Shown here piece by piece: positions 1 through 64,000 of a stretch of DNA of 64,000 bases. The notes under the pieces were generated by a model that was not told the DNA's origin, ran no database searches, and worked only from the letters and a program-made list of their open reading frames with translations. The number at the start of each line of letters is the position of its first letter. Position 1 is the first letter of the stretch. This DNA comes from Aequorivita xiaoshiensis (GTDB lineage: Bacteria > Bacteroidota > Bacteroidia > Flavobacteriales > Flavobacteriaceae): assembly GCF_022008395.1 (NCBI RefSeq), contig NZ_JAIRBB010000001.1, forward strand, positions 372,001 to 436,000. Direction: 5' to 3'. Made by a program: the position numbers and the translations under genes.

Positions 1-16
1 TGTTAGTTCTGTCATT

Positions 17-463
17 TTATTTACTCTGTCTGCATGTTCTTCCCGCTGCTTTGAGTTCCATAGGAGTCATAATCACTACAGTTGATACTAAGACAATTTG
101 CGCACCTTTTTGTCCTATTCTAAAAGCATCCTATTGAAATAGCAATACTCCTCATTTGGCGGAATAGTATGGCTGATAATAGGTGAAAACATTTTTTGGC
201 GTTTACCCGCTTCCACTAACTCCCGCTGTAGCGATAATTCCACTAAAATCTCCCTGATTAAGAGCGTAATTTATCAACTTTTCAATATCATCTTTTTTAG
301 TAATATTACAAGCTGTCACAACCGTATCATAACCTTCTTTTGTTAGGATCTATACTGCTTTATCAATAGCAGCATTGGAATAACCGGTAGTTACTAATTT
401 ATGGCCTTTCTATGCTTTGGAATAAGCAGTTCCAATTCCTCCTGTTTCACCAGGAATTACCAT
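17..463 (-). pseudogene. decayed short-chain dehydrogenase/reductase (SDR) remnant
   Basis: Reading the minus strand from the ATG at 463 gives one continuous frame of 149 codons with five internal stops (for example at 410-412, 350-352 and 203-205). The readable parts look like a classical SDR: a glycine-rich nucleotide-binding turn (GETGGIG) near codon 5, an acidic stretch like the CDV/N region near codon 52, an IIATAGVSG segment at the position of the NNAG motif, and a late IVLVSTV stretch resembling the catalytic-serine strand. It is shorter than the usual ~240 residues, so it is also truncated. It lies just downstream of the antiporter fragment on the same strand. The SDR assignment is by motif and is fairly confident; the exact subfamily cannot be told. 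Confidence 0.6.
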
Positions 464-488
464 TGTTTTTTTCTTATTTTTAGTTTAG

Positions 489-809
489 TCAATTAGATAG
501 TAAAGGATGAGTAGCAAACATAGTTGCGGTAAGCAGCCTCGAATTTACATCGAAACCTAAAAAGTAATGACATACTGGAATGCCAAGGGCAGGTGGAATT
601 GAAAACGTGAGAAATCCAAAAATTATACTTTTATTCTTGGTGGCTTTAAACTCGTTTAAAACCAATTCCGATCCAGCAATAAAAATGATATATAAAAGCC
701 CAATAGTTGAAAATACATATACAAACAGACTATATTCTAATAAATTTAAACCTTCAAGGCCAATAATAATTCCTAATACAATCAAGCCCATAATTCCAGG
801 GACTCTGAT
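489..809 (-). pseudogene. cation:proton antiporter (CPA2/KefB-like) N-terminal fragment
   Basis: About 106 codons encode hydrophobic segments typical of the start of CPA2 sodium/proton antiporters: VPGIMGLIVLGIIIG near the N-end, a GLLYIIFIAGSEL helix, then a second membrane helix and an ATMFATHPLL stretch. Intact family members are several hundred residues and continue through about ten further helices, but here the frame ends eight residues after the ATMFA segment. A stop codon also lies at 810-812, immediately upstream of the recognisable sequence. Both ends are therefore broken. Together with the SDR remnant next to it this marks a tract of gene decay at the window edge. Confidence 0.65.
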
Positions 810-1007
810 TCAGTTTAATACAACAGAAGCTTATAAAATAATAAATATACTTTGTGCATGGCAATTGTGTTACTATTCAACATTGTTATAAAGTTACATT
901 TAAATTAACTACTAACTTATTGTCTCATTGAATTCAAGACCCTAACAATAAAAGGCATAAATTTGCAATCTACAAGTACTTGTAAGAATTTGAAATATAC
1001 AATTGAC

Positions 1008-2114
1008 ATGCTTGATTTTTTTGAGTCGAATAAAATCGAATTGATTTACGCCGTTATAGTTATTATAGGTGTTTTTATTTTGCGCTTTTTAACTGGGGTT
1101 CTTCACAAACGAGTAGTTCTCGCTGAAGAAAAGAGATTTCCAGGGATGAAGTCTAATGCTATTACCTTAATTAAAAGAATTTTAAATTCACTTTGGTTGG
1201 TATTGGGTCTAATGGCCCTTATATTTTTGTTTTTTGCTGAGGCTTATAAAAAGCTTCAAGACGATTTTAAAATAATAATTTATTTAGGAATTGTAGCAGT
1301 TATCACTATAGTAGCAGCTTCGTCTGTAAACCTATGGTTTAGAAGAGCAATAGAGCGAAAAACTGTTGAAAATGAAGATCCTACTGCTTTTAAATTTCTT
1401 CGTTACGTTGTAGTTTTCACTGTTTATACACTTGGGTTATTAATCGCTCTATTGGCATTTCCTTCTTTAAAAGGTGTGGCACAAACAGCATTGGGAGGCG
1501 CAGGAGTTATTGCTTTAATTGCGGGTGTTGCTTCGCAAGAAGCTTTGGCAAATCTTGTAGGAGGAGTTTTTATTATATCGTTTAAACCCTTCAGAATTGG
1601 CGATATAATTAAGGTTACCGATACTATGGTAGGTACCGTTACCGATATAACATTGAGACACACTATACTTCGGAACTTTGAAAATAAAATGATAGTAATC
1701 CCCAACGCAATTATTAATAAAGAAAAAATTGTTAATTACGATATCGGTGATATTAAAATCTGTGAACGTATAGAGTTTGAAATATCTTATGAAAGCGACC
1801 TAGATCTAGCTAAGAAGATTATGCAAGAGGTATGCGAATCACATCCATTAATTCTAGACAACAGGTCGGAAATCGATGTTTTAGATGGAAAACCTATTGT
1901 ACGTACTGCATTAGTTTCTATTAACGCTTCAACCTTGTCTGTTCGTGCTTGGTGCTGGGCTAGAAATTATAGTGACTCCTTTAATTTAAGATGCGACATT
2001 TTAGAACAAGTAAAAAAACGTTTCGATGTTGAAGGTATAGACCTAGCCTATCCGCATACCACCGTTGTCTTTAAAGATGAAGAATTGTTTAAAAACAAAA
2101 AGCCGGAGGGCTAA
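1008..2114 (+). CDS. MscS-family mechanosensitive ion channel
   Basis: A 368-residue inner-membrane channel of the small-conductance mechanosensitive (MscS) family, which opens on membrane tension and releases solutes on osmotic downshock. Residues ~10-170 hold four to five hydrophobic helices. The pore helix region is rich in Gly and Ala (GGAGVIALIAGVASQEALANL, split here around residues 160-185) and is followed directly by the beta domain beginning FRIGDIIKV, as in MscS. The C-terminal half is the soluble cytoplasmic cage. The frame stays open upstream to a TTG at 963, but the ATG at 1008 (MLDFFESNKIEL) gives the normal short hydrophilic N-end before the first helix and is preferred. It may be cotranscribed with the exporter gene 53 bp downstream. 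Confidence 0.9.
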   Translation: MLDFFESNKIELIYAVIVIIGVFILRFLTGVLHKRVVLAEEKRFPGMKSNAITLIKRILNSLWLVLGLMALIFLFFAEAYKKLQDDFKIIIYLGIVAVITIVAASSVNLWFRRAIERKTVENEDPTAFKFLRYVVVFTVYTLGLLIALLAFPSLKGVAQTALGGAGVIALIAGVASQEALANLVGGVFIISFKPFRIGDIIKVTDTMVGTVTDITLRHTILRNFENKMIVIPNAIINKEKIVNYDIGDIKICERIEFEISYESDLDLAKKIMQEVCESHPLILDNRSEIDVLDGKPIVRTALVSINASTLSVRAWCWARNYSDSFNLRCDILEQVKKRFDVEGIDLAYPHTTVVFKDEELFKNKKPEG

Positions 2115-2167
2115 TACTTCAATTTTCATATTTCTAAAACTTAATTGTAAATTTCATTTTACCTGTA

Positions 2168-3109
2168 ATGGAAAAAATTCACAATGAATCAAAGACTATT
2201 GTAAAAGTTGCTTTTATAATTATTATGGTGCTATGTATTTCAGGATATGTAAGCAGTCCATTAGCTTTAGTAGGTGGATTTCTATTCTCTTACTTTCTAG
2301 GGCATCCTTTTTTAACATTAAATAGTAAAGCAGTTAACTGGCTTTTAAAAGTTGCCGTTGTCGGTTTAGGTTTTGGAATGAACCTTAAGGAAACTTTAGC
2401 TGCCGGAAAGGACGGTTTTTTATTGACTGTTTTCTCTATCATTGCCACTTTATTTGTCGGCTATTTAGTGGGAAAACTCTTAAAAATGAATCGAAAAACT
2501 AGTCACTTAATTAGTTCAGGTACGGCAATATGTGGTGGAAGTGCAATTGCTGCGGTTTCACCTGTAATAAATGCTTCAGAAAAAGACATCTCTATTTCAT
2601 TGGGAGTGATTTTCTTATTAAACTCTATTGCTTTAATCGTTTTCCCACCTTTAGGTCATTTGCTTGGTCTTAGCCAGCATCAATTCGGACTTTGGTGCGC
2701 TATTGCTATACACGATACAAGCTCTGTTGTAGGGGCTGCATATGCTTTTGGGGATGAAGCCTTAAAAGTGGCTACAACAGTAAAACTTGCTAGAGCCCTT
2801 TGGATTATTCCGCTTGCATTAATATCGGTTTATTTATTCAAAGGAAAAGGGAAGAGCGTGAAAATTCCTTATTTTATATTCTTATTTGTCTTGGCTATTA
2901 TCTTGAATAGTTATTTACCAATACCGGAAACAATCACTACTAGTATCACAGGTATTTCAAAATCACTATTAGTACTTACCTTGTTCTTAATTGGGGCCGG
3001 ACTTTCTATAGATAAAATCAAGTCTGCTGGATGGAAGCCCATGATACTCGGCTTTAGTCTATGGGTTTTTATTTCGGTTAGTGCTATAGTAGCCATCCTG
3101 AGTTTGTAA
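2168..3109 (+). CDS. YeiH-family putative sulfate/anion exporter (UPF0324)
   Basis: A 313-residue polytopic membrane protein of the YeiH / Cons_hypoth698 family, annotated elsewhere as a putative sulfate exporter. Visible signs are about ten hydrophobic helices covering nearly all of the chain and the family signature GTAICGGSAIAAVSPVI around residue 118, followed by an HDTSSVVGAAYAFG stretch near residue 185. The true substrate of the family is poorly established. It follows the MscS gene by 53 bp on the same strand and converges on the transhydrogenase operon, from which it is separated by a hairpin at 3141-3179. Confidence 0.85.
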   Translation: MEKIHNESKTIVKVAFIIIMVLCISGYVSSPLALVGGFLFSYFLGHPFLTLNSKAVNWLLKVAVVGLGFGMNLKETLAAGKDGFLLTVFSIIATLFVGYLVGKLLKMNRKTSHLISSGTAICGGSAIAAVSPVINASEKDISISLGVIFLLNSIALIVFPPLGHLLGLSQHQFGLWCAIAIHDTSSVVGAAYAFGDEALKVATTVKLARALWIIPLALISVYLFKGKGKSVKIPYFIFLFVLAIILNSYLPIPETITTSITGISKSLLVLTLFLIGAGLSIDKIKSAGWKPMILGFSLWVFISVSAIVAILSL

Positions 3110-3140
3110 CCTCAACATCAAAAATTTTTATAAAAAGACT

Positions 3141-3179
3141 CTGCGTCTTTCCAATTATTTAAATCGCAAAGACGCAGAA
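3141..3179. terminator. 11-bp hairpin between convergent genes (possible dispersed repeat)
   Basis: TCTGCGTCTTT (3141-3151) pairs perfectly with AAAGACGCAGA (3169-3179) around a 17-nt loop. It sits between the convergent exporter gene and pntB, so it can serve as a terminator. The wording (CTGCGTCTTT...TTTAAATCGCAAAGACGCAG) resembles short 'ctgcgtctctgcg' inverted sequences I recall from Bacteroidota intergenic regions, so it may instead be one copy of a dispersed repeat. There is no long T-tract on either side. Confidence 0.5.
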
Positions 3180-3200
3180 AAATTTAAGTAATATATAGTA

Positions 3201-4589
3201 TTAAATTAACTTAAGCTGATTTATTATCTCTTGTAGAGAAACCTTCGCATCGCCAAAGAGAATACTACAATTGTCAAGTCCAAATAAATCGTTTTGAACT
3301 CCTGCATAACCTTTTCCCATGCTTCGTTTCATAACCACAACTTGCTTACTTTCATGAGCTCGTATAATTGGCATTCCGTAAACAGGGCTATCTGGATTGT
3401 TTTCGGCAGCTGGGTTTACAACATCGTTAGCTCCAATAACTAAAACCATATCGTATTGCGACATATTTTCGTTACCCTCATCCATCTCTTTTAAACGAGA
3501 ATACTCAACGTTTGCTTCTGCAAGTAAAACATTCATATGCCCTGGCATTCTACCTGCTACCGGGTGAATAATATAATCTACTTCACAATTTCTTTTTTCT
3601 AACATCTGTTGTAGTTGCCCGCAGGTGTGTTGAGCTTGTGCAACAGCCAAACCATAACCCGGAACGATTGCTACTCTTTGAGCAAACGAAAGTGCTAATG
3701 CCGTTTCTGAAACACTTATACCTTTAATTTCCTGCTCTTCTTCTACAGCTCCTCCTTTGCTCTTTTTAAAAGTCCCAGCAAGTACTTTCATTAAAGAACG
3801 GTTCATCGCCTTACACATTAACAAGGTAAGTAAAATACCTGCAGCTCCAACAAAAATACCACCTGCAATCATCACTTTATTACCGTAAACAAATCCGGCG
3901 AAAGCTGTTGCTATACCTGTAATACTATTTAACAGAGATATAACCACAGGCATATCTGCTCCACCAATTGGCAAAACGAAAAGCACACCATAAACCATTG
4001 CAATAACAGCTAAGATGTACATAAACACAGTAAATTCAACAGGGATAAATCCGATAAAATAAAGCCCTGGAAGCAAAAACATTAAAAGTAAAAGAAATCT
4101 TGCTGAAAATATTACCAACTTAGTACGTCTGTCTTTTACTTTACCTGCCAGTTTACGCTCGGCAATAATACTACCCGTAAGAGCTACAGCTCCCGTAATT
4201 AAACCTGAAATAAGAAGAATTTTATTGCCTAATATGGCTGTTGCAGCATCCATTTGATTGGCTTCTACTAAACCTAATAACATTGCACACCCACCCCCAG
4301 TAGCGTTAAACAGCGATACTAATTGCGGCATACCTGTCATTTCAACTTTATCTGAAAGCCTTTTACCTACTACAGTACCAACTGCGATAGCTAAAAATAA
4401 TATTATTAAGTTAGTATAGGGTACCGTTTCAGTTACAGCCGAAATAAATGTGATTACAACGGCTAGGGTCATCCCCGAGGCAGCTATAAGGTTACCGGTT
4501 TTTGCATTTTTAGGAGAACTCATAAATTTTAATCCACCTAAAAAGGAAAGAGTTGCTAATAAATAACCTATTTCAATGATTGCTTGCAT
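3201..4589 (-). CDS. pntB: NAD(P) transhydrogenase subunit beta
   Basis: A 462-residue beta subunit of the proton-translocating nicotinamide nucleotide transhydrogenase, which uses the proton gradient at the inner membrane to make NADPH from NADH. Residues ~1-270 form eight to nine membrane helices (the proton channel, with the other half in PntAB). Residues ~285-462 are the soluble NADP(H)-binding domain III, recognised by VPGYGLAVAQAQH, by VIHPVAGRMPGHMNVLLAEA (residues ~345-365) and by GANDVVNPAA. It is last in the pntAA-pntAB-pntB operon, 67 bp after pntAB. Length and domain order are normal for the family. Confidence 0.96.
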   Translation of the reverse strand: MQAIIEIGYLLATLSFLGGLKFMSSPKNAKTGNLIAASGMTLAVVITFISAVTETVPYTNLIILFLAIAVGTVVGKRLSDKVEMTGMPQLVSLFNATGGGCAMLLGLVEANQMDAATAILGNKILLISGLITGAVALTGSIIAERKLAGKVKDRRTKLVIFSARFLLLLMFLLPGLYFIGFIPVEFTVFMYILAVIAMVYGVLFVLPIGGADMPVVISLLNSITGIATAFAGFVYGNKVMIAGGIFVGAAGILLTLLMCKAMNRSLMKVLAGTFKKSKGGAVEEEQEIKGISVSETALALSFAQRVAIVPGYGLAVAQAQHTCGQLQQMLEKRNCEVDYIIHPVAGRMPGHMNVLLAEANVEYSRLKEMDEGNENMSQYDMVLVIGANDVVNPAAENNPDSPVYGMPIIRAHESKQVVVMKRSMGKGYAGVQNDLFGLDNCSILFGDAKVSLQEIINQLKLI

Positions 4590-4656
4590 TGGTTTTTTTA
4601 ATTTTTGGGAATTAGTTGGAAAGAAATCGGATTTAAAGGAAAAGGGTTTAATCCTT

Positions 4657-4965
4657 CTATTTGCTATTTTCTTTTTTAGGACTAAACATTTTAAGCATAC
4701 GTCCGGTTACAAAGAAGCCTCCAGAAATATTCAATGTTCCAAGAAAGACTGCAATACCTCCTAAAGTAAGATTGAGGTAATCGTCTTCTGGAACTTTTAG
4801 CATAACTATAATAGCTCCTACTAAAATAACACCACTAATAGCATTAGCACCAGACATAAGTGGTGTGTGTAGAATAGCAGGTACGTTTGAAATTACTTCA
4901 ATGCCAATAAAGACACAAAAAATAACAAAATAAATTTCTTGAATGTGTTGGTTGATGAAATCCAT
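4657..4965 (-). CDS. pntAB: NAD(P) transhydrogenase subunit alpha, membrane part
   Basis: A 102-residue protein with three hydrophobic helices, matching the separate C-terminal membrane piece (alpha part 2) of transhydrogenase. The signature is VPAILHTPLMSGANAISG near residues 28-45, then a GGIAVFLGTLNISGGFFVTGRML helix pair near residues 70-92. In Escherichia coli this segment is fused to PntA; here, as in many Bacteroidota and alphaproteobacteria, it is its own gene. It starts three bases after the pntAA stop, so the two are clearly translated from one message. Confidence 0.95.
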   Translation of the reverse strand: MDFINQHIQEIYFVIFCVFIGIEVISNVPAILHTPLMSGANAISGVILVGAIIVMLKVPEDDYLNLTLGGIAVFLGTLNISGGFFVTGRMLKMFSPKKENSK

Positions 4966-4968
4966 AAT

Positions 4969-6102
4969 TTAGACTGGTTGGAATTTATTGATGAAATGTG
5001 GGTGTGTCCATTCTCCATTGTCCATAATTTTAGAACCGGATAACAATGGATCATCTACTGAATTTTCAGCTTTTTGTTTGTATTTTAAGAAAGAGAAAAA
5101 GTTATTGGATAGTAATTTTGAAGCTGCTGTAGGTATATCGGCCGAAAGGTTTGAGTTCCCAATAATTGTCACTCCATTATGTTCAATTGTTTCCTGGTTT
5201 CTAGAAAGTTCACAATTACCTCCTTGCTCTGCTGCGAGATCTATTATTACACTTCCAGGCATCATTGCTTCTACTGAACGAGTTTCAATTAGTAAAGGTG
5301 CTTTCCTCCCAGGAATATTTGCCGTACTGATTACAATATTTGCAGTTCGAATATGATTGTGGATAAGCTCTTTTTGCTTTTTCTGATATTCCTCGCTCTG
5401 TTCAACAGCATAACCTCCAGCACTAGAAGATTCGGTATAACCTTCAACTTCTATAAAAGTTGCACCAAGGCTTCGCACTTCTTCTCCTGCAGATTTGCGG
5501 ACATCAAAAGCTTCTACTACCGCACCCAAACGACGAGCTGTTGCAATAGCTTGTAGTCCTGCAACTCCAGCACCTAAAATTAAAACTTTAGCAGGAGTTA
5601 GTGTTCCCGCTGCTGTAGTAAACATTGGAAAAACTCCATTGTAAATTTCAGAAGATTTTATAACCGCTCTGTAGCCGGCCAATGAAGCCATAGACGAAAG
5701 TACGTCCATAGATTGCGCCAAGGTAGTGCGAGGCAATAAATCTAAACTATAGACGGTTGCTTGGTAATTTTTATAATTATCAAATTTAGTATCGTAAAAT
5801 AATGGATTAAAAATACCGATAAAACAAGTATTTTTCTTTATTTCAACTTCACTAGAAGTATGGTTAATAGATATAATGGTATCCGACTTTTCAAAAATAC
5901 TTTCTCGCTTCGCGCAAGTTGCTCCAGCTTGTTCGTATTCCTCATCTTTAACCTGAAGCGAGTCACCAAGTCCTGACTCAAAAAGAACATTATATTTTAA
6001 CTCTGCCGTTAGGCGTTTTACTTCTTTAGGCAATAAACATACCCGGGTATCATTATGGGTTTTTAAAATACCTATAGTTTTGGCTTGAGTGTTTTCGCTC
6101 AT
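4969..6102 (-). CDS. pntAA: NAD(P) transhydrogenase subunit alpha, NAD-binding part
   Basis: A 377-residue soluble domain I of transhydrogenase that binds NAD(H) on the cytoplasmic face. It belongs to the alanine dehydrogenase/PntA family: an N-terminal domain beginning IGILKTHNDTRVCLLP, then a Rossmann fold with GAGVAGLQAIATARRLGA around residue 170 and an acidic end of beta-2 (AFDVRKSAGEEV). The segment just after EEVRSLGATF carries the mobile-loop region. Together with pntAB and pntB it makes the complete enzyme. The small gene at 6132-6512 ends 29 bp upstream and may head the operon. Confidence 0.95.
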   Translation of the reverse strand: MSENTQAKTIGILKTHNDTRVCLLPKEVKRLTAELKYNVLFESGLGDSLQVKDEEYEQAGATCAKRESIFEKSDTIISINHTSSEVEIKKNTCFIGIFNPLFYDTKFDNYKNYQATVYSLDLLPRTTLAQSMDVLSSMASLAGYRAVIKSSEIYNGVFPMFTTAAGTLTPAKVLILGAGVAGLQAIATARRLGAVVEAFDVRKSAGEEVRSLGATFIEVEGYTESSSAGGYAVEQSEEYQKKQKELIHNHIRTANIVISTANIPGRKAPLLIETRSVEAMMPGSVIIDLAAEQGGNCELSRNQETIEHNGVTIIGNSNLSADIPTAASKLLSNNFFSFLKYKQKAENSVDDPLLSGSKIMDNGEWTHPHFINKFQPV

Positions 6103-6131
6103 ATGTGAATTGAGTTTTCGGTTTTAAAAAA

Positions 6132-6512
6132 TTATTTTAATAAAACGCTAAAATACTCTTCTTTTACTTTTCTATAGTTTGCTAAATGTTGCATATAGTT
6201 TTTTCTAAATTTTTCGTGTTCAGACACAAAAAACATATCACATTCAACATCTTCACACTCAGCAGCTCTAGGTAAACCATCTTGGTACTTTTGAAACTCT
6301 ATTATCTTTAAATTGTTTACTTCTTTTTCTTTTAGGAATTTCTCTAGCACAGCTTGTGACTCTTCCTTGGTTGTAAGTTGGGCTTTTCCTAGATCTACTA
6401 GATTAGTGATTTCTTTCCCAATGTAATTTAAATGATCTAACCAGTTTTCAAGCTCAACATAATTGTTTTTATAAGCTATTGATTCAGGGGAATCGTGATT
6501 GTAAATCTGCAT
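6132..6512 (-). CDS. conserved-looking hypothetical protein, helical
   Basis: A 126-residue soluble protein that I do not recognise. It has no signal peptide or membrane segment. The composition (many Glu, Lys, Leu, Asn) and spacing suggest mostly alpha-helix, with a likely coiled segment at residues ~25-75 (LDHLNYIGKEITNLVDLGKAQ onward). A pair of cysteines in ECEDVEC near residue 87 is the only distinctive motif. It lies 29 bp upstream of pntAA on the same strand, so it is probably cotranscribed, but nothing in the sequence ties it to transhydrogenase function. Confidence 0.6.
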   Translation of the reverse strand: MQIYNHDSPESIAYKNNYVELENWLDHLNYIGKEITNLVDLGKAQLTTKEESQAVLEKFLKEKEVNNLKIIEFQKYQDGLPRAAECEDVECDMFFVSEHEKFRKNYMQHLANYRKVKEEYFSVLLK

Positions 6513-6606
6513 GATACTCTTTTTTTTTAAGTTTATTAGAGCAGTTAATTACAAAAACTCATTTGCAACTAACCACTCTTAAATTATTTAAAGGTCTTGC
6601 CTTTTA

Positions 6607-7023
6607 TTATAACAATACGTCTATATCTATTGGTTTTTCTGCTTGGTTAACACTTGTAATCAGCAGTTCTTTTGAACCATTTGGAAATTTCCAAATAACA
6701 GAATCGCCTTGTGCATAGCCCATTACAGCTGCACCCATTGGAGCTAAAATCGAAATTTTATTTGCTACTATATCACGTTCGGTAGGAATTACCAGTTGAA
6801 ATTGATTTTCCCAAGTAACAGATTTAACTGTAACTACACTGTTAAAGCGAATTACATCATCAGGCATTTCATCGTTATCGCAAATACGAGCTACGGTCAT
6901 TTCTGTGCTCAATTTTTTCAACGATTCTTTTGTGTTTTCGTCCTTATAATAACCGGAAACATTTAATAGACGCTTTAAAAAGACGTATTCTTTTTTTTCT
7001 AATATCAAATTTCCATATTTCAT
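6607..7023 (-). CDS. GreA/GreB-family (Rnk-like) transcription factor
   Basis: A 138-residue protein whose C-terminal ~70 residues match the GreA/GreB C-terminal (FKBP-like) domain: VVTVKSVTWENQFQLVIP, then APMGAAVMGYAQGDSVIWKFPNG, the classic 'SPLGxALLGKxxGDxVxxxxPxG' pattern. The N-terminal part is short, like Rnk, with little room for a full Gre coiled coil, so whether it rescues backtracked RNA polymerase or only binds it is uncertain. The frame is open to a TTG at 7080, but the ATG at 7023 (MKYGNLILEKKEYVFL) gives a natural N-terminus and is chosen. It lies 99 bp downstream of gdh on the same strand. Confidence 0.8.
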   Translation of the reverse strand: MKYGNLILEKKEYVFLKRLLNVSGYYKDENTKESLKKLSTEMTVARICDNDEMPDDVIRFNSVVTVKSVTWENQFQLVIPTERDIVANKISILAPMGAAVMGYAQGDSVIWKFPNGSKELLITSVNQAEKPIDIDVLL

Positions 7024-7122
7024 GGTTCCTTTGTCTGTTTTAAAAAAAGATAGTTCATCACAGTGCTTTATAAAAAACAATATGTGAGGAGGACGAACTA
7101 TCTTTTATTAGTTGGTAAAAGA

Positions 7123-8418
7123 TTATGGAAATATACCTCTAAGTATATAAGCTTTTTCAATACGCTCAATGGCTATACTAAAAGCTGCTGTTCTCATATC
7201 TGTTTTATTTTCTTCTGTGTAATTAACAACTTTCTCAAATGAAGTACGAAGTTTCTTCTCCAGCTTTTCTAGAATCTCATCCATTTGCCAAAGTTCTCCA
7301 TTACGATTTTGAAGCCATTCAAAATAACTTCCTATTACACCTCCTGAATTACATAGAATGTCGGGAATAATAGTTATTCCACGTTCCATTAATATTTTTT
7401 CTCCTTCAACATCTGTAGGACCATTTGCTCCTTCAGCAATTAAAGTTGCTTTTACAGTATGTGCATTATGCTTAGTAATTTGATTTCCTAATGCCGCCGG
7501 AATACAGATATCGCAATCTATACTGAAAAATTCTTTACTATCAAATGGTTCGGCTTCTGGGAAACCTAAGATGCTTCCATTGTTTGAAATACTATAGTTA
7601 AATAAATCTTCAGTAGAAATACCTTCTTTATTTTGGACACTTCCAAAAGCATCTTGTACACCTACCAATTTGGCGCCTTCTATTTCTAGGAAATGTGAAG
7701 CCCAATAGCCCACATTACCAAAGCCTTGAACGATGTACTTTTTTCCTGCTAAACTAATATTATTCTTTTCTGCCCAGAATTTAATTGTTAAGAAAACACC
7801 ATAACCTGTTGCTCGATCACGACCTTCTAAACCACCACTTCCTGTTGGCTTTCCTGTAACAACGTGCTGGTTTTTTGAGCGTTCACTAGTACTTTTAGTA
7901 CTCATATAAGTGTCGGCAATCCACGCCATTGTTTGTGCGTTAGTATTTACATCTGGAGCAGGAATATCGTGCTCAGGTCCTATATTTTCACCTAAAGCAT
8001 AAGTAAACCTACGGGTAATACGCTCTAATTCATTCTTAGAATACTTTGAAGGATCTATTTGAATCCCTCCTTTTGCACCTCCATAAGGCAAACCTGCCAA
8101 CGAAGTTTTCCAAGTCATCCACATCGCTAAGGCACGTGCAGCATCAATATCTACAGTAGGATGGTAACGAAGACCTCCTTTGTATGGCCCAAGTGCATTG
8201 TTATGCTGAACTCGATACCCCGTAAATATTTCCACATCGCCATTATCCATACGTACTGGAAAATTTATAATAATTTCGGTGTTAGTAATACTGAGGATTT
8301 TGCGAACATTTGGATTCAGATTTATAACATCTGCTGCGTGATTGAATTGCTCCAACACATTGTCCAACATCCCTCTTTTTAATGGCTTTGGTTTTTCCAC
8401 TGTTTGTTCGTTTATCAT
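7123..8418 (-). CDS. gdhA: glutamate dehydrogenase (Glu/Leu/Phe/Val dehydrogenase family)
   Basis: A 431-residue cytoplasmic enzyme interconverting glutamate with 2-oxoglutarate and ammonium. The N-terminal catalytic domain shows GPYKGGLRYHP and the active-site lysine motif PYGGAKGGIQIDP near residue 115. The Rossmann domain carries GFGNVGYWASHFLE near residue 233. The C-terminal region has PAALGNQIT and AEGANGPTD, both family hallmarks. Length fits the hexameric ~420-residue class; NAD versus NADP use cannot be decided here. Upstream lie a near-perfect sigma-54 promoter (8621-8636), paired palindromes (8729-8763) and an NtrC-type two-component system, which points to nitrogen-responsive control. 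Confidence 0.96.
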   Translation of the reverse strand: MINEQTVEKPKPLKRGMLDNVLEQFNHAADVINLNPNVRKILSITNTEIIINFPVRMDNGDVEIFTGYRVQHNNALGPYKGGLRYHPTVDIDAARALAMWMTWKTSLAGLPYGGAKGGIQIDPSKYSKNELERITRRFTYALGENIGPEHDIPAPDVNTNAQTMAWIADTYMSTKSTSERSKNQHVVTGKPTGSGGLEGRDRATGYGVFLTIKFWAEKNNISLAGKKYIVQGFGNVGYWASHFLEIEGAKLVGVQDAFGSVQNKEGISTEDLFNYSISNNGSILGFPEAEPFDSKEFFSIDCDICIPAALGNQITKHNAHTVKATLIAEGANGPTDVEGEKILMERGITIIPDILCNSGGVIGSYFEWLQNRNGELWQMDEILEKLEKKLRTSFEKVVNYTEENKTDMRTAAFSIAIERIEKAYILRGIFP

Positions 8419-8620
8419 TTTAAATAATTTTAATTAGCCGCCATCTCTGGCTTCCTTTTTAGTAAAGGCTTCGGTGCGTTTTGCTGAAATTTCTCAAAAT
8501 CGCTACAGATAAACACCAAGCTTGGATTATGCGTAAACACAAAATAAGTAACGTATGAACGTTTGATAACAAAAATTTTTTATGCTTTCTCCTGCTTATA
8601 AATTACTTAGATATTTTATC

Positions 8621-8636
8621 GGCAAGGCGCGTGCCA
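8621..8636 (-). promoter_or_regulatory. sigma-54 (-24/-12) promoter upstream of glutamate dehydrogenase
   Basis: On the minus strand the sequence reads TGGCACGCGCCTTGC (8636 to 8622), an exact match to the sigma-54 consensus TGGCAC-N5-TTGC. It points toward gdh; transcription would start near 8610, leaving a leader of about 190 nt. It is GC-rich inside a very AT-rich 398-bp spacer (8419-8816) that otherwise holds only the palindromes at 8729-8763. No other exact match was noticed in the window. Confidence 0.85.
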
Positions 8637-8728
8637 TCTATTATTTTATAGTCATAAATTTACACAAACATTTGAAAGAACAGGCCTTTAGACAATTTTT
8701 TGCAATAAAAATTTAAGCTATAGTCTGA

Positions 8729-8763
8729 GGAGAAATTTCTCAGGTGGGGAGAAATTCCCCACC
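8729..8763. promoter_or_regulatory. twin palindromes, candidate enhancer (UAS) for the NtrC-type regulator
   Basis: Two adjacent inverted repeats share the core GGAGAAATT at a 19-bp offset (8729-8737 and 8748-8756). The first contains the perfect palindrome GAGAAATTTCTC (8730-8741). The second has arms GGTGGGGA (8743-8750) and TCCCCACC (8756-8763). They lie roughly 95-140 bp upstream of the sigma-54 promoter, the usual position for enhancer sites of NtrC-family activators, and about two helical turns apart. They also lie just past the stop of the regulator gene, so a role as its terminator is possible, but no T-tract follows. Confidence 0.6.
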
Positions 8764-8816
8764 CTAAAATAAAAGGTGGTAAGAAAGGTATGACGTTTTT
8801 TGAAAGACTCTAACTA

Positions 8817-10133
8817 CTATTCTTTAATTTTACCACGAAGTGTCTTTCGGTCGATATTGAGAATTTCTGCAGCCTTGGTTTGATTATTATTTGTAGCCTC
8901 TAGCACTTTTTGAATATAAATCTTCTCCATTTCTTTTAAAGAAAGTAAATCGCTATCAGGAAAGTCTATCTTATATTTAAGTGTTTCAGGTAAGTCTTTT
9001 ACACCAATTGTTCGGTCGCACATAATTACCGCACGCTGGATTACATTTTCCAATTCACGAATATTTCCAGGCCAATCATACCGCTGTAATAAGGCTTGCG
9101 CATCAGAATCTAGAGTAACGTAACGATCTTTATATTCATTTCCATATTTAAATAAAAATTTATCTGCTAATAACGGAATGTCTTCTTTACGCTCGCGAAG
9201 TGGTGGTACATTTATTTCTACAACTGTTAATCGATAAAAAAGATCTTCTCTAAAAGTCTCCTTCCCAATCATTTCTTTTAAATCGCTATTTGTTGCTGCA
9301 ATTACACGAACGTCAATTTTTTCTGATTTTCTTTCACCTACTTTCATCACCTCCTTCTCTTGTAAAACTCTCAAAAGTCGAGTTTGAACAGATAAGGGCG
9401 CATTTCCAATTTCATCTAAAAAGATAGTACCACCTTCAGCAGCCTGAAAAAAACCATCGCGGTCTTCATTAGCTCCCGTAAACGCTCCTTTTACATATCC
9501 AAAAAGTTCTGATTCTAATAGGTTTTCAGGAATTCCTCCACAGTTTACCGCAATAAACGGCGCACGAGAAAACTTACCATTATAGTGAATAGAACGAGCT
9601 ACCAACTCTTTTCCTGTTCCACTTTCACCACTTATAAATATTGTAGCCTTATTGTCTTTTACCCTATCAATTATCTGAAGTACGTTCTTTATTAACTGAC
9701 TCTCCCCGATAATTTCATTGTATCTATTTGTGTCAACTGATTCCGTAATTTTCTTTCGTTTAGATTTGGCTGAAAGTGATTTTAGAACCCCTTGTTTTAA
9801 TTCTTCTTTGGTGAAAGGTTTTACCAAATAATCTACCGCACCAGACTTAATAGCTGAAAGGGCATCTTGAATGGAAGGGTAGCCTGTAACCACCAATTTG
9901 GGCATATTAGGATAGTGTTCTGAAACAAATTGAATAAGTTGGAATCCATCCACTTCGGGCATTTTTAAATCGGTAATGAGCAAGTCTATTTCCGTGTCGC
10001 GCAAGATAGCCACTGCTTCTTTAACCGAAACAGCCTTATACGTATGATATCCTAACGAATGTAGATGCCGCTGAATAAGCTCAAGGATATTTATATCATC
10101 ATCAACTATCAATATGTTTTCCTTATGCAACAT
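8817..10133 (-). CDS. sigma-54-dependent response regulator, NtrC family
   Basis: A 438-residue transcription activator. Residues ~5-120 are a receiver domain with the acidic pair DD at 11-12, phosphoacceptor Asp55 (TDLKMPE) and Lys in VKPFTKEEL. Residues ~140-375 are an AAA+ sigma-54 activation domain with Walker A GESGTGKE, the sigma-54 contact loop GAFTGA, a Walker B region (TIFLDEIG) and the arginine-rich PPLRERKEDIP segment. The C-terminus is a Fis-type helix-turn-helix (NNQTKAAEILNIDRKTLR). It follows its kinase by seven bases. A sigma-54 promoter with twin palindromes lies in the next intergenic region, making gdh its most likely target. Confidence 0.95.
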   Translation of the reverse strand: MLHKENILIVDDDINILELIQRHLHSLGYHTYKAVSVKEAVAILRDTEIDLLITDLKMPEVDGFQLIQFVSEHYPNMPKLVVTGYPSIQDALSAIKSGAVDYLVKPFTKEELKQGVLKSLSAKSKRKKITESVDTNRYNEIIGESQLIKNVLQIIDRVKDNKATIFISGESGTGKELVARSIHYNGKFSRAPFIAVNCGGIPENLLESELFGYVKGAFTGANEDRDGFFQAAEGGTIFLDEIGNAPLSVQTRLLRVLQEKEVMKVGERKSEKIDVRVIAATNSDLKEMIGKETFREDLFYRLTVVEINVPPLRERKEDIPLLADKFLFKYGNEYKDRYVTLDSDAQALLQRYDWPGNIRELENVIQRAVIMCDRTIGVKDLPETLKYKIDFPDSDLLSLKEMEKIYIQKVLEATNNNQTKAAEILNIDRKTLRGKIKE

Positions 10134-10140
10134 CTGTTTT

Positions 10141-11229
10141 TTAATGTTTTTGAAATGTAATTACAAAAATAGCACCTCTAGGATTATTATCCTGATAGTC
10201 TATGGTAGCACGGTGACTTCTTATAATTCCGTGTACAACACTCAACCCAAGTCCTGAACCATCTCCAACAGATTTTGTAGTATAAAAGGGCTGAAAAATT
10301 TTGTCGACATTCTCATCTGGAACACCAGGACCTTCATCAGAAATTTTTAAGATTATACTTTTATTTTTCTGTTCCAATGCAATTGTAATTAACCCATCTT
10401 GAGGAGAAAAGTAAATGGAATTTAAAGTTAAATTAAAAATTACTTGAGTAAGCTGAATAGTATCGGCCTTAAGCATAACTGCCTCATCAGGAAGTATTAA
10501 CTTACACCTAACTTCGTTCTTTTTAAACGTAGGATCAAGTAAGTTTACGGCATCTCTAATTACAGGAACAATGTCTGTTTGATCTAGGTTTTGTGGCATT
10601 TCACAAGCAAAAAACATCAGTTTCTTAACAACTTCTCTTGAGAAAATCGCGCTATTAATTATTTTATCGAGGTCTTTGCTGGTTTGAGTGTTTTCAGTCT
10701 CTTTACTTTTTAATAATTCTGCAAAACCAAGAATATTAGCAAGAGGGGTATTGAGTTCGTGAGCAATTCCAGCAGTAATTTCACCCAAAATACTCAATCG
10801 GTCTGCGTGTTCCATTTTTCGCTTTAGAACCGTTTCATTTTCTCGAATTGACACGCGCTCTAACAAATCACCAACATTAATGGCCACAGTATCCAACAAC
10901 TGTTTTTCTTCTTTTAAAAAATCTTCATTAGAATATTTATTCGACGGATAGTGCACTTTAATATACCCATTCGACTCGTTAAAAACTTTAATATTGCTTT
11001 CAATGGTGACACTGGTTTTAGGTAGCGCATTTGAAATAAGATGAAATGGATGCGAGTTTATTTCAACAGTAGTGTGTTTATTAAATTGAAAAGACTTCCT
11101 AAGACTCAATACAATCGAGTATAGCGTTTTATCTAATTCGTTATAATCGTTGTTTACAATTATAGACGAAACCTCATACAAACAGGTGAGTTCTTTGAGA
11201 CGCTCGGTAAGATTTTCTTCTGGTGTCAT
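10141..11229 (-). CDS. cytoplasmic sensor histidine kinase (NtrB-like arrangement)
   Basis: A 362-residue histidine kinase without any membrane segment or signal peptide, so it senses something in the cytoplasm. Residues ~1-125 look like a GAF-type sensory domain. The dimerisation/phosphoacceptor domain has His157 in GIAHELNTPLANILG. The ATPase domain has the N box (TLNSIYFS), the G1 box (SDEGPGVPDENVDKIFQPF) and the G2 box (GDGSGLGLSVVHGI). The kinase and regulator genes are separated by seven bases and form one operon. A possible -7 box on this strand (TACCTTTG, 11250-11257) lies just before the start but lacks a clear -33 partner. Confidence 0.93.
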   Translation of the reverse strand: MTPEENLTERLKELTCLYEVSSIIVNNDYNELDKTLYSIVLSLRKSFQFNKHTTVEINSHPFHLISNALPKTSVTIESNIKVFNESNGYIKVHYPSNKYSNEDFLKEEKQLLDTVAINVGDLLERVSIRENETVLKRKMEHADRLSILGEITAGIAHELNTPLANILGFAELLKSKETENTQTSKDLDKIINSAIFSREVVKKLMFFACEMPQNLDQTDIVPVIRDAVNLLDPTFKKNEVRCKLILPDEAVMLKADTIQLTQVIFNLTLNSIYFSPQDGLITIALEQKNKSIILKISDEGPGVPDENVDKIFQPFYTTKSVGDGSGLGLSVVHGIIRSHRATIDYQDNNPRGAIFVITFQKH

Positions 11230-11316
11230 AAAAGATAATAGATCTTTTTCAAAGGTATCAAAATAAAAGGTTCGTAGGGTTTTAGTAGTGATTTCACTTC
11301 AAAAAACCGAATAAAA

Positions 11317-11353
11317 AAACTGATTAAGACTTCAAAGAGGTCTTAATCAGTTT
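11317..11353 (-). terminator. intrinsic terminator of the SYLF-protein gene
   Basis: A perfect 14-bp stem, AAACTGATTAAGAC (11317-11330) with GTCTTAATCAGTTT (11340-11353), has a 9-nt loop. On the minus strand it is followed by a run of T (complement of 11311-11319), 40 bp after the stop of the gene at 11395-11928. Confidence 0.88.
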
Positions 11354-11394
11354 ATAAAAAATGCCTTAAGTTTTATATCTATTATGAAAATAGA

Positions 11395-11928
11395 TTAATC
11401 GAAAGGTCTAAATTCAAATTTTTGTCCTCCAACGGAAACCTCAGCCATTAATCCTTCTTTCGGAAGTGTAAATACGGCTACACCATCGGTATATGTTACA
11501 TCAAATGAAGGTGGACTTTGATTTACAGCAATGGCTGATAAATTCGATCCAAAACGAAATTTATTACTCATAAAGTCTTCAACCGCTTTGTCCGTTTTTA
11601 AGAAAATAATTTCCCTAAATGCTTTTCCTCCAATTTGTGCTCCCACATCAAGTTGTTTCATACTGGCCATACCTACAAGTTCACCTTGTTTGTAAACTGC
11701 TCCATTACCAGATGCGGCGCCAATAATTACAGCTCCTTTTCCTACATTTGGAAAAATTACATAGGCTTTTGCATCATCAAAATAACGTTGTAGTTTTGGA
11801 TTAACTTCTAGAAAAGCAGCTTTCGCATTTTCAGCATCTGCAACTACCTTTTTATCATCGACAGCTTGCGCAAATAATGATACACTTAAAAACAGCATCA
11901 TTACCATTAATATGTTTTTAGTTTTCAT
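11395..11928 (-). CDS. SYLF (Ysc84-like) lipid-binding domain protein, exported
   Basis: A 177-residue protein with a clear signal peptide (about residues 1-20, ending SLFAQA). The rest is a single SYLF/Ysc84 domain: AKAYVIFPNVGKGAVIIGAASGNGAVYKQG is the hallmark start of the fold, and VGAQIGGKAFREIIFLKTDKAV follows. The domain binds phosphoinositides in eukaryotes; in bacteria the role is unknown and the protein is probably in the periplasm or at the outer membrane. It is a single-gene unit: a terminator follows it and 130 bp of empty sequence precedes it. Confidence 0.88.
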   Translation of the reverse strand: MKTKNILMVMMLFLSVSLFAQAVDDKKVVADAENAKAAFLEVNPKLQRYFDDAKAYVIFPNVGKGAVIIGAASGNGAVYKQGELVGMASMKQLDVGAQIGGKAFREIIFLKTDKAVEDFMSNKFRFGSNLSAIAVNQSPPSFDVTYTDGVAVFTLPKEGLMAEVSVGGQKFEFRPFD

Positions 11929-12057
11929 AATCTTACTATTTCTATTTTTTATTTATATCTAAAATTACATCTTTTACAAAAAAGGATAGGTTAAAAGAGT
12001 GTTAGATTAAATATAATTATATGCCAATAAGCATTTAAAAAGGAGGGGTAGCAATAT

Positions 12058-12411
12058 TTATTTAAGATCTTTTTTTACTAAAAGATAGAAGTTATTGTCT
12101 AATGGAAGATACCCTTGATCGTATAAATAATAATAGGTAGAACCTGATTTTGTGGTATAAGTACTTGTGAAGTATTCAAAACTAAACCCTTTTCTTTGAA
12201 GTGTACTTTTTGTGGTTTTGGTTTTATCTTCCTTATTTAACTCTTCGAGAATACGATAGTTTTTACGGAGTCGGTTATTTATATTTCTAACTAAGTTTTT
12301 ACTGTCCTTATTAAGAGAGTTATTATAGGAATTACGACAAGCGTCGCTGCAGAATTTCTTGTCTGCGCGACCTATAATTTTACCCCCGCATTCTGGACAT
12401 TTTCGCTCCAT
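12058..12411 (-). CDS. zinc-ribbon protein of unknown function
   Basis: A 117-residue basic protein. The first ~25 residues form a four-cysteine zinc ribbon (CPECGG near residue 5 and FCSDAC near residue 20). This is followed by a basic segment with LVRNINNRLRKNYRILEELN, likely helical, and by a C-terminal Tyr/Thr-rich part (FEYFTSTYTTKSGSTYYYLY) that could be a small beta sheet. The layout suggests nucleic-acid or protein binding, but I do not recognise a characterised family. It stands alone on the minus strand, with unrelated genes on both sides. Confidence 0.75.
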   Translation of the reverse strand: MERKCPECGGKIIGRADKKFCSDACRNSYNNSLNKDSKNLVRNINNRLRKNYRILEELNKEDKTKTTKSTLQRKGFSFEYFTSTYTTKSGSTYYYLYDQGYLPLDNNFYLLVKKDLK

Positions 12412-12518
12412 AGTCTAAATATAAAAAATTCAAAGATCAATTTCCAATTTAAAAATTTGAAAGTCAGTTATTTTAAAAATTTATCTCTCAATCTATAGGT
12501 TATAATTGTGATTAATCA

Positions 12519-13409
12519 TCACTTTATATGAAATCTATAAATAGCTTCCAATTTCAAAAATACTCCGCCACTTAAAGTAGGGTTTAATTGGATTCTATTA
12601 TCGCCGAAACTAAAGGCAGAAAGACCTAAATCAATCTTTTCGCCATCGTTATACATTTCATATTTATTGGTAGAATATCCAACCTTTGCACGTAGCAACA
12701 CACTTTCTTGTAAAGCATTAAATTGTAAATAACTTGCAAATTCTAATGAACTTAAATCGGCGTAAAGTGTTTTATCGTTTTCATATTGAACATTATAACT
12801 GCGACCAATTCCAAAGTAGTCAATTCCTACGGTTGTAGCACCTAGCTTGTAACTAACATCGGCTGTAATTGGCAGGCTCATATCCATTTCAAATCGTTTG
12901 TTTGGGCTTAAATAATACCATCCTAAAATAGGAGTAGTAAATAACCCAAAAGCTTCTTGAGATCCATAAAACCCGAAGCGATAGATAAGATTTTCATTCT
13001 TTTTCAATTTTAACAAAGCAAAGGCACCAAGAAAAAAGTCATCACTAGAAATATCATGGTAATCTGAGGACAATTTAGGCAATAAAACTATTGTTGTACT
13101 CCATTTTTCAGACCATGTAGAGGCCATTCCTACTTTTAAATTCGTGCTGTAAAGATTTGAAAATTCTGATTCGGGAAATAATTGAACCTTGTTAAAGCTG
13201 AAATCCGCTCCAATAATTAATGCGTGGTTTGCATTCAAGACTAAAGGAAATGTGAAGCCAACATCAAAAAACTCAACATTTGTATCGCTGTCGGTATCTT
13301 TAAAATTATTATTTAAAGTTTGTCCATATCCCATTCGGAATAGATCCACATATTCTTGTGCAGAAGCTGAAAATGGAAACAGAAAAACGAGAAGTAATAG
13401 TTTTTTCAA
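12519..13409 (-). CDS. DUF6268-type outer-membrane beta-barrel protein
   Basis: A 296-residue exported protein: signal peptide about residues 1-17 (MKKLLLLVFLFPFSASAQ), then alternating hydrophobic/polar stretches typical of beta strands, ending in an aromatic-rich strand (LKLEAIYRFHIK). It fits the DUF6268 outer-membrane family common in Flavobacteriaceae, whose function is unknown. No enzymatic motif is visible. The gene lies 58 bp downstream of the class V aminotransferase on the same strand and could share its message. Confidence 0.75.
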   Translation of the reverse strand: MKKLLLLVFLFPFSASAQEYVDLFRMGYGQTLNNNFKDTDSDTNVEFFDVGFTFPLVLNANHALIIGADFSFNKVQLFPESEFSNLYSTNLKVGMASTWSEKWSTTIVLLPKLSSDYHDISSDDFFLGAFALLKLKKNENLIYRFGFYGSQEAFGLFTTPILGWYYLSPNKRFEMDMSLPITADVSYKLGATTVGIDYFGIGRSYNVQYENDKTLYADLSSLEFASYLQFNALQESVLLRAKVGYSTNKYEMYNDGEKIDLGLSAFSFGDNRIQLNPTLSGGVFLKLEAIYRFHIK

Positions 13410-13467
13410 TATTTGTAGAATAAAATGGTAAGCTTGTTTATCGTTTTAAAGATAAAATAAATATTTA

Positions 13468-14958
13468 CTAGAACGTAAACCAGTCCTCCATTTTATTATC
13501 TACCACCTCATTAATATGAATATATTCGTTGCTCTTAGAATTGTATTTATAGTCTTTACTCCAAGTTGGAAAGTTTTCTGCTAATTGTTTTAAGGCCTCA
13601 CAGACGTATAATACTTCTGCATTGGTTGTTGTAGGGCTAAAAGACATTCTTATCCACCCTGGTTTATGCGATAAATCACCAGCGTCTATTTCACAAGTAA
13701 TATTATTTGAAGTTTCTTGATCTACGTGAAGCAAATAATGACCATAAGTACCTGCGCAAGAACAACCGCCACGAGATTGTATTCCGAAATAATCATTTAA
13801 AATTTTCACGCCAAGATTGAAGTGTAAATCATCTATATAAAAACTAATTACCGCCAATCTATCTTGAATATTTGGTGCTAGTATGTTTAGATTTGGAATT
13901 TTATTGAGTTTTTCAAAAACAATATCTAAAATTTCGTGTTCGCGTTTTAAAATATTGTCAACTCCCATTTTTTCTTTCAAACGGATTGAAAGCGCCGTGC
14001 GTATAGTTTGTAAAAATCCTGGAGTGCCGCCATCTTCACGAGTTTCAATGTCGTCGATATATTTATGATTTCCCCAAGGGTTTGTCCATGATACAGTTCC
14101 TCCTCCTGGGTTATCGGGAATAGAATTCTTATAAAGATTATTATTAAAAATTAGCACACCACTACTTCCAGGACCTCCCAAAAATTTATGCGGTGAAAAA
14201 AATATCGCATCTAAGTGTGCACCTTCTTCTTCTGGGTGCATATCAATTGAGATATAAGGCGCAGAACAAGCAAAATCTACAAAACAAAGGCCTCCTTGCG
14301 CGTGCATCAATTTTGCAATTTCGTGATATGGCGTCTGAATTCCTGTTACGTTTGAGCAAGCAGTAACTGCAGCAATCTTTAAAGGTCGATCTGCGTGTTT
14401 TTTTAAAATTTCTTCAAAAGTTTCTAGACAAACCAGAACATCGTCATTCGGTGGAATTACCACAACATCTGCTATAGTTTCTAACCATGAAGTTTGATTG
14501 CTGTGGTGCTCCATATGAGTTACAAAAACCACAGGTCTTATTTCATCAGGGATATTAGTGTACTTTTTAATATTCTCAGGGATTTTCAATCCAAGAATAC
14601 GTTGAAACTTATTTACAGCTCCTGTCATTCCGCTACCAGATGTAATTAATACATCATTTTGGTTGGCGTTAACATGCCTTTTAATAATGTTTCTAGCCTC
14701 GTGGTAAGCTCTAGTCATAGCCGTTCCCGTTACAGATGTTTCGGTATGCGTATTAGCTACAAAAGGCCCAAAGTCGTTTAGAAGTTTTTCTTCAATAGGC
14801 CCGTATAAACGACCACTTGCCGTCCAGTCGGTATAAATTATCTTTTTGCTTCCGAATGGCGAAGTAAAGCTCTGATCGATACCAACAATATTATTTCTGA
14901 AAGTCTCAAAATACTTTTCCAGCGCGCTAGCCTCTATATTTTTTTCAGAAGATTTCAC
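13468..14958 (-). CDS. class V aminotransferase, cysteine desulfurase-like
   Basis: A 496-residue PLP enzyme of the CsdA/SufS-like group (COG0520), which removes S or Se from cysteine-type substrates. The PLP lysine lies in FFSPHKFLGGPGSSG; the His-containing HMEHHSNQTSW loop near residue 150 and the Cys-containing loop RGGCSCAGTYGH near residue 405 are also present. It is ~90 residues longer than the SufS encoded at 56301-57515 and begins with a distinctive FGSKKIIYTDWTASGRLYGP stretch. It follows the DsbD gene by 20 bp. The substrate is not known; this is a separate lineage from SufS and should not be assumed to serve Fe-S assembly. Confidence 0.85.
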   Translation of the reverse strand: MKSSEKNIEASALEKYFETFRNNIVGIDQSFTSPFGSKKIIYTDWTASGRLYGPIEEKLLNDFGPFVANTHTETSVTGTAMTRAYHEARNIIKRHVNANQNDVLITSGSGMTGAVNKFQRILGLKIPENIKKYTNIPDEIRPVVFVTHMEHHSNQTSWLETIADVVVIPPNDDVLVCLETFEEILKKHADRPLKIAAVTACSNVTGIQTPYHEIAKLMHAQGGLCFVDFACSAPYISIDMHPEEEGAHLDAIFFSPHKFLGGPGSSGVLIFNNNLYKNSIPDNPGGGTVSWTNPWGNHKYIDDIETREDGGTPGFLQTIRTALSIRLKEKMGVDNILKREHEILDIVFEKLNKIPNLNILAPNIQDRLAVISFYIDDLHFNLGVKILNDYFGIQSRGGCSCAGTYGHYLLHVDQETSNNITCEIDAGDLSHKPGWIRMSFSPTTTNAEVLYVCEALKQLAENFPTWSKDYKYNSKSNEYIHINEVVDNKMEDWFTF

Positions 14959-14978
14959 CGTCTAAAATTTAAATGTTA

Positions 14979-17072
14979 TTAGTTATCGAAAGCACCTACA
15001 CCATTTTGAAGCCAATCGTAATACTCCTCGATATCTGGAGTATAACCTACTGGGTCTATTAAATTTTCCTCATTGTGATCCATTAACACATAGAATGGTT
15101 GAGCATTGGCTTTATATCTTAAAATTTGGAATTCACTCCATTTTTGACCGATATACTTCAACTCCTTTCCAGATATTTCTGAAATATACTTTTCGCCTTC
15201 TGGCAATGGTCTTTTATCATCAACATATAGCGAAATAAGAACTATGTCATTATTCAGCAACTTTAATACTTTAGGTTCACTCCAAACGCGTTCTTCCATT
15301 TTACGACAGTTTACACAAGCGTGGCCCGTAAAATCTACCAATACAGGTTTTCCAACTTTTTTAGCATATGCCAATCCAGTTTCATAGTCGTGGAATGCCA
15401 AAATATCATGTGGTCCAAGATGAGCTCCTTCAGGGAATTCAGCTGTAGCAGCGCTTCCACCAGCACCTAATTTTGTGTAACCCACACCATAAGGAGATTC
15501 GCTATATTGCATTGGAGGTGGGAAACCACTAATTAGTTTTAGAGGAGCACCCCACAATCCTGGTATTAGATAAATAGTAAATGCCGCGACAATTAATCCA
15601 ATGCTTAGACGCCCTACGGATAATTTGTCGATAGGCGAATCGTGTGGTAATTGGAATTTTCCGAACAAGTAAAGCGTTAAAGCTCCAAAAACAGCAATCC
15701 AAATTGCTAAAAACACCTCTCTTTCTAACCAATGTAATTGAAGAACTAAGTCTGCGTTTGAAAGGAATTTAAATGCTAATGCCAATTCTAGGAATCCTAA
15801 AAATACTTTTACTGTGTTTAACCATCCACCAGACTTTGGAAGTGAATTCATCCACCCTGGAAATGCTGCGAACAATGCAAACGGCATGGCTAACGCTAAT
15901 GAGAATCCGAACATCCCAACAAAAGGAGCAATTCCCCCTTTAGAGGCAGCTTCTACTAGCAATGTTCCAATAATAGGACCTGTACATGAAAAAGAGACAA
16001 TGGCCAATGCCAGTGCCATAAAGAAAATTCCGATTATACCACCTCTATCTGCTTGTCTGTCTACTTTATTTGCCCAAGAGTTAGGAAGCATTATCTCAAA
16101 AGCACCTAAAAATGAAAGTGCGAATATTACTAGTAATATGAAGAAAAAGAAGTTAAACCAAACATTTGTTGACAAGGCATTAAGTGCATCAGCTCCAAAA
16201 AACCAAGTTACAATCGCACCTAAGAATACATATATTACAATAATTGCAATACCGTAAATAATAGCGTTTTTAATTCCCGCTGCTCTAGATTTACTTTGTT
16301 TTGTAAAAAAGCTAACGGTCATTGGTATCATTGGGAATACACAAGGTGTAAGCAATGCAGTAAACCCAAAAAGGAAAGCAACAACAAATATCGTCCAAAG
16401 TCCTTTACTCTCTTGTTTTTTAGTTTGCTCAACCGCAGCCTTAGACGAATTTGATGATTTTGCCGCTCCTTGAATTGTATCCGTAGTAGTTACATTTTCT
16501 AGAAAATCGGTAGAGGAAGGAACAATTTCTTCAACATTATTTTCTTCCTCTTTTATGTCATCAGGCTTAGAATCATCTGTATTCACAGCTGCTATTGCTG
16601 AATCTGAATCTTTTTTAGGGTCAGGAATTTTAAAAATAAGATCTACATAGTTTGGTGGCAAACAACGCGTATCGTCACACACCATAAATTCAACTTCACC
16701 TTTTACAGTTGTTCCTTTATCTCCTGTTAACTGTACGCGTTGTGTAAATGTAGCAGTGTTTGAGAAGAAAGTAATTACCATATCGAACACAGGGTCAAGT
16801 TCTGTAACTCCCTTCCCTTCTTTTACTTCACCTATGGTTTTATAGGCCTTGTTTTCTTCAAAAGTAAAAACAGTTGGTAGCGGACCTCCCTCAGGAACTA
16901 CTTGTGAATAAAGATGCCATCCACCTTCAATAGTAGCTTTTGAAATTAAATCGTATTCAGTTTCTGATATTTTTTTTACGCTAGTAGACCATTTTACTGG
17001 GTCTAATATTTGAGATTGAACTGTAGTAAGCGAAACAATGGTTAAGAGGAGGTAGAGAAAAAATTTGTTCAT
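14979..17072 (-). CDS. DsbD-like thiol:disulfide interchange protein
   Basis: A 697-residue inner-membrane protein that carries reducing power from cytoplasmic thioredoxin to the periplasm. A signal peptide ([21 protein letters not shown]) is followed by a periplasmic N-domain with the redox pair CDDTRC near residue 133, an acidic linker, about eight membrane helices containing both conserved cysteines ([11 protein letters not shown] and FSCTGPIIG), and a C-terminal thioredoxin domain with CVNC ([12 protein letters not shown]). All three cysteine pairs of DsbD are present. The frame is open to a TTG at 17111, but the ATG at 17072 begins the signal peptide exactly. The class V aminotransferase follows by 20 bp. 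Confidence 0.93.
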
Positions 17073-17181
17073 TTTAAATTTTTGAATTTTTCCCAAAAAA
17101 CCGATAGCCAATGAACTACGTATTTTTATTGGGAAGTTTATTACAAGTCACTAAAATTTTAAACCCTAAAAAGGTAATCCA

Positions 17182-17209
17182 CAAATATATTGATAACTTC
17201 CGTTTTCAA
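17182..17209 (-). promoter_or_regulatory. Bacteroidota-type promoter for the DsbD gene
   Basis: On the minus strand TTG (17209-17207), 17 bp, then TATATTTG (17189-17182), matching the TTG / TAnnTTTG promoter of Bacteroidota. It predicts a leader of about 100 nt before the ATG at 17072. The whole spacer 17073-17476 is otherwise AT-rich, and I see nothing else in it. Confidence 0.6.
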
Positions 17210-17476
17210 TTACTAAAATTTAAATATTCTACAGTATTAACATTAGCACATTAAGTTAACATAATTTAAACCCAATTTTGAATTAAGGATTTTAGATTTT
17301 TTCAGAGTCAAATTTCATAAGCTTTATATCCTTAAAAAATTTGTTAATCACTTTATTATTTGGATAATGCGTATTACTTTCGCCGCCTTTACAATAAATA
17401 ATATTTATCTAAGTTTTGATGAAAGTATTATATCTCAACTTTGACTTATAAAACAATTTAATTTAAAACCACAACT

Positions 17477-17995
17477 ATGAATTTTAAAAAATTAATTTTC
17501 CTTTTTACACTTGCGCTTGCAACAATTAGCTGTAGTAGTGATGATGATGGACCAGGACCTTATGTATTTAGTAATGCAAATCTCTCAGGTAACTACAAAA
17601 CAACCTTATTAACAAGCGATATTGAAGAAACATACACTGTAAATGGAACAGAAGTTAAATCTGTTACTAAAGTTGTTGGTGATACTTTTCAAATGACAAC
17701 GGTATTCGGTGCTGATGGTTCTTATAGTGCTTCTGGACAATACCGTATTGAAACTAAAGTGACAACTGCTGGTAACACCAACACCACCTCAGAAATTATT
17801 CTTGTAGATGATGAAGGCGCCTATTCGATAAGTCCAGATAAAAAGAGATTGACTATTACAATTGACGGGGATGCTGAAACTTTTGATGTTTCTCTTTTCA
17901 ATGAAACAAAATTGAACTTAAAAAAAGAAGTTAACGAAACGATTGATGACATTCCTACTGTAGGTACGTTTAAAGTGAACTACGAGCGTATCTAA
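17477..17995 (+). CDS. lipoprotein, lipocalin-like, probably surface exposed
   Basis: A 172-residue lipoprotein. The type II signal peptide ends at Cys19 (LATISC) and is followed at once by SSDDD, which resembles the acidic lipoprotein export signal reported for Flavobacteriaceae and Bacteroides, suggesting surface display. The mature part begins LSGNYKTTLL and alternates short beta strands (FQMTTVFGADGSYSASGQY; KKRLTITIDGD), as in the small lipocalin-like families of Bacteroidota. The ligand is unknown. It is a single-gene unit with a strong terminator at 18014-18048. Confidence 0.8.
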   Translation: MNFKKLIFLFTLALATISCSSDDDGPGPYVFSNANLSGNYKTTLLTSDIEETYTVNGTEVKSVTKVVGDTFQMTTVFGADGSYSASGQYRIETKVTTAGNTNTTSEIILVDDEGAYSISPDKKRLTITIDGDAETFDVSLFNETKLNLKKEVNETIDDIPTVGTFKVNYERI

Positions 17996-18013
17996 GATAT
18001 AGTTATTCTTTTT

Positions 18014-18048
18014 AAAAGTCGTCTAAAACTTAGTTCTAGACGACTTTT
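18014..18048 (+). terminator. intrinsic terminator after the lipoprotein gene
   Basis: AAAAGTCGTCTA (18014-18025) pairs perfectly with TAGACGACTTTT (18037-18048), an 11-nt loop lies between, and T residues continue to 18051. Confidence 0.9.
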
Positions 18049-18158
18049 TTTATTGGATTATTTTTGAAGACACCTCTTTACAAACACGAATTGAATTAGT
18101 AACACTTCAACATCAAATTTTGCCCTTAGTCTCTACTACTCAATTCTGTAAAATTGCT

Positions 18159-18166
18159 TATTTTTG
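18159..18166 (+). promoter_or_regulatory. possible -7 box for ileS
   Basis: TATTTTTG matches TAnnTTTG and lies 47 bp before the ileS ATG at 18214. No TTG is found at the expected distance upstream, so only half of the promoter is supported. Confidence 0.4.
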
Positions 18167-18213
18167 CACCCTGTCTACAAAAAGGGCATAAAAACCATTA
18201 CAACACCCAACTT

Positions 18214-21200
18214 ATGAGCACAAAATTTAAAGAATACAAAGGGCTAAACCTCCCTAAACTGGCGGAAGAAGTACTCGATTTCTGGAAAGATGAAAACATT
18301 TTTGAACAGAGTATTTCCATTCGTGAAGGAGCAAAACCATTTGTGTTTTTTGAAGGACCACCATCGGCAAACGGTCTTCCAGGAATACACCACGTTATGG
18401 CGCGAGCTATAAAAGACATCTTCTGTCGTTATAAAACCCAAAAAGGATATAAAGTAGATAGAAAAGCTGGGTGGGATACGCACGGTTTACCTATTGAGTT
18501 GGGAGTAGAAAAAGAATTAGGAATTACCAAAGAAGATATCGGCAAAAAGATTTCTGTTGAAGAATACAACGCTGCTTGTAAAAAAGCCGTGATGCGATAT
18601 ACAGATGTTTGGAACAACCTTACCGAACGCGCAGGGTATTGGGTAGATATGGAAGATCCATACATTACCTATGAACCAAAATACATGGAAACTGTTTGGT
18701 GGCTTTTAAAGGAAATCTACAACAAAAACTTAATTTATAAAGGCTATACCATTCAGCCATATTCTCCGAAAGCAGGGACTGGATTAAGTTCACACGAGCT
18801 TAACCAACCTGGAACTTATCAAGATGTTACAGATACAACTGTTGTTGCTCAGTTTAAAGCAGTTTCTGAAACCCTTCCAAGCTTTTTAACGGAAGAGTCA
18901 AAAGATATTTGGTTTATAGCTTGGACTACAACTCCTTGGACACTGCCAAGTAACACAGCGCTAACTGTAGGTCCAAAAATTGATTATGTATTAGTAAAAA
19001 CATTTAACCAATACACGTTTGAGCCTATAAACGTAATCTTGGCTAAAAATCTAGTTGCTAACCAATTCTCTAATAAATACGAGAAAGTAACAAATACTGA
19101 AGCGTTAGAGGCATACAATAAAGAGGATAAAAACATTCCATATTTAGTTGTAAAGGAATTTAAAGGCTCGGATTTAGTAGGTATTAAGTATGAGCAATTA
19201 TTAGATTATGCTCAACCTCACGACAACCCCGAAAATGCTTTTAGAATAATTGCAGGAGACTTCGTTACCACAGAAGATGGAACAGGGATAGTACATACAG
19301 CTCCAACTTTTGGTGCAGATGATGCGAAAGTTGCAAAAGATGCAGTTCCCGAGGTTCCTCCAATGCTGGTGCAAGACGAAAACGGAAATCTTGTACCGCT
19401 AGTAGATCTTCAGGGAAAATTTCGTCCAGAGATGAAGGAATTTGCTGGTAAATATGTAAAAAACGAATATTATGACGATGCTGATGTGCCAGAAAAGTCT
19501 GTTGACGTTGAAATCGCCATTAAATTAAAAATTGAAAACAAGGCATTTAAAGTAGAGAAATACCTTCACAGCTATCCTAACTGCTGGAGAACAGACAAAC
19601 CTATTTTATACTATCCATTGGATTCTTGGTTTATTAAAGTAACCGAGTTCCGCGATAGAATGCACGAATTAAACAAAGAAATAAATTGGAAGCCAAAAGC
19701 CACAGGTGAAGGTCGTTTTGGTAATTGGCTTGCCAATGCTAACGATTGGAACCTTTCACGTTCACGCTATTGGGGAATTCCTTTACCAATTTGGAGAACC
19801 GAAGACGGAAAAGAGGAAATCATAATTGGTTCAATTGAAGAGCTGAAAGCCGAAATGCAAAAAGCGGTTTCTGCAGGATTGATGGAAAAAGACATTTTTG
19901 AAAATTTCAAAGTTGGAGATTTCTCAAAAGAAAACTATGATAAGGTTGACCTTCATAAAAACATAGTTGATGGAATTACACTTGTATCTCCAAGTGGCAA
20001 GCCAATGAAGCGCGAATCAGATTTAATTGATGTTTGGTTTGATAGTGGAAGCATGCCTTACTCACAGTGGCACTACCCTTTCGAAAACAAGGAAAAAGTT
20101 GAAAAAACGTGGCGCCAAGCAGATTTTATTGCGGAAGGAGTTGACCAAACTCGTGGTTGGTTTTACACACTTCACGCAATTGCTACAATGATTTTTGATG
20201 ATGTAGCATATAAAAACGTAGTTTCAAACGGACTTGTATTAGATAAAAACGGTCAGAAAATGAGTAAGCGTTTAGGAAATGCTGTAGACCCATTCGAGAC
20301 TTTAGATACGTACGGCCCAGACGCTACACGCTGGTATATGATAAGCAATGCCAACCCTTGGGATAATTTAAAATTTGACCAAGACGGCATTTCAGAAATA
20401 CGAAATAAATTCTTCGGAACATTATATAATACGTACAGTTTTTTCAGTTTATATGCTAATCTCGATAAATTTGAGTATCTTGAAGAAGACGTTGCCTTTG
20501 AGGAAAGACCTGAAATAGACCGTTGGATACTTTCTGAATTACATACACTTATTAAAAAAGTAGATGAATATTATTCAGATTATGAGCCTACCAAAGCTAC
20601 ACGTGCAATTTCAGAATTTGTACAGGAGAATTTGAGCAATTGGTTTGTGCGATTAAGCAGAAGAAGATATTGGAAAACAGCTCGACCAAATCAAAATGGC
20701 GGAAGCACTAGTAACATCGATAAACTTTCGGCTTACCAAACGCTTTACACTTGCCTTGAAACCGTTGCTAAATTAGGTGCACCTGTAGCTCCATTTTTTA
20801 TGGATAGGCTTTACAAAGATTTAACAGAGGGCACATCTAAAGATAAAAAAGCTTCCGTACATTTGACCGATTTTCCAAAGGCAAATGCTGCGTTCGTTGA
20901 CAAAAAACTGGAACACAAAATGCAAAAAGCGCAAACTATATCATCATTGGTATTATCGTTGCGACAAAAAGAGAAGATTAAGGTACGTCAACCACTTCAG
21001 AAGATAATGATTCCTGTATTGGATGATTCTGATAAAGAAGAAATACTTGCTGTTTCCGATTTAATAAAAAGTGAAGTAAACGTAAAAGAGATAGAGCTTA
21101 TTGACGAAGGATCTGGTATGTTGGTAAAACAAATAAAACCAGACTTTAAGGTGCTAGGACCACGTTTTGGGAAAGATATGAAAGCTGTAGCAGCAGCAAT

Positions 21201-21645
21201 TTCCAAATTTGACCAACAACAAATTGCAGAAATTGAAAAAGAGGGGGAAATAACTGTATTTATTAACGAAATAAATACTAAATTGGCACTTGAAGATGTA
21301 ATTATTAGCTCTCAAGATATAGAAGGCTGGTTAGTAGCAAATGCTAATGGTATCACAGTAGCATTAGACGTTACCATAACACCAGATTTAAAAAATGAAG
21401 GTATAGCTCGTGAGCTTGTAAATCGAATTCAAAATCTGAGAAAGGATAGCGGGTTTGAAGTTACAGACAAAATAAAAGTTACACTTCAAAACAACGAATT
21501 ATTAGAGACTGCTGTAACACAATACACGCAGTATATTAAAGAAGAAACACTAACAGAGGTTATGCAGTTTCAACCAAATTTACAGGACGGTACAGAAATC
21601 GCATTTGATGAAATTGAAACACTTATTAGTATTATAAAACATTAG
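18214..21645 (+). CDS. ileS: isoleucyl-tRNA synthetase
   Basis: A 1143-residue class I aminoacyl-tRNA synthetase charging tRNA-Ile. The N-terminal catalytic core has the HIGH-type motif in SANGLPGIHH near residue 55 and the KMSKR loop in NGQKMSKRLGN near residue 685, with the editing (CP1) insertion between them and the anticodon-binding region after residue ~760. The length and the opening KFKEYKGLNLPKLAEEVL fit the longer, eukaryote-like IleS type usual in Bacteroidota rather than the ~940-residue E. coli type. The frame runs back to 18154, but the ATG at 18214 (MSTKFKEYKG) is the natural start. It is followed after three bases by the DksA-like gene and further on by lspA. Confidence 0.98.
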   Translation: MSTKFKEYKGLNLPKLAEEVLDFWKDENIFEQSISIREGAKPFVFFEGPPSANGLPGIHHVMARAIKDIFCRYKTQKGYKVDRKAGWDTHGLPIELGVEKELGITKEDIGKKISVEEYNAACKKAVMRYTDVWNNLTERAGYWVDMEDPYITYEPKYMETVWWLLKEIYNKNLIYKGYTIQPYSPKAGTGLSSHELNQPGTYQDVTDTTVVAQFKAVSETLPSFLTEESKDIWFIAWTTTPWTLPSNTALTVGPKIDYVLVKTFNQYTFEPINVILAKNLVANQFSNKYEKVTNTEALEAYNKEDKNIPYLVVKEFKGSDLVGIKYEQLLDYAQPHDNPENAFRIIAGDFVTTEDGTGIVHTAPTFGADDAKVAKDAVPEVPPMLVQDENGNLVPLVDLQGKFRPEMKEFAGKYVKNEYYDDADVPEKSVDVEIAIKLKIENKAFKVEKYLHSYPNCWRTDKPILYYPLDSWFIKVTEFRDRMHELNKEINWKPKATGEGRFGNWLANANDWNLSRSRYWGIPLPIWRTEDGKEEIIIGSIEELKAEMQKAVSAGLMEKDIFENFKVGDFSKENYDKVDLHKNIVDGITLVSPSGKPMKRESDLIDVWFDSGSMPYSQWHYPFENKEKVEKTWRQADFIAEGVDQTRGWFYTLHAIATMIFDDVAYKNVVSNGLVLDKNGQKMSKRLGNAVDPFETLDTYGPDATRWYMISNANPWDNLKFDQDGISEIRNKFFGTLYNTYSFFSLYANLDKFEYLEEDVAFEERPEIDRWILSELHTLIKKVDEYYSDYEPTKATRAISEFVQENLSNWFVRLSRRRYWKTARPNQNGGSTSNIDKLSAYQTLYTCLETVAKLGAPVAPFFMDRLYKDLTEGTSKDKKASVHLTDFPKANAAFVDKKLEHKMQKAQTISSLVLSLRQKEKIKVRQPLQKIMIPVLDDSDKEEILAVSDLIKSEVNVKEIELIDEGSGMLVKQIKPDFKVLGPRFGKDMKAVAAAISKFDQQQIAEIEKEGEITVFINEINTKLALEDVIISSQDIEGWLVANANGITVALDVTITPDLKNEGIARELVNRIQNLRKDSGFEVTDKIKVTLQNNELLETAVTQYTQYIKEETLTEVMQFQPNLQDGTEIAFDEIETLISIIKH

Positions 21646-21648
21646 ATT

Positions 21649-22032
21649 ATGACTGACACAGAAAAAACCAGATATTCAGATGCTGAGCTAGAAGAGTTTA
21701 GAGCGCTTTTAAATGAAAAAATCGCCAATGCAACTGAACAGCTAGAACTTATCCAAAGTGCTTATAAAAACGATAGCAATAATGGTACAGATGATACCTC
21801 ACCTACATTCAAAGCTTTTGATGAAGGAAGTGAGGTTATGAGCAAGGAAACTTCTTCACAATTGGCTATTCGCCAGGAAAAGTTTATCCGAGACCTTAAA
21901 AATGCATTGGTGCGTATTGAAAACAAAACTTATGGAATTTGCCGTGTTACAGGTAAGTTGATAAACAAAGAGCGTTTAAAACTTGTTCCACACGCTACAT
22001 TGAGTATTGAGGCTAAAAACTTACAAAAGTAA
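21649..22032 (+). CDS. TraR/DksA-family regulator lacking most zinc-finger cysteines
   Basis: A 127-residue protein of the DksA/TraR family, which binds in the RNA polymerase secondary channel. An N-terminal helical hairpin (residues ~10-60, with many Glu/Lys) is followed by a linker (FKAFDEGSEVMSKETSSQLA) and the C-terminal finger region. In DksA the finger has two CxxC pairs; here the first reads CRVT and the second is replaced by LSIEAK, leaving one cysteine of four. The fold must therefore be held without zinc. It starts three bases after ileS, so it is cotranscribed with it, and ends at a terminator at 22066-22088. Confidence 0.88.
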   Translation: MTDTEKTRYSDAELEEFRALLNEKIANATEQLELIQSAYKNDSNNGTDDTSPTFKAFDEGSEVMSKETSSQLAIRQEKFIRDLKNALVRIENKTYGICRVTGKLINKERLKLVPHATLSIEAKNLQK

Positions 22033-22065
22033 TTTAGACTGCTGACTTATTTTAAAATCATAATT

Positions 22066-22088
22066 GCCCCGAGAAATTCGGGGCTTTT
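22066..22088 (+). terminator. intrinsic terminator of the ileS/dksA-like operon
   Basis: GCCCCGA (22066-22072) pairs with TCGGGGC (22078-22084) around GAAAT, followed by TTTT. Confidence 0.88.
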
Positions 22089-22219
22089 CTATGGAATACA
22101 ATTTCTAAAATCATCAATTGAATAAAGTATAATTGTCAATTGTCCATTTAAATCACTTCCTATTGAAACTGAAAGAAATAACCAAAGTATTTCAGTACTA
22201 AGTATAGATAAATATTACT

Positions 22220-22227
22220 ATTTTTGC
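22220..22227 (+). promoter_or_regulatory. possible -7 box for lspA
   Basis: TATTTTTG fits TAnnTTTG; the -33 element is unclear. It would give a leader of about 100 nt before lspA. The spacer 22033-22334 otherwise holds only the terminator at 22066-22088. Confidence 0.4.
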
Positions 22228-22334
22228 CGTCATTCTCAAAAGATATGCTATTGGAAAACCCTGTTTTTTAAAGTAAAGATTTAAAACAATGGTTCTATAA
22301 ACCTGTATAGCTGAAAAGCAATTGCCGAAAAAAT

Positions 22335-22934
22335 ATGAGTATTAAAAAAGCCTCTCTCATTATTATTTTGATCTTATTGATAGATCAAATTTCAAAGTAT
22401 TACATCAAGACTAACTTTATGTTAGGTGAAGAAATTCGTGTTTTCGATTGGTTCAGAATACTGTTTGTAGAAAATGAAGGTATGGCTTGGGGGGCTAAAA
22501 TTCCAGGAGAATACGGCAAACTTTTTTTAACGCTATTTAGAATCGTAGCTATTGGCGGAATTGGATATTGGCTGTGGGACTCGGTTAGAAAAAACGCTCC
22601 TAAGATTTTAATTTTATGTATCTCCTTGGTTTTTGCTGGGGCATTAGGTAATATTATAGACTCGGTATTTTACGGTATTATTTTTAATGACAGCTATGGA
22701 CAAGTAGCCACTTTATTCCCGGAAGAGGGTGGATACGGAACACTTTTTCACGGAAAAGTAGTAGATATGCTATACTTCCCATTATACGGAGGCACACTCC
22801 CAGAATGGATTCCTTTTTTCGGAGGAACATATTTTACATTCTTCGATCCTGTATTCAATATTGCTGATTCTGCTATTAGCGTTGGGGTTATTTTATTACT
22901 TCTTTTTAATAAAACCGCATTTCCTAAGAAATAA
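22335..22934 (+). CDS. lspA: signal peptidase II (prolipoprotein signal peptidase)
   Basis: A 199-residue inner-membrane aspartyl protease that cleaves lipoprotein signal peptides after lipidation. Four membrane helices are visible. The first carries the family LLIDQISKYYI signature. The two catalytic aspartates lie in GNIIDSVFYG near residue 115 and FNIADSAISVG near residue 182. The chain is longer than the E. coli enzyme (164 residues) because of an insertion between the catalytic motifs (VATLFPEEGGYGTLFHGKV), usual for Bacteroidota. Several predicted lipoproteins in this window would be its substrates. Confidence 0.96.
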   Translation: MSIKKASLIIILILLIDQISKYYIKTNFMLGEEIRVFDWFRILFVENEGMAWGAKIPGEYGKLFLTLFRIVAIGGIGYWLWDSVRKNAPKILILCISLVFAGALGNIIDSVFYGIIFNDSYGQVATLFPEEGGYGTLFHGKVVDMLYFPLYGGTLPEWIPFFGGTYFTFFDPVFNIADSAISVGVILLLLFNKTAFPKK

Positions 22935-22964
22935 GAACTTATTAAGCTGTAACGTTATGCCACG

Positions 22965-23387
22965 TCATGCCATTGGAGCAAGCAGTTTGAATGGATAATA
23001 GGGGATATTTCGAAGCACCCAATACAATAATGCCATCCCGAAAAAACTAAATATAAATAGTTTGCTGTAAAAAAGCCTAAATCTGTGCTTGGTACCGAAT
23101 ATCCAATTTACAATTGTAACCCCAAGACCATAAACCATTATAGGAATTGTTATCACCATTAATGGATTAAACCTAAAGGCCCCTATAATATTTCCGTGTA
23201 ACAGTAGATGAATTGCTCGCTGTGAACCACAGCCCGGACAATAAAAACCAGAAACGTAATAAAAAGGACATGGAATAAATAAGGTTGTCGATGGATTGTA
23301 TATATAGTATACAAAAATAAAGCCCCCAATAAGTGATAAAATGAGGGCTATTTTAAAAATTTTAAGTTTATCCTGCCAAAAAGCCAC
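22965..23387 (-). CDS. DUF2752 membrane protein
   Basis: A 140-residue membrane protein with three hydrophobic helices. The DUF2752 signature is clear: CPFYYVSGFYCPGCGSQRA near residues 36-55, then FRFNPLMVITIPIMV. The conserved cysteines (CPGCG) could bind metal, but no function is known. The start overlaps the end of the CD225 gene by 20 bp, indicating translational coupling. The two families often occur side by side in Bacteroidota. Confidence 0.88.
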   Translation of the reverse strand: MAFWQDKLKIFKIALILSLIGGFIFVYYIYNPSTTLFIPCPFYYVSGFYCPGCGSQRAIHLLLHGNIIGAFRFNPLMVITIPIMVYGLGVTIVNWIFGTKHRFRLFYSKLFIFSFFGMALLYWVLRNIPYYPFKLLAPMA

Positions 23388-23652
23388 CTAATCCCAAGAT
23401 TACAATAAATATTACATAAAGTACTAAGAAAGCTATAGAGATAACAGCTCCCCAGATTGCCCATTTTTTAGCATCACTAGCTGCTTTATGTGCGCCAGCA
23501 ACATCCCCACGAGCCCAAAGCTCGTTAACTTTTGCCGCTTTAATTATTGAAACTATACCTAATGGTAGGCAACATAAAATTGTACAAAGAATTGCCCATA
23601 CTAAGTTATTATCTGGTGGACTTCCTTGAGGTTGATTAATTTGATTTTCCAT
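23368..23652 (-). CDS. CD225/dispanin-family small membrane protein
   Basis: A 94-residue protein with two hydrophobic helices in the CD225 (interferon-induced transmembrane-like) pattern: LVWAILCTILCCLPLGIVSIIKAAKVNELWARGD, here residues ~18-51, then a basic linker (AHKAASDAKKWAIWG) and a second helix. The N-terminus is proline/glutamine-rich, as usual. The cellular role in bacteria is unknown. It is the first gene of a two-gene unit with the DUF2752 protein. Confidence 0.88.
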   Translation of the reverse strand: MENQINQPQGSPPDNNLVWAILCTILCCLPLGIVSIIKAAKVNELWARGDVAGAHKAASDAKKWAIWGAVISIAFLVLYVIFIVILGLGGFLAG

Positions 23653-23703
23653 TAAAATTAAAATGAGTTAGTTAGAAATAATTTATTTTCTAAAGATAAA
23701 CTC

Positions 23704-24273
23704 TTAATTTAAAAAATCAATGATATTTGTGGGAGTTACACAATAATGTAGTGGAATATCTGTGTTTTCGTAAGGAATTTCAGATTCAGCATCAAAAAAT
23801 GAAAGTCCAATAAATACAGCTGTAGACTTACATTTTTTCAAAAACCTATCGTAAAAACCTTTTCCGTAACCTACCCTATTACCTTTTTTATCGTAAGCTA
23901 ATAAAGGAACAAAGACCACATCTATTATTTCTGCCGGCACTTCTATTCCGGAAACAGGTTCCGGAATCCCATATTCTGAAGTTTTTAAAACAGTATTTTC
24001 CTGTAACAATATATTTTTCATTTCACTTGAAGAAAACTCAGCTTTGGGAATGATAATGCTTTTATCCTTTCCCTGTAATATATGCAAAAGGTACTCCGTA
24101 TTAATCTCTTGTTTTCCTGTGATAGTAAGAAAGATATGATAATTGGTTTTATCCCAAATTGGCAGTTTTAAGGCCTGATTTGCTATCTGCAAGCTCATTT
24201 CATCAATAGCTTCATCAGAAAGACTTTGGCGTAATTCTTTATATTTTTTTCGCAATGTGAGTTTGTCGAGCAT
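23704..24273 (-). CDS. 5-formyltetrahydrofolate cyclo-ligase
   Basis: A 189-residue cytoplasmic enzyme converting 5-formyl-THF to 5,10-methenyl-THF with ATP, returning stored folate to one-carbon metabolism. Family marks are the basic N-terminus (LRKKYKELRQSLS), the VFVPLLAYDKKGNRVGYGKGFYDRFL segment around residues 127-153 (the nucleotide/folate-binding GxGxGYYD region) and a late IGLSFFDAESEIP. The frame extends upstream to 24294, but the ATG at 24273 (MLDKLTLRKKY) is the normal start. A well-formed promoter lies at 24351-24381. Confidence 0.95.
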   Translation of the reverse strand: MLDKLTLRKKYKELRQSLSDEAIDEMSLQIANQALKLPIWDKTNYHIFLTITGKQEINTEYLLHILQGKDKSIIIPKAEFSSSEMKNILLQENTVLKTSEYGIPEPVSGIEVPAEIIDVVFVPLLAYDKKGNRVGYGKGFYDRFLKKCKSTAVFIGLSFFDAESEIPYENTDIPLHYCVTPTNIIDFLN

Positions 24274-24350
24274 AATACAGACAATATAATACAAGTAACT
24301 TGAGACAGAAATTTTATTTCTAAAATTTACTGTAATTATTTATAAGTACA

Positions 24351-24381
24351 CAAATATAGGGATTGGAGTCTCTCTATTCAA
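24351..24381 (-). promoter_or_regulatory. Bacteroidota-type promoter for 5-formyl-THF cyclo-ligase
   Basis: On the minus strand TTG (24381-24379), 20 bp, TATATTTG (24358-24351): an excellent match, with the start codon 78 bp further on. Confidence 0.7.
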
Positions 24382-24409
24382 TTTATAATTTGGATAGAAA
24401 TAACAGTAT

Positions 24410-24435
24410 AAAAAAAGAGAGGCCAAAACCTCTCT
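24410..24435 (-). terminator. intrinsic terminator of the DUF4168 gene
   Basis: AGAGAGG (24416-24422) and CCTCTCT (24429-24435) enclose CCAAAA; on the minus strand the stem is followed by a T-run (complement of 24410-24415). Confidence 0.85.
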
Positions 24436-24460
24436 CTTTATATATATTTAGAATATTATA

Positions 24461-24916
24461 TTATTCCTGACTTTTCATTAAAATAGCTTCCACACGTTGC
24501 TGCAAGGTTTTATCATTTTGAATTAAACCCGCAAGTGCTTCAAAACGTTCCATTGTTAAGCCAGTAGCAATTATTCTCTGACTTGCTTCTTTTTCCAATT
24601 CTGGTTGCAATTTTTGTATTTTTTCGATTGCACTTTGATGCATTTTTAATTCTTCGTCTGTGGCTTCAACCTTTAGTTCTGGATTCATACTAGCTTGCTG
24701 AATTGCACTAAAACGTTGTACATCTATTCCTTCTGCTTCAATAATTTGAACCATCTTTTGTTGTGCCGTTTGATTTTGAACTTGTAATTCGATATAAGCA
24801 TTGGCAAATTTTGTTAACTCTGCCTCACTAACTTGGTTATCTTGGGCAAAAAGACCAAAAGTCCCCAACATTGATACAAATAAAAATACACTTTTAAGTT
24901 TTACTGATTTTAACAT
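24461..24916 (-). CDS. DUF4168 exported protein
   Basis: A 151-residue exported protein: signal peptide about residues 1-24 (ending GLFAQ), then an almost wholly helical, charged body with two similar blocks around VSEAELTKFANAYIELQ (residues ~29-45) and ASQRIIATGLTMERFEAL (~115-132), as in DUF4168. No catalytic motif is seen, and the location is likely periplasmic. It is a single-gene unit with its own terminator. Upstream (24917-25144) I see nothing recognisable. Confidence 0.82.
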   Translation of the reverse strand: MLKSVKLKSVFLFVSMLGTFGLFAQDNQVSEAELTKFANAYIELQVQNQTAQQKMVQIIEAEGIDVQRFSAIQQASMNPELKVEATDEELKMHQSAIEKIQKLQPELEKEASQRIIATGLTMERFEALAGLIQNDKTLQQRVEAILMKSQE

Positions 24917-25144
24917 AATTGTTATTTAAAGATAAAATGATTAGAAGAATTGACTCAATAATAAGATAGGTCTAAATGAGAAATCAATGTCAATTGTCAA
25001 TTCCGAAAGTTTCAAAGCTAACTGCATCATTAAAGCCTACCAATAAAAATCACTTTATTAACTTAAATTTAGTAGTATTTTATGATTCATACGACTGAAT
25101 AATAATGTATTACAAAACTATTTGCTAATAAAATTTACTTATGT

Positions 25145-26158
25145 TTAAACTCTTTCGAGATTTTCTTCTTCAGATTCAGAGGTATTTGGAATAATTGCTG
25201 TAGAGATATGAAATATTGCATCCCCTTGATTTACAATGGGCGATTGATTAACATTTATAATATACCCATCGTTAGGAGACAAAACTTTAAAACGCATTTT
25301 ACCATATGGATCTGTAATGGTAGCTAAAAACTCTCCTTTTTTTACGTGTTTATTACAGTCAATTTTTACATGTAAAAGGCCACTTCTAACGGCACGAATC
25401 CACTTACTTTTTTCGATAATTACAGTTTCAGATTCAGCAACTGCAACACTATGTCTAGAACCTAACATATCCAAATGTTTTAAAAATCGCATAATACCTT
25501 CAACACCTTCTCTTGCTATATCTTTATTGCTATCCAAGCTCTTACCACCTTCAAAAAGCAATGAAGGTATTCCCATTTTGAAGCAAGTTTTTCTATAGGA
25601 TTTCTCTATTGTATTGGAATAAACTGTGAATGGCGCATTAAAAACCTTGGCTAGTTCCAACAACTTTTCGTCATCTGGTTTTATACGTATTTGTGGAGCA
25701 TTGAACCTACTAGCCCCTCCTGTATGAAAATCTAAACAGTAATCTGCGTGTGGCAAAACTTTTTTAGTAAAATGATAGGCTACCCTACTTGCTAACGAAC
25801 CTGTTTTAGTTCCTGGAAACACACGATTTAAGTCACGTCCATCAGGAAAATTTCGATCGCCATTAAGGAATCCAAAAACATTGAGAATTGGAATACAAAT
25901 TATTGTACCTCGTTTTGGCTTGTTTATCTTTTTAGCAATAACCTGCCTTACTATTTCTACACCGTTAATTTCATCGCCGTGAAGAGCTGCTGTTATTAAA
26001 ACTGTTGGCCCTGGGATTTTAGATCGTTCAACGATTATTGGTATTTCTACTTTGGTTGATGTATACAGCTTTGCAATACTAAAATCTACTGTACGGCTTT
26101 CACCTAGGGCAATACGTTCATTTAAAATAACTATATCGCGTTCTTCTTTTTTGGCCAT
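25145..26158 (-). CDS. succinylglutamate desuccinylase/aspartoacylase-family zinc hydrolase
   Basis: A 337-residue metallohydrolase of the AstE/AspA family, which has the M14 carboxypeptidase fold. Zinc ligands are visible in AALHGDEINGVE (His and Glu, residues ~58-70) and in YCLDFHTGG (His, ~residue 142). The C-terminal ~90 residues form a lipoyl-like beta domain (GLLHVKIDCNKHVKKGEFLATI). It starts two bases after a rimK gene and is therefore in the same operon as a protein glutamate ligase and a retropepsin-like protein. Given the fold, removal of glutamate or another acidic group from the RimK product is a plausible role, but this is inference. Confidence 0.88.
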   Translation of the reverse strand: MAKKEERDIVILNERIALGESRTVDFSIAKLYTSTKVEIPIIVERSKIPGPTVLITAALHGDEINGVEIVRQVIAKKINKPKRGTIICIPILNVFGFLNGDRNFPDGRDLNRVFPGTKTGSLASRVAYHFTKKVLPHADYCLDFHTGGASRFNAPQIRIKPDDEKLLELAKVFNAPFTVYSNTIEKSYRKTCFKMGIPSLLFEGGKSLDSNKDIAREGVEGIMRFLKHLDMLGSRHSVAVAESETVIIEKSKWIRAVRSGLLHVKIDCNKHVKKGEFLATITDPYGKMRFKVLSPNDGYIINVNQSPIVNQGDAIFHISTAIIPNTSESEEENLERV

Positions 26159-26160
26159 AA

Positions 26161-27033
26161 TTATACGTTACGCTCTATATACTTGATAATTGAGTTAGCA
26201 ATATCTTTTCCTGTTGCCGTTTCGATTCCTTCCAAACCAGGAGAGGAGTTAACTTCCAAAATAAGTGGCCCACGTGCAGATTGAAGCATATCAACTCCAG
26301 CAATGCCAAGTCCCATAGCCTTTGCTGCTTTTAAAGCTGCAGTTTCTTCTTCATCTGTTAGTTTTATAACCGATGCCGAACCACCTCGGTGTAAATTACT
26401 TCTAAACTCACCTTCTTTCCCTTGTCTTTTCATCGCACCAACAATCTGACCATCTACAATAAACGCACGAATATCGGCTCCTCCAGCTTCTTTGATAAAC
26501 TCTTGCACAATTACACGTGCTTGTAAATTATTGAAGGCTTCAATTACAGATTCAGCAGCCTTTCTAGTTTCAACTAGAATAACGCCAATTCCTTGTGTAC
26601 CCTCTAATAATTTAACAATTACGGGAGCACCTCCTGCCTGATCAACAATTTCTTTTACATTTTTTGAATAGTTTGTAAAAACGGTTTTCGGAAGTCCTAA
26701 TCCTGCACGAGATAAAATTTGTAAACTTCTCAATTTATCACGCGAACGCACTAATGCTTGCGATTCGGTAGTTGTAAAAACATGTTGCATTTCAAATTGA
26801 CGAACCACCGCAGTTCCGTAAAATGTAACTGAAGCACCAATACGAGGAATAATGGCATCGGTATGATCCAGCTTTTGACCCTTATACATTATTACAGGGT
26901 TTTTCTTTTCAATAACTATATCGCACTTTGCATGATTTATAACCTCAACCTCGTGATTTCTAGCTTTAGCGGCTTCCACAAGTCGCCTAGTAGAATATAG
27001 GTTAGCATTTGCGGATAGTATTCTGATTTTCAT
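26161..27033 (-). CDS. rimK: RimK-family ATP-grasp glutamate ligase (copy 1)
   Basis: A 290-residue ATP-grasp ligase of the RimK family; the E. coli enzyme adds glutamates to the C-terminus of ribosomal protein S6. Visible motifs include [15 protein letters not shown] near residue 62, [11 protein letters not shown] near 100, the ATP-grasp lysine and glycine loop [18 protein letters not shown] around 138-155, [19 protein letters not shown] near 210 and the metal-binding [14 protein letters not shown] near 262. It overlaps the retropepsin-like gene upstream by four bases and precedes the AstE-like hydrolase by two, so all three are translationally linked. A second copy lies at 27589-28473. Confidence 0.93.
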
Positions 27034-27455
27034 TTTTTAGTTTTTAATTTATACGAAAGATTGGTCTTGTTGATGTCCACAACATATTTATTGCTCAAAA
27101 AACTTCTGCCTAAAAGCACAGGAAAACGCATTTCCTCTCGATCACTTAGGGTTAAATAAATTTCTTGAGTTTTTCCGAAAAGAAGGATTTCCGTTTTTAT
27201 TCTATATCTAGCCTCAGATTGTCCGTTACTACTTTTTACAACTTTTACGTCGTACTCGTCAAAGATAATTTCCTTTTCGTGATAGCTTGGATGTTCTTCG
27301 TCTAAAAACAAGCATTTTAGGTAATTATCTTCAACCTTTACATTTTTGCAATGAATCGATGAAGTATATGCACCCGTGTCAATTTTCACTTCAACATCAA
27401 ACAGATTGAGTAAAGGAAAATCAGCTTTGTCTATTCTACCAATGTTTCTTTTCAA
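27030..27455 (-). CDS. RimB-like retropepsin-fold protein (RimK-associated)
   Basis: A 141-residue protein of the family usually named 'ATP-dependent zinc protease' or RimK/LysX-associated, but which has a retroviral-type aspartyl protease fold. The catalytic-type motif DTGA is in [17 protein letters not shown] near residue 27, and a second family block, [19 protein letters not shown], is near residue 110. In Pseudomonas an analogous small protein (RimB) works with RimK. It overlaps rimK copy 1 by four bases (ATGA) and lies 133 bp downstream of rimK copy 2. Whether it cuts glutamyl tails or other targets cannot be read here. Confidence 0.85.
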
Positions 27456-27588
27456 TGTATTTCAGGTTTTTACATATGCAAGGTATGAAAACGTATTTGA
27501 AATTAAAATGGAATTCAATCCTTAACAGCAGATAATACATTAAAATTGTTTTGTATTTTTGATTAATTGAGACGAGTTATTATTCGGC

Positions 27589-28473
27589 TCAAGGTAGTAA
27601 CTTTCTGATATTTCGCTCAATATAACCAATTACACTTTTAGAAATATTTTTTCCAGAAGTATTTTCAATACCTTCTAAACCTGGGGTGCTATTTATTTCT
27701 AAAACTAAGGGTCCGATTTTGGATTGTAAGATATCAACCCCACAAAAACCTAGACCCATTGCTTTTGCTGCTTTAATAGCTAGTTTTTCTTCGGCTGTAG
27801 AAAGCTCAATGATTTCTGAAGAACCGCCGCGATGCAAATTACTTCTGAAATCACCGGCTTTACTTTTTCGTTTCATAGCGGCAACTACTACTCCATCTAC
27901 CACTATCGCACGTACATCAGCGCCTTTAACCTCCTCGATATATTCTTGTAATAGAAATTTAACCCCAGCGGCATTTAAAGTTTCAATAGTGGCTAATGCA
28001 TTTTGTGGACTTTCAGTAAGAATAACACCTTCTCCGTGGGTGCCTTCTAAAAGTTTTATGATTATTGGTTTTCCCTTAAATGTATTTAACTGTTCTTCAA
28101 AATCATAGAAAGACGCAAAAAGAGTCCTCGGCATAGGAATTTGATGTTTTGCTAATACTTGGAAACACGTCCATTTATCACGGCTGTTTGTAATACCCAA
28201 AGAAGAAACCACTGTAAAAACTCCCATAGCTTCAAAATGACGGACAACATTAGTACCATAAAAAGTATTTGAAGCTCCAATTCTTGGAATAATTGCATCT
28301 AAATCATCAATAAGATCACCTTCGTAATAGAGCACTGCCTTTCCGTTTTCTATTTCGAGATTGCAAAAAGTAGGGTCTAAAATTTCCACATTATGATTTC
28401 TTGCTGAAGCAGCATGTTGTAGACTTTTAGTAGAATAAAGCGTCTCTCCACGCGATAAAATGGCGATATTCAT
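27589..28473 (-). CDS. RimK-family ATP-grasp glutamate ligase (copy 2)
   Basis: A 294-residue paralogue of the rimK product encoded at 26161-27033, alignable end to end: [51 protein letters not shown] and LEINSTPGLEGIE are all present, so it should be an active ATP-grasp ligase. The N-terminal ~100 residues, which shape the acceptor site, differ more between the copies (for example DPTFCNLEIENGKAVLYYEG here), suggesting different targets. It is the first gene of the cluster in the direction of transcription. Confidence 0.9.
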   Translation of the reverse strand: MNIAILSRGETLYSTKSLQHAASARNHNVEILDPTFCNLEIENGKAVLYYEGDLIDDLDAIIPRIGASNTFYGTNVVRHFEAMGVFTVVSSLGITNSRDKWTCFQVLAKHQIPMPRTLFASFYDFEEQLNTFKGKPIIIKLLEGTHGEGVILTESPQNALATIETLNAAGVKFLLQEYIEEVKGADVRAIVVDGVVVAAMKRKSKAGDFRSNLHRGGSSEIIELSTAEEKLAIKAAKAMGLGFCGVDILQSKIGPLVLEINSTPGLEGIENTSGKNISKSVIGYIERNIRKLLP

Positions 28474-28591
28474 AGATAACAGTTAACGGTGCAATTTAAC
28501 CAAAAAGGTAACGAGATTTAATGGTCAAAAAAAATAATTTATTATTAACATTTAGAAGCTGAAAAGGTATCATTTAAAATTTTCAAACTAT

Positions 28592-28599
28592 TATCTTTG
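28592..28599 (+). promoter_or_regulatory. -7 box immediately before uvrC
   Basis: TATCTTTG ends only five bases before the uvrC ATG (28605). If used, the transcript would begin at or next to the start codon (leaderless). No convincing TTG lies at the -33 position. Confidence 0.35.
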
Positions 28600-28604
28600 G
28601 GGTT

Positions 28605-30407
28605 ATGGCTAAGGCTTCGTTAACACTACAAATTTCCACACTTCCCGATTCTCCTGGAGTATATCAATACTACGATAGGGATGGGAAGTTACTATACGTT
28701 GGAAAGGCAAAAAATTTAAAGAAAAGAGTTTCTTCTTATTTCAACAAACAGCAAGATAACAACAAAACACGAATTCTTGTAAAAAAAATTGCCAACATTA
28801 AACATATTGTTGTCCAAACAGAGACGGATGCTCTTTTGTTAGAAAACAATTTAATTAAGAAATATCAGCCACGATACAATGTGTTGCTGAAAGATGACAA
28901 AAGCTATCCGTGGATTTGTATTAAGAACGAACGTTTCCCAAGAGTGTTCCCAACGCGACGAATAATTAAAGATGGATCGGAGTATTTCGGACCGTACACA
29001 AGTATGAAAACCGTACACACCCTCCTAGATTTAATTAAAGGTTTATATCCACTACGTACTTGTAATTACGATTTATCTGAAGAAAAAATTAAAAATGGAA
29101 AATACAAAGTTTGTCTAGAATACCATCTCGGAAATTGCTTAGGACCTTGTGAGGGCTTGTATTCTGAAAAAGAATATCACGAAAATATTGAAGCTATAAG
29201 AAATATTGTAAAAGGAAACTTCAAGGAATCCTTACACAAGTTCAAAAAGCTAATGAAGCAATATGCAGAGGAATTAAGGTTTGAAGAAGCTCAACGCATA
29301 AAGGAGAAGGTAGATATTTTAGAAAATTATCAAGCTAAATCTACTGTTGTAAATCCTAAAATTAACAATGTTGACGTTTTCAGTATTATTTCTGATGAAG
29401 GTTATGCTTACATTAATTTTTTACAGCTTTCACACGGAGCGATTATACGGTCGCATACACTAGAAATAAAGAAAAAGTTGGATGAAACCGACGAGGAGTT
29501 ACTTCAACTAGCTATTATAGAACTTCGCCAACGATTCAATTCACTTTCAAAAGAAATTTATGTACCTTTTGCTTTGGAATTAGGTGAGGAAGTAAAGGTT
29601 CACGTACCTAAGTTAGGCGACAAAAAAGCGATTTTAGATTTATCTGAAAGGAATGCAAAGTACTTCCGAATGGAGAAATTTAAACAAGCTAAAATTGTAG
29701 ATCCAGATCGTCACGAAAAGCGAATTATGGCACAGATGAAAAAAGACCTTCGTCTTTCGGTAGAGCCACGCCATATAGAGTGCTTCGACAATAGTAATAT
29801 ACAAGGAACCAACCCTGTAGCCGCTTGTGTGGTTTTTAAAAATGGAAAACCAAGCAAAAAGGATTATCGAAAATTCAATATAAAAACCGTGGTAGGGCCA
29901 GATGATTTCGCCTCAATGGAGGAAGTTGTTTACCGCAGGTATAAAAGATTGTTGGAGGAAGAGCAACCTTTACCTCAACTTATCATTATAGATGGAGGAA
30001 AAGGACAACTTTCATCATCATTAAAAAGTTTAGACAGATTAGGTTTACGTGGAAAAATAGCAATTATAGGAATTGCCAAGCGTTTAGAAGAACTTTTTTA
30101 TCCAGACGATCCTATTCCTTTATATTTAGATAAAAAAAGTGAGACATTAAAAATTATACAACAATTACGAAATGAAGCTCACCGATTTGGAATCACCTTC
30201 CACCGAAGCAAACGCAGTAAGCAAGCGCTAAATACAGAATTGGAAACTATTCCGGGAATTGGAGAAAAAACAATCGTTGAATTATTGAAGCATTTCAAAA
30301 GCACTAAACGGGTTGCTTCAGCTAATTTTGAAGAGCTTTCAAAAGTTGTAGGTGCTAGTAGGGCTAAGAAAATAGTTACACATTTTCAAAAGACTAAGTC
30401 GGATTAA
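28605..30407 (+). CDS. uvrC: excinuclease ABC subunit C
   Basis: A 600-residue nucleotide-excision-repair nuclease that makes both cuts around a lesion held by UvrAB. Domains in order: GIY-YIG nuclease (GVYQYYDRDGKLLYVGKAKNL, split about residues 18-38), a cysteine cluster (CNYDLSEEKIKNGKYKVC), UVR domain (ELRFEEAQRIKEKVDIL near 222), the RNase H-like C-terminal nuclease (HIECFDNSNIQGTNPVAACV near 385; LIIIDGGKGQLSS near 450) and a helix-hairpin-helix tail (IPGIGEKTIVELLKHF near 548). Full length and all motifs are present. Confidence 0.98.
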   Translation: MAKASLTLQISTLPDSPGVYQYYDRDGKLLYVGKAKNLKKRVSSYFNKQQDNNKTRILVKKIANIKHIVVQTETDALLLENNLIKKYQPRYNVLLKDDKSYPWICIKNERFPRVFPTRRIIKDGSEYFGPYTSMKTVHTLLDLIKGLYPLRTCNYDLSEEKIKNGKYKVCLEYHLGNCLGPCEGLYSEKEYHENIEAIRNIVKGNFKESLHKFKKLMKQYAEELRFEEAQRIKEKVDILENYQAKSTVVNPKINNVDVFSIISDEGYAYINFLQLSHGAIIRSHTLEIKKKLDETDEELLQLAIIELRQRFNSLSKEIYVPFALELGEEVKVHVPKLGDKKAILDLSERNAKYFRMEKFKQAKIVDPDRHEKRIMAQMKKDLRLSVEPRHIECFDNSNIQGTNPVAACVVFKNGKPSKKDYRKFNIKTVVGPDDFASMEEVVYRRYKRLLEEEQPLPQLIIIDGGKGQLSSSLKSLDRLGLRGKIAIIGIAKRLEELFYPDDPIPLYLDKKSETLKIIQQLRNEAHRFGITFHRSKRSKQALNTELETIPGIGEKTIVELLKHFKSTKRVASANFEELSKVVGASRAKKIVTHFQKTKSD

Positions 30408-30437
30408 TATATTTAATTAATAAAATCGAAATAATAA

Positions 30438-32672
30438 ATGCAAAAAGCACTTTTTATATTATTTATACTGGTTTCTACGCTTTCATTTTCACAAACAAAA
30501 GATAAGGAAGATTTAAAAGTAGGCGTTGTTTTAAGTGGTGGAGGTGCAAAAGGACTTGCACATATTGGAGCTCTTAAAGTTATCGAAGAGGCTGGGGTGC
30601 GTATAGATTATATTGGCGGTACAAGTATGGGGGCAATTATTGGAGCTCTATACGCAGCTGGATATTCAGCAAACCAGCTTGACAGTATTTTTCAAAAAAC
30701 AGACTTTAATACCTTAATTCGCGACAATATCCCGAGAAGCGCGAAGACATTTTACGAGAAAGAAGAATCGGAAAAATACTCCTTGATACTACCTTTCGAT
30801 AATTTTAAAATTGGGTTTCCTTCAGGAATTTCTAAAGGTCAGAATGTATATAACTTAATTTCAAAATTAACCAGTCACGTTAGCACGACTTCAGATTTTA
30901 GTAAACTACCAATTCCATTTTTCTGTATTGCTACCGATGTTGAAACGGGAAAAGAAGTTATACTAGAGCGCGGCTACCTACCTAGAGCTATTACTGCAAG
31001 TGGAGCCCTACCTTCGCTTTTTAGTCCAGTAATAATTAACGATCGCGTTCTAATTGACGGGGGTGTGGTTAATAACTATCCTATAAATGAAGTTAAAGCT
31101 AAGGGGATGGACTTAATAATTGGGATTGATGTTCAGGATAGCCTAAAAGATAGAACTCGACTTAAATCTGCTATTGATGTTTTAGTACAAATAAATAACT
31201 ATCGCACCATTTATGATATGATTGAAAAACGTGGAAAAACTGATATTTATATACATCCAAATATTCAGGATTTCTCGGTTGTTTCATTCGACGAAGGAAA
31301 AAAAATAGTACAATCTGGTATTAATGAAGCAAATAAATTTCGAGAAGAACTGCTTCAGGTAGCTTCAAAACAAAAACCTTCGGAAAAAGAGAAAATAAAT
31401 ATTGTGAATCGAGATTCTATCTATATAAAAGAAGTGAAAATTGAAGGTCTTGACAATTATACTCGAAGCTATGTATTAGGAAAATTAAAACTCCGAACTC
31501 CAGATAAAGTAACTTTCAAAGCTTTTAATGAAGGAATAAACAACCTATCGGCTACAGGTAATTTTCAAGATATTAACTATAGATTTATAGAAGACGACAA
31601 TCAAGAAAACACTTTACTATTGCAATTACGGGAGAGCAAATCGTCAATGTTACTTCGCTTTTCAGCACATTACGACGATTTATTCCACACCGCTGCATTA
31701 GTAAACATCACTAAAAAGAGGCTTTTAACCAATAATGATATCGCCTCATTAGATTTAATTGCAGGAGATAATCTTCGGTATAATTTTCAATATTATATCG
31801 ACAAAGGGTTTTATTGGAGTGTAGGTATAAATTCAAAATATCACTTTTTTGACACAGAAGTACCCATTTCATTTATAGATCCAGATATACATAATGAACT
31901 CTCTCTTCCAATTAATAAGCTTTCTATTAACTATAGTGATTTTACAAATCAAGTTTACTTCGAAACACTTTTTAAAAGATCGTTTGTATTTAGTATAGGC
32001 GCAGAGCATAAATACCTTAGATACTTATCGGAGACCATTGGTACAGACAATAACAATATTCCTCGTACAGTTTTTGAAAGTACTAATTACTATAGTGCTT
32101 TTGGGCTTTTAAAGTACGATACCTACGACAACAGCTTCTTTCCGAAAAGTGGAGCCTATTTTTCTGGAGATTTTCACTGGTATTTATTTGCTCACGGTCG
32201 AAACAAAAACTTTAAACCTTTCTCACTTGCAAAAGCAAAAATGGGTTACGCCCATAAAATTTCTGATAAATTTTCGGCTCACCTAACCGCTGAAGGAGGT
32301 TTTAAACTTGGAGGCCCTGAAACCACAACATTAGATTTCGCCCTTGGTGGATACGGATTTAAAGAGATGAACAACATTATTCCGTTTTTAGGCTATAGTG
32401 CCATTTCACTTCGAGGTAACACATATCTTAAAAGCGTCCTTACTATTGACTATGAAATTTTTAAAAAAAACCACATAAATGTTTCAGCAAACATTGCTAA
32501 TGTAGGTAATGATCTTTTAGAAAATGGAGAATGGGCTGATGGCATCGACTACTCCGGGTTTTCTCTAGGTTACGGCTTAGAAACAGTTTTAGGACCTATG
32601 GAAATAAAATATTCTTTTTCACCGGAACACGATGACGGGATTTGGTATGTGGCATTAGGCTACAGGTTTTAA
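30438..32672 (+). CDS. patatin-like phospholipase fused to an outer-membrane beta-barrel
   Basis: A 744-residue exported protein: signal peptide about residues 1-18 (ending SFSQ); patatin domain (~25-320) with the oxyanion loop SGGGAKGLAHIG, nucleophile serine in GGTSMGAI and catalytic aspartate in IDGGVVNN; a POTRA-like segment (~330-390, VKIEGLDNYTRSYVLGKL); and a C-terminal BamA-like barrel (~400-744) ending in the aromatic GYRF expected for barrel insertion. This is the PlpD/type Vd-like layout known in Bacteroidota. The lipase may face the periplasm or the surface. It follows uvrC by 30 bp with no functional link evident. Confidence 0.92.
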   Translation: MQKALFILFILVSTLSFSQTKDKEDLKVGVVLSGGGAKGLAHIGALKVIEEAGVRIDYIGGTSMGAIIGALYAAGYSANQLDSIFQKTDFNTLIRDNIPRSAKTFYEKEESEKYSLILPFDNFKIGFPSGISKGQNVYNLISKLTSHVSTTSDFSKLPIPFFCIATDVETGKEVILERGYLPRAITASGALPSLFSPVIINDRVLIDGGVVNNYPINEVKAKGMDLIIGIDVQDSLKDRTRLKSAIDVLVQINNYRTIYDMIEKRGKTDIYIHPNIQDFSVVSFDEGKKIVQSGINEANKFREELLQVASKQKPSEKEKINIVNRDSIYIKEVKIEGLDNYTRSYVLGKLKLRTPDKVTFKAFNEGINNLSATGNFQDINYRFIEDDNQENTLLLQLRESKSSMLLRFSAHYDDLFHTAALVNITKKRLLTNNDIASLDLIAGDNLRYNFQYYIDKGFYWSVGINSKYHFFDTEVPISFIDPDIHNELSLPINKLSINYSDFTNQVYFETLFKRSFVFSIGAEHKYLRYLSETIGTDNNNIPRTVFESTNYYSAFGLLKYDTYDNSFFPKSGAYFSGDFHWYLFAHGRNKNFKPFSLAKAKMGYAHKISDKFSAHLTAEGGFKLGGPETTTLDFALGGYGFKEMNNIIPFLGYSAISLRGNTYLKSVLTIDYEIFKKNHINVSANIANVGNDLLENGEWADGIDYSGFSLGYGLETVLGPMEIKYSFSPEHDDGIWYVALGYRF

Positions 32673-32804
32673 TGTTTTCATAGTTCAGAAACTAGTATAT
32701 TTTTCCGATATTTGTGAGGTTAAGCTTTTCAATTAGAAACACTAAAATGTTGACGTTGAAATTTTTAGCCTCAAAATTTATTGATTTAATATTTAACATC
32801 ATTT

Positions 32805-33962
32805 ATGCCTTTCTACCATAAACTTGGCAAAATCCCGCCTAAACGACACACTCAATTTAGAAAGCCAGACGGAGGTCTTTATTACGAAGAGCTTTTTGGC
32901 ACAATTGGTTTCGATGGAATGTATAGTAATATCTACCACGAACACAGACCGACGCAAGTAAAGGAAATAAAAAAACAATACCGTGTTTCCCCAAAAATTG
33001 CAAGAGCTAATAATATAGAATCACTTCGATTAAAAGGGTTTAATATTGAACCAGAAAATGATTATTTAGAAAGTAGAAAAACTGTACTTACCAATAGCGA
33101 CTGCAGTATTGTTCTTGCCGCAACTAAAAAATCTCTGAAAGATTATTTTTATAAAAATACAGATTCTGATGAATTAATTTTCATTCATAGAGGCTCAGGT
33201 AAATTGCGTACTTTTTTAGGAAATCTCGATTTTAAGTATGGAGATTATCTATTAGTACCACGTGGAATTATTTATCAAATTGAATTTGATACTGAAGATA
33301 ATCGTTTGTTTATTGTAGAGTCTAAACACCCTATTTACACTCCAAAACGATATAGAAACTGGTTCGGTCAATTATTGGAGCATTCACCATATTGTGAACG
33401 TGACATTAGAAAGCCCGAAGAACTTGAAACTTACGATAAAAAAGGTGAGTTTTTAGTTAAAGTGAAGAAACAAGACGAAATTTTTGAAATGGTTTATGCC
33501 ACTCACCCATTTGATGTTGTTGGTTATGATGGATATAATTTCCCTTATGCTTTCTCAATACACGACTTTGAGCCAATAACAGGACGTATACACCAACCGC
33601 CACCAGTACATCAAACATTTGAAACAAGTGCATTTGTGGTGTGCAGCTTTGTTCCAAGGCTTTATGATTATCACCCATTAAGTGTTCCCGCTCCTTATAA
33701 TCACAGCAATATTGATAGCGATGAAGTGTTATACTATGTAGACGGAGATTTTATGAGCCGAAACGATATTGAAGCAGGTCAAATTACATTACATCCTGCG
33801 GGTATTCCTCACGGTCCACACCCAGGTGCAGCCGAAAGAAGTATTGGAAAAACTAAAACGGAAGAACTTGCCGTTATGGTAGATACCTTTAAACCTCTAA
33901 AGGTTACTGAAGATGGTTTAAAATTATCTGATGGCACTTACTACAAAAGTTGGCTAGAGTAA
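32805..33962 (+). CDS. hmgA: homogentisate 1,2-dioxygenase
   Basis: A 385-residue non-haem iron enzyme opening the ring of homogentisate to maleylacetoacetate in tyrosine breakdown. The family opening (MPFYHKLGKIPPKRHTQFRK) and later blocks are clear: PFDVVGYDGYNFPYAFSIHDFEP near residue 227, GRIHQPPPVHQTFE near 258, then the iron-binding C-terminal region LHPAGIPHGPHPGAAERS near 328. It is shorter than the human enzyme (445) but typical for bacteria of this phylum. The hppD gene follows 126 bp downstream and supplies its substrate. Confidence 0.95.
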   Translation: MPFYHKLGKIPPKRHTQFRKPDGGLYYEELFGTIGFDGMYSNIYHEHRPTQVKEIKKQYRVSPKIARANNIESLRLKGFNIEPENDYLESRKTVLTNSDCSIVLAATKKSLKDYFYKNTDSDELIFIHRGSGKLRTFLGNLDFKYGDYLLVPRGIIYQIEFDTEDNRLFIVESKHPIYTPKRYRNWFGQLLEHSPYCERDIRKPEELETYDKKGEFLVKVKKQDEIFEMVYATHPFDVVGYDGYNFPYAFSIHDFEPITGRIHQPPPVHQTFETSAFVVCSFVPRLYDYHPLSVPAPYNHSNIDSDEVLYYVDGDFMSRNDIEAGQITLHPAGIPHGPHPGAAERSIGKTKTEELAVMVDTFKPLKVTEDGLKLSDGTYYKSWLE

Positions 33963-34088
33963 TCTTTCAATTGTAATTATACTTTATTATATAGTACATT
34001 TGAAGACAGTTATAGAGATTTACAAGAAGAAACTCTCATAGAGAATCTTCTCGATTAATAAATAATAGAATTTTTAGAAAATTAAATT

Positions 34089-35249
34089 ATGAGTAAAGAA
34101 GTAAAGTCGGTCGAGTATGGACTGGAAAAGATTTTTGATGGCGCAGAAGACTTTCTGCCATTATTAGGTACAGACTACGTAGAGTTCTATGTGGGTAATG
34201 CAAAGCAGAGTGCCCATTTTTATAAAACAGCATTTGGATTTCAATCATATGCTTATAAAGGTCTTGAAACAGGATCTCGTGATTCGGTGAGCTATGTACT
34301 CAAGCAAGATAAAATCACACTTGTTTTAACTACACCTCTAAACAGCAAGTCCCCTATCAACGACCATATTGTGAAACACGGTGATGGTGTAAAGGTGATT
34401 GCACTTTGGGTAGAAGATGCTAGAAGCGCATTCGAAGAAACTACAAAACGCGGTGCAAAACCCTATATGGAACCAACTGTTGAAAAAGACGAGAACGGAG
34501 AAGTAGTACGCAGTGGAATTTACACTTATGGCGAAACAGTACATATGTTTGTTGAGCGTAAAAATTACAATGGCACATTTTTACCTGGTTTCCGTGAGTG
34601 GAAAAGCGACTACAATCCAACACCAACTGGTTTAAAATACATCGACCATATGGTAGGAAACGTAGGTTGGAATCAAATGAACGTTTGGGTAAAATGGTAC
34701 GAGGATGTAATGGGCTTTGTTAACTTCCTATCATTCGATGACAAACAAATTCATACAGAATATTCTGCCTTAATGAGTAAGGTAATGAGTAATGGAAACG
34801 GACGAATTAAGTTCCCTATCAACGAACCAGCAGAAGGAGCCAAAAGATCACAAATAGAAGAATATTTAGACTTTTATGAGGATGCCGGAGTTCAACACTT
34901 AGCATTAACAACAGACGATATTATTAAAACTGTTAGTCAACTAAAAGAAAGAGGTGTAGAATTCTTACCTCCACCACCAAAAGCATATTACGATGCCATT
35001 CCAGAGCGTTTAGGTGATCATATGAAAATGATGAAAGAAGACATCGATGAGCTGAGAAAGTTGTCGATTATGATAGATGCAGACGAGGATGGATATTTGC
35101 TTCAAATATTTACCAAGCCATTAGAAGACCGTCCTACTTTATTCTTTGAAATTATTCAAAGAATGGGAGCAAAAGGTTTTGGCGCTGGAAACTTCAAAGC
35201 TCTTTTTGAATCTATCGAACGCGAGCAAGCTCAAAGAGGAACATTATAA
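34089..35249 (+). CDS. hppD: 4-hydroxyphenylpyruvate dioxygenase
   Basis: A 386-residue non-haem iron(II) dioxygenase turning 4-hydroxyphenylpyruvate into homogentisate. It consists of two vicinal-oxygen-chelate domains. The three iron ligands are visible in order: His in KYIDHMVGNV (~residue 185), His in GVQHLALTTDDI (~residue 270) and Glu in PTLFFEIIQRMGAKGFGAGNFKALFE (split, ~residues 350-375). With hmgA it covers the middle of tyrosine catabolism; the isomerase and fumarylacetoacetase are not in the window. A terminator follows at 35265-35300. Confidence 0.97.
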   Translation: MSKEVKSVEYGLEKIFDGAEDFLPLLGTDYVEFYVGNAKQSAHFYKTAFGFQSYAYKGLETGSRDSVSYVLKQDKITLVLTTPLNSKSPINDHIVKHGDGVKVIALWVEDARSAFEETTKRGAKPYMEPTVEKDENGEVVRSGIYTYGETVHMFVERKNYNGTFLPGFREWKSDYNPTPTGLKYIDHMVGNVGWNQMNVWVKWYEDVMGFVNFLSFDDKQIHTEYSALMSKVMSNGNGRIKFPINEPAEGAKRSQIEEYLDFYEDAGVQHLALTTDDIIKTVSQLKERGVEFLPPPPKAYYDAIPERLGDHMKMMKEDIDELRKLSIMIDADEDGYLLQIFTKPLEDRPTLFFEIIQRMGAKGFGAGNFKALFESIEREQAQRGTL

Positions 35250-35264
35250 AAATGTAACTTTATC

Positions 35265-35300
35265 TAAACCCCATCGTCCTTATATGGTGGGGTTTATTTT
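35265..35300 (+). terminator. intrinsic terminator after hppD
   Basis: TAAACCCCA (35265-35273) pairs perfectly with TGGGGTTTA (35288-35296), followed by TTTT. Confidence 0.85.
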
Positions 35301-35351
35301 TTGGAACAGATGTTGTAATTCATATAATAAAAACATCTAAAGTAACATTTT

Positions 35352-36125
35352 ATGAAGAAGCTAATCGTCCTATTACTAATTTTTGGAAACACATTTTTAC
35401 TTTCTGCACAAAAGAAAGCTTATGGCGATGGCGAATATTTTAAATTCCGAGTTCATTACGGATTCGTAACAGCAGGCTATGCAACTCTAAATGTTAAAAA
35501 TACAACTTTAAACGGTAAGGAAGTTTATCATGTTCGCGGTTTTGGAAAAACTGTAGGACTTTCAAAATGGTTTTTTAAAGTTGAAGACGATTACCAATCG
35601 TATATAGATAAGAAAAAGGATATTCCATATCGTTTTATCAGAAAAATTGATGAAGGTGGCTATACAAAAGATATTCAAATAGACTTTAACCACAGCACAA
35701 AGAAAGCCATTGTAAACGACAAAAAGCACAACGAGACTTCTGTATTTTCTTTCCCCAAAGAAACACAAGATATGATTTCAGCATTCTATTATCTCAGAAA
35801 CAAATTAGACACTGAAAATATCAAAGAAGGTGATATTGTTGAAATGAATATGTTTTTTGACAAAGAAAATTTTAAATTCAGGCTGAAATTTCTTGGTAAA
35901 GAAGTTTTAGATACTAATTTTGGGGCCGTTCGCACTTTAATCTTTAGACCTTATGTACAATCTGGTCGAGTATTTAAAGAAAAAGAAAGCTTAACTGTTT
36001 GGATTAGTGACGATAACAACAAAATCCCACTGTTAATTAAAGCCGATTTAGCAGTAGGTTCTTTAAAGGCAACTTTAACCGAATTTAAAGGATTGCAGCA
36101 TTCTTTTAAAATATTAGCGAAATAA
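35352..36125 (+). CDS. DUF3108 exported protein
   Basis: A 257-residue exported protein: signal peptide about residues 1-19 (ending LLSAQ), then a DUF3108 domain beginning GEYFKFRVHYGFVTAGYATL, followed by ETQDMISAFYYLRN near residue 137 and PLLIKADLAVGSLKATL near the end. The fold is probably a beta-rich lipid-binding type, located in the periplasm. The function is unknown. It starts 50 bp after the hppD terminator and is followed by the M23 peptidase gene after 121 bp. Confidence 0.88.
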   Translation: MKKLIVLLLIFGNTFLLSAQKKAYGDGEYFKFRVHYGFVTAGYATLNVKNTTLNGKEVYHVRGFGKTVGLSKWFFKVEDDYQSYIDKKKDIPYRFIRKIDEGGYTKDIQIDFNHSTKKAIVNDKKHNETSVFSFPKETQDMISAFYYLRNKLDTENIKEGDIVEMNMFFDKENFKFRLKFLGKEVLDTNFGAVRTLIFRPYVQSGRVFKEKESLTVWISDDNNKIPLLIKADLAVGSLKATLTEFKGLQHSFKILAK

Positions 36126-36246
36126 TAATTTGTTTGCGTAATTAAGAAAACGTGGATCAATATAAATTTTATAATTTTCCACTCAATATTTTCTTGCAAA
36201 TTGAGTTAGCCTAATTAAAGAATAATACAAAAAAAATTCCCCAGAA

Positions 36247-37470
36247 TTGAAACATCTAACTGTAGCACTATTATCCCTTGTCTTATTTACTACCGCTTGT
36301 GAAAGTACGAAAGACGATTTTAATGAAATAATTGAAAAACCCGTGGAGCCAATTGTTGAACAATATGGTTATATTCTAAACGACTTTAATGTGGTTCGAG
36401 ACACTATTCGAAAAGGTGATACTTTCGGGGACATATTAAGCACGAATGGTATTCCCCAAGATAAAATTATGCAGGTTGCCACTAAATTTCGAGATAGTTT
36501 TGACGTGCGTAAATTAAGGGTAGGCAAACCATACGTATTATTAAATTCTAAAGATTCACTTAGTAAAACACAGGTTTTTATTTACGAAAGCAATAAAATA
36601 AACTTTGCTGTTGTCGATTTTAGAGATACATTAACTATTTACAATAGTCAGAAACCTGTTCGATATAAAGAAAAAGAAGCTTCTGGTGTTATTACAAGTT
36701 CACTTTCAGCCACCATGGAAGAACAGAATCTAAGTCCATATATGACCGATCAACTTGCAAATATTTACGCTTGGACTATTAACTTTTTTAAATTACAGGC
36801 AGGAGATCGTTTTAAGGTTGTATATACCGAACGCTATATAGACGATACCATTCCGGCAGGGTTACAAGAAATTAAAGCGGCCTACTTCGAACATAATGGT
36901 AAACCACTGTATGCCTTTAATTATAAATCGGATTCCTTAGGGAAAATTTCAGGTTACTATGACGAAAATGCTAACAACTTAAAAAGAGCCTTTTTAAAAT
37001 CACCGGTGAAATTTAGTAGAATATCCTCTCGTTATAATTTAAAAAGACGCATTAAATACTACGGCTTTAAACTTAGACCACATAGGGGAACCGATTTTGC
37101 CGCACCCGTAGGTACACCTATACTGGCAACGGCAGATGGTGTAGTTACTAAATCGGAATATAGAGGAGGTAATGGAAACTATGTGAAAATAAGACATAAC
37201 GGCACTTACGAAACACAATACTTACACATGAAAGCCCGAAAAGTGAAAGTAGGTCAGAACGTAAGCCAAGGAGATGTTATTGGTTGGATTGGAATGACGG
37301 GAAATACTAGCGGTCCACATGTGTGCTATAGATTTTGGAAAAACGGAAAACAAGTTGATCCATTTAAAGACGACACTCCATTTTCTGAACCACTCCCTAA
37401 AGCTTTTCACGAAGAATATTTTGCCAATCTCATGCCGGTTAAAGACCAATTAGACTGCATCGTTTTCTAA
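36247..37470 (+). CDS. M23-family peptidoglycan metallopeptidase, lipoprotein, TTG start
   Basis: A 407-residue probable lipoprotein (signal peptide ending TTAC, Cys18) acting on cell-wall cross-links. After a LysM/OapA-like N-domain (RKGDTFGDILSTNGIPQDKI) comes the M23 domain with the zinc-site HRGTDFAAPVGTPI motif (His and Asp, ~residue 278), a YLHMKAR strand and the distal motif GPHVCYRFWKNGKQVD. In LytM-type enzymes the distal motif is HxH; here it is HVC. The TTG at 36247 is needed to give a complete signal peptide (MKHLTVALLSLVL), and no ATG upstream fits. I recall the HVC form in related Bacteroidota proteins, so it is probably a family variant rather than decay. Confidence 0.9.
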   Translation: MKHLTVALLSLVLFTTACESTKDDFNEIIEKPVEPIVEQYGYILNDFNVVRDTIRKGDTFGDILSTNGIPQDKIMQVATKFRDSFDVRKLRVGKPYVLLNSKDSLSKTQVFIYESNKINFAVVDFRDTLTIYNSQKPVRYKEKEASGVITSSLSATMEEQNLSPYMTDQLANIYAWTINFFKLQAGDRFKVVYTERYIDDTIPAGLQEIKAAYFEHNGKPLYAFNYKSDSLGKISGYYDENANNLKRAFLKSPVKFSRISSRYNLKRRIKYYGFKLRPHRGTDFAAPVGTPILATADGVVTKSEYRGGNGNYVKIRHNGTYETQYLHMKARKVKVGQNVSQGDVIGWIGMTGNTSGPHVCYRFWKNGKQVDPFKDDTPFSEPLPKAFHEEYFANLMPVKDQLDCIVF

Positions 37471-37481
37471 ACTTTAAAAAT

Positions 37482-37502
37482 GTTAATAACCTTGTTATTA
37501 AC
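37482..37502. repeat. 9-bp inverted repeat after the M23 peptidase gene
   Basis: GTTAATAAC (37482-37490), CTT, GTTATTAAC (37494-37502). Very AT-rich and without a T-tract; it may be a weak terminator or an operator upstream of the TonB receptor. Confidence 0.45.
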
Positions 37503-37567
37503 TAACATGCAAATCCTCAAGGTATTATAGTTTAAATTTTATCTTTATTCAGTAGAAATATTCTCTT

Positions 37568-37621
37568 AACTATTTCTTAAAGAAAATAGTTGGTAGTAAC
37601 CTCTTTAAGATTGTATTTTTG
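37568..37621 (+). promoter_or_regulatory. promoter of TonB receptor 1 with overlapping palindrome
   Basis: TTG (37590-37592), 21 bp, TATTTTTG (37614-37621) is a good Bacteroidota promoter, 30 bp before the ATG. A perfect inverted repeat, AACTATTT (37568-37575) with AAATAGTT (37584-37591), overlaps the -33 TTG, as a repressor operator would. Confidence 0.6.
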
Positions 37622-37651
37622 CCGAAATTTTTAAACCTAAAATTTAAATTC

Positions 37652-40285
37652 ATGAAAAAACTATTACTTATTGTTTTTTTCCTTGGCAGCATTGCTGCTT
37701 TTTCACAAACAACGGTTACCGGTACGGTAGTCGATTCTGAAACGAACAGTCCGTTAGCTGGCGCTAACGTGATTGAGACCGGCACAACAAATGGTGCCAT
37801 TACCGATTTTGACGGAAACTTCACTTTGCAGACATCATCAAAAACGGGTACACTTACTATTTCATATATTGGTTACAATGCTCAAAAAGTACAATATAAT
37901 GCAGTAGGCAATGCAGCAAATCTAGGAACAGTTAAAATTACTGTAGATTCTGACGCCTTAGAAGAAGTGGTTATTGTAGGAAGAGGAATTATCGATCTAG
38001 CAAAAGATCGCCAAACTCCAATAGCTGTTTCTACTATTACATCAGCAGAAATTCAGGCTAAAGCTGTTGGTAACGTTGAATTTCCTGAGGCAATCAAAAG
38101 CACGCCTAGTGTTTATGTATCAAACCAAGCTGGAGGATTTGGAGATTCGCAAATGTTTTTACGAGGGTTTGACCAAACGAATACTGCCTTCCTCTTAAAC
38201 GGACAACCAATTAATGGTATGGAAGACGGTAGAATGTATTGGTCTAACTGGTCGGGTATAAGCGATGTTGCTAATGCCATTCAAGTTCAAAGAGGTTTAG
38301 GTTCTTCTAAACTAGCTATTTCTTCGGTTGGAGGAACAGTTAACATTATTTCTCGTGCTGCTGGTAGAAAAGAAGGCGGTTTTGCACGTTTTATGACAGG
38401 TAATGACAGTTACTTTAAAGGGACATTAAGTTACGACTCTGGCTTAAAAGGAAAGTGGGCGTATAGTATTATGCTAGATCACTGGCAAGCACATAGAAAA
38501 TATTCTGATGGAACTGCAGGTCAGGGACAAAATTATTTTATAGGAGTTGGATTTGTGCCTAATGATACTCATTCATTTAATTTCTTATTGACAGGTGCTC
38601 CACAATGGCACGATCAAAACTTTTCTGACGACTTAGAAAATTACGACCTATATGGAAAGCGCTACAACAGTAACTCAGGTTTTTATAACGGAGAGCGATA
38701 TACTTTCAGAAGAAATTACTACCACAAACCAATCATGAACCTAAACTGGGATTGGAATATCAGTGAGAAAACAAATCTATCGTCTGTATTATATGCATCA
38801 TTTGGACGTGGTGGTGGAACAGGACCACTAGGTAGTTCTAGAAATATTGTACGTAATGAAAACGGTGAAATTGATTTTGATGCAATTGAAGAAAACAATA
38901 TCACTGGTGCTGATAATGGTATCGGAAGTTACGGAATGGGTTCTGTAGTTCGTAGAATGTCTGTAAATAATCACAACTGGTATGGATTTTTAACGAACCT
39001 AGAAAGTCTAGTGAGTGATAACTTTACGTTTAATGTAGGATTAGACACTCGTTTTTATACTGGACATCACTATCGCCAGTTAAACGATCTTATGGGGCTT
39101 CAAGGCTTTAATGACAATTTTGGATATGATGGAATTCGCGGTGATGGTTATGTATTAAATGAAACTTTTGAAGCCAATCCATGGTCTGCATTATTTAACA
39201 GTGCTGACGAAGATCAACGTTATTCTTATGATTATTCAGAACACATCAATTACATTGGTGGATTTGGACAAGCTGAATACAAAACCGATAATTTCTCTGC
39301 CTTCGTTCAAGGAGCAGTATCAACTCAAAGTTACCAAAGAGAAGGCCGTGCTCCTGGTAAAGAAGTAAATGGAGTTAATGGTTTAGGTAAATCTGAAAAA
39401 GTTAACAAAGTTGGATACAACCTTAAAGGGGGTATGGGATATACTTTTATCGAAAACAACACGCTTTTTGTAAATGCTGGATACTACTCAAGACAACCGT
39501 TCCTAGATAATATATTCGAAGATGTTAGAAATTCGAATTATATTTTAGAAGGTGAGAATGAAATTGAAAATGAAGAGATTCTTGGTGTAGAGGCAGGTTA
39601 CAGAGTTCGTGCTGGCAGATTTAGTTTAGATCTAAATGCTTATTATACGAGTTGGGGTAACAGATTCTTAGGCGGAAGTTTTATCGAAGGTGACCCTGAT
39701 TCAACCAACCCAATAGAACAAGTTGATCGCTACCAAAGATTTACTGACATCACACAAGTTCATAAAGGATTTGAATTTGAAGGTAAATACCGTTACTCTA
39801 GCGACTTCATGATTAGAGCGTTTGGTAGTATTGGAAATTGGAAATACGATGGTGAAACCCCTTTTGAAACTAGACAAGATGAAAATAACAATCTACTAGA
39901 AGAAGGTACTGTAAACCTTACAGGTACAAAAATTGGTAATGCACCACAAACATCATTTGGTTTTGGTTTTAAATACACTATTGTTGATGGACTTAGTGTA
40001 GATGCAGATTACAATATCTACACAGACCTTTATGGCTTTGTAAACGCTAAAGATGTTGTTGAAGCATCACAAAACAACGAAGTTTACCAAGCTGAACGCC
40101 TTAACCCATATAGTGTGTTAGATGCCGGTCTTTCTTACAAGTTTGACTTTGGAGGAAATGATTTAACCTTCCGTGCAAACGTTTACAACGTTACTAACGA
40201 AATGTACTTGAGTCAAAAAGATACTTACGGATTTTACTACGGTAACGGAAGAACTTGGAACGCAAGTCTACGTTACGACTTCTAA
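37652..40285 (+). CDS. TonB-dependent receptor with carboxypeptidase-regulatory N-domain (receptor 1)
   Basis: An 877-residue outer-membrane transporter. Signal peptide about residues 1-19 (ending AAFSQ); a carboxypeptidase D regulatory-like domain (~20-100, VTGTVVDSETNSPLAGANV); a TonB-box-like stretch (ALEEVVIVG); plug domain with YVSNQAGGFGDSQMFLRGFDQ; and a 22-strand-type barrel ending NASLRYDF. The plug carries MYWSNWSGISDV, a motif shared with the receptor at 42116-44875, so the two are related. The substrate is unknown. The ATG at 37652 is chosen over an in-frame upstream start at 37619, which would overlap the -7 box. Confidence 0.95.
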   Translation: MKKLLLIVFFLGSIAAFSQTTVTGTVVDSETNSPLAGANVIETGTTNGAITDFDGNFTLQTSSKTGTLTISYIGYNAQKVQYNAVGNAANLGTVKITVDSDALEEVVIVGRGIIDLAKDRQTPIAVSTITSAEIQAKAVGNVEFPEAIKSTPSVYVSNQAGGFGDSQMFLRGFDQTNTAFLLNGQPINGMEDGRMYWSNWSGISDVANAIQVQRGLGSSKLAISSVGGTVNIISRAAGRKEGGFARFMTGNDSYFKGTLSYDSGLKGKWAYSIMLDHWQAHRKYSDGTAGQGQNYFIGVGFVPNDTHSFNFLLTGAPQWHDQNFSDDLENYDLYGKRYNSNSGFYNGERYTFRRNYYHKPIMNLNWDWNISEKTNLSSVLYASFGRGGGTGPLGSSRNIVRNENGEIDFDAIEENNITGADNGIGSYGMGSVVRRMSVNNHNWYGFLTNLESLVSDNFTFNVGLDTRFYTGHHYRQLNDLMGLQGFNDNFGYDGIRGDGYVLNETFEANPWSALFNSADEDQRYSYDYSEHINYIGGFGQAEYKTDNFSAFVQGAVSTQSYQREGRAPGKEVNGVNGLGKSEKVNKVGYNLKGGMGYTFIENNTLFVNAGYYSRQPFLDNIFEDVRNSNYILEGENEIENEEILGVEAGYRVRAGRFSLDLNAYYTSWGNRFLGGSFIEGDPDSTNPIEQVDRYQRFTDITQVHKGFEFEGKYRYSSDFMIRAFGSIGNWKYDGETPFETRQDENNNLLEEGTVNLTGTKIGNAPQTSFGFGFKYTIVDGLSVDADYNIYTDLYGFVNAKDVVEASQNNEVYQAERLNPYSVLDAGLSYKFDFGGNDLTFRANVYNVTNEMYLSQKDTYGFYYGNGRTWNASLRYDF

Positions 40286-40306
40286 TACTCAGTATTATAC
40301 ATAATG

Positions 40307-40333
40307 AAAATGCCCCGGAATTCGGGGCATTTT
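40307..40333 (+). terminator. intrinsic terminator of TonB receptor 1
   Basis: AAAATGCCCCG (40307-40317) pairs with CGGGGCATTTT (40323-40333) around GAATT, and T residues continue. Confidence 0.92.
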
Positions 40334-40400
40334 TTATTTCCTAATATTTCATCTGCAAATAATTGAGAACTCAAAAGAAGGTTTAAAAGGGTATATATCT

Positions 40401-40408
40401 TATATTTG
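40401..40408 (+). promoter_or_regulatory. -7 box for the small membrane protein gene
   Basis: TATATTTG fits TAnnTTTG and lies 18 bp before the ATG at 40427. It includes the TTG that would otherwise be read as a start codon. No clear -33 TTG is present. Confidence 0.45.
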
Positions 40409-40426
40409 AAAAAAATAAAAATCACT

Positions 40427-40867
40427 ATGGCTAATACTCTACATTTTATTCATTCTTATTGGGCTTACTTAGTGCTACTAATTGTAGTACTAGCAACTAT
40501 CAACGCATTGGCTGGATTCTTTTCAAAAAGAGAATACGGTGCAAAAGATTTTAGAATTTCTCTTTTTGCATTAATAGTTACCCACATCCAATTACTTATT
40601 GGTATAATTCTTTATGTTACTTCTCCATTAGGTTTACAAAATATCACAAACAATGGGATGGGTGTTGTTATGAAAGATTCTACTTTTAGACTATACGCAG
40701 TTGAGCATCCGATGATGATGATTTTAACTGTTGTTTTTATTACAATTGGTTATTCAAAACACAAAAAGAATTTACTTTCAAACAAAAAATTTAAAACACT
40801 TGCTATATTTTACACAATTGGATTGGTACTTATGCTAAGTAGAATCCCTTGGTCACAATGGTTTTAA
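40427..40867 (+). CDS. four-helix membrane protein, cytochrome b-like in layout
   Basis: A 146-residue protein with four hydrophobic helices and a short N-terminus bearing HFIHSYWAYLVLL. Histidines lie at equivalent places near helix starts (HFIHSYW, VTHIQLLIG, VEHPMMMI), as in small haem-binding membrane proteins, but this is not proof of haem. Similar proteins are common in Flavobacteriaceae under vague names. The ATG at 40427 (MANTLHFIH) is preferred to an in-frame TTG at 40406 that is part of the -7 box. It is a single gene ending at a strong palindromic terminator. Confidence 0.7.
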   Translation: MANTLHFIHSYWAYLVLLIVVLATINALAGFFSKREYGAKDFRISLFALIVTHIQLLIGIILYVTSPLGLQNITNNGMGVVMKDSTFRLYAVEHPMMMILTVVFITIGYSKHKKNLLSNKKFKTLAIFYTIGLVLMLSRIPWSQWF

Positions 40868-40885
40868 CAAATAGGTTTCTAAAAT

Positions 40886-40919
40886 AAAAAAGGCACTCTT
40901 AATTAAGAGTGCCTTTTTT
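40886..40919. terminator. bidirectional terminator between convergent genes
   Basis: A perfect palindrome with 17-bp arms (40886-40902 and 40903-40919; core GGCACTCTTAATTAAGAGTGCC split between the arms) with A/T runs on both sides. It serves the membrane protein gene (+) and the endonuclease-family gene (-). Confidence 0.92.
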
Positions 40920-40943
40920 ATTTTACCAATAGCACTAATGGAA

Positions 40944-41993
40944 TTAACTCTTTTCTTTAATCAAATAAATATATACCGGAAAATGGTCGCTATATCCTCC
41001 TGTAAATCCACCAGAAAAACTTCGAAAAGGATACCCTTTGTAACGGCCCCGTTGATTAATTAAATAATTTTTATTGAAAATTCCGGCCTTATAAAACCTA
41101 TACGATGAATAGTCTCTTATAGTTAATTCGGTAGATATAATTATCTGATCAAACAAATTCCAATTATCGCGGTAAGCAAGTGTTCCCTGACCTTTTTTGT
41201 ATAACCCTTCCATTGGGTTATAAAATTCTTTCAGTTTTAAAGCTTTAATTCTACCCTTCGCTTTGAGGATTTTCTTAATACTTGAGTTTATAGGATCATC
41301 ATTAAAATCACCCATATTTATGATTTTTGAATAAGGGTCTTCACTAAATAATGAGTCTATAATTCTCTTATTAAGTTGGGCCGCGCGAATTCTTTTTGGA
41401 CGGCTTCTCTCTTCACCCCCTCTCCGAGAAGGCCAATGGTTAACAATAAAACTAATTTTTTCACCATCCAACATTCCACTTACCAATAATTGATCACGAG
41501 TATATACACGTTTACTAGTATCCACATCGTCATAAATTAATAATTCCTTAGCTACATAGTTAATTGGGGTAAACAATTTTTTCTTGTAAAGAAGAGCGAC
41601 ATCAATCCCTCGACGATCTGGACTATCAAAATGAACAATTCCATAATCGTCTTTCAACAAGTGCTTATGGTTTACAAGATCTTCTAAAACTCGTCTATTC
41701 TCTATTTCACATAAACCTATTAACGCTGGCGATGTTCCCGATTGATCTGCGCCTATTTCAGAAATAACTTTAGCAATATTGGCAATTTTAGCTTCGTATA
41801 TTTCTTTGGTCCAATTATTCTTCCCATCAGGAGTAAAATCATCATCGAAGGTTAAGGGATCATTTTCATAATCGAAAAGGTTTTCGACATTGTAAAATGC
41901 TATAGTTAAAATTTTAAACTCTTTATTATCCTGAGCAACCGACGAAGAATGAAAAGAAATTAAAAATATCAACGTATAAATTAGAGACTTCAT
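40944..41993 (-). CDS. exported endonuclease/exonuclease/phosphatase-family protein
   Basis: A 349-residue exported phosphoesterase: signal peptide about residues 1-20 (ending SSVAQ), then an EEP (DNase I-like) fold. Catalytic and metal motifs are in order: AFYNVENLFDYEND near residue 32, GLCEIENRRVL (Glu) near 93, NHWPSRRGG near 187, NMGDFNDDP (Asp/Asn) near 225 and a final YSDHFPVYI (Asp-His). It is divergent from the TonB receptor/DUF5689 operon across 122 bp. The three families are often neighbours in Flavobacteriaceae, so a joint extracellular role on nucleic acids or other phosphodiesters is likely; the substrate is not shown. Confidence 0.92.
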   Translation of the reverse strand: MKSLIYTLIFLISFHSSSVAQDNKEFKILTIAFYNVENLFDYENDPLTFDDDFTPDGKNNWTKEIYEAKIANIAKVISEIGADQSGTSPALIGLCEIENRRVLEDLVNHKHLLKDDYGIVHFDSPDRRGIDVALLYKKKLFTPINYVAKELLIYDDVDTSKRVYTRDQLLVSGMLDGEKISFIVNHWPSRRGGEERSRPKRIRAAQLNKRIIDSLFSEDPYSKIINMGDFNDDPINSSIKKILKAKGRIKALKLKEFYNPMEGLYKKGQGTLAYRDNWNLFDQIIISTELTIRDYSSYRFYKAGIFNKNYLINQRGRYKGYPFRSFSGGFTGGYSDHFPVYIYLIKEKS

Positions 41994-42036
41994 AATAAAC
42001 TTTTAATACACAATATTATTCATCTAAGTTACTGAA

Positions 42037-42068
42037 TTTGTGATAGTTATAAAATTAATTTATATTTG
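42037..42068 (+). promoter_or_regulatory. Bacteroidota-type promoter of TonB receptor 2 operon
   Basis: TTTG (42037-42040), 20 bp, TATATTTG (42061-42068): a textbook match, 47 bp before the receptor ATG. Confidence 0.75.
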
Positions 42069-42115
42069 ATTATTCAAACTAAGAGAAATAACCATGACAA
42101 ATAAATTTAAGCAGG

Positions 42116-44875
42116 ATGAAATATGTTTTTTTAACATTTTGTGTAACTTTATTTGCAGGGATTTTAGCCTATTCGCAAGACAATTCCATATCTGGAAAAG
42201 TTGTTGATACTTATTCTAGCGAACCGATATCTGAGGCTATAGTTAACATTCAGAACAGTGACTTTAGCACACTAACTAATTCAGCTGGAGAATTCAATTT
42301 TCTACAAAAAAATCTCCCAAAGGGAGAACAAATTATAAAAATTTCCAAACCTGGCTATAAAAGTATATACATTCCAATAATAATTCAAATTGATAGACCT
42401 ATATATCTAAAAGCTATTCTTTTAGAAGTAGATCTAGATGCACTTGAATCTGAAATTGGAATAATAAGCTTGTCTGACGACCAATTAGACGAAGACGAAG
42501 GTACATCAGATAATATTTCAGGATTACTTCAAGCATCAAAAGATGTTTTTCTAAATGCGGCATCTTATGATTTTAGTACTACATTTTTCCGTCCAAGAGG
42601 CTATAGTTCAGAACACGGAAAGCTATTGATTAATGGTTTAGAAATGAATAAAATCTACAATGGAAGACCACAATGGAGCAATTGGGGCGGATTAAATGAC
42701 GTACAACGCAATCAGATGTTTTCAATGGGAATGTCTGCAAACGAATATAACTTTGGACACCTTGCTGGGACAACAAACATTATAATGCGAGCGTCTCAAT
42801 ACAGGAAGGGAGGACGTATTTCCTACGCATCTAGTAACCGTAGTTACCGCGGGCGTATTATTGGTTCATATAACAGTGGTTTATCCAAAAAGGGCTGGGC
42901 ATATTCTGTGCTAATAGCAAGACGCTTTGGCGACGAAGGTTATATAAATGGAACTTTGTACGATGCAAATTCATTTTTTGCCTCTGTAGAAAGACAGTTG
43001 AGTAAACATCACAGCTTGAATTTAACTGCTTTTTACACACCCAATAGACGCGGAAAATCTTCTCCGAACACCCAAGAGGTATATGATTTAAAAGGAACTA
43101 AGTATAATGCATATTGGGGAAAACAAAATGGTGAAATCCGCAATTCTAGAATCAGAGAAATCGAAGAACCTATTATAATGTTGAATCATTTCTGGAATAT
43201 TTCTCCAAAAACAGAACTGAACACTAATATTGGTTATCAATTTGGAAAAACAGGAAATAGCCGCTTAGGGTATGACAATGTTCCTAACCCAGACCCAAGT
43301 TACTATAAAAATCTTCCAAGCTACTTTTTATCAGACCCTAACAATCCTGATTATGAAGGAGCTTATAGAGCCTATTCAAGCTTTGTAAACAATGGACAAG
43401 TTAACTGGTTTAATATGTATGAAACCAATATTCTTTACGGAGGAACATCCAGATATTATTTATATGAAGACAGAAATGATGATACACAGCTCTCAGCAAA
43501 TACGATACTAAACTCTCGCCTATCCGATTACATTGAAATAAATGCTTCGTTTAATTATAGAAATTTAAAATCTAGCAACTTCGCCAGTATGAAGGATCTT
43601 TTAGGCGGTATTGAATATTTAGATGTGGATACATTTAATTCAGGCGATGCTGCGCAAAACGATTTAAATAATCCAAATCGACTAATTGGTGTAGGTGATA
43701 AATTTAAATACAACTATGAAATTGATGCTACAAAATACAATGGCTTCGTTCAAGCACAATTTTCCTATTCATCAGTAGACTTTTATGTCGCAGCTAAAGC
43801 AGGGAAAACCAATTATCAACGAAACGGTCTATATCGAAACGGTTCCTATCCTGATACAAATGAATCTCTTGGAAAAAGCAAAAAGTTAAATTTTACAACT
43901 TATGGGGCTAAGGCTGGACTTACCTATAAACTAACTGCAAGGCACGCTCTCGAACTAAACACGGCTTATTTCACAAGTGCTCCTTCAATACGTAATTCAT
44001 TTTCAAACTCACGCCAAAACAACAGTACTGTAATTGGGTTAACAGAAGAGAAAAACATAAATGTCGATGGCAATTATATATTGCGATTTCCATTTATAAA
44101 AGCACGTTTATCGGGATACTACACTTTAATGCAAGATGGCTCAGAGATTTCTTTTTATTATGCCGACGGGATTTCAGTCCCTGGGAGATCATCTACTACA
44201 GCTTTTGTGCAAGAAGTGCTTACTGGCGTAGAAAAGAAAAATATAGGAGCTGAATTAGGTATTGAAGCTCAAGTTACACCTACTATTAAATTAAAAGCCG
44301 CCGCCGCATATGGAGAAAATATCTATAATAGTAATCCGCATCTTTACATAACTTCTGATGACTTAGATGAACCCCGTTTTTTTGGCAAATCTTTTCTTAA
44401 AAATTATAAAATTGCCGGAGGACCTCAACAAGCTTATCAATTAGGTTTTGAATATCGCGATCCAAGATTTTGGTGGTTTGGAGCAACTGCTAATTATTTC
44501 AATCAGGCATATATCAATATATCTCCTCTTACTCGCACCGAAAATTTCTATTTAGATAATGACGGAATGCCCTTTAACGATTATGATCCAGAAAAAGCAC
44601 GGCAATTACTAAAACAGGAAAAGTTTGACCCATATATGTTGGTGAATATTATAGGCGGTAAATCCTGGAGAGTTAAAGGGAAATACATCGGATTTTTTGC
44701 TGTTGTTTCTAATGTTCTAAATAAGCAGTATAAAACGGGAGGCTTTGAGCAAGGTAGAAATTCTAATTTTAGAACACTATCTGCAGACAACGCCAATGAC
44801 ACACCCGTATTTGGATCAAAATATTGGTATGGATACGGAACTACTTATTATTTAAATGCTTACATCCGATTTTGA
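42116..44875 (+). CDS. TonB-dependent receptor, DUF5689-associated (receptor 2)
   Basis: A 919-residue outer-membrane transporter: signal peptide about residues 1-21 (ending ILAYSQ), carboxypeptidase regulatory-like domain (~25-105), plug domain with FFRPRGYSSEHGKLLINGLE and PQWSNWGGLNDVQRNQ near residue 180, then the barrel ending YYLNAYIRF. The WSNW motif in the plug matches receptor 1. It is followed after 24 bp by the DUF5689 lipoprotein gene, which occupies the position a SusD-like partner has in Sus systems. A good promoter precedes it. The neighbouring EEP-family gene suggests that phosphodiester-containing material is imported. Confidence 0.95.
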   Translation: MKYVFLTFCVTLFAGILAYSQDNSISGKVVDTYSSEPISEAIVNIQNSDFSTLTNSAGEFNFLQKNLPKGEQIIKISKPGYKSIYIPIIIQIDRPIYLKAILLEVDLDALESEIGIISLSDDQLDEDEGTSDNISGLLQASKDVFLNAASYDFSTTFFRPRGYSSEHGKLLINGLEMNKIYNGRPQWSNWGGLNDVQRNQMFSMGMSANEYNFGHLAGTTNIIMRASQYRKGGRISYASSNRSYRGRIIGSYNSGLSKKGWAYSVLIARRFGDEGYINGTLYDANSFFASVERQLSKHHSLNLTAFYTPNRRGKSSPNTQEVYDLKGTKYNAYWGKQNGEIRNSRIREIEEPIIMLNHFWNISPKTELNTNIGYQFGKTGNSRLGYDNVPNPDPSYYKNLPSYFLSDPNNPDYEGAYRAYSSFVNNGQVNWFNMYETNILYGGTSRYYLYEDRNDDTQLSANTILNSRLSDYIEINASFNYRNLKSSNFASMKDLLGGIEYLDVDTFNSGDAAQNDLNNPNRLIGVGDKFKYNYEIDATKYNGFVQAQFSYSSVDFYVAAKAGKTNYQRNGLYRNGSYPDTNESLGKSKKLNFTTYGAKAGLTYKLTARHALELNTAYFTSAPSIRNSFSNSRQNNSTVIGLTEEKNINVDGNYILRFPFIKARLSGYYTLMQDGSEISFYYADGISVPGRSSTTAFVQEVLTGVEKKNIGAELGIEAQVTPTIKLKAAAAYGENIYNSNPHLYITSDDLDEPRFFGKSFLKNYKIAGGPQQAYQLGFEYRDPRFWWFGATANYFNQAYINISPLTRTENFYLDNDGMPFNDYDPEKARQLLKQEKFDPYMLVNIIGGKSWRVKGKYIGFFAVVSNVLNKQYKTGGFEQGRNSNFRTLSADNANDTPVFGSKYWYGYGTTYYLNAYIRF

Positions 44876-44899
44876 TTAAGAACCGTAATTTTTTTAATT

Positions 44900-46285
44900 A
44901 TGAAAAATTTAAAAGACATAAAACTAATAGGCCTTTTATTCCTTTTAGGCATAATAGGCACCTCCTGTGTACAAGACGATGAGTATAATGTGCCTGAAAT
45001 AAATGTTGAAGAGCCGAATGTAGATGTAAATACCACTATTGAAACTATCAAACGAATTTATCGAGGATACGAACCAAAAGTTATTGAAGCTGGTGAAGGT
45101 TCTACACGAGAATTATACTTAGCGGCATATGTTATCTCAAGTGATGAAACCGGTAACTTCTATAAGTCATTAGTTATTCAAGATTCACCTGAAAATCCAA
45201 GTGCAGGAGTGGCAATTTCTACTGAAACAACAAATTTATATACAAAATATGAACCTGGACGAAAGATATATTTTCGTGTTGATGGCTTGTATATCGGTGA
45301 ATATGCGGGACTACCCACGATTGGGATTCTTGATGGAGATGAAGTAGGACGAATAAATGTTGAAGACTTTGAAGAAAGAATTTTGCGTTCTACTGAGAAA
45401 GTTGAAATTCAACCGCAGACAATTACCATTTCACAGGCAAATGACAATGATACAAACGAAATATTTCTCAACACCTTAGTAAAATTTGAAAATGTTCAAT
45501 TTCCGGAAGGCCTTGCCGGAATTGCGCATTACGGAAATCCAGGAAATACCTATAGTGTAAACAGACAGTTAGAAAATTGTGATGAAAAAACTATAGTGCT
45601 AAGAACTAGCGGATATTCCGATTTTAAAGGATTATTGCTCCCCGAAGGAAACGGAGAAATAACTGCTGTATTAAGTCGGTTTAATAGTGATGTACAACTA
45701 TTTATCCGCGATATTGATGATGTGAATATGAATGATGAAAGGTGTAATTTAAGCGGAAATGGAGAAGTACTTGAATTACCTTTTTTTCAAGACTTTGAAA
45801 GTCACAACTCGGGTGAGGGAATTCCTTTAGACATTGAGGGTTGGACAAATGTAAATGTAAATGACGGAACGAGAGTATTTGAAGTAATGGAGTTTAATTC
45901 CAATAATTATGTGCAAACTTCTGCATATAATTCTGGTGAAAGCCCATACGAAGTTTGGCTGGTAACACCTGGTATACGATTACCAAGCGATTCGTCTCCT
46001 ATTCTAACTGTCGACACCAATGACGGCTTTTATAATGGAGAAGCATTGACTATAAAAATAGCCACAGACTTCCATGGGGATGTTTTAACCGCAGAATGGA
46101 CGAGCTTGGATGCAGATATATCTACTGGAAATTCCAATGGCTACGGCTCGGAATTTACGCCTTCTGGAAATATTGATCTTTCGACATATGCAGGAGAAAT
46201 AGTATATATTGGATTTCAATATTTAGGGGCGTCAAATGGTATAACAACCACCTATCAAATAGATAATATTTCTGTAATTGAATAA
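44900..46285 (+). CDS. DUF5689 surface lipoprotein with C-terminal anchor-J-like domain
   Basis: A 461-residue lipoprotein: type II signal peptide ending GTSC (Cys23), followed by VQDDE, which resembles the lipoprotein export signal of Flavobacteriaceae (acidic +3 to +5) and predicts surface exposure. Residues ~45-270 match the DUF5689 pattern (TIETIKRIYRGYE; YVISSDETGNFYKSLVIQD), an OB-like domain. Residues ~290-461 look like a choice-of-anchor J/jelly-roll domain (LPFFQDFESHNSGEGIP; YEVWLVTPGIRLP). It is the second gene of the receptor 2 operon. No catalytic residues are recognised; substrate capture is the likely role. Confidence 0.88.
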   Translation: MKNLKDIKLIGLLFLLGIIGTSCVQDDEYNVPEINVEEPNVDVNTTIETIKRIYRGYEPKVIEAGEGSTRELYLAAYVISSDETGNFYKSLVIQDSPENPSAGVAISTETTNLYTKYEPGRKIYFRVDGLYIGEYAGLPTIGILDGDEVGRINVEDFEERILRSTEKVEIQPQTITISQANDNDTNEIFLNTLVKFENVQFPEGLAGIAHYGNPGNTYSVNRQLENCDEKTIVLRTSGYSDFKGLLLPEGNGEITAVLSRFNSDVQLFIRDIDDVNMNDERCNLSGNGEVLELPFFQDFESHNSGEGIPLDIEGWTNVNVNDGTRVFEVMEFNSNNYVQTSAYNSGESPYEVWLVTPGIRLPSDSSPILTVDTNDGFYNGEALTIKIATDFHGDVLTAEWTSLDADISTGNSNGYGSEFTPSGNIDLSTYAGEIVYIGFQYLGASNGITTTYQIDNISVIE

Positions 46286-46365
46286 ATCTAAAAGAAGAAA
46301 TCGAATAAAGAAAGGCTAAATTTTATAACTATAAGTTTATACTATCCATTTAACCGCATCTTTCT

Positions 46366-46854
46366 ATGATTTCCGAAAGATTGATCCTTAACCATTACTC
46401 CTTCAGTGATTTTAAAGATTACTTTCAATTGGGGAGTGATATCGATGTAATGAAAATGGTTGCTGGTCGTATAAATGAAGAATGTGAAGCTCGAGAAAGG
46501 TTTGAGAATATGTTAAATGATAATGTAGAAAATTTAATTTTCGAGAAGTTTAAAGTAACTCTATAAGGTGATAGAAGTTTTGTAGGGCATGTAGAACCCG
46601 AGATGACAGAGAAAAATGAAGCAGAAATAGGATAATTGCTAATGCCTGAATTTTGGGGCAAAGGTTATGGTTCTGAAATTGCTCACTGCATGGTAAGCCT
46701 GAGCAAGCACATTATGGTTATTCACACATTAATCGCAATTATAAATCCTGAAAATGTAGCATCGCATAAACTCTTGATATATCAAGAATTCGCATGGGAT
46801 TACGTTAGCAATTTTCATGGTTTGCTTGCTGCATACTTTAAATTGAAAATATAA
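46366..46854 (+). pseudogene. GNAT acetyltransferase gene with two in-frame TAA stops
   Basis: One reading frame of 162 codons encodes a RimJ/RimL-like GNAT acetyltransferase interrupted by TAA at 46564-46566 and 46633-46635. The text on each side is continuous: SERLILNHYSFSDFKDYFQL, then after the first stop GDRSFVGHVEPEMTEKNEAEIG, and after the second LLMPEFWGKGYGSEIAHCM (the acetyl-CoA loop) and NPENVASHKLL. By family pattern the stops replace a Lys and a Tyr, each one base change from TAA. No frameshift is needed. The gene is recently inactivated, or these are sequence errors. Confidence 0.85.
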
Positions 46855-46889
46855 AAAAGCCCTTACAATTAAATACTGTAAGGGCTTTT
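46855..46889. terminator. bidirectional terminator after the GNAT remnant and T9SS operon
   Basis: AAAAGCCCTTACA (46855-46867) pairs with TGTAAGGGCTTTT (46877-46889), a 9-nt loop between them, and A/T runs on both sides. Confidence 0.9.
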
Positions 46890-46924
46890 AAATTGGTTGG
46901 TTATTGATGTAAGCTAACTAAAAG

Positions 46925-48817
46925 TTATCTTTTTTGGATAATGAATTCAGAACGTCTATTTTGTTGATGCTCATCATTTGTACAATTACCACCACAATCT
47001 ACAGCTGGTCTACTTTCACCGAAGCCTTCTCCACTAATTCTGTCTTTAGAAATTCCTTTCGAAATTACATATTGTACAGTACTCTTAGCTCTTCTATCAG
47101 AAAGCTTTAAGTTGTATGCAGCGCTTCCACGGTTATCAGTATGTCCTTCAACCTTAATAACCATGTTTTCGTTTTTCTTCATCAACTCAACGAGCTTATC
47201 AAGTTCGAAAGCAGCTTGTGGTTTTATATTGTGTCTATCGAAATCGAAATAAATAGTATTAAGTTTCACAATGTTTCCTTCAACTATTTCATCGATAGGG
47301 CGAAGTGCAATTGTAATGTTCTCTTCACCTTCATTAAATCTAGCTACGGTTTCAGCATTGCTTTCATATCCTTCTTTAAATACTTGAACAACGTGATCTT
47401 GATCACAAACAACTAATACTTCACTGTTACCATCAGCATCTGTGTTTTGACTCTTCAATTTATTTTCACGGTTATCGTAAAGATCAATTCTAGCATCAGA
47501 GATAGGTTCATTTGTAGAAGCATCTACCACTAAAACGTTTATAGGTAAATCGCAAGATTCAATTTTCTTAATTTTATAGATATCGTCGCTTCCTTTTCCT
47601 CCTGCACGGTTGGAAGACACAAATCCTTCTTCAGTTTCAGGGTTAAAAGAAAAAGCAAAATCATCGCTACTACTGTTAATACCTAAGCCTAAATTTTTAA
47701 CTTCTCCAAAACCATTTCCTTTAGCTGGAGCAGAAAACACATCTAATCCTCCAATACCTAAATGAGCATCACTTGAAAAATATAGAGTACCATTCGCATC
47801 CACGAAAGGGAAAACCTCTCTACCTTCAGTATTAATACCTTCACCTAAGTTTTCAGGTTCACCAAAAGTTCCATCTTCATTGATAGCTACTTTATACAAA
47901 TCAGCATTCCCCATTCCACCTGGTCGGTCGCTTGAGAAATATAGCGTTTTACCATCAGGACTAATTGCTGGATGACTAGAAGAAAATTCTTTACTATTAA
48001 ATGGCGCAGACTGAATATTCCCCCATTCGCCATTTACTTTTTCAGCGTAAAAGATGTTTAATTCATTAATCCCTTGTTCACTTTTTTTGTATTTCCCATT
48101 GAAATAATCATTTCTATCAAAATACATACGTGTACCATCAGGAGTAATGGCTACAGAACTTTCGTGAAATCTAGTATTTATTTCATCGTTTAAAAGTTTC
48201 GCATTTTTTACAACATCATTATCAATAGTTGCTTTATATAAATCTAAGAATGGTTCATCATTTAAATCATAATTCTTGCGAAGTATATTTCTACTCGATG
48301 AAAAATAAAGTTCATTATCCACAACGGTCCCACCAAATTCTGAATATCTTGTATTTATCTCTTCCAAATTTATAGCTTCAAACTTTTGGTTTTTTTCATC
48401 TGCAATACGAGGAAGGTAATTTGGGTTTTGCATAAAGGCAATTGCACGAGAATCTTGAGGTCTCAGCTTTGCATATTCCTTCATATATTTATTGTATTCT
48501 GAAAACTTTCCATTGGCCTTAAGAACTTGAGCATAATTATATACAGACTCTGGATCTGCATCAAGTCTTTTGACAACTCTTTTGTAGAACAATTCAGCAT
48601 TCTTAGTGTCATTAATATTGTAATAACTATTTGCTAAACGCTCTAATACGTAAGTGCTTTCATCACCTCTTTTTACAAGTCGGTTATACTCATCTATGGC
48701 GTCGTTATACTGTAGCCTTTCGTAAAAATCGTCGGCTGTCTTGGTTTTAAAATTCTGGGCAGTAAGCGTCGAGGTACTTACAGCCATTAATAAAAATATT
48801 ATATATATATTTTTCAT
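46925..48817 (-). CDS. OmpA-family protein with TPR and PD40 repeats (PorE-like, T9SS-associated)
   Basis: A 630-residue exported protein: signal peptide about residues 1-20; TPR-like helices (~25-140, with YNDAIDEYNRLVKRGDE); four to five PD40/WD-type repeats (~180-400; HPAISPDGKTLYFSSDRPGG and GTLYFSSDAHLG are typical); a carboxypeptidase-regulatory-like domain (~425-505); and a C-terminal OmpA domain (~520-630) with the peptidoglycan-binding VEGHTDNRGSAAYNLKLSDRRA. This is the domain order of PorE, which links the T9SS to peptidoglycan. It is third in an operon after the cargo-like protein and PorP/SprF, with gaps of 39 and 22 bp. Confidence 0.92.
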   Translation of the reverse strand: MKNIYIIFLLMAVSTSTLTAQNFKTKTADDFYERLQYNDAIDEYNRLVKRGDESTYVLERLANSYYNINDTKNAELFYKRVVKRLDADPESVYNYAQVLKANGKFSEYNKYMKEYAKLRPQDSRAIAFMQNPNYLPRIADEKNQKFEAINLEEINTRYSEFGGTVVDNELYFSSSRNILRKNYDLNDEPFLDLYKATIDNDVVKNAKLLNDEINTRFHESSVAITPDGTRMYFDRNDYFNGKYKKSEQGINELNIFYAEKVNGEWGNIQSAPFNSKEFSSSHPAISPDGKTLYFSSDRPGGMGNADLYKVAINEDGTFGEPENLGEGINTEGREVFPFVDANGTLYFSSDAHLGIGGLDVFSAPAKGNGFGEVKNLGLGINSSSDDFAFSFNPETEEGFVSSNRAGGKGSDDIYKIKKIESCDLPINVLVVDASTNEPISDARIDLYDNRENKLKSQNTDADGNSEVLVVCDQDHVVQVFKEGYESNAETVARFNEGEENITIALRPIDEIVEGNIVKLNTIYFDFDRHNIKPQAAFELDKLVELMKKNENMVIKVEGHTDNRGSAAYNLKLSDRRAKSTVQYVISKGISKDRISGEGFGESRPAVDCGGNCTNDEHQQNRRSEFIIQKR

Positions 48818-48839
48818 ATTAAATGAAATTAGTTAGTTA

Positions 48840-49757
48840 TTAGAAGAATCTAGGTGAACGTAAAACTTTCGGTTTTAAATTAAGATCGAATGATAGTATA
48901 AGCTCGTGAGAAGCTGGTCCTACAATTTTTAGATCAGAAGTTACGTGATCGTATGCATATCCAAAGCGAAGATCAGGCGTGATATTTACTCCAAATAATG
49001 CACTAAAAGAATCATCTACTCTGTAAGACCCACCAATTTCAATCATGTCGAAGAACAAAAAGTTCAGGTTGGCATCCCATGAAATAGGAGCATCAAATGC
49101 AGACTTCACCATTACAGAAGGCTTAAGTTTGAAAGCTTCTGAAACTTGGAATACATAACCTGCTGTTGCAAAAAAGTGATTTGTTTCAGATCCGTATTTG
49201 ATTCCATTTTCATCTAAATGAACAGATTTCATTAAGTTAGGTACTGAAAGACCAACATAAAAATTTTCTCCATATAAGAATGCTCCTGCACCAAAATTAG
49301 GATAAGTATTATTTATATTTTCCGAAAACATTGGATCGTCTGGGTGCTGTAGTTCTAAACTTGAAAGACCTACATCGTGAAAAGTTCCACCAGCCTTAAG
49401 ACCAAGTGCTAAATTTAATGTATTTCCTAAATGTAGCGTATAAGAAATGTCTGCGTAAACATTGGTTTCTTTTACGGGTCCAATTTCATCTCTAATTGCG
49501 GAAAGCCCTAATCCAATATTTCTTGCAATTGGACTATGTCCAGAAAATGTAAAAGAAACTGGGTTCCCTTCTAATCCATGCCATTGATTTCTATACAAGG
49601 CCGTAAGCGATAAGCTTTCTTTAGAACCTGCATATGCGGGGTTAACCACGTTCATATTGTACATGTACTGCGTATATTGAGGATCTTGCTGTGCTTGTGA
49701 TTCTTGCAACAGCAATACCGTCATAAGTACTGTTAAGATATATATATGTTTTTTCAT
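48840..49757 (-). CDS. PorP/SprF-family type IX secretion outer-membrane protein
   Basis: A 305-residue outer-membrane barrel: signal peptide about residues 1-22, then the family opening QDPQYTQYMYNMNVVNPAYAGS, GLSAIRDEIGPVKE near residue 82 and a C-terminal strand ending LRSPRFF. SprF-type proteins help export and anchor proteins that carry the type B T9SS C-terminal domain. The gene directly upstream encodes such a protein, so the two form a cargo/partner pair. Confidence 0.95.
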   Translation of the reverse strand: MKKHIYILTVLMTVLLLQESQAQQDPQYTQYMYNMNVVNPAYAGSKESLSLTALYRNQWHGLEGNPVSFTFSGHSPIARNIGLGLSAIRDEIGPVKETNVYADISYTLHLGNTLNLALGLKAGGTFHDVGLSSLELQHPDDPMFSENINNTYPNFGAGAFLYGENFYVGLSVPNLMKSVHLDENGIKYGSETNHFFATAGYVFQVSEAFKLKPSVMVKSAFDAPISWDANLNFLFFDMIEIGGSYRVDDSFSALFGVNITPDLRFGYAYDHVTSDLKIVGPASHELILSFDLNLKPKVLRSPRFF

Positions 49758-49796
49758 TTTTATCTATTTGGTAGTTAAAAAGTATTTAGTAGAATT

Positions 49797-51743
49797 TTAG
49801 TTCGCTTTTTTGTTTAGATAAATCCAGCCTGTAGCTTGTTCTCCATAAACAGCGTCATTTCCAGCAAGGTCAATTACATAGAAGTATGTTCCAGTTGGAA
49901 GTTCATCTCCATCGGTAGTCTGACCTTCCCATTGATTTGTATAATTATCTTGCTCATAAACTAAAGTACCAAATCTGTTAAAAATTTGAATCTTTCTAAT
50001 TCCAGTTCTATCATTTAAGAAATTCAAATCAAGGATGTCGTTATATCCATCTCCATTTGGCGAAATTCCTTCGGAAATAATACAATTTGTAATTGGATAT
50101 AAGGTTAAATCAACAGAGTCTTCTGCAGTACACTGGTCGTTAGAAACTAATACAGTATATGTTTGAGTACCCATTGTTCCTTGTTCAATTACAACTTCAA
50201 GAGTATTATTAGTTTCTCCTTCAAGAAGCGTTGAGTTTAAATACCACTGGTAAGTTACACCTTCCACATCAGTGTTTGCTGTAAGAATTGTTGTTTGGTT
50301 CGCACAAATTTGGAAATCTGCACCTAAATCTACAGTTGGAGACGCAAGTACCATCATTTCAATTGTAAAAGATGTATCGCCACAAGGGTAACCAATATTT
50401 ACCGTATAAGTCCCAGCTGCTGAAGGTGAAAAAATAGCCTCTGTAGAAAGAACATTATTGTCTTGATCAACCCATTCATAAGTAACTAACGAAAGATCGA
50501 TGTCTGTATTAGTAGGAGTGGCGTCAAATACTGGAAACTCTTCAACATCACATATGTCTACTGAAGATGGTAAATCTGTAGTTATTTCAACAGTTTCTTC
50601 AACCTTAAGTTCCACTTCAGAAGTTGCATAACATACCGTTGAAACATTACTCTCAACTCTAGCATATATAGTTTGAGGGTTAGTGACGTTCGTATAAGGC
50701 GATGTTAAAGGTGCTTCTCCGGCGTCAGCATTAGCTTGAGTAAGGTAATACGTTACCGTAAACTCATCAGGGTCCTGGTTCCCTAGAACTCTTGAAGAAT
50801 TTCCATCAAGATCAAAGGCTTCAAAACCATCATTGGATGAATCGTCACATGCAATTATATCAATTGTTTCAGCTGTAACTATAGGACCGAAGGATACATT
50901 TACGATATCTTCAACAGGAGAGTTACATTCAGTTCCATTTGCAATTACCTTGTATTCACCTGATTCAGTTGCAAGGTATTCACTTGAAGTTTCACCTACG
51001 ATTAAAACATCATTTAAATACCACTCATAAGTTTCTACTGGACCAGAAATTGTAGTGGTTAAAAGAACTTCGTCTTCACCGCATAAATTTTGATCTCCTT
51101 CATTAATTGTAACTGAACAATCAAAAACGATATCGCAATTTGTACTTCCGTCTCCTCCTATTTGGCCTAATTTAATGTAACCTGGACTACGATTGAAATT
51201 AGTAATTACTAATACGTAAATTTCTCCAGTTTGTGCATTTGGAATGGTAAAGTTTTCAATTGGCTGGGCCGAATAACTACAAGCAACTTCATTGAAAGAT
51301 TGTAGCTGAGTATAATCACAAAGATCATCTCCTGGCTGGAAAGGTCCCCAAGCAATAAAATCCACATCTAATCCCTGTCCAATAGGATCTCCATTTGAAT
51401 TAAATGCAGTATTTTGAACAATTTCAAAATCTAAGTTTCCAGGCTGGTCAATTTGTAAATAAAACCACGCTGGGTAAGGTTGTGAAAACAAACATCCGTA
51501 ATCTGGCCCTGCTTCTGCCGTAGCATTACAGTTAGGATCTTGGTCATTACAATTTGCAAAGATAAGTGCGTCATTTCCTGCACAAAAAGGCTGAATATCG
51601 GCACAAGTTCCTCCCCCTTGGGCAAAAACTGATGTAGATGATAGCATCAATAAAAAGAAAGATACTATAGGTACGATAGTTTTAAGATTGACTTTAAAAT
51701 AGTGTTGACAATCCCAAAAACTGTTAGGTAATTTTATCTCCAT
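49797..51743 (-). CDS. secreted multidomain protein with T9SS type B (gliding-motility) C-terminal domain
   Basis: A 648-residue exported protein. A somewhat long N-terminus precedes the hydrophobic signal core (VPIVSFFLLMLSSTSVFAQ). Residues ~45-210 form a cysteine-rich domain (CADIQPFCAGND...NCNDQDPNC), then come Ig-like/PKD-type beta modules (~215-560). The last ~90 residues are the type B sorting domain with GISPNGDGYNDILDL, KIQIFNRFGTLVYE and PTGTYFYVIDL. It should be carried to the surface by the T9SS and attached or released there with its SprF partner. The ligand or role (adhesion, matrix) is not known. Confidence 0.92.
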   Translation of the reverse strand: MEIKLPNSFWDCQHYFKVNLKTIVPIVSFFLLMLSSTSVFAQGGGTCADIQPFCAGNDALIFANCNDQDPNCNATAEAGPDYGCLFSQPYPAWFYLQIDQPGNLDFEIVQNTAFNSNGDPIGQGLDVDFIAWGPFQPGDDLCDYTQLQSFNEVACSYSAQPIENFTIPNAQTGEIYVLVITNFNRSPGYIKLGQIGGDGSTNCDIVFDCSVTINEGDQNLCGEDEVLLTTTISGPVETYEWYLNDVLIVGETSSEYLATESGEYKVIANGTECNSPVEDIVNVSFGPIVTAETIDIIACDDSSNDGFEAFDLDGNSSRVLGNQDPDEFTVTYYLTQANADAGEAPLTSPYTNVTNPQTIYARVESNVSTVCYATSEVELKVEETVEITTDLPSSVDICDVEEFPVFDATPTNTDIDLSLVTYEWVDQDNNVLSTEAIFSPSAAGTYTVNIGYPCGDTSFTIEMMVLASPTVDLGADFQICANQTTILTANTDVEGVTYQWYLNSTLLEGETNNTLEVVIEQGTMGTQTYTVLVSNDQCTAEDSVDLTLYPITNCIISEGISPNGDGYNDILDLNFLNDRTGIRKIQIFNRFGTLVYEQDNYTNQWEGQTTDGDELPTGTYFYVIDLAGNDAVYGEQATGWIYLNKKAN

Positions 51744-52130
51744 AAAATTTAGTGTTGGTGATGATTAATTAATAATTTGATTTTACTTAATTTTTCAGTT
51801 GGGAAATATACAAAATTAAGAGTTTATGTTCTTGTTAAAAAAGAGTTATATTCTTAAATCCAATTAACAAAATTCATTGATTATTAAAGAGATATGTTAG
51901 TTTATTTATAATCTTTCACTCATTCAATATAAATTAATTAATAATTATGCCAATTACTGTTTTATCGTTACATATCTAATAATCAATAATTAATTGTCTA
52001 TTTTGTAAAATATTACTGAAAATATGAATGGTTTGTGTTAATTGCATCTAAAGTATAAAAATCTCTTGCCAAGTGTTTTGTACATTTGTTATAATATACA
52101 GCAACAAATTACAGCATCTATTAGAATAAT
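51744..52130. other. AT-rich divergent intergenic region with two -7 boxes
   Basis: This 387-bp region separates the T9SS operon (minus) from hflX (plus). A minus-strand TAATTTTG (51818-51811) and a plus-strand TACATTTG (52081-52088) fit the -7 consensus for the two directions; neither has a clear TTG at -33. I see no gene, RNA or strong hairpin in the rest. Confidence 0.5.
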
Positions 52131-53339
52131 ATGATTGAACAAACTGATATCTCATACGAGAAAACAATATTAATAGGATTAATAACTAAATTTCAAGACG
52201 AAGTAAAGTCTGAAGAATATTTAGACGAGTTACAATTTTTGGCTTATACGGCAGGTGGTGAAGTTTTAAAGCGCTTTACTCAAAAAATGGACGTTCCTAA
52301 CCCAAAAACATTTATAGGTACCGGAAAGCTAGATGAAGTTAAGAACTTCGTAATTGAAAATGAAGTTGGCGTAGCTATTTTTGATGACGAACTCACCCCA
52401 GCCCAGCAAAAAAACATTGAAAAAATACTTCAGTGTAAAATTATAGACAGAACCAACCTTATTCTTGATATTTTCGCGCAAAGAGCGCAAACTAGCTATG
52501 CACGCACACAAGTAGAACTTGCACAATACGAATATCTTTTACCTCGATTAGCAGGGATGTGGACTCACTTGGAACGTCAACGTGGGGGAATTGGAATGCG
52601 TGGTCCTGGAGAAACAGAAATAGAAACGGATAGACGTATAGTTCGAGATCGAATATCTTTACTTAAAGACAAATTAAAAAAAATAGATCGCCAGATGGAA
52701 GTGCAACGCGGAAATCGAGGTTCACTAGTGCGTGTAGCTTTGGTTGGGTATACGAACGTAGGGAAATCCACCTTGATGAACGTAATTAGTAAAAGTGATG
52801 TTTTTGCAGAAAACAAACTCTTTGCAACCCTGGATACAACAGTAAGAAAGGTTGTAATAGGCAACCTGCCATTTCTTTTAACCGATACTGTTGGTTTTAT
52901 TAGAAAGTTACCTACACAACTAGTAGAGTCTTTTAAAAGCACCTTGGACGAAGTGCGGGAGGCTGATTTATTGCTGCATGTTGTAGATATTAGTCACCCA
53001 TCTTTTGAGCACCATATTGATTCTGTTGAAAAAATTCTAGAGGAAATTGGCAGCGCCGATAAGCCCACTATTATGGTTTTTAATAAAATCGATGCATACG
53101 AGCCAGAAGAAATTGAAGAAGACGATTTAATTACCGAAAAAACCAAAGCACATTATACTTTGGAAGAATGGAGACATACTTGGATGGCAAAACTCAATGG
53201 AGATGCCATTTTTATTTCAGCATTAAACAAAGAAAACTTTGATGAATTCCGAAAGTTGGTATACGACAAGGTAAGAGAAATTCACACCACTCGTTTTCCT
53301 TACAACACTTTCCTATACGACGAATATACAGAGGAGTAG
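52131..53339 (+). CDS. hflX: GTPase HflX
   Basis: A 402-residue ribosome-binding GTPase that splits stalled ribosomes under stress. The N-terminal HflX domain (~1-195) has FIGTGKLDEVKNFV near residue 62, RTNLILDIFAQRAQT near 108 and the glycine-rich RGGIGMRGPGETEIE near 150. The G domain follows with G1 GYTNVGKST near 206, G3 DTVGF near 252 and G4 NKID near 320. It is monocistronic, convergent with the DUF3078 gene, and ends at a perfect 18-bp-stem terminator. Confidence 0.97.
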   Translation: MIEQTDISYEKTILIGLITKFQDEVKSEEYLDELQFLAYTAGGEVLKRFTQKMDVPNPKTFIGTGKLDEVKNFVIENEVGVAIFDDELTPAQQKNIEKILQCKIIDRTNLILDIFAQRAQTSYARTQVELAQYEYLLPRLAGMWTHLERQRGGIGMRGPGETEIETDRRIVRDRISLLKDKLKKIDRQMEVQRGNRGSLVRVALVGYTNVGKSTLMNVISKSDVFAENKLFATLDTTVRKVVIGNLPFLLTDTVGFIRKLPTQLVESFKSTLDEVREADLLLHVVDISHPSFEHHIDSVEKILEEIGSADKPTIMVFNKIDAYEPEEIEEDDLITEKTKAHYTLEEWRHTWMAKLNGDAIFISALNKENFDEFRKLVYDKVREIHTTRFPYNTFLYDEYTEE

Positions 53340-53345
53340 GAATAA

Positions 53346-53388
53346 AAAAAGACCTGTCAGAAATTAAATTTTTCTGACAGGTCTTTTT
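53346..53388. terminator. bidirectional terminator between hflX and the SUF/DUF3078 side
   Basis: Perfect 18-bp arms (53346-53363 and 53371-53388; core GACCTGTCAG / CTGACAGGTC) with a 7-nt loop and A/T runs on both sides. Confidence 0.93.
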
Positions 53389-53432
53389 AATTTAAGGCCT
53401 TTCTTGCAAAGGACTTATAGATAAATTTTTAT

Positions 53433-54356
53433 TTAGAATCCGTAAGTAACTCCTACTCCAATTGCTTCACGAATTTGGAATCCTTGAGCGGCGTTATCAT
53501 CATAAATAGCCTGGAAAGTAGCGTTAGCTGATATATATTCATTTACTTTAAACAATAAATTCATAGTATAATCAACGTCAACATTTTGTGGATCTTCTAA
53601 GTAGTTTGAGTAAAGAGCCAATAAGTTTTCCATAGACACGTTTTCCATCAAATCAAGTTTTGCATAAGCAGAAACTGAAGCGCCAAATTCAAAACGGGTT
53701 GTTTCGTTAGCTTCAACCCCAAAATATGGGTTTTCATTAAATGCTGCGATAGCTATTGGGTTGTTCCCAACATTTGTAAAATCTTTATTTACAAAAATTA
53801 ACCGTGCAGTTGCAGGCGCTATATTTACATACAGATTATTGTTCTTTTTCCACATAATACCAGGACCAAATTGTAAGTAACCTGGAGACATAAATTTAGA
53901 AACTTCAGTACGGTATCCTTCATCACCCGGGTTTAGGTCGGTATTATACTCATAACCAGAACCAAATTGAGTTTTAAAGTTTAAGAAGAATGAATAATAC
54001 CAGTTACTTTCTTTTACTTGTCTACCTAAGATTGAGTTTAACTCAAGACGATCATTAGTTTTACGCGCATACTTGTCGTCCTTGTTTTTAGTCATACCGT
54101 ATTCTGCAATAATACGGTTGTTCCAGCTAAGCTTATCGTGCTTATAGTTGAAATCGTAATTTAACCCAAGATTTCCTGCAATATTTGAAGTTCCCCCACC
54201 AGTCCACTCGTGGTTGAAGGCAGCTTGGTTAAACAATAAAGAAATGTTTCCTGATCTTGACCAGCCATTTGGGATAGTATCCTCTTTGGTTACATTTTGA
54301 GCAACTAGTGCAAGGGGCGCACATAAAACTGCTGCAAGTAGTAAAATTTTTTTCAT
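53433..54356 (-). CDS. DUF3078 outer-membrane protein
   Basis: A 307-residue exported protein: signal peptide about residues 1-19 (ending LVAQ), then the DUF3078 pattern (WSRSGNISLLFNQAAFNHEW and GGTSNIAGNLGLNYDFNYKHDKLSWNN, residues ~31-75) and alternating strands ending GVGVTYGF, all pointing to an outer-membrane barrel. It is the last gene in the SUF direction, 113 bp after DUF2480. A -7-like TATTTTTG (54388-54381, minus) just before it suggests its own promoter, so it may not be part of the SUF message. Confidence 0.85.
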   Translation of the reverse strand: MKKILLLAAVLCAPLALVAQNVTKEDTIPNGWSRSGNISLLFNQAAFNHEWTGGGTSNIAGNLGLNYDFNYKHDKLSWNNRIIAEYGMTKNKDDKYARKTNDRLELNSILGRQVKESNWYYSFFLNFKTQFGSGYEYNTDLNPGDEGYRTEVSKFMSPGYLQFGPGIMWKKNNNLYVNIAPATARLIFVNKDFTNVGNNPIAIAAFNENPYFGVEANETTRFEFGASVSAYAKLDLMENVSMENLLALYSNYLEDPQNVDVDYTMNLLFKVNEYISANATFQAIYDDNAAQGFQIREAIGVGVTYGF

Positions 54357-54469
54357 GAATCTTAAATTTTTTATTTAAGACAAAAATAATTAGTCAATTA
54401 CATATTGTGTAACAAATTAACAAAAAAGAGCGATTAAATTAAGAATCTGCTAATTATTTGTTAACAGAA

Positions 54470-54973
54470 TTATTTTTTCTTAAATAGCGGGACCGAAGAA
54501 CAGGCTTCGCCATACATAATACTCTTAGCTACAGGCTGAAGCTTTTGAGCTACTTGCACATAGGCATTTGGAGGTATTGGTTTACTTACACATCCTTTTA
54601 TAATTACAGGTTTGTCTTTATATTCAGAAACGTCTAAATCCTTAAGAATTTCGGTGAATAGAACACTTTCTAACTCCTCTAAACTTCCTACGGAAACATT
54701 TTTTGCAAAAGGCGCTAAATGAAGAGAAATTAATAAGTACGCCCATCCTGGAATAATAGCATCTGTACTACAATAAAGGGCTACATATTTATTTTGATAC
54801 TGACTCCAATCGTGCTCGTTGGCCTTCTTTCTAAATTCTTTTTCACGAAGTACAATGCCTTCTGTAAGCCAAATGGAAATATCAAAAACAAGTCTTTCAC
54901 CTTGTGGATAAAATTCCTCAAGATCAAAGACCATAAGCTTACTATTCGCTACGCGATTTACAATTTCTTCCAC
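54470..54973 (-). CDS. DUF2480 family protein
   Basis: A 167-residue soluble protein that matches the DUF2480 family of Bacteroidota from end to end: EIVNRVANSKLMVFDLEEF, VFDISIWLTEGIVLREKEFR, then DAIIPGWAYLLISLHL and KGCVSKPIPPNAYVQV. A conserved cysteine is in KGCVSKP near residue 131 and another in GEACSSVP near the end. The function is unknown, but it lies 37 bp after the sufT-like gene and is regularly linked to SUF genes in this phylum, hinting at Fe-S maturation. Confidence 0.88.
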   Translation of the reverse strand: MEEIVNRVANSKLMVFDLEEFYPQGERLVFDISIWLTEGIVLREKEFRKKANEHDWSQYQNKYVALYCSTDAIIPGWAYLLISLHLAPFAKNVSVGSLEELESVLFTEILKDLDVSEYKDKPVIIKGCVSKPIPPNAYVQVAQKLQPVAKSIMYGEACSSVPLFKKK

Positions 54974-55010
54974 AGAGAAAGTAATTAAAATGAATTATAA
55001 AACTTTTCTA

Positions 55011-55334
55011 TTAAAGCATTCCGAGTTCTAACTTAGCCTCTTCACTCATAAGCTCTTGACTCCAAGGTGGGTCGAAAGTCATCTCAACCTCAGCATCTTT
55101 AACGTATTTTAACGACTTAACTTTATCTTCTACTTCCATTGGTAGGCTTTCTGCTACCGGACAATTAGGAGTTGTTAGGGTCATCAATATTTTTACTTCG
55201 TAATCTTCATTGATAAAAACGTCGTAAATAAGTCCTAATTCATATATATCAACCGGAATCTCTGGGTCATAAATGGTTTTAATAACAGCGATTACTTTTT
55301 CGCCGAGTTCAGCCATATCAATTTTTTCTTCCAT
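55011..55334 (-). CDS. SufT-like/MIP18-family (DUF59) Fe-S assembly protein
   Basis: A 107-residue protein of the MIP18 (DUF59/PaaD) family: IKTIYDPEIPVDIYELGLIYDV near residues 18-39, the conserved cysteine in LTTPNCPVAESLP near residue 60 and VEMTFDPPWSQELMSEEAK near 83. Such proteins help to load Fe-S clusters onto target proteins. It begins four bases after sufE and belongs to the SUF operon. Confidence 0.93.
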   Translation of the reverse strand: MEEKIDMAELGEKVIAVIKTIYDPEIPVDIYELGLIYDVFINEDYEVKILMTLTTPNCPVAESLPMEVEDKVKSLKYVKDAEVEMTFDPPWSQELMSEEAKLELGML

Positions 55335-55338
55335 TTGT

Positions 55339-55764
55339 TTAACTATTTGCTTGTGTTTGGTATGCTAATGCATACATTTTCATTTGTTTAATCATTGATA
55401 CTAATCCATTAGCACGAGTTGGAGAAAGGTGTTCTTTCAATCCAATTTCGTCTATAAAATCAGTATCTGCATCAAGAATTGCTTGGGGCTCTTGGTTTGA
55501 AAACACGCGAACTAATACTGCAATTATCCCTTTTGTAATAATAGCGTCACTATCGGCAGTGAAAATTATTTTGTCGTTTTTCATTTCAGAGTTTAACCAC
55601 ACTTTACTTTGGCAACCCTTAATGAGCTTGTCGTCTGTTTTTAATTTTTCATCAATAAGTGGAAGAGATTTCCCTAAATCTATCATATACTCATAGCGCT
55701 GCATCCAGTCGTCAAACATTGAGAACTCATCTATCAACTCTTCTTGTATTGCTTCAATTGTCAT
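55339..55764 (-). CDS. sufE: SufE-family sulfur acceptor
   Basis: A 141-residue protein that accepts persulfide sulfur from SufS and passes it to the SufBCD scaffold. The active cysteine is in LIKGCQSKVWL near residue 51, and the family's SDAIITKGIIAVLVRVFS helix and HLSPTRANGL segment follow. It lies two bases after the META-domain lipoprotein gene and four before the sufT-like gene. Confidence 0.95.
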   Translation of the reverse strand: MTIEAIQEELIDEFSMFDDWMQRYEYMIDLGKSLPLIDEKLKTDDKLIKGCQSKVWLNSEMKNDKIIFTADSDAIITKGIIAVLVRVFSNQEPQAILDADTDFIDEIGLKEHLSPTRANGLVSMIKQMKMYALAYQTQANS

Positions 55765-55766
55765 AT

Positions 55767-56213
55767 TTATTCTTGATTTCTTATTTCTTTTTTTGCTGAA
55801 AGTACTACACTTCTATCAGTTTTTGAATAAAAGGTTAGCACCCCGTCTTGTAAGGAATAGGATCCCGTTTTATTTAATGCGTCTAAAAAGTCACGTTCAA
55901 CCTTCATGATATCTTTGCCAGCACATTCTCTTTCACTTACTGCTAGGTCTTTAAAACTAATTGCATATAAGTCTAGATTGTAGGACCCAAACACCGAGTT
56001 ACAGCCAGTAGCACCTCTAAAAGTATTATCTAGTGCTGACATAGAAAATGAAGGAACTTCTTTAACAGTAGGTTTTTCTCCGTTAATAGCTGAAACAGTA
56101 TAGTTTCCTGTTAACTGAACGTTTCCAGCAACATCTATAACTTTTTTAGTCTCGTCGCAACTTGTAAAAATTAGTGCGAAAATCAATATTGATAATGTAG
56201 CAAGTGATTTCAT
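55767..56213 (-). CDS. META-domain lipoprotein inside the SUF operon
   Basis: A 148-residue lipoprotein: type II signal peptide ending FTSC (Cys19), then a META/HslJ-like domain with LTGNYTVSAINGEKP, FRGATGCNSVFGSYNL (the conserved GCN motif) and a late LTFYSKTDRSVVLSA strand. META-domain proteins in other bacteria are exported or membrane-bound and linked to stress. Here it lies 87 bp after sufS and two bases before sufE, in an operon that otherwise works in the cytoplasm; the reason is not known. Confidence 0.88.
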   Translation of the reverse strand: MKSLATLSILIFALIFTSCDETKKVIDVAGNVQLTGNYTVSAINGEKPTVKEVPSFSMSALDNTFRGATGCNSVFGSYNLDLYAISFKDLAVSERECAGKDIMKVERDFLDALNKTGSYSLQDGVLTFYSKTDRSVVLSAKKEIRNQE

Positions 56214-56300
56214 AGTATAGTTGTTTTAATTGGTTTAAACTTTCATAAAGTTACAAACTCAAAATTTACTAGAATTGTACATTAACTTTTTATAAGGCAT

Positions 56301-57515
56301 TTATGAAAGCATCATTTTTGCTTTCTTAACAGCTTCCACTAATGCATCAACTTCTTCTAGAGTGTTATAAAACGCAAAGGAAGCTCGAACAGTTCCAGGG
56401 ATTTTATAAAACTCCATAATGGGTTGAGCACAGTGATGCCCTGTTCTTACTGCTATACCTAGTTTGTCCACAATAGTACCTATATCATACGGATGCAAAT
56501 CTTCAATATTAAAAGAAATTACAGAGGTTTTTTGTCCTGTACCATAAATTCTTAAGCCCTCGATTTCTAGGAGTTTATTGGTCGCATATGTTAAAAGTTC
56601 ATTTTCATGAGCTTCTATTGCATCAAAACCAATTGCATTAAGGTAATCTATTGCTACACCAAATGCTATACCTCCACAAATATTCGGGGTACCAGCTTCA
56701 AATTTATGCGGAAGTCCGGCATAGGTGGTTTTTTCGAATGATACTTCAGCTATCATTTCACCACCACCTTGATATGGAGGAAGCTTGTTTCCCCACTCTT
56801 CTTTCATATACAAGATTCCTACCCCTGTTGGGCCGCACATTTTGTGAGCAGAGGTAACATAGAAATCTACATTTAATTCTTGAAGATTTGGCTTTATATG
56901 CGAGCAAGACTGAGCACCGTCAATCAAAACAGCAGCTCCTACACTATGTGCTTTCTCAATAATCTCTTCTATTGGGTTAATTGTTCCCAATGCGTTTGAA
57001 ATATGATTTACAAAAACAAGTTTTGTTTTATCTGAAAGCAAATTATAGTATTCATCCATAAGCAATGTTCCTTCTTCATTCATTGGAATTACTCGCAGAA
57101 CAGCGCCTGTTTTTTCACATAGCATTTGCCAAGGAACAATATTACTGTGATGTTCTAAAGCCGAAACAATTATTTCGTCGCCCTTATTCAACAACGATGC
57201 AAAGCCATTTGCAACTAAGTTAATTCCTTGAGTTGTTCCTGCAGTAAAAATGATTTCACAAGCTGTTTTAGCATTAAAGTGATTCTGAATTTTATGTCGA
57301 GCTGCCTCATAGGCATCAGTTGCTTCTTGTGAAAGCGAGTGCACACCTCGATGAATATTTGCATTATAGTTACTGTAATAATCTACAATAGCATCAATCA
57401 CCTGTTGTGGTTTTTGCGACGTAGCGGCATTGTCCAAATACACTAATGGATACCCATTAACTTTTCGAGAAAGAATGGGGAAATCTTTACGTATATTATG
57501 GATATCGAAGGACAT
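56301..57515 (-). CDS. sufS: cysteine desulfurase SufS
   Basis: A 404-residue PLP enzyme that takes sulfur from cysteine for Fe-S clusters. The opening RKDFPILSRKVNGYPLVYLDNAATSQKP (residues ~9-36, split) and ALEHHSNIVPWQ near 120 are typical of group II desulfurases. The PLP lysine is in TSAHKMCGPTGVG near 225 and the catalytic cysteine in RTGHHCAQP near 362. It follows sufD by 53 bp and passes sulfur to SufE, encoded two genes on. Confidence 0.97.
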   Translation of the reverse strand: MSFDIHNIRKDFPILSRKVNGYPLVYLDNAATSQKPQQVIDAIVDYYSNYNANIHRGVHSLSQEATDAYEAARHKIQNHFNAKTACEIIFTAGTTQGINLVANGFASLLNKGDEIIVSALEHHSNIVPWQMLCEKTGAVLRVIPMNEEGTLLMDEYYNLLSDKTKLVFVNHISNALGTINPIEEIIEKAHSVGAAVLIDGAQSCSHIKPNLQELNVDFYVTSAHKMCGPTGVGILYMKEEWGNKLPPYQGGGEMIAEVSFEKTTYAGLPHKFEAGTPNICGGIAFGVAIDYLNAIGFDAIEAHENELLTYATNKLLEIEGLRIYGTGQKTSVISFNIEDLHPYDIGTIVDKLGIAVRTGHHCAQPIMEFYKIPGTVRASFAFYNTLEEVDALVEAVKKAKMMLS

Positions 57516-57568
57516 TTATATTCTTTTAATTTATTCTTGAATCTTTGTTAGTTTACGAACCCTACTTC

Positions 57569-58882
57569 TTAAAGTTCAAAGCCTAAATTTACGCCAATCT
57601 TATTGGCAATAAGCTTGTTGATTCGCACTTTCAATTCTGGAATTTTTACACTTTCCAAAACAGTGTTTGCGAAAGCATACATCATTAATCCACGTGCTTC
57701 TTTCTGTCCAATTCCGCGGCTGCGCAAGTAAAATAAGGCCTCTTCATCAAACTGACCAATAGTACATCCGTGAGAACACTTTACATCATCTGCGAAAATC
57801 TCTAATTGAGGCTTAGCGTTAATCGTAGCATTATCATCAATTAAAATATTGTCATTTTGCTGGTATGCATCAATCTTTTGAGCATCTTTTTCAACGATAA
57901 TCTTCCCATTAAATACACCTACAGATGAATCAGCAAATAGTCCTTTGTAATCTTGGTGACTTTCACAATTAGGCGAAATATGATGAACTAATGTATTGTG
58001 ATCTACGTGTTGTTTTTCTTTAAGGATGGTTATTCCTTTTAATGTAGAATCACAATTCTCTCCATTTTGGAAGTAGTTTAAATTATTGCGAACTAATTTC
58101 CCACCAAATGAAAAAGTATGAACACGACAAACCGTATCACGTTGTTGTGAAATATATGTATTGTCAATTAGCGATGCTGATTCAACATCATTTTGAATTT
58201 TATAATAATCTACGTAAGCTCGTTTTTCAGCAAAAATTTCAGTTACTGAATTTGTAAGAACTTTATTAGTAGAAAGACTTTGATGACGCTCTATAATCTG
58301 TACGTGAGCATTTTCACCTACAACAATTAAATTTCTTGGTTGAAGAAACATTGCCGCTTCGTTACCCGTTGAGAAATTAAGAATCTCAATTGGCTTTTCT
58401 ACTTCTTTATGCGCAGGAATATGAATATATGCGCCTTCTTTAGTAAACGCTGTATTAAGTGCAGTTAAACTATCACTTTTCGCAGCTTTATTGAAGTAAG
58501 CTTCAATAACAGGTTTGTATTTTTTCTTGTTGAGAGCAGCGGACATTAAACATACGTCTAAGGTGTCGTGTGTAGTTTCCGAAAGGAATGAACTATATAC
58601 CCCATCTATGAAAACAAGTTTATAGGTATCTATTTCATTAAGGAAATACTTGCGCACATCTTGAAGTTCAACATTGCGTTCTTTGTTTGAATAGACACTA
58701 TAGTCCGTTTTCAATAAAGAATTTAGCGAAGTATACTTCCACTCCTCATCCTTTTTTGTTGGAAACCCTTTCTCTTCAAAAATTTTTATGGCATTGTTTC
58801 GCACATCGTGTAATGGCGAATCAAACTCCAAGTGATCTTCGAGAGCAATATATGATGATAATAATTTGTCTTTAAAACTCAT
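57569..58882 (-). CDS. sufD: Fe-S cluster assembly protein SufD
   Basis: A 437-residue component of the SufBC2D scaffold. It has the SufBD beta-helix core: NLIVVGENAHVQIIERH near residue 190, FQNGENCDSTLKG near 265, HHISPNCESHQDYKGLFAD near 288, and the C-terminal ADDVKCSHGCTIGQFDEEALFYLRSRGI (split, ~355-382). The frame runs back to 58924 through a stretch that looks like an intergenic repeat (58886-58955); the ATG at 58882 (MSFKDKLLSSYI) is the real start. Confidence 0.96.
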   Translation of the reverse strand: MSFKDKLLSSYIALEDHLEFDSPLHDVRNNAIKIFEEKGFPTKKDEEWKYTSLNSLLKTDYSVYSNKERNVELQDVRKYFLNEIDTYKLVFIDGVYSSFLSETTHDTLDVCLMSAALNKKKYKPVIEAYFNKAAKSDSLTALNTAFTKEGAYIHIPAHKEVEKPIEILNFSTGNEAAMFLQPRNLIVVGENAHVQIIERHQSLSTNKVLTNSVTEIFAEKRAYVDYYKIQNDVESASLIDNTYISQQRDTVCRVHTFSFGGKLVRNNLNYFQNGENCDSTLKGITILKEKQHVDHNTLVHHISPNCESHQDYKGLFADSSVGVFNGKIIVEKDAQKIDAYQQNDNILIDDNATINAKPQLEIFADDVKCSHGCTIGQFDEEALFYLRSRGIGQKEARGLMMYAFANTVLESVKIPELKVRINKLIANKIGVNLGFEL

Positions 58883-58885
58883 TTC

Positions 58886-58955
58886 TTTCAATTCAGAATT
58901 CAGAATCCGGTATTCAGCATTCAAGTTAATCTTGAACCTTGAATTTTGATTCTTG
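58886..58955. repeat. short-period intergenic repeat between sufC and sufD
   Basis: The spacer is built from re-used words: CAATTCAGAATTCAGAATCC, TATTCAGCATTCAAG, CTTGAACCTTGAATTTTGAT and TCTTGAATTG. The units ATTCAGAATTCAG and TTGAAccTTGAATT recur. Such 'ttcagaattc' stretches are familiar from Bacteroidota intergenic DNA. The 5' end of the sufD frame reads into it. Confidence 0.5.
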
Positions 58956-58960
58956 AATTG

Positions 58961-59710
58961 TTAAACTAATTCTTCCTTAATCCAATCGTATCCTCTTTCT
59001 TCAAGCTCATAAGCTAGCTCTTTAGTTCCAGATTTTACAATTCTTCCATTCATTAACACGTGCACATAATCTGGCACTATATGGTCTAATAAACGCTGAT
59101 AGTGAGTAATAACAACTATTGCATTATCTTCACTCCTAAGCTTGTTAACCCCATTAGCTACTACTTTAAGAGCGTCAATATCCAATCCTGAATCTGTTTC
59201 ATCTAAGATTGCAAGTTTTGGCTCAAGCATTGCCATTTGAAAAATTTCGTTACGCTTTTTCTCACCTCCAGAAAAACCTTCATTTAAAGATCTAGATAGG
59301 AATTTTCTATCAATCTCTAGCATGGCGGCTTTTTCTTTAATCATTTTAAGCATTTCAGAAGCAGGCATATCATCCATCTTCTTTGCTTTACGCGTTTCGT
59401 TGATAGCCGTTTTAATAAAGTTCGTTACTGAAACTCCTGGAATTTCTATTGGATATTGAAAAGAAAGAAAGATACCTTTATGCGCTCTTTCCTCTGGATC
59501 TAACTCGGAAATATCTTCATTTTCATAAACAATCTCTCCTTTAGTTACTTCAAACTCTTCTTTTCCTGCAACTACAGACGCCAAAGTACTTTTACCTGAA
59601 CCATTTGGCCCCATAATCGCGTGAACTTCGCCTGCCTTTACCTCTAAGTTAATACCCTTAAGTATATCTTTACCTTCTAATCCGGCGTATAAATCTTTAA
59701 TTTTTAGCAT
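58961..59710 (-). CDS. sufC: Fe-S cluster assembly ATPase SufC
   Basis: A 249-residue ABC-type ATPase that drives the SufBCD scaffold. Walker A GPNGSGKSTL near residue 35, the SufC-specific FQYPIEIPGVSV segment near 87, signature FSGGEKKRNEI near 146, Walker B LAILDETDSGLDIDAL near 168 and the switch His in VVITHYQRLL near 198. There is no membrane domain, as expected. It starts two bases after the lipoprotein gene at 59712-60116. Confidence 0.98.
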   Translation of the reverse strand: MLKIKDLYAGLEGKDILKGINLEVKAGEVHAIMGPNGSGKSTLASVVAGKEEFEVTKGEIVYENEDISELDPEERAHKGIFLSFQYPIEIPGVSVTNFIKTAINETRKAKKMDDMPASEMLKMIKEKAAMLEIDRKFLSRSLNEGFSGGEKKRNEIFQMAMLEPKLAILDETDSGLDIDALKVVANGVNKLRSEDNAIVVITHYQRLLDHIVPDYVHVLMNGRIVKSGTKELAYELEERGYDWIKEELV

Positions 59711-59711
59711 A

Positions 59712-60116
59712 TCAATTTGTCTTTGCTGATTCTTGTAATTTAATATCTACTGCTGAAGGGGAATCATTCACCTTCACAATTTCTTTTATTGTTATTATTT
59801 CTTCCCAATTGGTATCGGTATCGGTATTTTCGGAAACTACTCCTTTAACAATAACCCCTACCATATCAAAATCGTTTGTTTTAACTGCCGAAACTCTTTT
59901 TGATAATTCATCTGAAACTTCATTGCGCTTAACACCATAAATAAAATTCGATCCCATTAAAACTAAGGCTCCATCGGTGTTAATAAAATCCCCTTGAAAC
60001 GTTGGAAGGGTCTCTTCGTTTTGAGTTGTTAGCTCGTCAGAAGTTTTGTCTCCTTCAGAATTTTTACAAGAATAAAACACTAACGAAAGCGTTAATATCA
60101 ATAAGTATTTTTTCAT
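59712..60116 (-). CDS. small lipoprotein between sufB and sufC
   Basis: A 134-residue lipoprotein that I do not recognise with confidence: type II signal peptide ending FYSC (Cys17), a low-complexity acidic linker (KNSEGDKTSDELTTQNEETL), then a ~90-residue globular part (LPTFQGDFINTDGALVLMGSN, residues ~38-58; FDMVGVIVKGVVSEN; WEEIITIKEIVKV) that could be an OB-fold-like domain. Gaps of 18 bp to sufB and one base to sufC place it firmly in the SUF operon, although it must act outside the cytoplasm. Confidence 0.78.
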   Translation of the reverse strand: MKKYLLILTLSLVFYSCKNSEGDKTSDELTTQNEETLPTFQGDFINTDGALVLMGSNFIYGVKRNEVSDELSKRVSAVKTNDFDMVGVIVKGVVSENTDTDTNWEEIITIKEIVKVNDSPSAVDIKLQESAKTN

Positions 60117-60134
60117 ATTTTAAACTTCTAATGT

Positions 60135-61580
60135 TTATCCTACAGATCCTTCTAAACTAATCTCTAAGAGTTTTTGCGCTTCAACTGCAAACTCCATAGG
60201 CAACTTGTTTAGAACCTCTTTTCCAAAACCATTTACGATTAAAGCAATTGCTTTTTCAGTGTCAATTCCACGTTGATTACAATAGAAAATTTGGTCTTCA
60301 CCAATTTTACTTGTCGTGGCCTCGTGCTCTATTTGAGCCGATTTGTTTTTAGATTCAATATACGGGAAGGTATGAGCCCCACAGCTATTCCCCATTAATA
60401 ATGAGTCACACTGAGAGAAGTTACGCGCATTATCTGCATTTGGTTGAATTTTCACCAATCCTCGATAACTGTTTTGAGATCGACCAGCCGAAATACCCTT
60501 AGAGATAATCGTACTTTTAGTGTTTTTACCAATATGAATCATTTTGGTTCCTGTATCTGCTTGCTGATAATCATTTGTAACAGCAATAGAATAGAATTCT
60601 CCAATTGAATTATCTCCTTTTAGAATACAGCTTGGATACTTCCAAGTAACAGCACTACCAGTTTCAACTTGTGTCCAAGAAATTTTCGCATTCTTTTCAC
60701 AAATACCTCTTTTAGTTACAAAGTTATAAACTCCTCCTTTTCCATCTTTATCTCCTGGGTACCAGTTTTGTACTGTAGAATACTTTATTTCAGCTCCATC
60801 TAATGCAATTAACTCTACTACTGCAGCGTGTAATTGATTTTCATCACGACTTGGTGCTGTACAGCCTTCAAGGTAACTTACATAACTGTCTTCATCTGCA
60901 ATTACAAGGGTTCTTTCAAACTGCCCTGTACCTGCTTGATTAATTCTAAAGTAAGTAGAAAGTTCCATTGGGCAACGTACTCCTTTTGGAATATAACAGA
61001 AAGAACCATCACTAAATACTGCACTGTTTAAAGCCGCGTAAAAGTTGTCTCTCTGTGGCACTACGGTACCTATGTATTTCTTTACTAATTCAGGGTGATT
61101 TTTAATCGCCTCAGAAATAGAACAGAAAATAATTCCTTTTTCGGCTAATGTCTTTTTAAAAGTGGTTGCCACAGAAACAGAATCCATTACAATATCTACT
61201 GCAACTCCGGCAAGTTTCTTTTGCTCGTCTAATGAAATACCCAATCGTTTAAAAGTGTCTAACAATTCCGGATCTACCTCATCAAGACTATTATATTTGG
61301 GTTTGCTGTTTGGTGCAGAGTAATAAGAAATTGCCTGAAAGTCAGGTTTTTCATAGTGTACATTTGCCCATTCTGGCTCTACCATCTTCAACCAATAACG
61401 AAATGATTCTAAACGCCATTCTGTCATCCATTCTGGCTCCTCTTTCTTTTTAGAAATTGCGCGTACTACATCTTCATTTAATCCAACAGGAAATGTGTCA
61501 GATTCTATATCCGTATAGAATCCATATTCATATTCCTTGGTTTCTAATTCTTTCTTTAAATCGTCTTCGGTGTATTTCAT
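60135..61580 (-). CDS. sufB: Fe-S cluster assembly protein SufB
   Basis: A 481-residue scaffold protein on which SUF Fe-S clusters form. Family blocks in order: [15 protein letters not shown] near residue 54, [19 protein letters not shown] near 135, [20 protein letters not shown] near 195 and the cysteine-rich core through [20 protein letters not shown] near 239. The C-terminal [32 protein letters not shown] (split, residues ~398-430) and [19 protein letters not shown] close it. It is the second gene of the operon, 105 bp after sufA. Confidence 0.98.
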
Positions 61581-61685
61581 TTTTATTAATTCAAAATTTG
61601 TAGTTCTAATTTCTATACAGAAAAAAGAACTTACTTAAATTCATATGTATTTAATTTACTTTTTCATAAGTAAACTACAACTTAT

Positions 61686-62015
61686 TTATAACGAAAAAGA
61701 TTCTCCACATCCACAAGTGCGATTCGCATTTGGATTTTGGAAAACAAAACCTTTTCCATTAAGCCCACCACTATATTCGAGCGTGGTTCCTACTAGGTAT
61801 AAAAAACTTTTTTTATCCACTGCAATTTTAACATCAGCTTCTTCAAAAAGTTTATCGTTTTCACCTAGATTATGATCAAATTTCAACTCATAGCTAAGTC
61901 CGGAGCATCCGCCACTTTTTACTCCAACGCGCACAAAATCTTTCGCAATATCAAAGCCGTCCTCGGCCATTAACTGTGCAATTTTGTTTTTTGCATTTTC
62001 ACTTACCTTAATCAT
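61686..62015 (-). CDS. sufA: HesB/IscA-family Fe-S assembly protein (SufA-like)
   Basis: A 109-residue A-type carrier. The three conserved cysteines are present: KSGGCSGLSYELKFD near residue 35 and the C-terminal NRTCGCGESFSL. It is first in the SUF operon. A -7-type box (TATATTTG on the minus strand, 62048-62041) lies 26 bp upstream, with no clear -33 TTG; thiL is divergent on the other side. Confidence 0.96.
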   Translation of the reverse strand: MIKVSENAKNKIAQLMAEDGFDIAKDFVRVGVKSGGCSGLSYELKFDHNLGENDKLFEEADVKIAVDKKSFLYLVGTTLEYSGGLNGKGFVFQNPNANRTCGCGESFSL

Positions 62016-62040
62016 ATATAGAATAATTCTAAATTAGACG

Positions 62041-62048
62041 CAAATATA
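62041..62048 (-). promoter_or_regulatory. -7 box of the SUF operon
   Basis: Minus-strand TATATTTG fits TAnnTTTG, 26 bp before the sufA ATG. The -33 element is not evident, which could mean activator-dependent or weak initiation. Confidence 0.5.
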
Positions 62049-62170
62049 CATCAATTAGAACTTTTAACCATAGCGAAGTGGGAATTTAAAACTATTACAT
62101 TATAGCCTCAGCCTATAGTGTAATAAGCGTGATTATTACTTGCATTTTTCGATAATGTATAGGAAAAGCG

Positions 62171-62178
62171 TACTTTTG
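62171..62178 (+). promoter_or_regulatory. -7 box of thiL
   Basis: TACTTTTG fits TAnnTTTG, 26 bp before the thiL ATG. The candidate -33 (TTTTTC at 62145-62150) is poor. No thiamine riboswitch is recognisable in the short leader. Confidence 0.45.
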
Positions 62179-62204
62179 CCAAAATCTGTAATAAACTTAG
62201 AAGA

Positions 62205-63260
62205 ATGTTTGAGAATAAAGATAATTCCACCACAAGTATTGCCAGTTTAGGCGAATTTGGTCTTATAGATCATCTAACAAAAAACTTCAAAATAAAACAA
62301 AAATCGACTGTAAAAGGAATTGGCGATGATGCCGCTGTGATTGCTTGTAATTCTAAAAACGAAATAGTTATTACTACAGATTTACTTTTAGAAGGTGTTC
62401 ATTTCGATTTAAGTTATGTTCCCTTAAAACATTTAGGATATAAGTCGGTAATTGTTAACCTATCCGACGTGTACGCAATGAATGCAGAGCCTACCCAAAT
62501 TACAGTTAGCATTGCAGTTTCAAATCGATTTCCTGTTGAAGCACTAGAAGAACTTTATGCAGGGATTACTGCTGCTGCTAAAATATACAATGTAGACGTT
62601 GTGGGTGGCGACACTACTTCTTCAACAACAGGTTTATTAATTAGCGTTACAGCCTTAGGTACTGTAAAAAAGGGAGAAACTGTTTATAGAAGTGGAGCCA
62701 AAGAAAACGATCTACTTGTTGTTACGGGTGATTTAGGTGCTGCTTATCTAGGATTACAAGTTTTGGAACGCGAGAAAGAAGTTTTCAAAGTAAACCCAAA
62801 TAGTCAACCAGACCTAGAACCTTATACATATTTGGTGGAACGCCAATTAAAGCCTGAAGCTAGAAAAGATATTCCTAATCTATTAAATGAATTAGGTGTG
62901 AAACCAACTGCTATGATTGACATTAGCGATGGTTTATCATCAGAAATAATCCACATTTGTAAACATTCAAAAGTAGGGTGTAATTTATTTGAAGATAAAA
63001 TCCCATTAGACCCTCAAGTAATTACAACTTGTGAAGAATTCAACCTAGATAGCACTACCATAGCTTTAAGTGGTGGCGAAGATTACGAATTGCTTTTTAC
63101 AATTAGCACCGAGGATTACCCTAAAATTAAAGCTAATCCTCACCTTACGGTAATAGGACATATGACTCATGAAAATGAAGGCACTCATCTTATAAGCCGA
63201 GCTGGAACTAAAATACCGCTAATTGCACGTGGTTGGAACCCAATAAAGGATTCGGAATAA
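62205..63260 (+). CDS. thiL: thiamine-phosphate kinase
   Basis: A 351-residue enzyme that phosphorylates thiamine monophosphate to the active diphosphate. It has the AIR synthase-like fold: KGIGDDAAVI near residue 40, TTDLLLEGVHFDLSYVP near 61, VNLSDVYAMNAEPTQ near 88, GGDTTSS near 130, AMIDISDGLSSE near 235 and a late LSGGEDYELLFT near 283, all ThiL hallmarks. It is divergent from the SUF operon and convergent with the hydrolase gene, whose stop is only five bases away. Confidence 0.96.
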   Translation: MFENKDNSTTSIASLGEFGLIDHLTKNFKIKQKSTVKGIGDDAAVIACNSKNEIVITTDLLLEGVHFDLSYVPLKHLGYKSVIVNLSDVYAMNAEPTQITVSIAVSNRFPVEALEELYAGITAAAKIYNVDVVGGDTTSSTTGLLISVTALGTVKKGETVYRSGAKENDLLVVTGDLGAAYLGLQVLEREKEVFKVNPNSQPDLEPYTYLVERQLKPEARKDIPNLLNELGVKPTAMIDISDGLSSEIIHICKHSKVGCNLFEDKIPLDPQVITTCEEFNLDSTTIALSGGEDYELLFTISTEDYPKIKANPHLTVIGHMTHENEGTHLISRAGTKIPLIARGWNPIKDSE

Positions 63261-63265
63261 TGGAA

Positions 63266-64000
63266 TCAAACATTCAATATATTTTTTAAAGCATCTAAAA
63301 CCTCATCTAAGTTTTCAACAGTACTCATATGGCCGCCTTCAATTATGATGGATAGAGTATCACAACTTTTGGCTAAAGCTACATTTTCATCGACAGGTAG
63401 CAACGAATCTTCTTTTGAAAGAATCATAAACTTTTCTTTGCTGAAATTTTTCAACACATCGCTTCGGTCGTTACGGTCGCGCATACCTTTTATTGCAGCT
63501 TTTATTCCGGCAAGCGGAAATGATTGTGCTTCCATTTTCAATTCTGCTATATCTGAAGCAATTTTATCGCGTGTAGTTTCCGAAAATAAATTGCTTATTG
63601 CCATACTTATAAAGGCATAAGCATTTTTCTCAATTACTTTTAAAGCACGATTTCGGTTAATTTTTCTTTCTTCGGAATCTGGAGCAGGCGATGAATTTAA
63701 AAGTACTAATTTTTCAACTTTTGAATGAAATTTTTCCACATAGGCTAATGCGACATATCCTCCCATAGAATGACCGATGAATGTCGCTGAAGTTATTTTT
63801 AAAGTTTTGAGAATTTCATCTACTACTTCAGCCATTAACTCCATAGAATGGATGTCTGAAACAACTTCACTTTTCCCGTGACCAGGAAAATCTAGTGTTA
63901 TTATAGTGAATTGTTTAGACAATTGTGGAACAAGATCTTTCCACATTGTTGAACTCTCCAGAAACCCGTGCAATAGAACAATTGCAGGACCACTTCCGAA
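63266..64000 (-). CDS. alpha/beta hydrolase (partial, runs off the window)
   Basis: The C-terminal ~245 residues of an alpha/beta hydrolase; the frame remains open through position 64000, so the start is outside. Oxyanion-hole segment LLHGFLESSTMW, nucleophile serine in FIGHSMGGYVALAY, acid in LSKEDSLLPVDE and catalytic histidine in IIEGGHMSTVENLDE are all present, so it should be active. The substrate is unknown. The internal TTG at 63973 is not the real start because the family's FGSGPAIVLLHG strand continues upstream. Confidence 0.92.
   Translation of the reverse strand, partial: FGSGPAIVLLHGFLESSTMWKDLVPQLSKQFTIITLDFPGHGKSEVVSDIHSMELMAEVVDEILKTLKITSATFIGHSMGGYVALAYVEKFHSKVEKLVLLNSSPAPDSEERKINRNRALKVIEKNAYAFISMAISNLFSETTRDKIASDIAELKMEAQSFPLAGIKAAIKGMRDRNDRSDVLKNFSKEKFMILSKEDSLLPVDENVALAKSCDTLSIIIEGGHMSTVENLDEVLDALKNILNV

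Follow-up and report, generated by a model that had tools for sequence, protein, structure and literature searches.

In the NtrB/NtrC system, a soluble kinase is partnered with a GAFTGA-bearing regulator that acts at a sigma-54 promoter with upstream dyads; the NtrB kinase carries a PAS domain, and the system controls glnA and PII genes. In Bacillus, the glutamate dehydrogenase (GDH) gene rocG is sigma-54 activated through the activator RocR and a downstream enhancer. In the sections of the literature covered here, RocR is listed among PAS-bearing activators (PMC4428206), and the sigma-54 regulon of Flavobacterium psychrophilum (SM4 motif) is described by a -24/-12 motif, mapped starts, and one mutated promoter; the printed selection of that regulon comprises chaperone, envelope, and gliding genes, gdh is absent from that selection, and an activator site is not given in those sections (PMC9723704). 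To judge from the literature searched, few details are available for sigma-54 circuits in Bacteroidota on the individual activator, its exact DNA site, and its targets. Here we describe a locus within a 64-kb window (the whole stretch of DNA analyzed) in which a kinase, a regulator, a paired enhancer, and a sigma-54 promoter very probably form one conserved switch before gdh, shared by many flavobacteria and usually with a tiny Cys-rich protein encoded first. Such a kinase-regulator-enhancer-gdh module was not reported in the open-access literature searched.

Kinase, regulator, and gdh

Three minus-strand genes make up the locus: a soluble sensor histidine kinase (positions 10141 to 11229), an NtrC-type response regulator/enhancer-binding protein (8817 to 10133), and gdh (7123 to 8418). 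The 431-residue GDH has 1b26, 1b3b, and 2tmg as its best solved relatives and scored 430 bits against the archaeal GdhA profile, under the cutoff of 750. The original prediction had placed these genes and the sigma-54 box TGGCACGCGCCTTGC at exactly these coordinates.

Pfam assigned the regulator a receiver domain (PF00072), a sigma-54 AAA+ domain, and a Fis-type helix-turn-helix (HTH), and Walker A, GAFTGA, receiver, and HTH were all found. The predicted sigma-54 contact loop GAFTGA was seen at residue 216 and was present in the regulators of 80/80 relatives (the best 80 of 142). Against NCBIfam, the best match of the regulator was ntrC (419 bits; NtrC cutoff, 558.6), followed by AtoC (410.6 bits of 714) and ZraR, and the best match of the kinase was AtoS (163.7 bits of 646). 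For the kinase, Pfam found HisKA and HATPase domains only, with the N-terminal ∼130 residues lacking a Pfam match. Its maximum Kyte-Doolittle mean (19 residues) was 1.01; therefore, no membrane helix was predicted, in keeping with its earlier description as membrane free, and the kinases of 2/80 relatives exceeded 1.6 (highest, 1.61). Among 30 aligned kinases, Cys16 was invariant, and none of the 30 matched a PAS domain at an E value of ≤1. PDB relatives of the N terminus, which may be GAF-like, were absent at an E value of ≤1. The window's own genome carries one copy of rpoN (one PF04552 match; E value, 1.7e-50) and nine matches to the sigma-54 activator domain, four of them strong (E values of ≤3.6e-66), including this regulator.

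Downstream of gdh, an inverted repeat with a T-run (AAAAGATAGTTC/GAACTATCTTTT; 7045 to 7106, minus strand) was spotted by eye as a possible terminator. This repeat is missing from the output of the terminator scan, which had a loop limit of 8 and gave no terminator between gdh and the GreA-like gene. Next on the same strand are genes for a GreA/GreB C-terminal-domain protein (6607 to 7023) and for H126, a 126-residue protein of unknown family (6132 to 6512). Rfam returned a single subthreshold FMN riboswitch match (20.8 versus 66.2 bits), which was treated as chance.

The sigma-54 box and the tandem dyads

The exact TGGCAC-N5-TTGC promoter predicted before gdh was verified: TGGCACGCGCCTTGC, at 8636 to 8622 (minus strand), is the sole exact match within the window, with a predicted start near 8610. 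Allowing one mismatch gives 4 box matches in the window versus 2.32 expected, and 23/100 shuffles reach 4; in the window's own genome, TGGCAYN5TTGC has 7 sites versus 7 with a reversed-pattern control. With shuffles reaching the window count and the genome count equal to the control count, the box was dropped as sole evidence. By itself, a predicted box is weak evidence, and conservation decides.

Upstream of the box lie two 17-bp dyads, the putative upstream activating sites 1 (TGGGGAATTTCTCCCCA; 8745 to 8761) and 2 (TGAGAAATTTCTCCTCA; 8726 to 8742), both on the minus strand; the two are 19 bp apart, and site 2 precedes the -24 element by 89 bp. The original prediction did not include these tandem dyads at 8761 to 8726. 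Two 17-bp dyads, 19 bp apart, were found upstream of a -24/-12 box in 78/78 loci (77 relatives and the window), at a dyad-to-box distance of 87 to 91 bp in 75 loci and 99 to 100 bp in three. At the 19-bp pitch, tandem dyads scored at least 12 in 78/78 loci (lowest, 15.1), compared with 0/78 shuffled upstream stretches and 0/78 downstream stretches; pitches of 18 (49/78) and 20 (54/78) also passed, at half the median score. GG and TTG were present in 78/78 chosen boxes, and the last-position C was present in 71/78. Raw conservation is inflated, because each spacer's box was picked as the best match and the dyads were fitted iteratively at a fixed pitch; this inflation is answered in part by the fixed distance and by a held-out test. 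A model trained without Aequorivita scored the window site at 61.8, the same dyads on the other strand at 24.2, and the next place at −1.5, and its maximum over 60 random Markov windows was 24.1. Judged by these models, the box and the tandem dyads at 8761 to 8726 are together far beyond chance. Other dyad pairs with a fair box stand 77, 78, 98, and 109 bp from it, in steps of about one helical turn, while pairs with a weak box also occur at off-turn distances (e.g., 72 to 73 and 102 bp). Individual loci depart from the pattern: L087 has weak dyads (13.6), the sole box in L104 is degenerate (TGGAATAACTATTGA), and a dyad pair above the chosen threshold was not found in L204.

A promoter model of 54 rows, the window being one of them, was used to search the window's own genome, where 150 of 5194 first-look candidates were scored. 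The gdh site reached 61 bits and the next best site 17.3 bits, so that, by this model, the promoter unit is predicted to have a single strong site in the genome, at the gdh locus. A regulon in the same genome was considered and rejected, with all hits after the gdh site at ≤17.3 bits. Five of the 77 weaker hits were read (L127, L128, L130, L134, and L135), and a convincing dyad pair was found in none; the hit in L127 contains a box that precedes a lon-like gene, and in L135 a box on the other strand from its hit precedes a groES-like gene (both genes named by eye), each without dyads of the gdh-enhancer kind.

Conservation of the proposed switch and its microproteins

Synteny and promoter conservation in relatives had been proposed as checks with the original prediction, and both were run. 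The kinase-regulator-gdh order was kept in 77 of the best 80 of 142 relatives, a choice of loci that biases synteny to close kin, and the -24/-12 box with tandem dyads was kept in these 77, as described above. In 3/80 loci, the enhancer was retained and a nearby gdh was absent. The promoter unit was found in 67/299 family genomes and 55/236 genera, and the gdh clade (at least 72% identity) was found in 18/20 genomes with the unit versus 0/20 without it. On the basis of the synteny, the fixed dyad-box geometry, the held-out score, and this co-occurrence, a dedicated enhancer-dependent sigma-54 switch before gdh is highly probable. The earlier proposal that gdh is the regulator's main target stood in part: the single strong site and the sigma-54 promoter before gdh agree with it, but gdh is not the only target and, in 67/78 loci, not the first gene after the box, where a small four-cysteine (Cys4) open reading frame (ORF) comes first.

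In the switch that we propose, the kinase would phosphorylate the neighboring NtrC-type regulator on its receiver domain. Once active, the regulator would sit on the two dyads as an AAA+ oligomer, and its GAFTGA loop would remodel sigma-54 RNA polymerase in an ATP-dependent manner, giving one transcript from near 8610 into gdh. The first cistron would be the Cys4 microprotein in most relatives; in the window lineage, where this cistron has decayed, the promoter would drive gdh via a leader of ∼190 nucleotides.

The Cys4 ORF is present in 71/78 spacers (intact in 71/77 relatives with gdh), with a dN/dS of ∼0.2. The window copy (8430 to 8579, minus strand) is a decayed remnant in which the ATG is absent, an in-frame stop lies just upstream, and one of the four Cys residues is left. 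Four examples gave weak subcutoff matches only against Pfam and NCBIfam, the search of PDB sequences gave a single match (E value, 0.78), and one example had no plasmid match. The AlphaFold model had a pLDDT of 54 and was therefore too poor for a fold search. Over the order, a Cys4 profile matched 4/296 genomes, each within ∼2 kb of a promoter-unit hit, a low count that may stem from which genomes were drawn or from low sensitivity of the profile. In some genera, two additional Arg-rich proteins of 38 to 54 residues join the Cys4 protein in the unit, and the three microprotein families, which lack a family match, appear to be under purifying selection. Three unassigned families are thereby brought out at an enzyme central to nitrogen and carbon metabolism. 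Cyanobacterial glutamine synthetase is subject to small basic inhibitors; by analogy, the cassette might act posttranslationally on GDH or the GreA-like factor, with Cys4 binding a metal or a redox group, a speculation that we hold to be quite unlikely. If true, how much GDH is present and how active it is would both depend on the switch under redox or ion stress, and the window lineage would have lost Cys4 control.

Alternative readings and known systems

A chance box, with gdh transcribed by the housekeeping sigma factor, is scarcely credible given an enhancer-box geometry that is fixed in 78/78 loci. By itself, the box shows no enrichment in the genome, and one TATTTTGT at 8546 to 8539 matches TAnnTTGY, the motif of an alternative F. 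psychrophilum promoter class, as given in the part of the source covered; however, TAnnTTTG, which the original prediction had named as the mark of a different gdh start, was not found in 8660 to 8419. The dyads could also be read as RNA hairpins (terminating or attenuating the regulator transcript) rather than DNA sites, since they sit directly past the regulator stop and the predicted fold of the stretch is better than that of shuffled versions (z, −2.76; 2/200 shuffles as good). Such hairpins are nevertheless very improbable: the dyad-box distance is nearly fixed, dyad copies also stand upstream of other genes, and a separate AAACCCTT/AAGGGTTT hairpin comes after the dyads in many loci.

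The label of nitrogen control came from the presence of gdh and a likeness to NtrB/NtrC. In a true nitrogen circuit, the kinase would read nitrogen status via PII or 2-oxoglutarate/glutamine, and switching of gdh would serve to assimilate ammonium or catabolize glutamate. Such a circuit, and with it the label, seems unlikely, as the regulator falls under the NtrC cutoff, PAS matches are absent in 30/30 kinases, and a strong promoter-unit site was found at neither the PII nor the glutamine synthetase genes of the genome, both of which lie away from the gdh locus. On its side are gdh as the conserved target, the NtrC-like architecture of a regulator whose best NCBIfam match is ntrC, the existence of a PII gene, and a promoter-prediction survey that, in the part covered, counts GDH among the sigma-54 target groups of Bacillota (PMC12316311). 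Against it, additional units in relatives stand before MscS/Usp, transhydrogenase, GreA-like, and other non-nitrogen genes. Because these other genes are stress, ion, or redox genes, an input of redox, ion, or energy stress appears, weakly, more likely than nitrogen limitation, a reading based on six second sites in 20 chosen stretches, two with poor boxes. It is possible, though doubtful, that a stress set (GreA-like factor, H126, Usp, and others) is the main output and gdh a passenger. GreA-like and H126 genes accompany the locus in 77/81 loci (including the window) and Usp in 25 of 81, all codirectional; the GreA-like gene directly follows the unit in some relatives, among them L162 and L114, where gdh is absent, and the unit of L183 precedes H126 and Usp. 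Yet gdh is linked in 77 of the best 80 loci, and among the 40 genomes tested, none without the unit had this gdh clade. For the preferred reading, a dedicated switch before gdh, sequence yields the binding-site motif, its geometry, the target, and the taxonomic spread, and a reporter or knockout test is therefore direct.

The locus resembles NtrB/NtrC in its soluble kinase, its receiver-AAA+-Fis regulator with GAFTGA, and its sigma-54 promoter with upstream dyads. Membership in that system was rejected by score (419 versus 558.6 bits) and domains (PAS in 0/30 kinases), and the lack of a strong site at glutamine synthetase or PII genes is a further difference; nitrogen control does not follow from an NtrC-like regulator next to gdh. 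AtoS/AtoC and ZraS/ZraR are close by best match of the kinase and by second and third matches of the regulator, but the AtoS and AtoC scores are far under the cutoffs. With SM4, the locus shares a flavobacterial -24/-12 motif, whereas the Lon- and GroES-like genes (by eye) of the same genome carry boxes but no gdh-type dyads. Control of GDH by sigma-54 and a dedicated activator is likewise seen in RocR/SigL/rocG of Bacillus. A one-component PAS-AAA+-Fis regulator of the RocR type was considered and set aside, the receiver PF00072 being found instead; this two-component regulator, the upstream enhancer, the occurrence in Bacteroidota, and the microprotein first cistron set the locus apart from RocR.

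Predicted sigma-54 promoter and enhancer before gdh

Every element claimed in the original prediction was found where it had been placed, all on the minus strand: gdh (7123-8418), the NtrC-type regulator gene (8817-10133), the kinase gene (10141-11229), and the sigma-54 −24/−12 box (8636-8622). The kinase has no predicted membrane helix. Cys16 of the kinase, within the motif KELTCLYEVS, was invariant in 30/30 aligned kinases and is a candidate redox or ligand residue. The regulator shares 99% identity with its counterpart in Aequorivita sinensis, and the window's own genome encodes one copy of rpoN and nine matches to sigma-54 activator genes (four strong). The pattern TGGCAYN5TTGC occurred at seven sites in this genome versus seven for the reversed-pattern control; thus, the box taken alone is weak evidence.

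Two 17-bp dyads, absent from the earlier description of the locus, lie between the regulator gene and the box on the minus strand (dyad 1, 8761-8745, TGGGGAATTTCTCCCCA; dyad 2, 8742-8726, TGAGAAATTTCTCCTCA), with a pitch of 19 bp, and form a predicted enhancer. Among the best 80 of 142 regulator relatives, the kinase-regulator-gdh order was kept in 77 loci; gdh was not nearby in L087, L104, and L114. The 77 gdh-bearing loci and the window were then scored together (n = 78; dyad threshold, 12). With the box taken as the best match per spacer and the dyads from an iterative fit, which biases the resulting counts towards conservation, tandem dyads recurred in 78/78 (scores of at least 15.1) and the chosen boxes carried GG and TTG in 78/78, with C as the last base in 71 and C (42) or T (36) as the sixth. 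None of the shuffled upstream stretches (0/78) or downstream stretches (0/78) reached the dyad threshold; pitches of 18 bp (49/78) and 20 bp (54/78) passed in part, at half of the median score. A held-out model (59 training loci, Aequorivita excluded), which removes the selection bias for the window site, scored that site at 61.8, the window dyads on the opposite strand at 24.2, and the next place at −1.5; the top score among 60 Markov-1 windows was 24.1. The sigma-54 circuit predicted before gdh is real in sequence.

The dyads lie 87 to 91 bp from the −24 element in 75/78 loci and 99 to 100 bp from it in three, and further dyad pairs with a fair box lie 77, 78, 98, and 109 bp from it. For pairs with a fair box, these distances shift by about one helical turn; some weak-box pairs showed off-turn distances (72 to 73 and 102 bp). 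The gdh-less loci L087, L104, and L114 retained dyads (scores of 13.6, 27.3, and 27.6), with the respective boxes TGGCACGTGCCTTGC, a degenerate TGGAATAACTATTGA, and CGGCATGCCCTTTGC.

Microprotein ORFs in the spacer

The spacer between box and gdh contained an unexpected part of the circuit, a microprotein cistron. An ATG ORF of 39 to 68 codons with the pattern CX2CX5CX11C (Cys4 ORF) was present in 69/78 spacers, starting 26 to 43 nt past the box in 67/69; two more (L118 and L119) overlap the gdh start and were missed by the ORF filter, giving 71/78. The four cysteines were invariant across 39 aligned ORFs, and the 27-codon core had a median dN/dS of 0.21 (149 usable of 400 sampled pairs, with dS near saturation). 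The ORF was absent or broken in the window and in L040, L051, L056, L090, L099, and L105. L040 has lost the start, as the window has, and retains three cysteines. In the window, a remnant (8579-8430, minus strand) keeps the frame and one cysteine. Because this frame lacks an ATG and has a stop just upstream, the window promoter would drive gdh via a decayed leader.

Between the Cys4 ORF and gdh, some spacers encode two more, Arg-rich, families (39 ORFs of 38 to 54 codons in 29 loci, including L057, L059, L061-L063, L065, L068, L070, L078, L080, and L112), with C-terminal endings like ...SPYRFANRRHLRNRGLINNPF or ...KYIIEKYNERSITNRLFK. Their dN/dS values, from few pairs (0.23 from 25 and 0.13 from 46), suggest purifying selection. 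No family match above the cut-off was found for the spacer microprotein examples submitted. Separately, an exported-looking family of 113 to 126 aa, with no Pfam match for the one member scanned, is the first gene past the unit (dyads plus box) in five loci (L087, 7519-7881; L105, in the spacer; L185, 1880-2260; L186, 1978-2319; L202, 1097-1459).

Spread of the unit and its tie to gdh

A sequence model of the unit (144 positions; 54 rows, the window among them) found a single strong place in the window's genome, at 61 bits, with the next at 17 bits (150 scored of 5194 first-look candidates). Across the family it matched 67/299 genomes (55/236 genera), and across the class 12/395, nine of them outside the family. 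Three outside-family loci were read, and all three had the order regulator, Cys-rich small ORF, GDH; in one (L204), no dyad pair was found at threshold.

The first 20 unit-bearing genomes listed after the window's own were compared with 20 listed without the unit, three of which were <90% complete. GDH of the window's clade (≥72% identity) was present in 18/20 versus 0/20, and GDH matches in unit-negative genomes, where present, had ≤37% identity. In 18/18 genomes gdh was co-oriented, about 130 to 1,210 bp past a unit. Two genomes (G296 and G345) had a unit without this GDH, the unit match in G345 being weak (E of 5e-5). The predicted circuit is dedicated to gdh. Genome G452 has two regulator copies (L186 and L187), each with a unit; one unit precedes gdh and the other an exported protein without gdh in the stretch.

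Input signal and comparison with known systems

The original prediction of a nitrogen switch was not supported: the window regulator scored below the NtrC cut-off, PAS matches were found in 0/30 kinases, and no strong unit was found at PII or glutamine synthetase genes of the window's genome. The co-directional neighbors were a GreA-like gene (77/81 loci, window included), the 126-aa protein H126 (77/81), and Usp (25/81). In 20 stretches of relatives, picked for second or odd sites, the unit stood away from the regulator's 3' side in six: before MscS and Usp (L179), transhydrogenase (L180), H126 and Usp (L183), a GreA-like gene (L189), and, with low box scores, a ferritin-family/pirin/NhaA run (L181) and an alcohol-dehydrogenase/ferritin-family run (L192). 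L190 and L196 had no site at threshold; the remaining stretches had the unit at its usual place past the regulator, and L185 had a second one ahead of a Cys4 ORF. Judged from this small, picked sample, the putative input is more likely to be a stress of redox, ion, or energy state than a shortage of nitrogen.

Near gdh, the window encodes an MscS channel (963-2114), a YeiH-like protein (2168-3109), and PntAB transhydrogenase (3201-6102); the unit stands before MscS in L179 and before pntAB in L180, but within the window the only unit that scored was the one at gdh. A 200-aa membrane-like protein (L202, 370-981), with a weak likeness to 4HB_MCP_1 (E of 0.009, below cut-off), is present in 8/81 loci and is possibly a separate sensor for the soluble kinase; in L071, L090, and L108 it is encoded upstream of the kinase, with dyads but no good box upstream of it. 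In L193 and L194, one enhancer may serve two divergent promoters, the second box being weak.

In Flavobacterium psychrophilum, sigma-54 starts were mapped at chaperone, envelope, and gliding genes, and gdh is not within the printed selection of sigma-54 genes (PMC9723704). Sigma-54-like boxes ahead of lon-like and groES-like genes (named by eye) in the window's genome (L127 and L135), where no tandem dyads were found, recall that chaperone regulon. GDH is a predicted sigma-54 target group in Bacillota, according to a cross-phylum prediction survey (PMC12316311). No published account of the kinase-regulator-enhancer-gdh module was found in the open-access literature. Identity with NtrB/NtrC was ruled out by the tested features, and identity with RocR by architecture; the window circuit would operate as a local sigma-54 switch of the textbook two-component kind.
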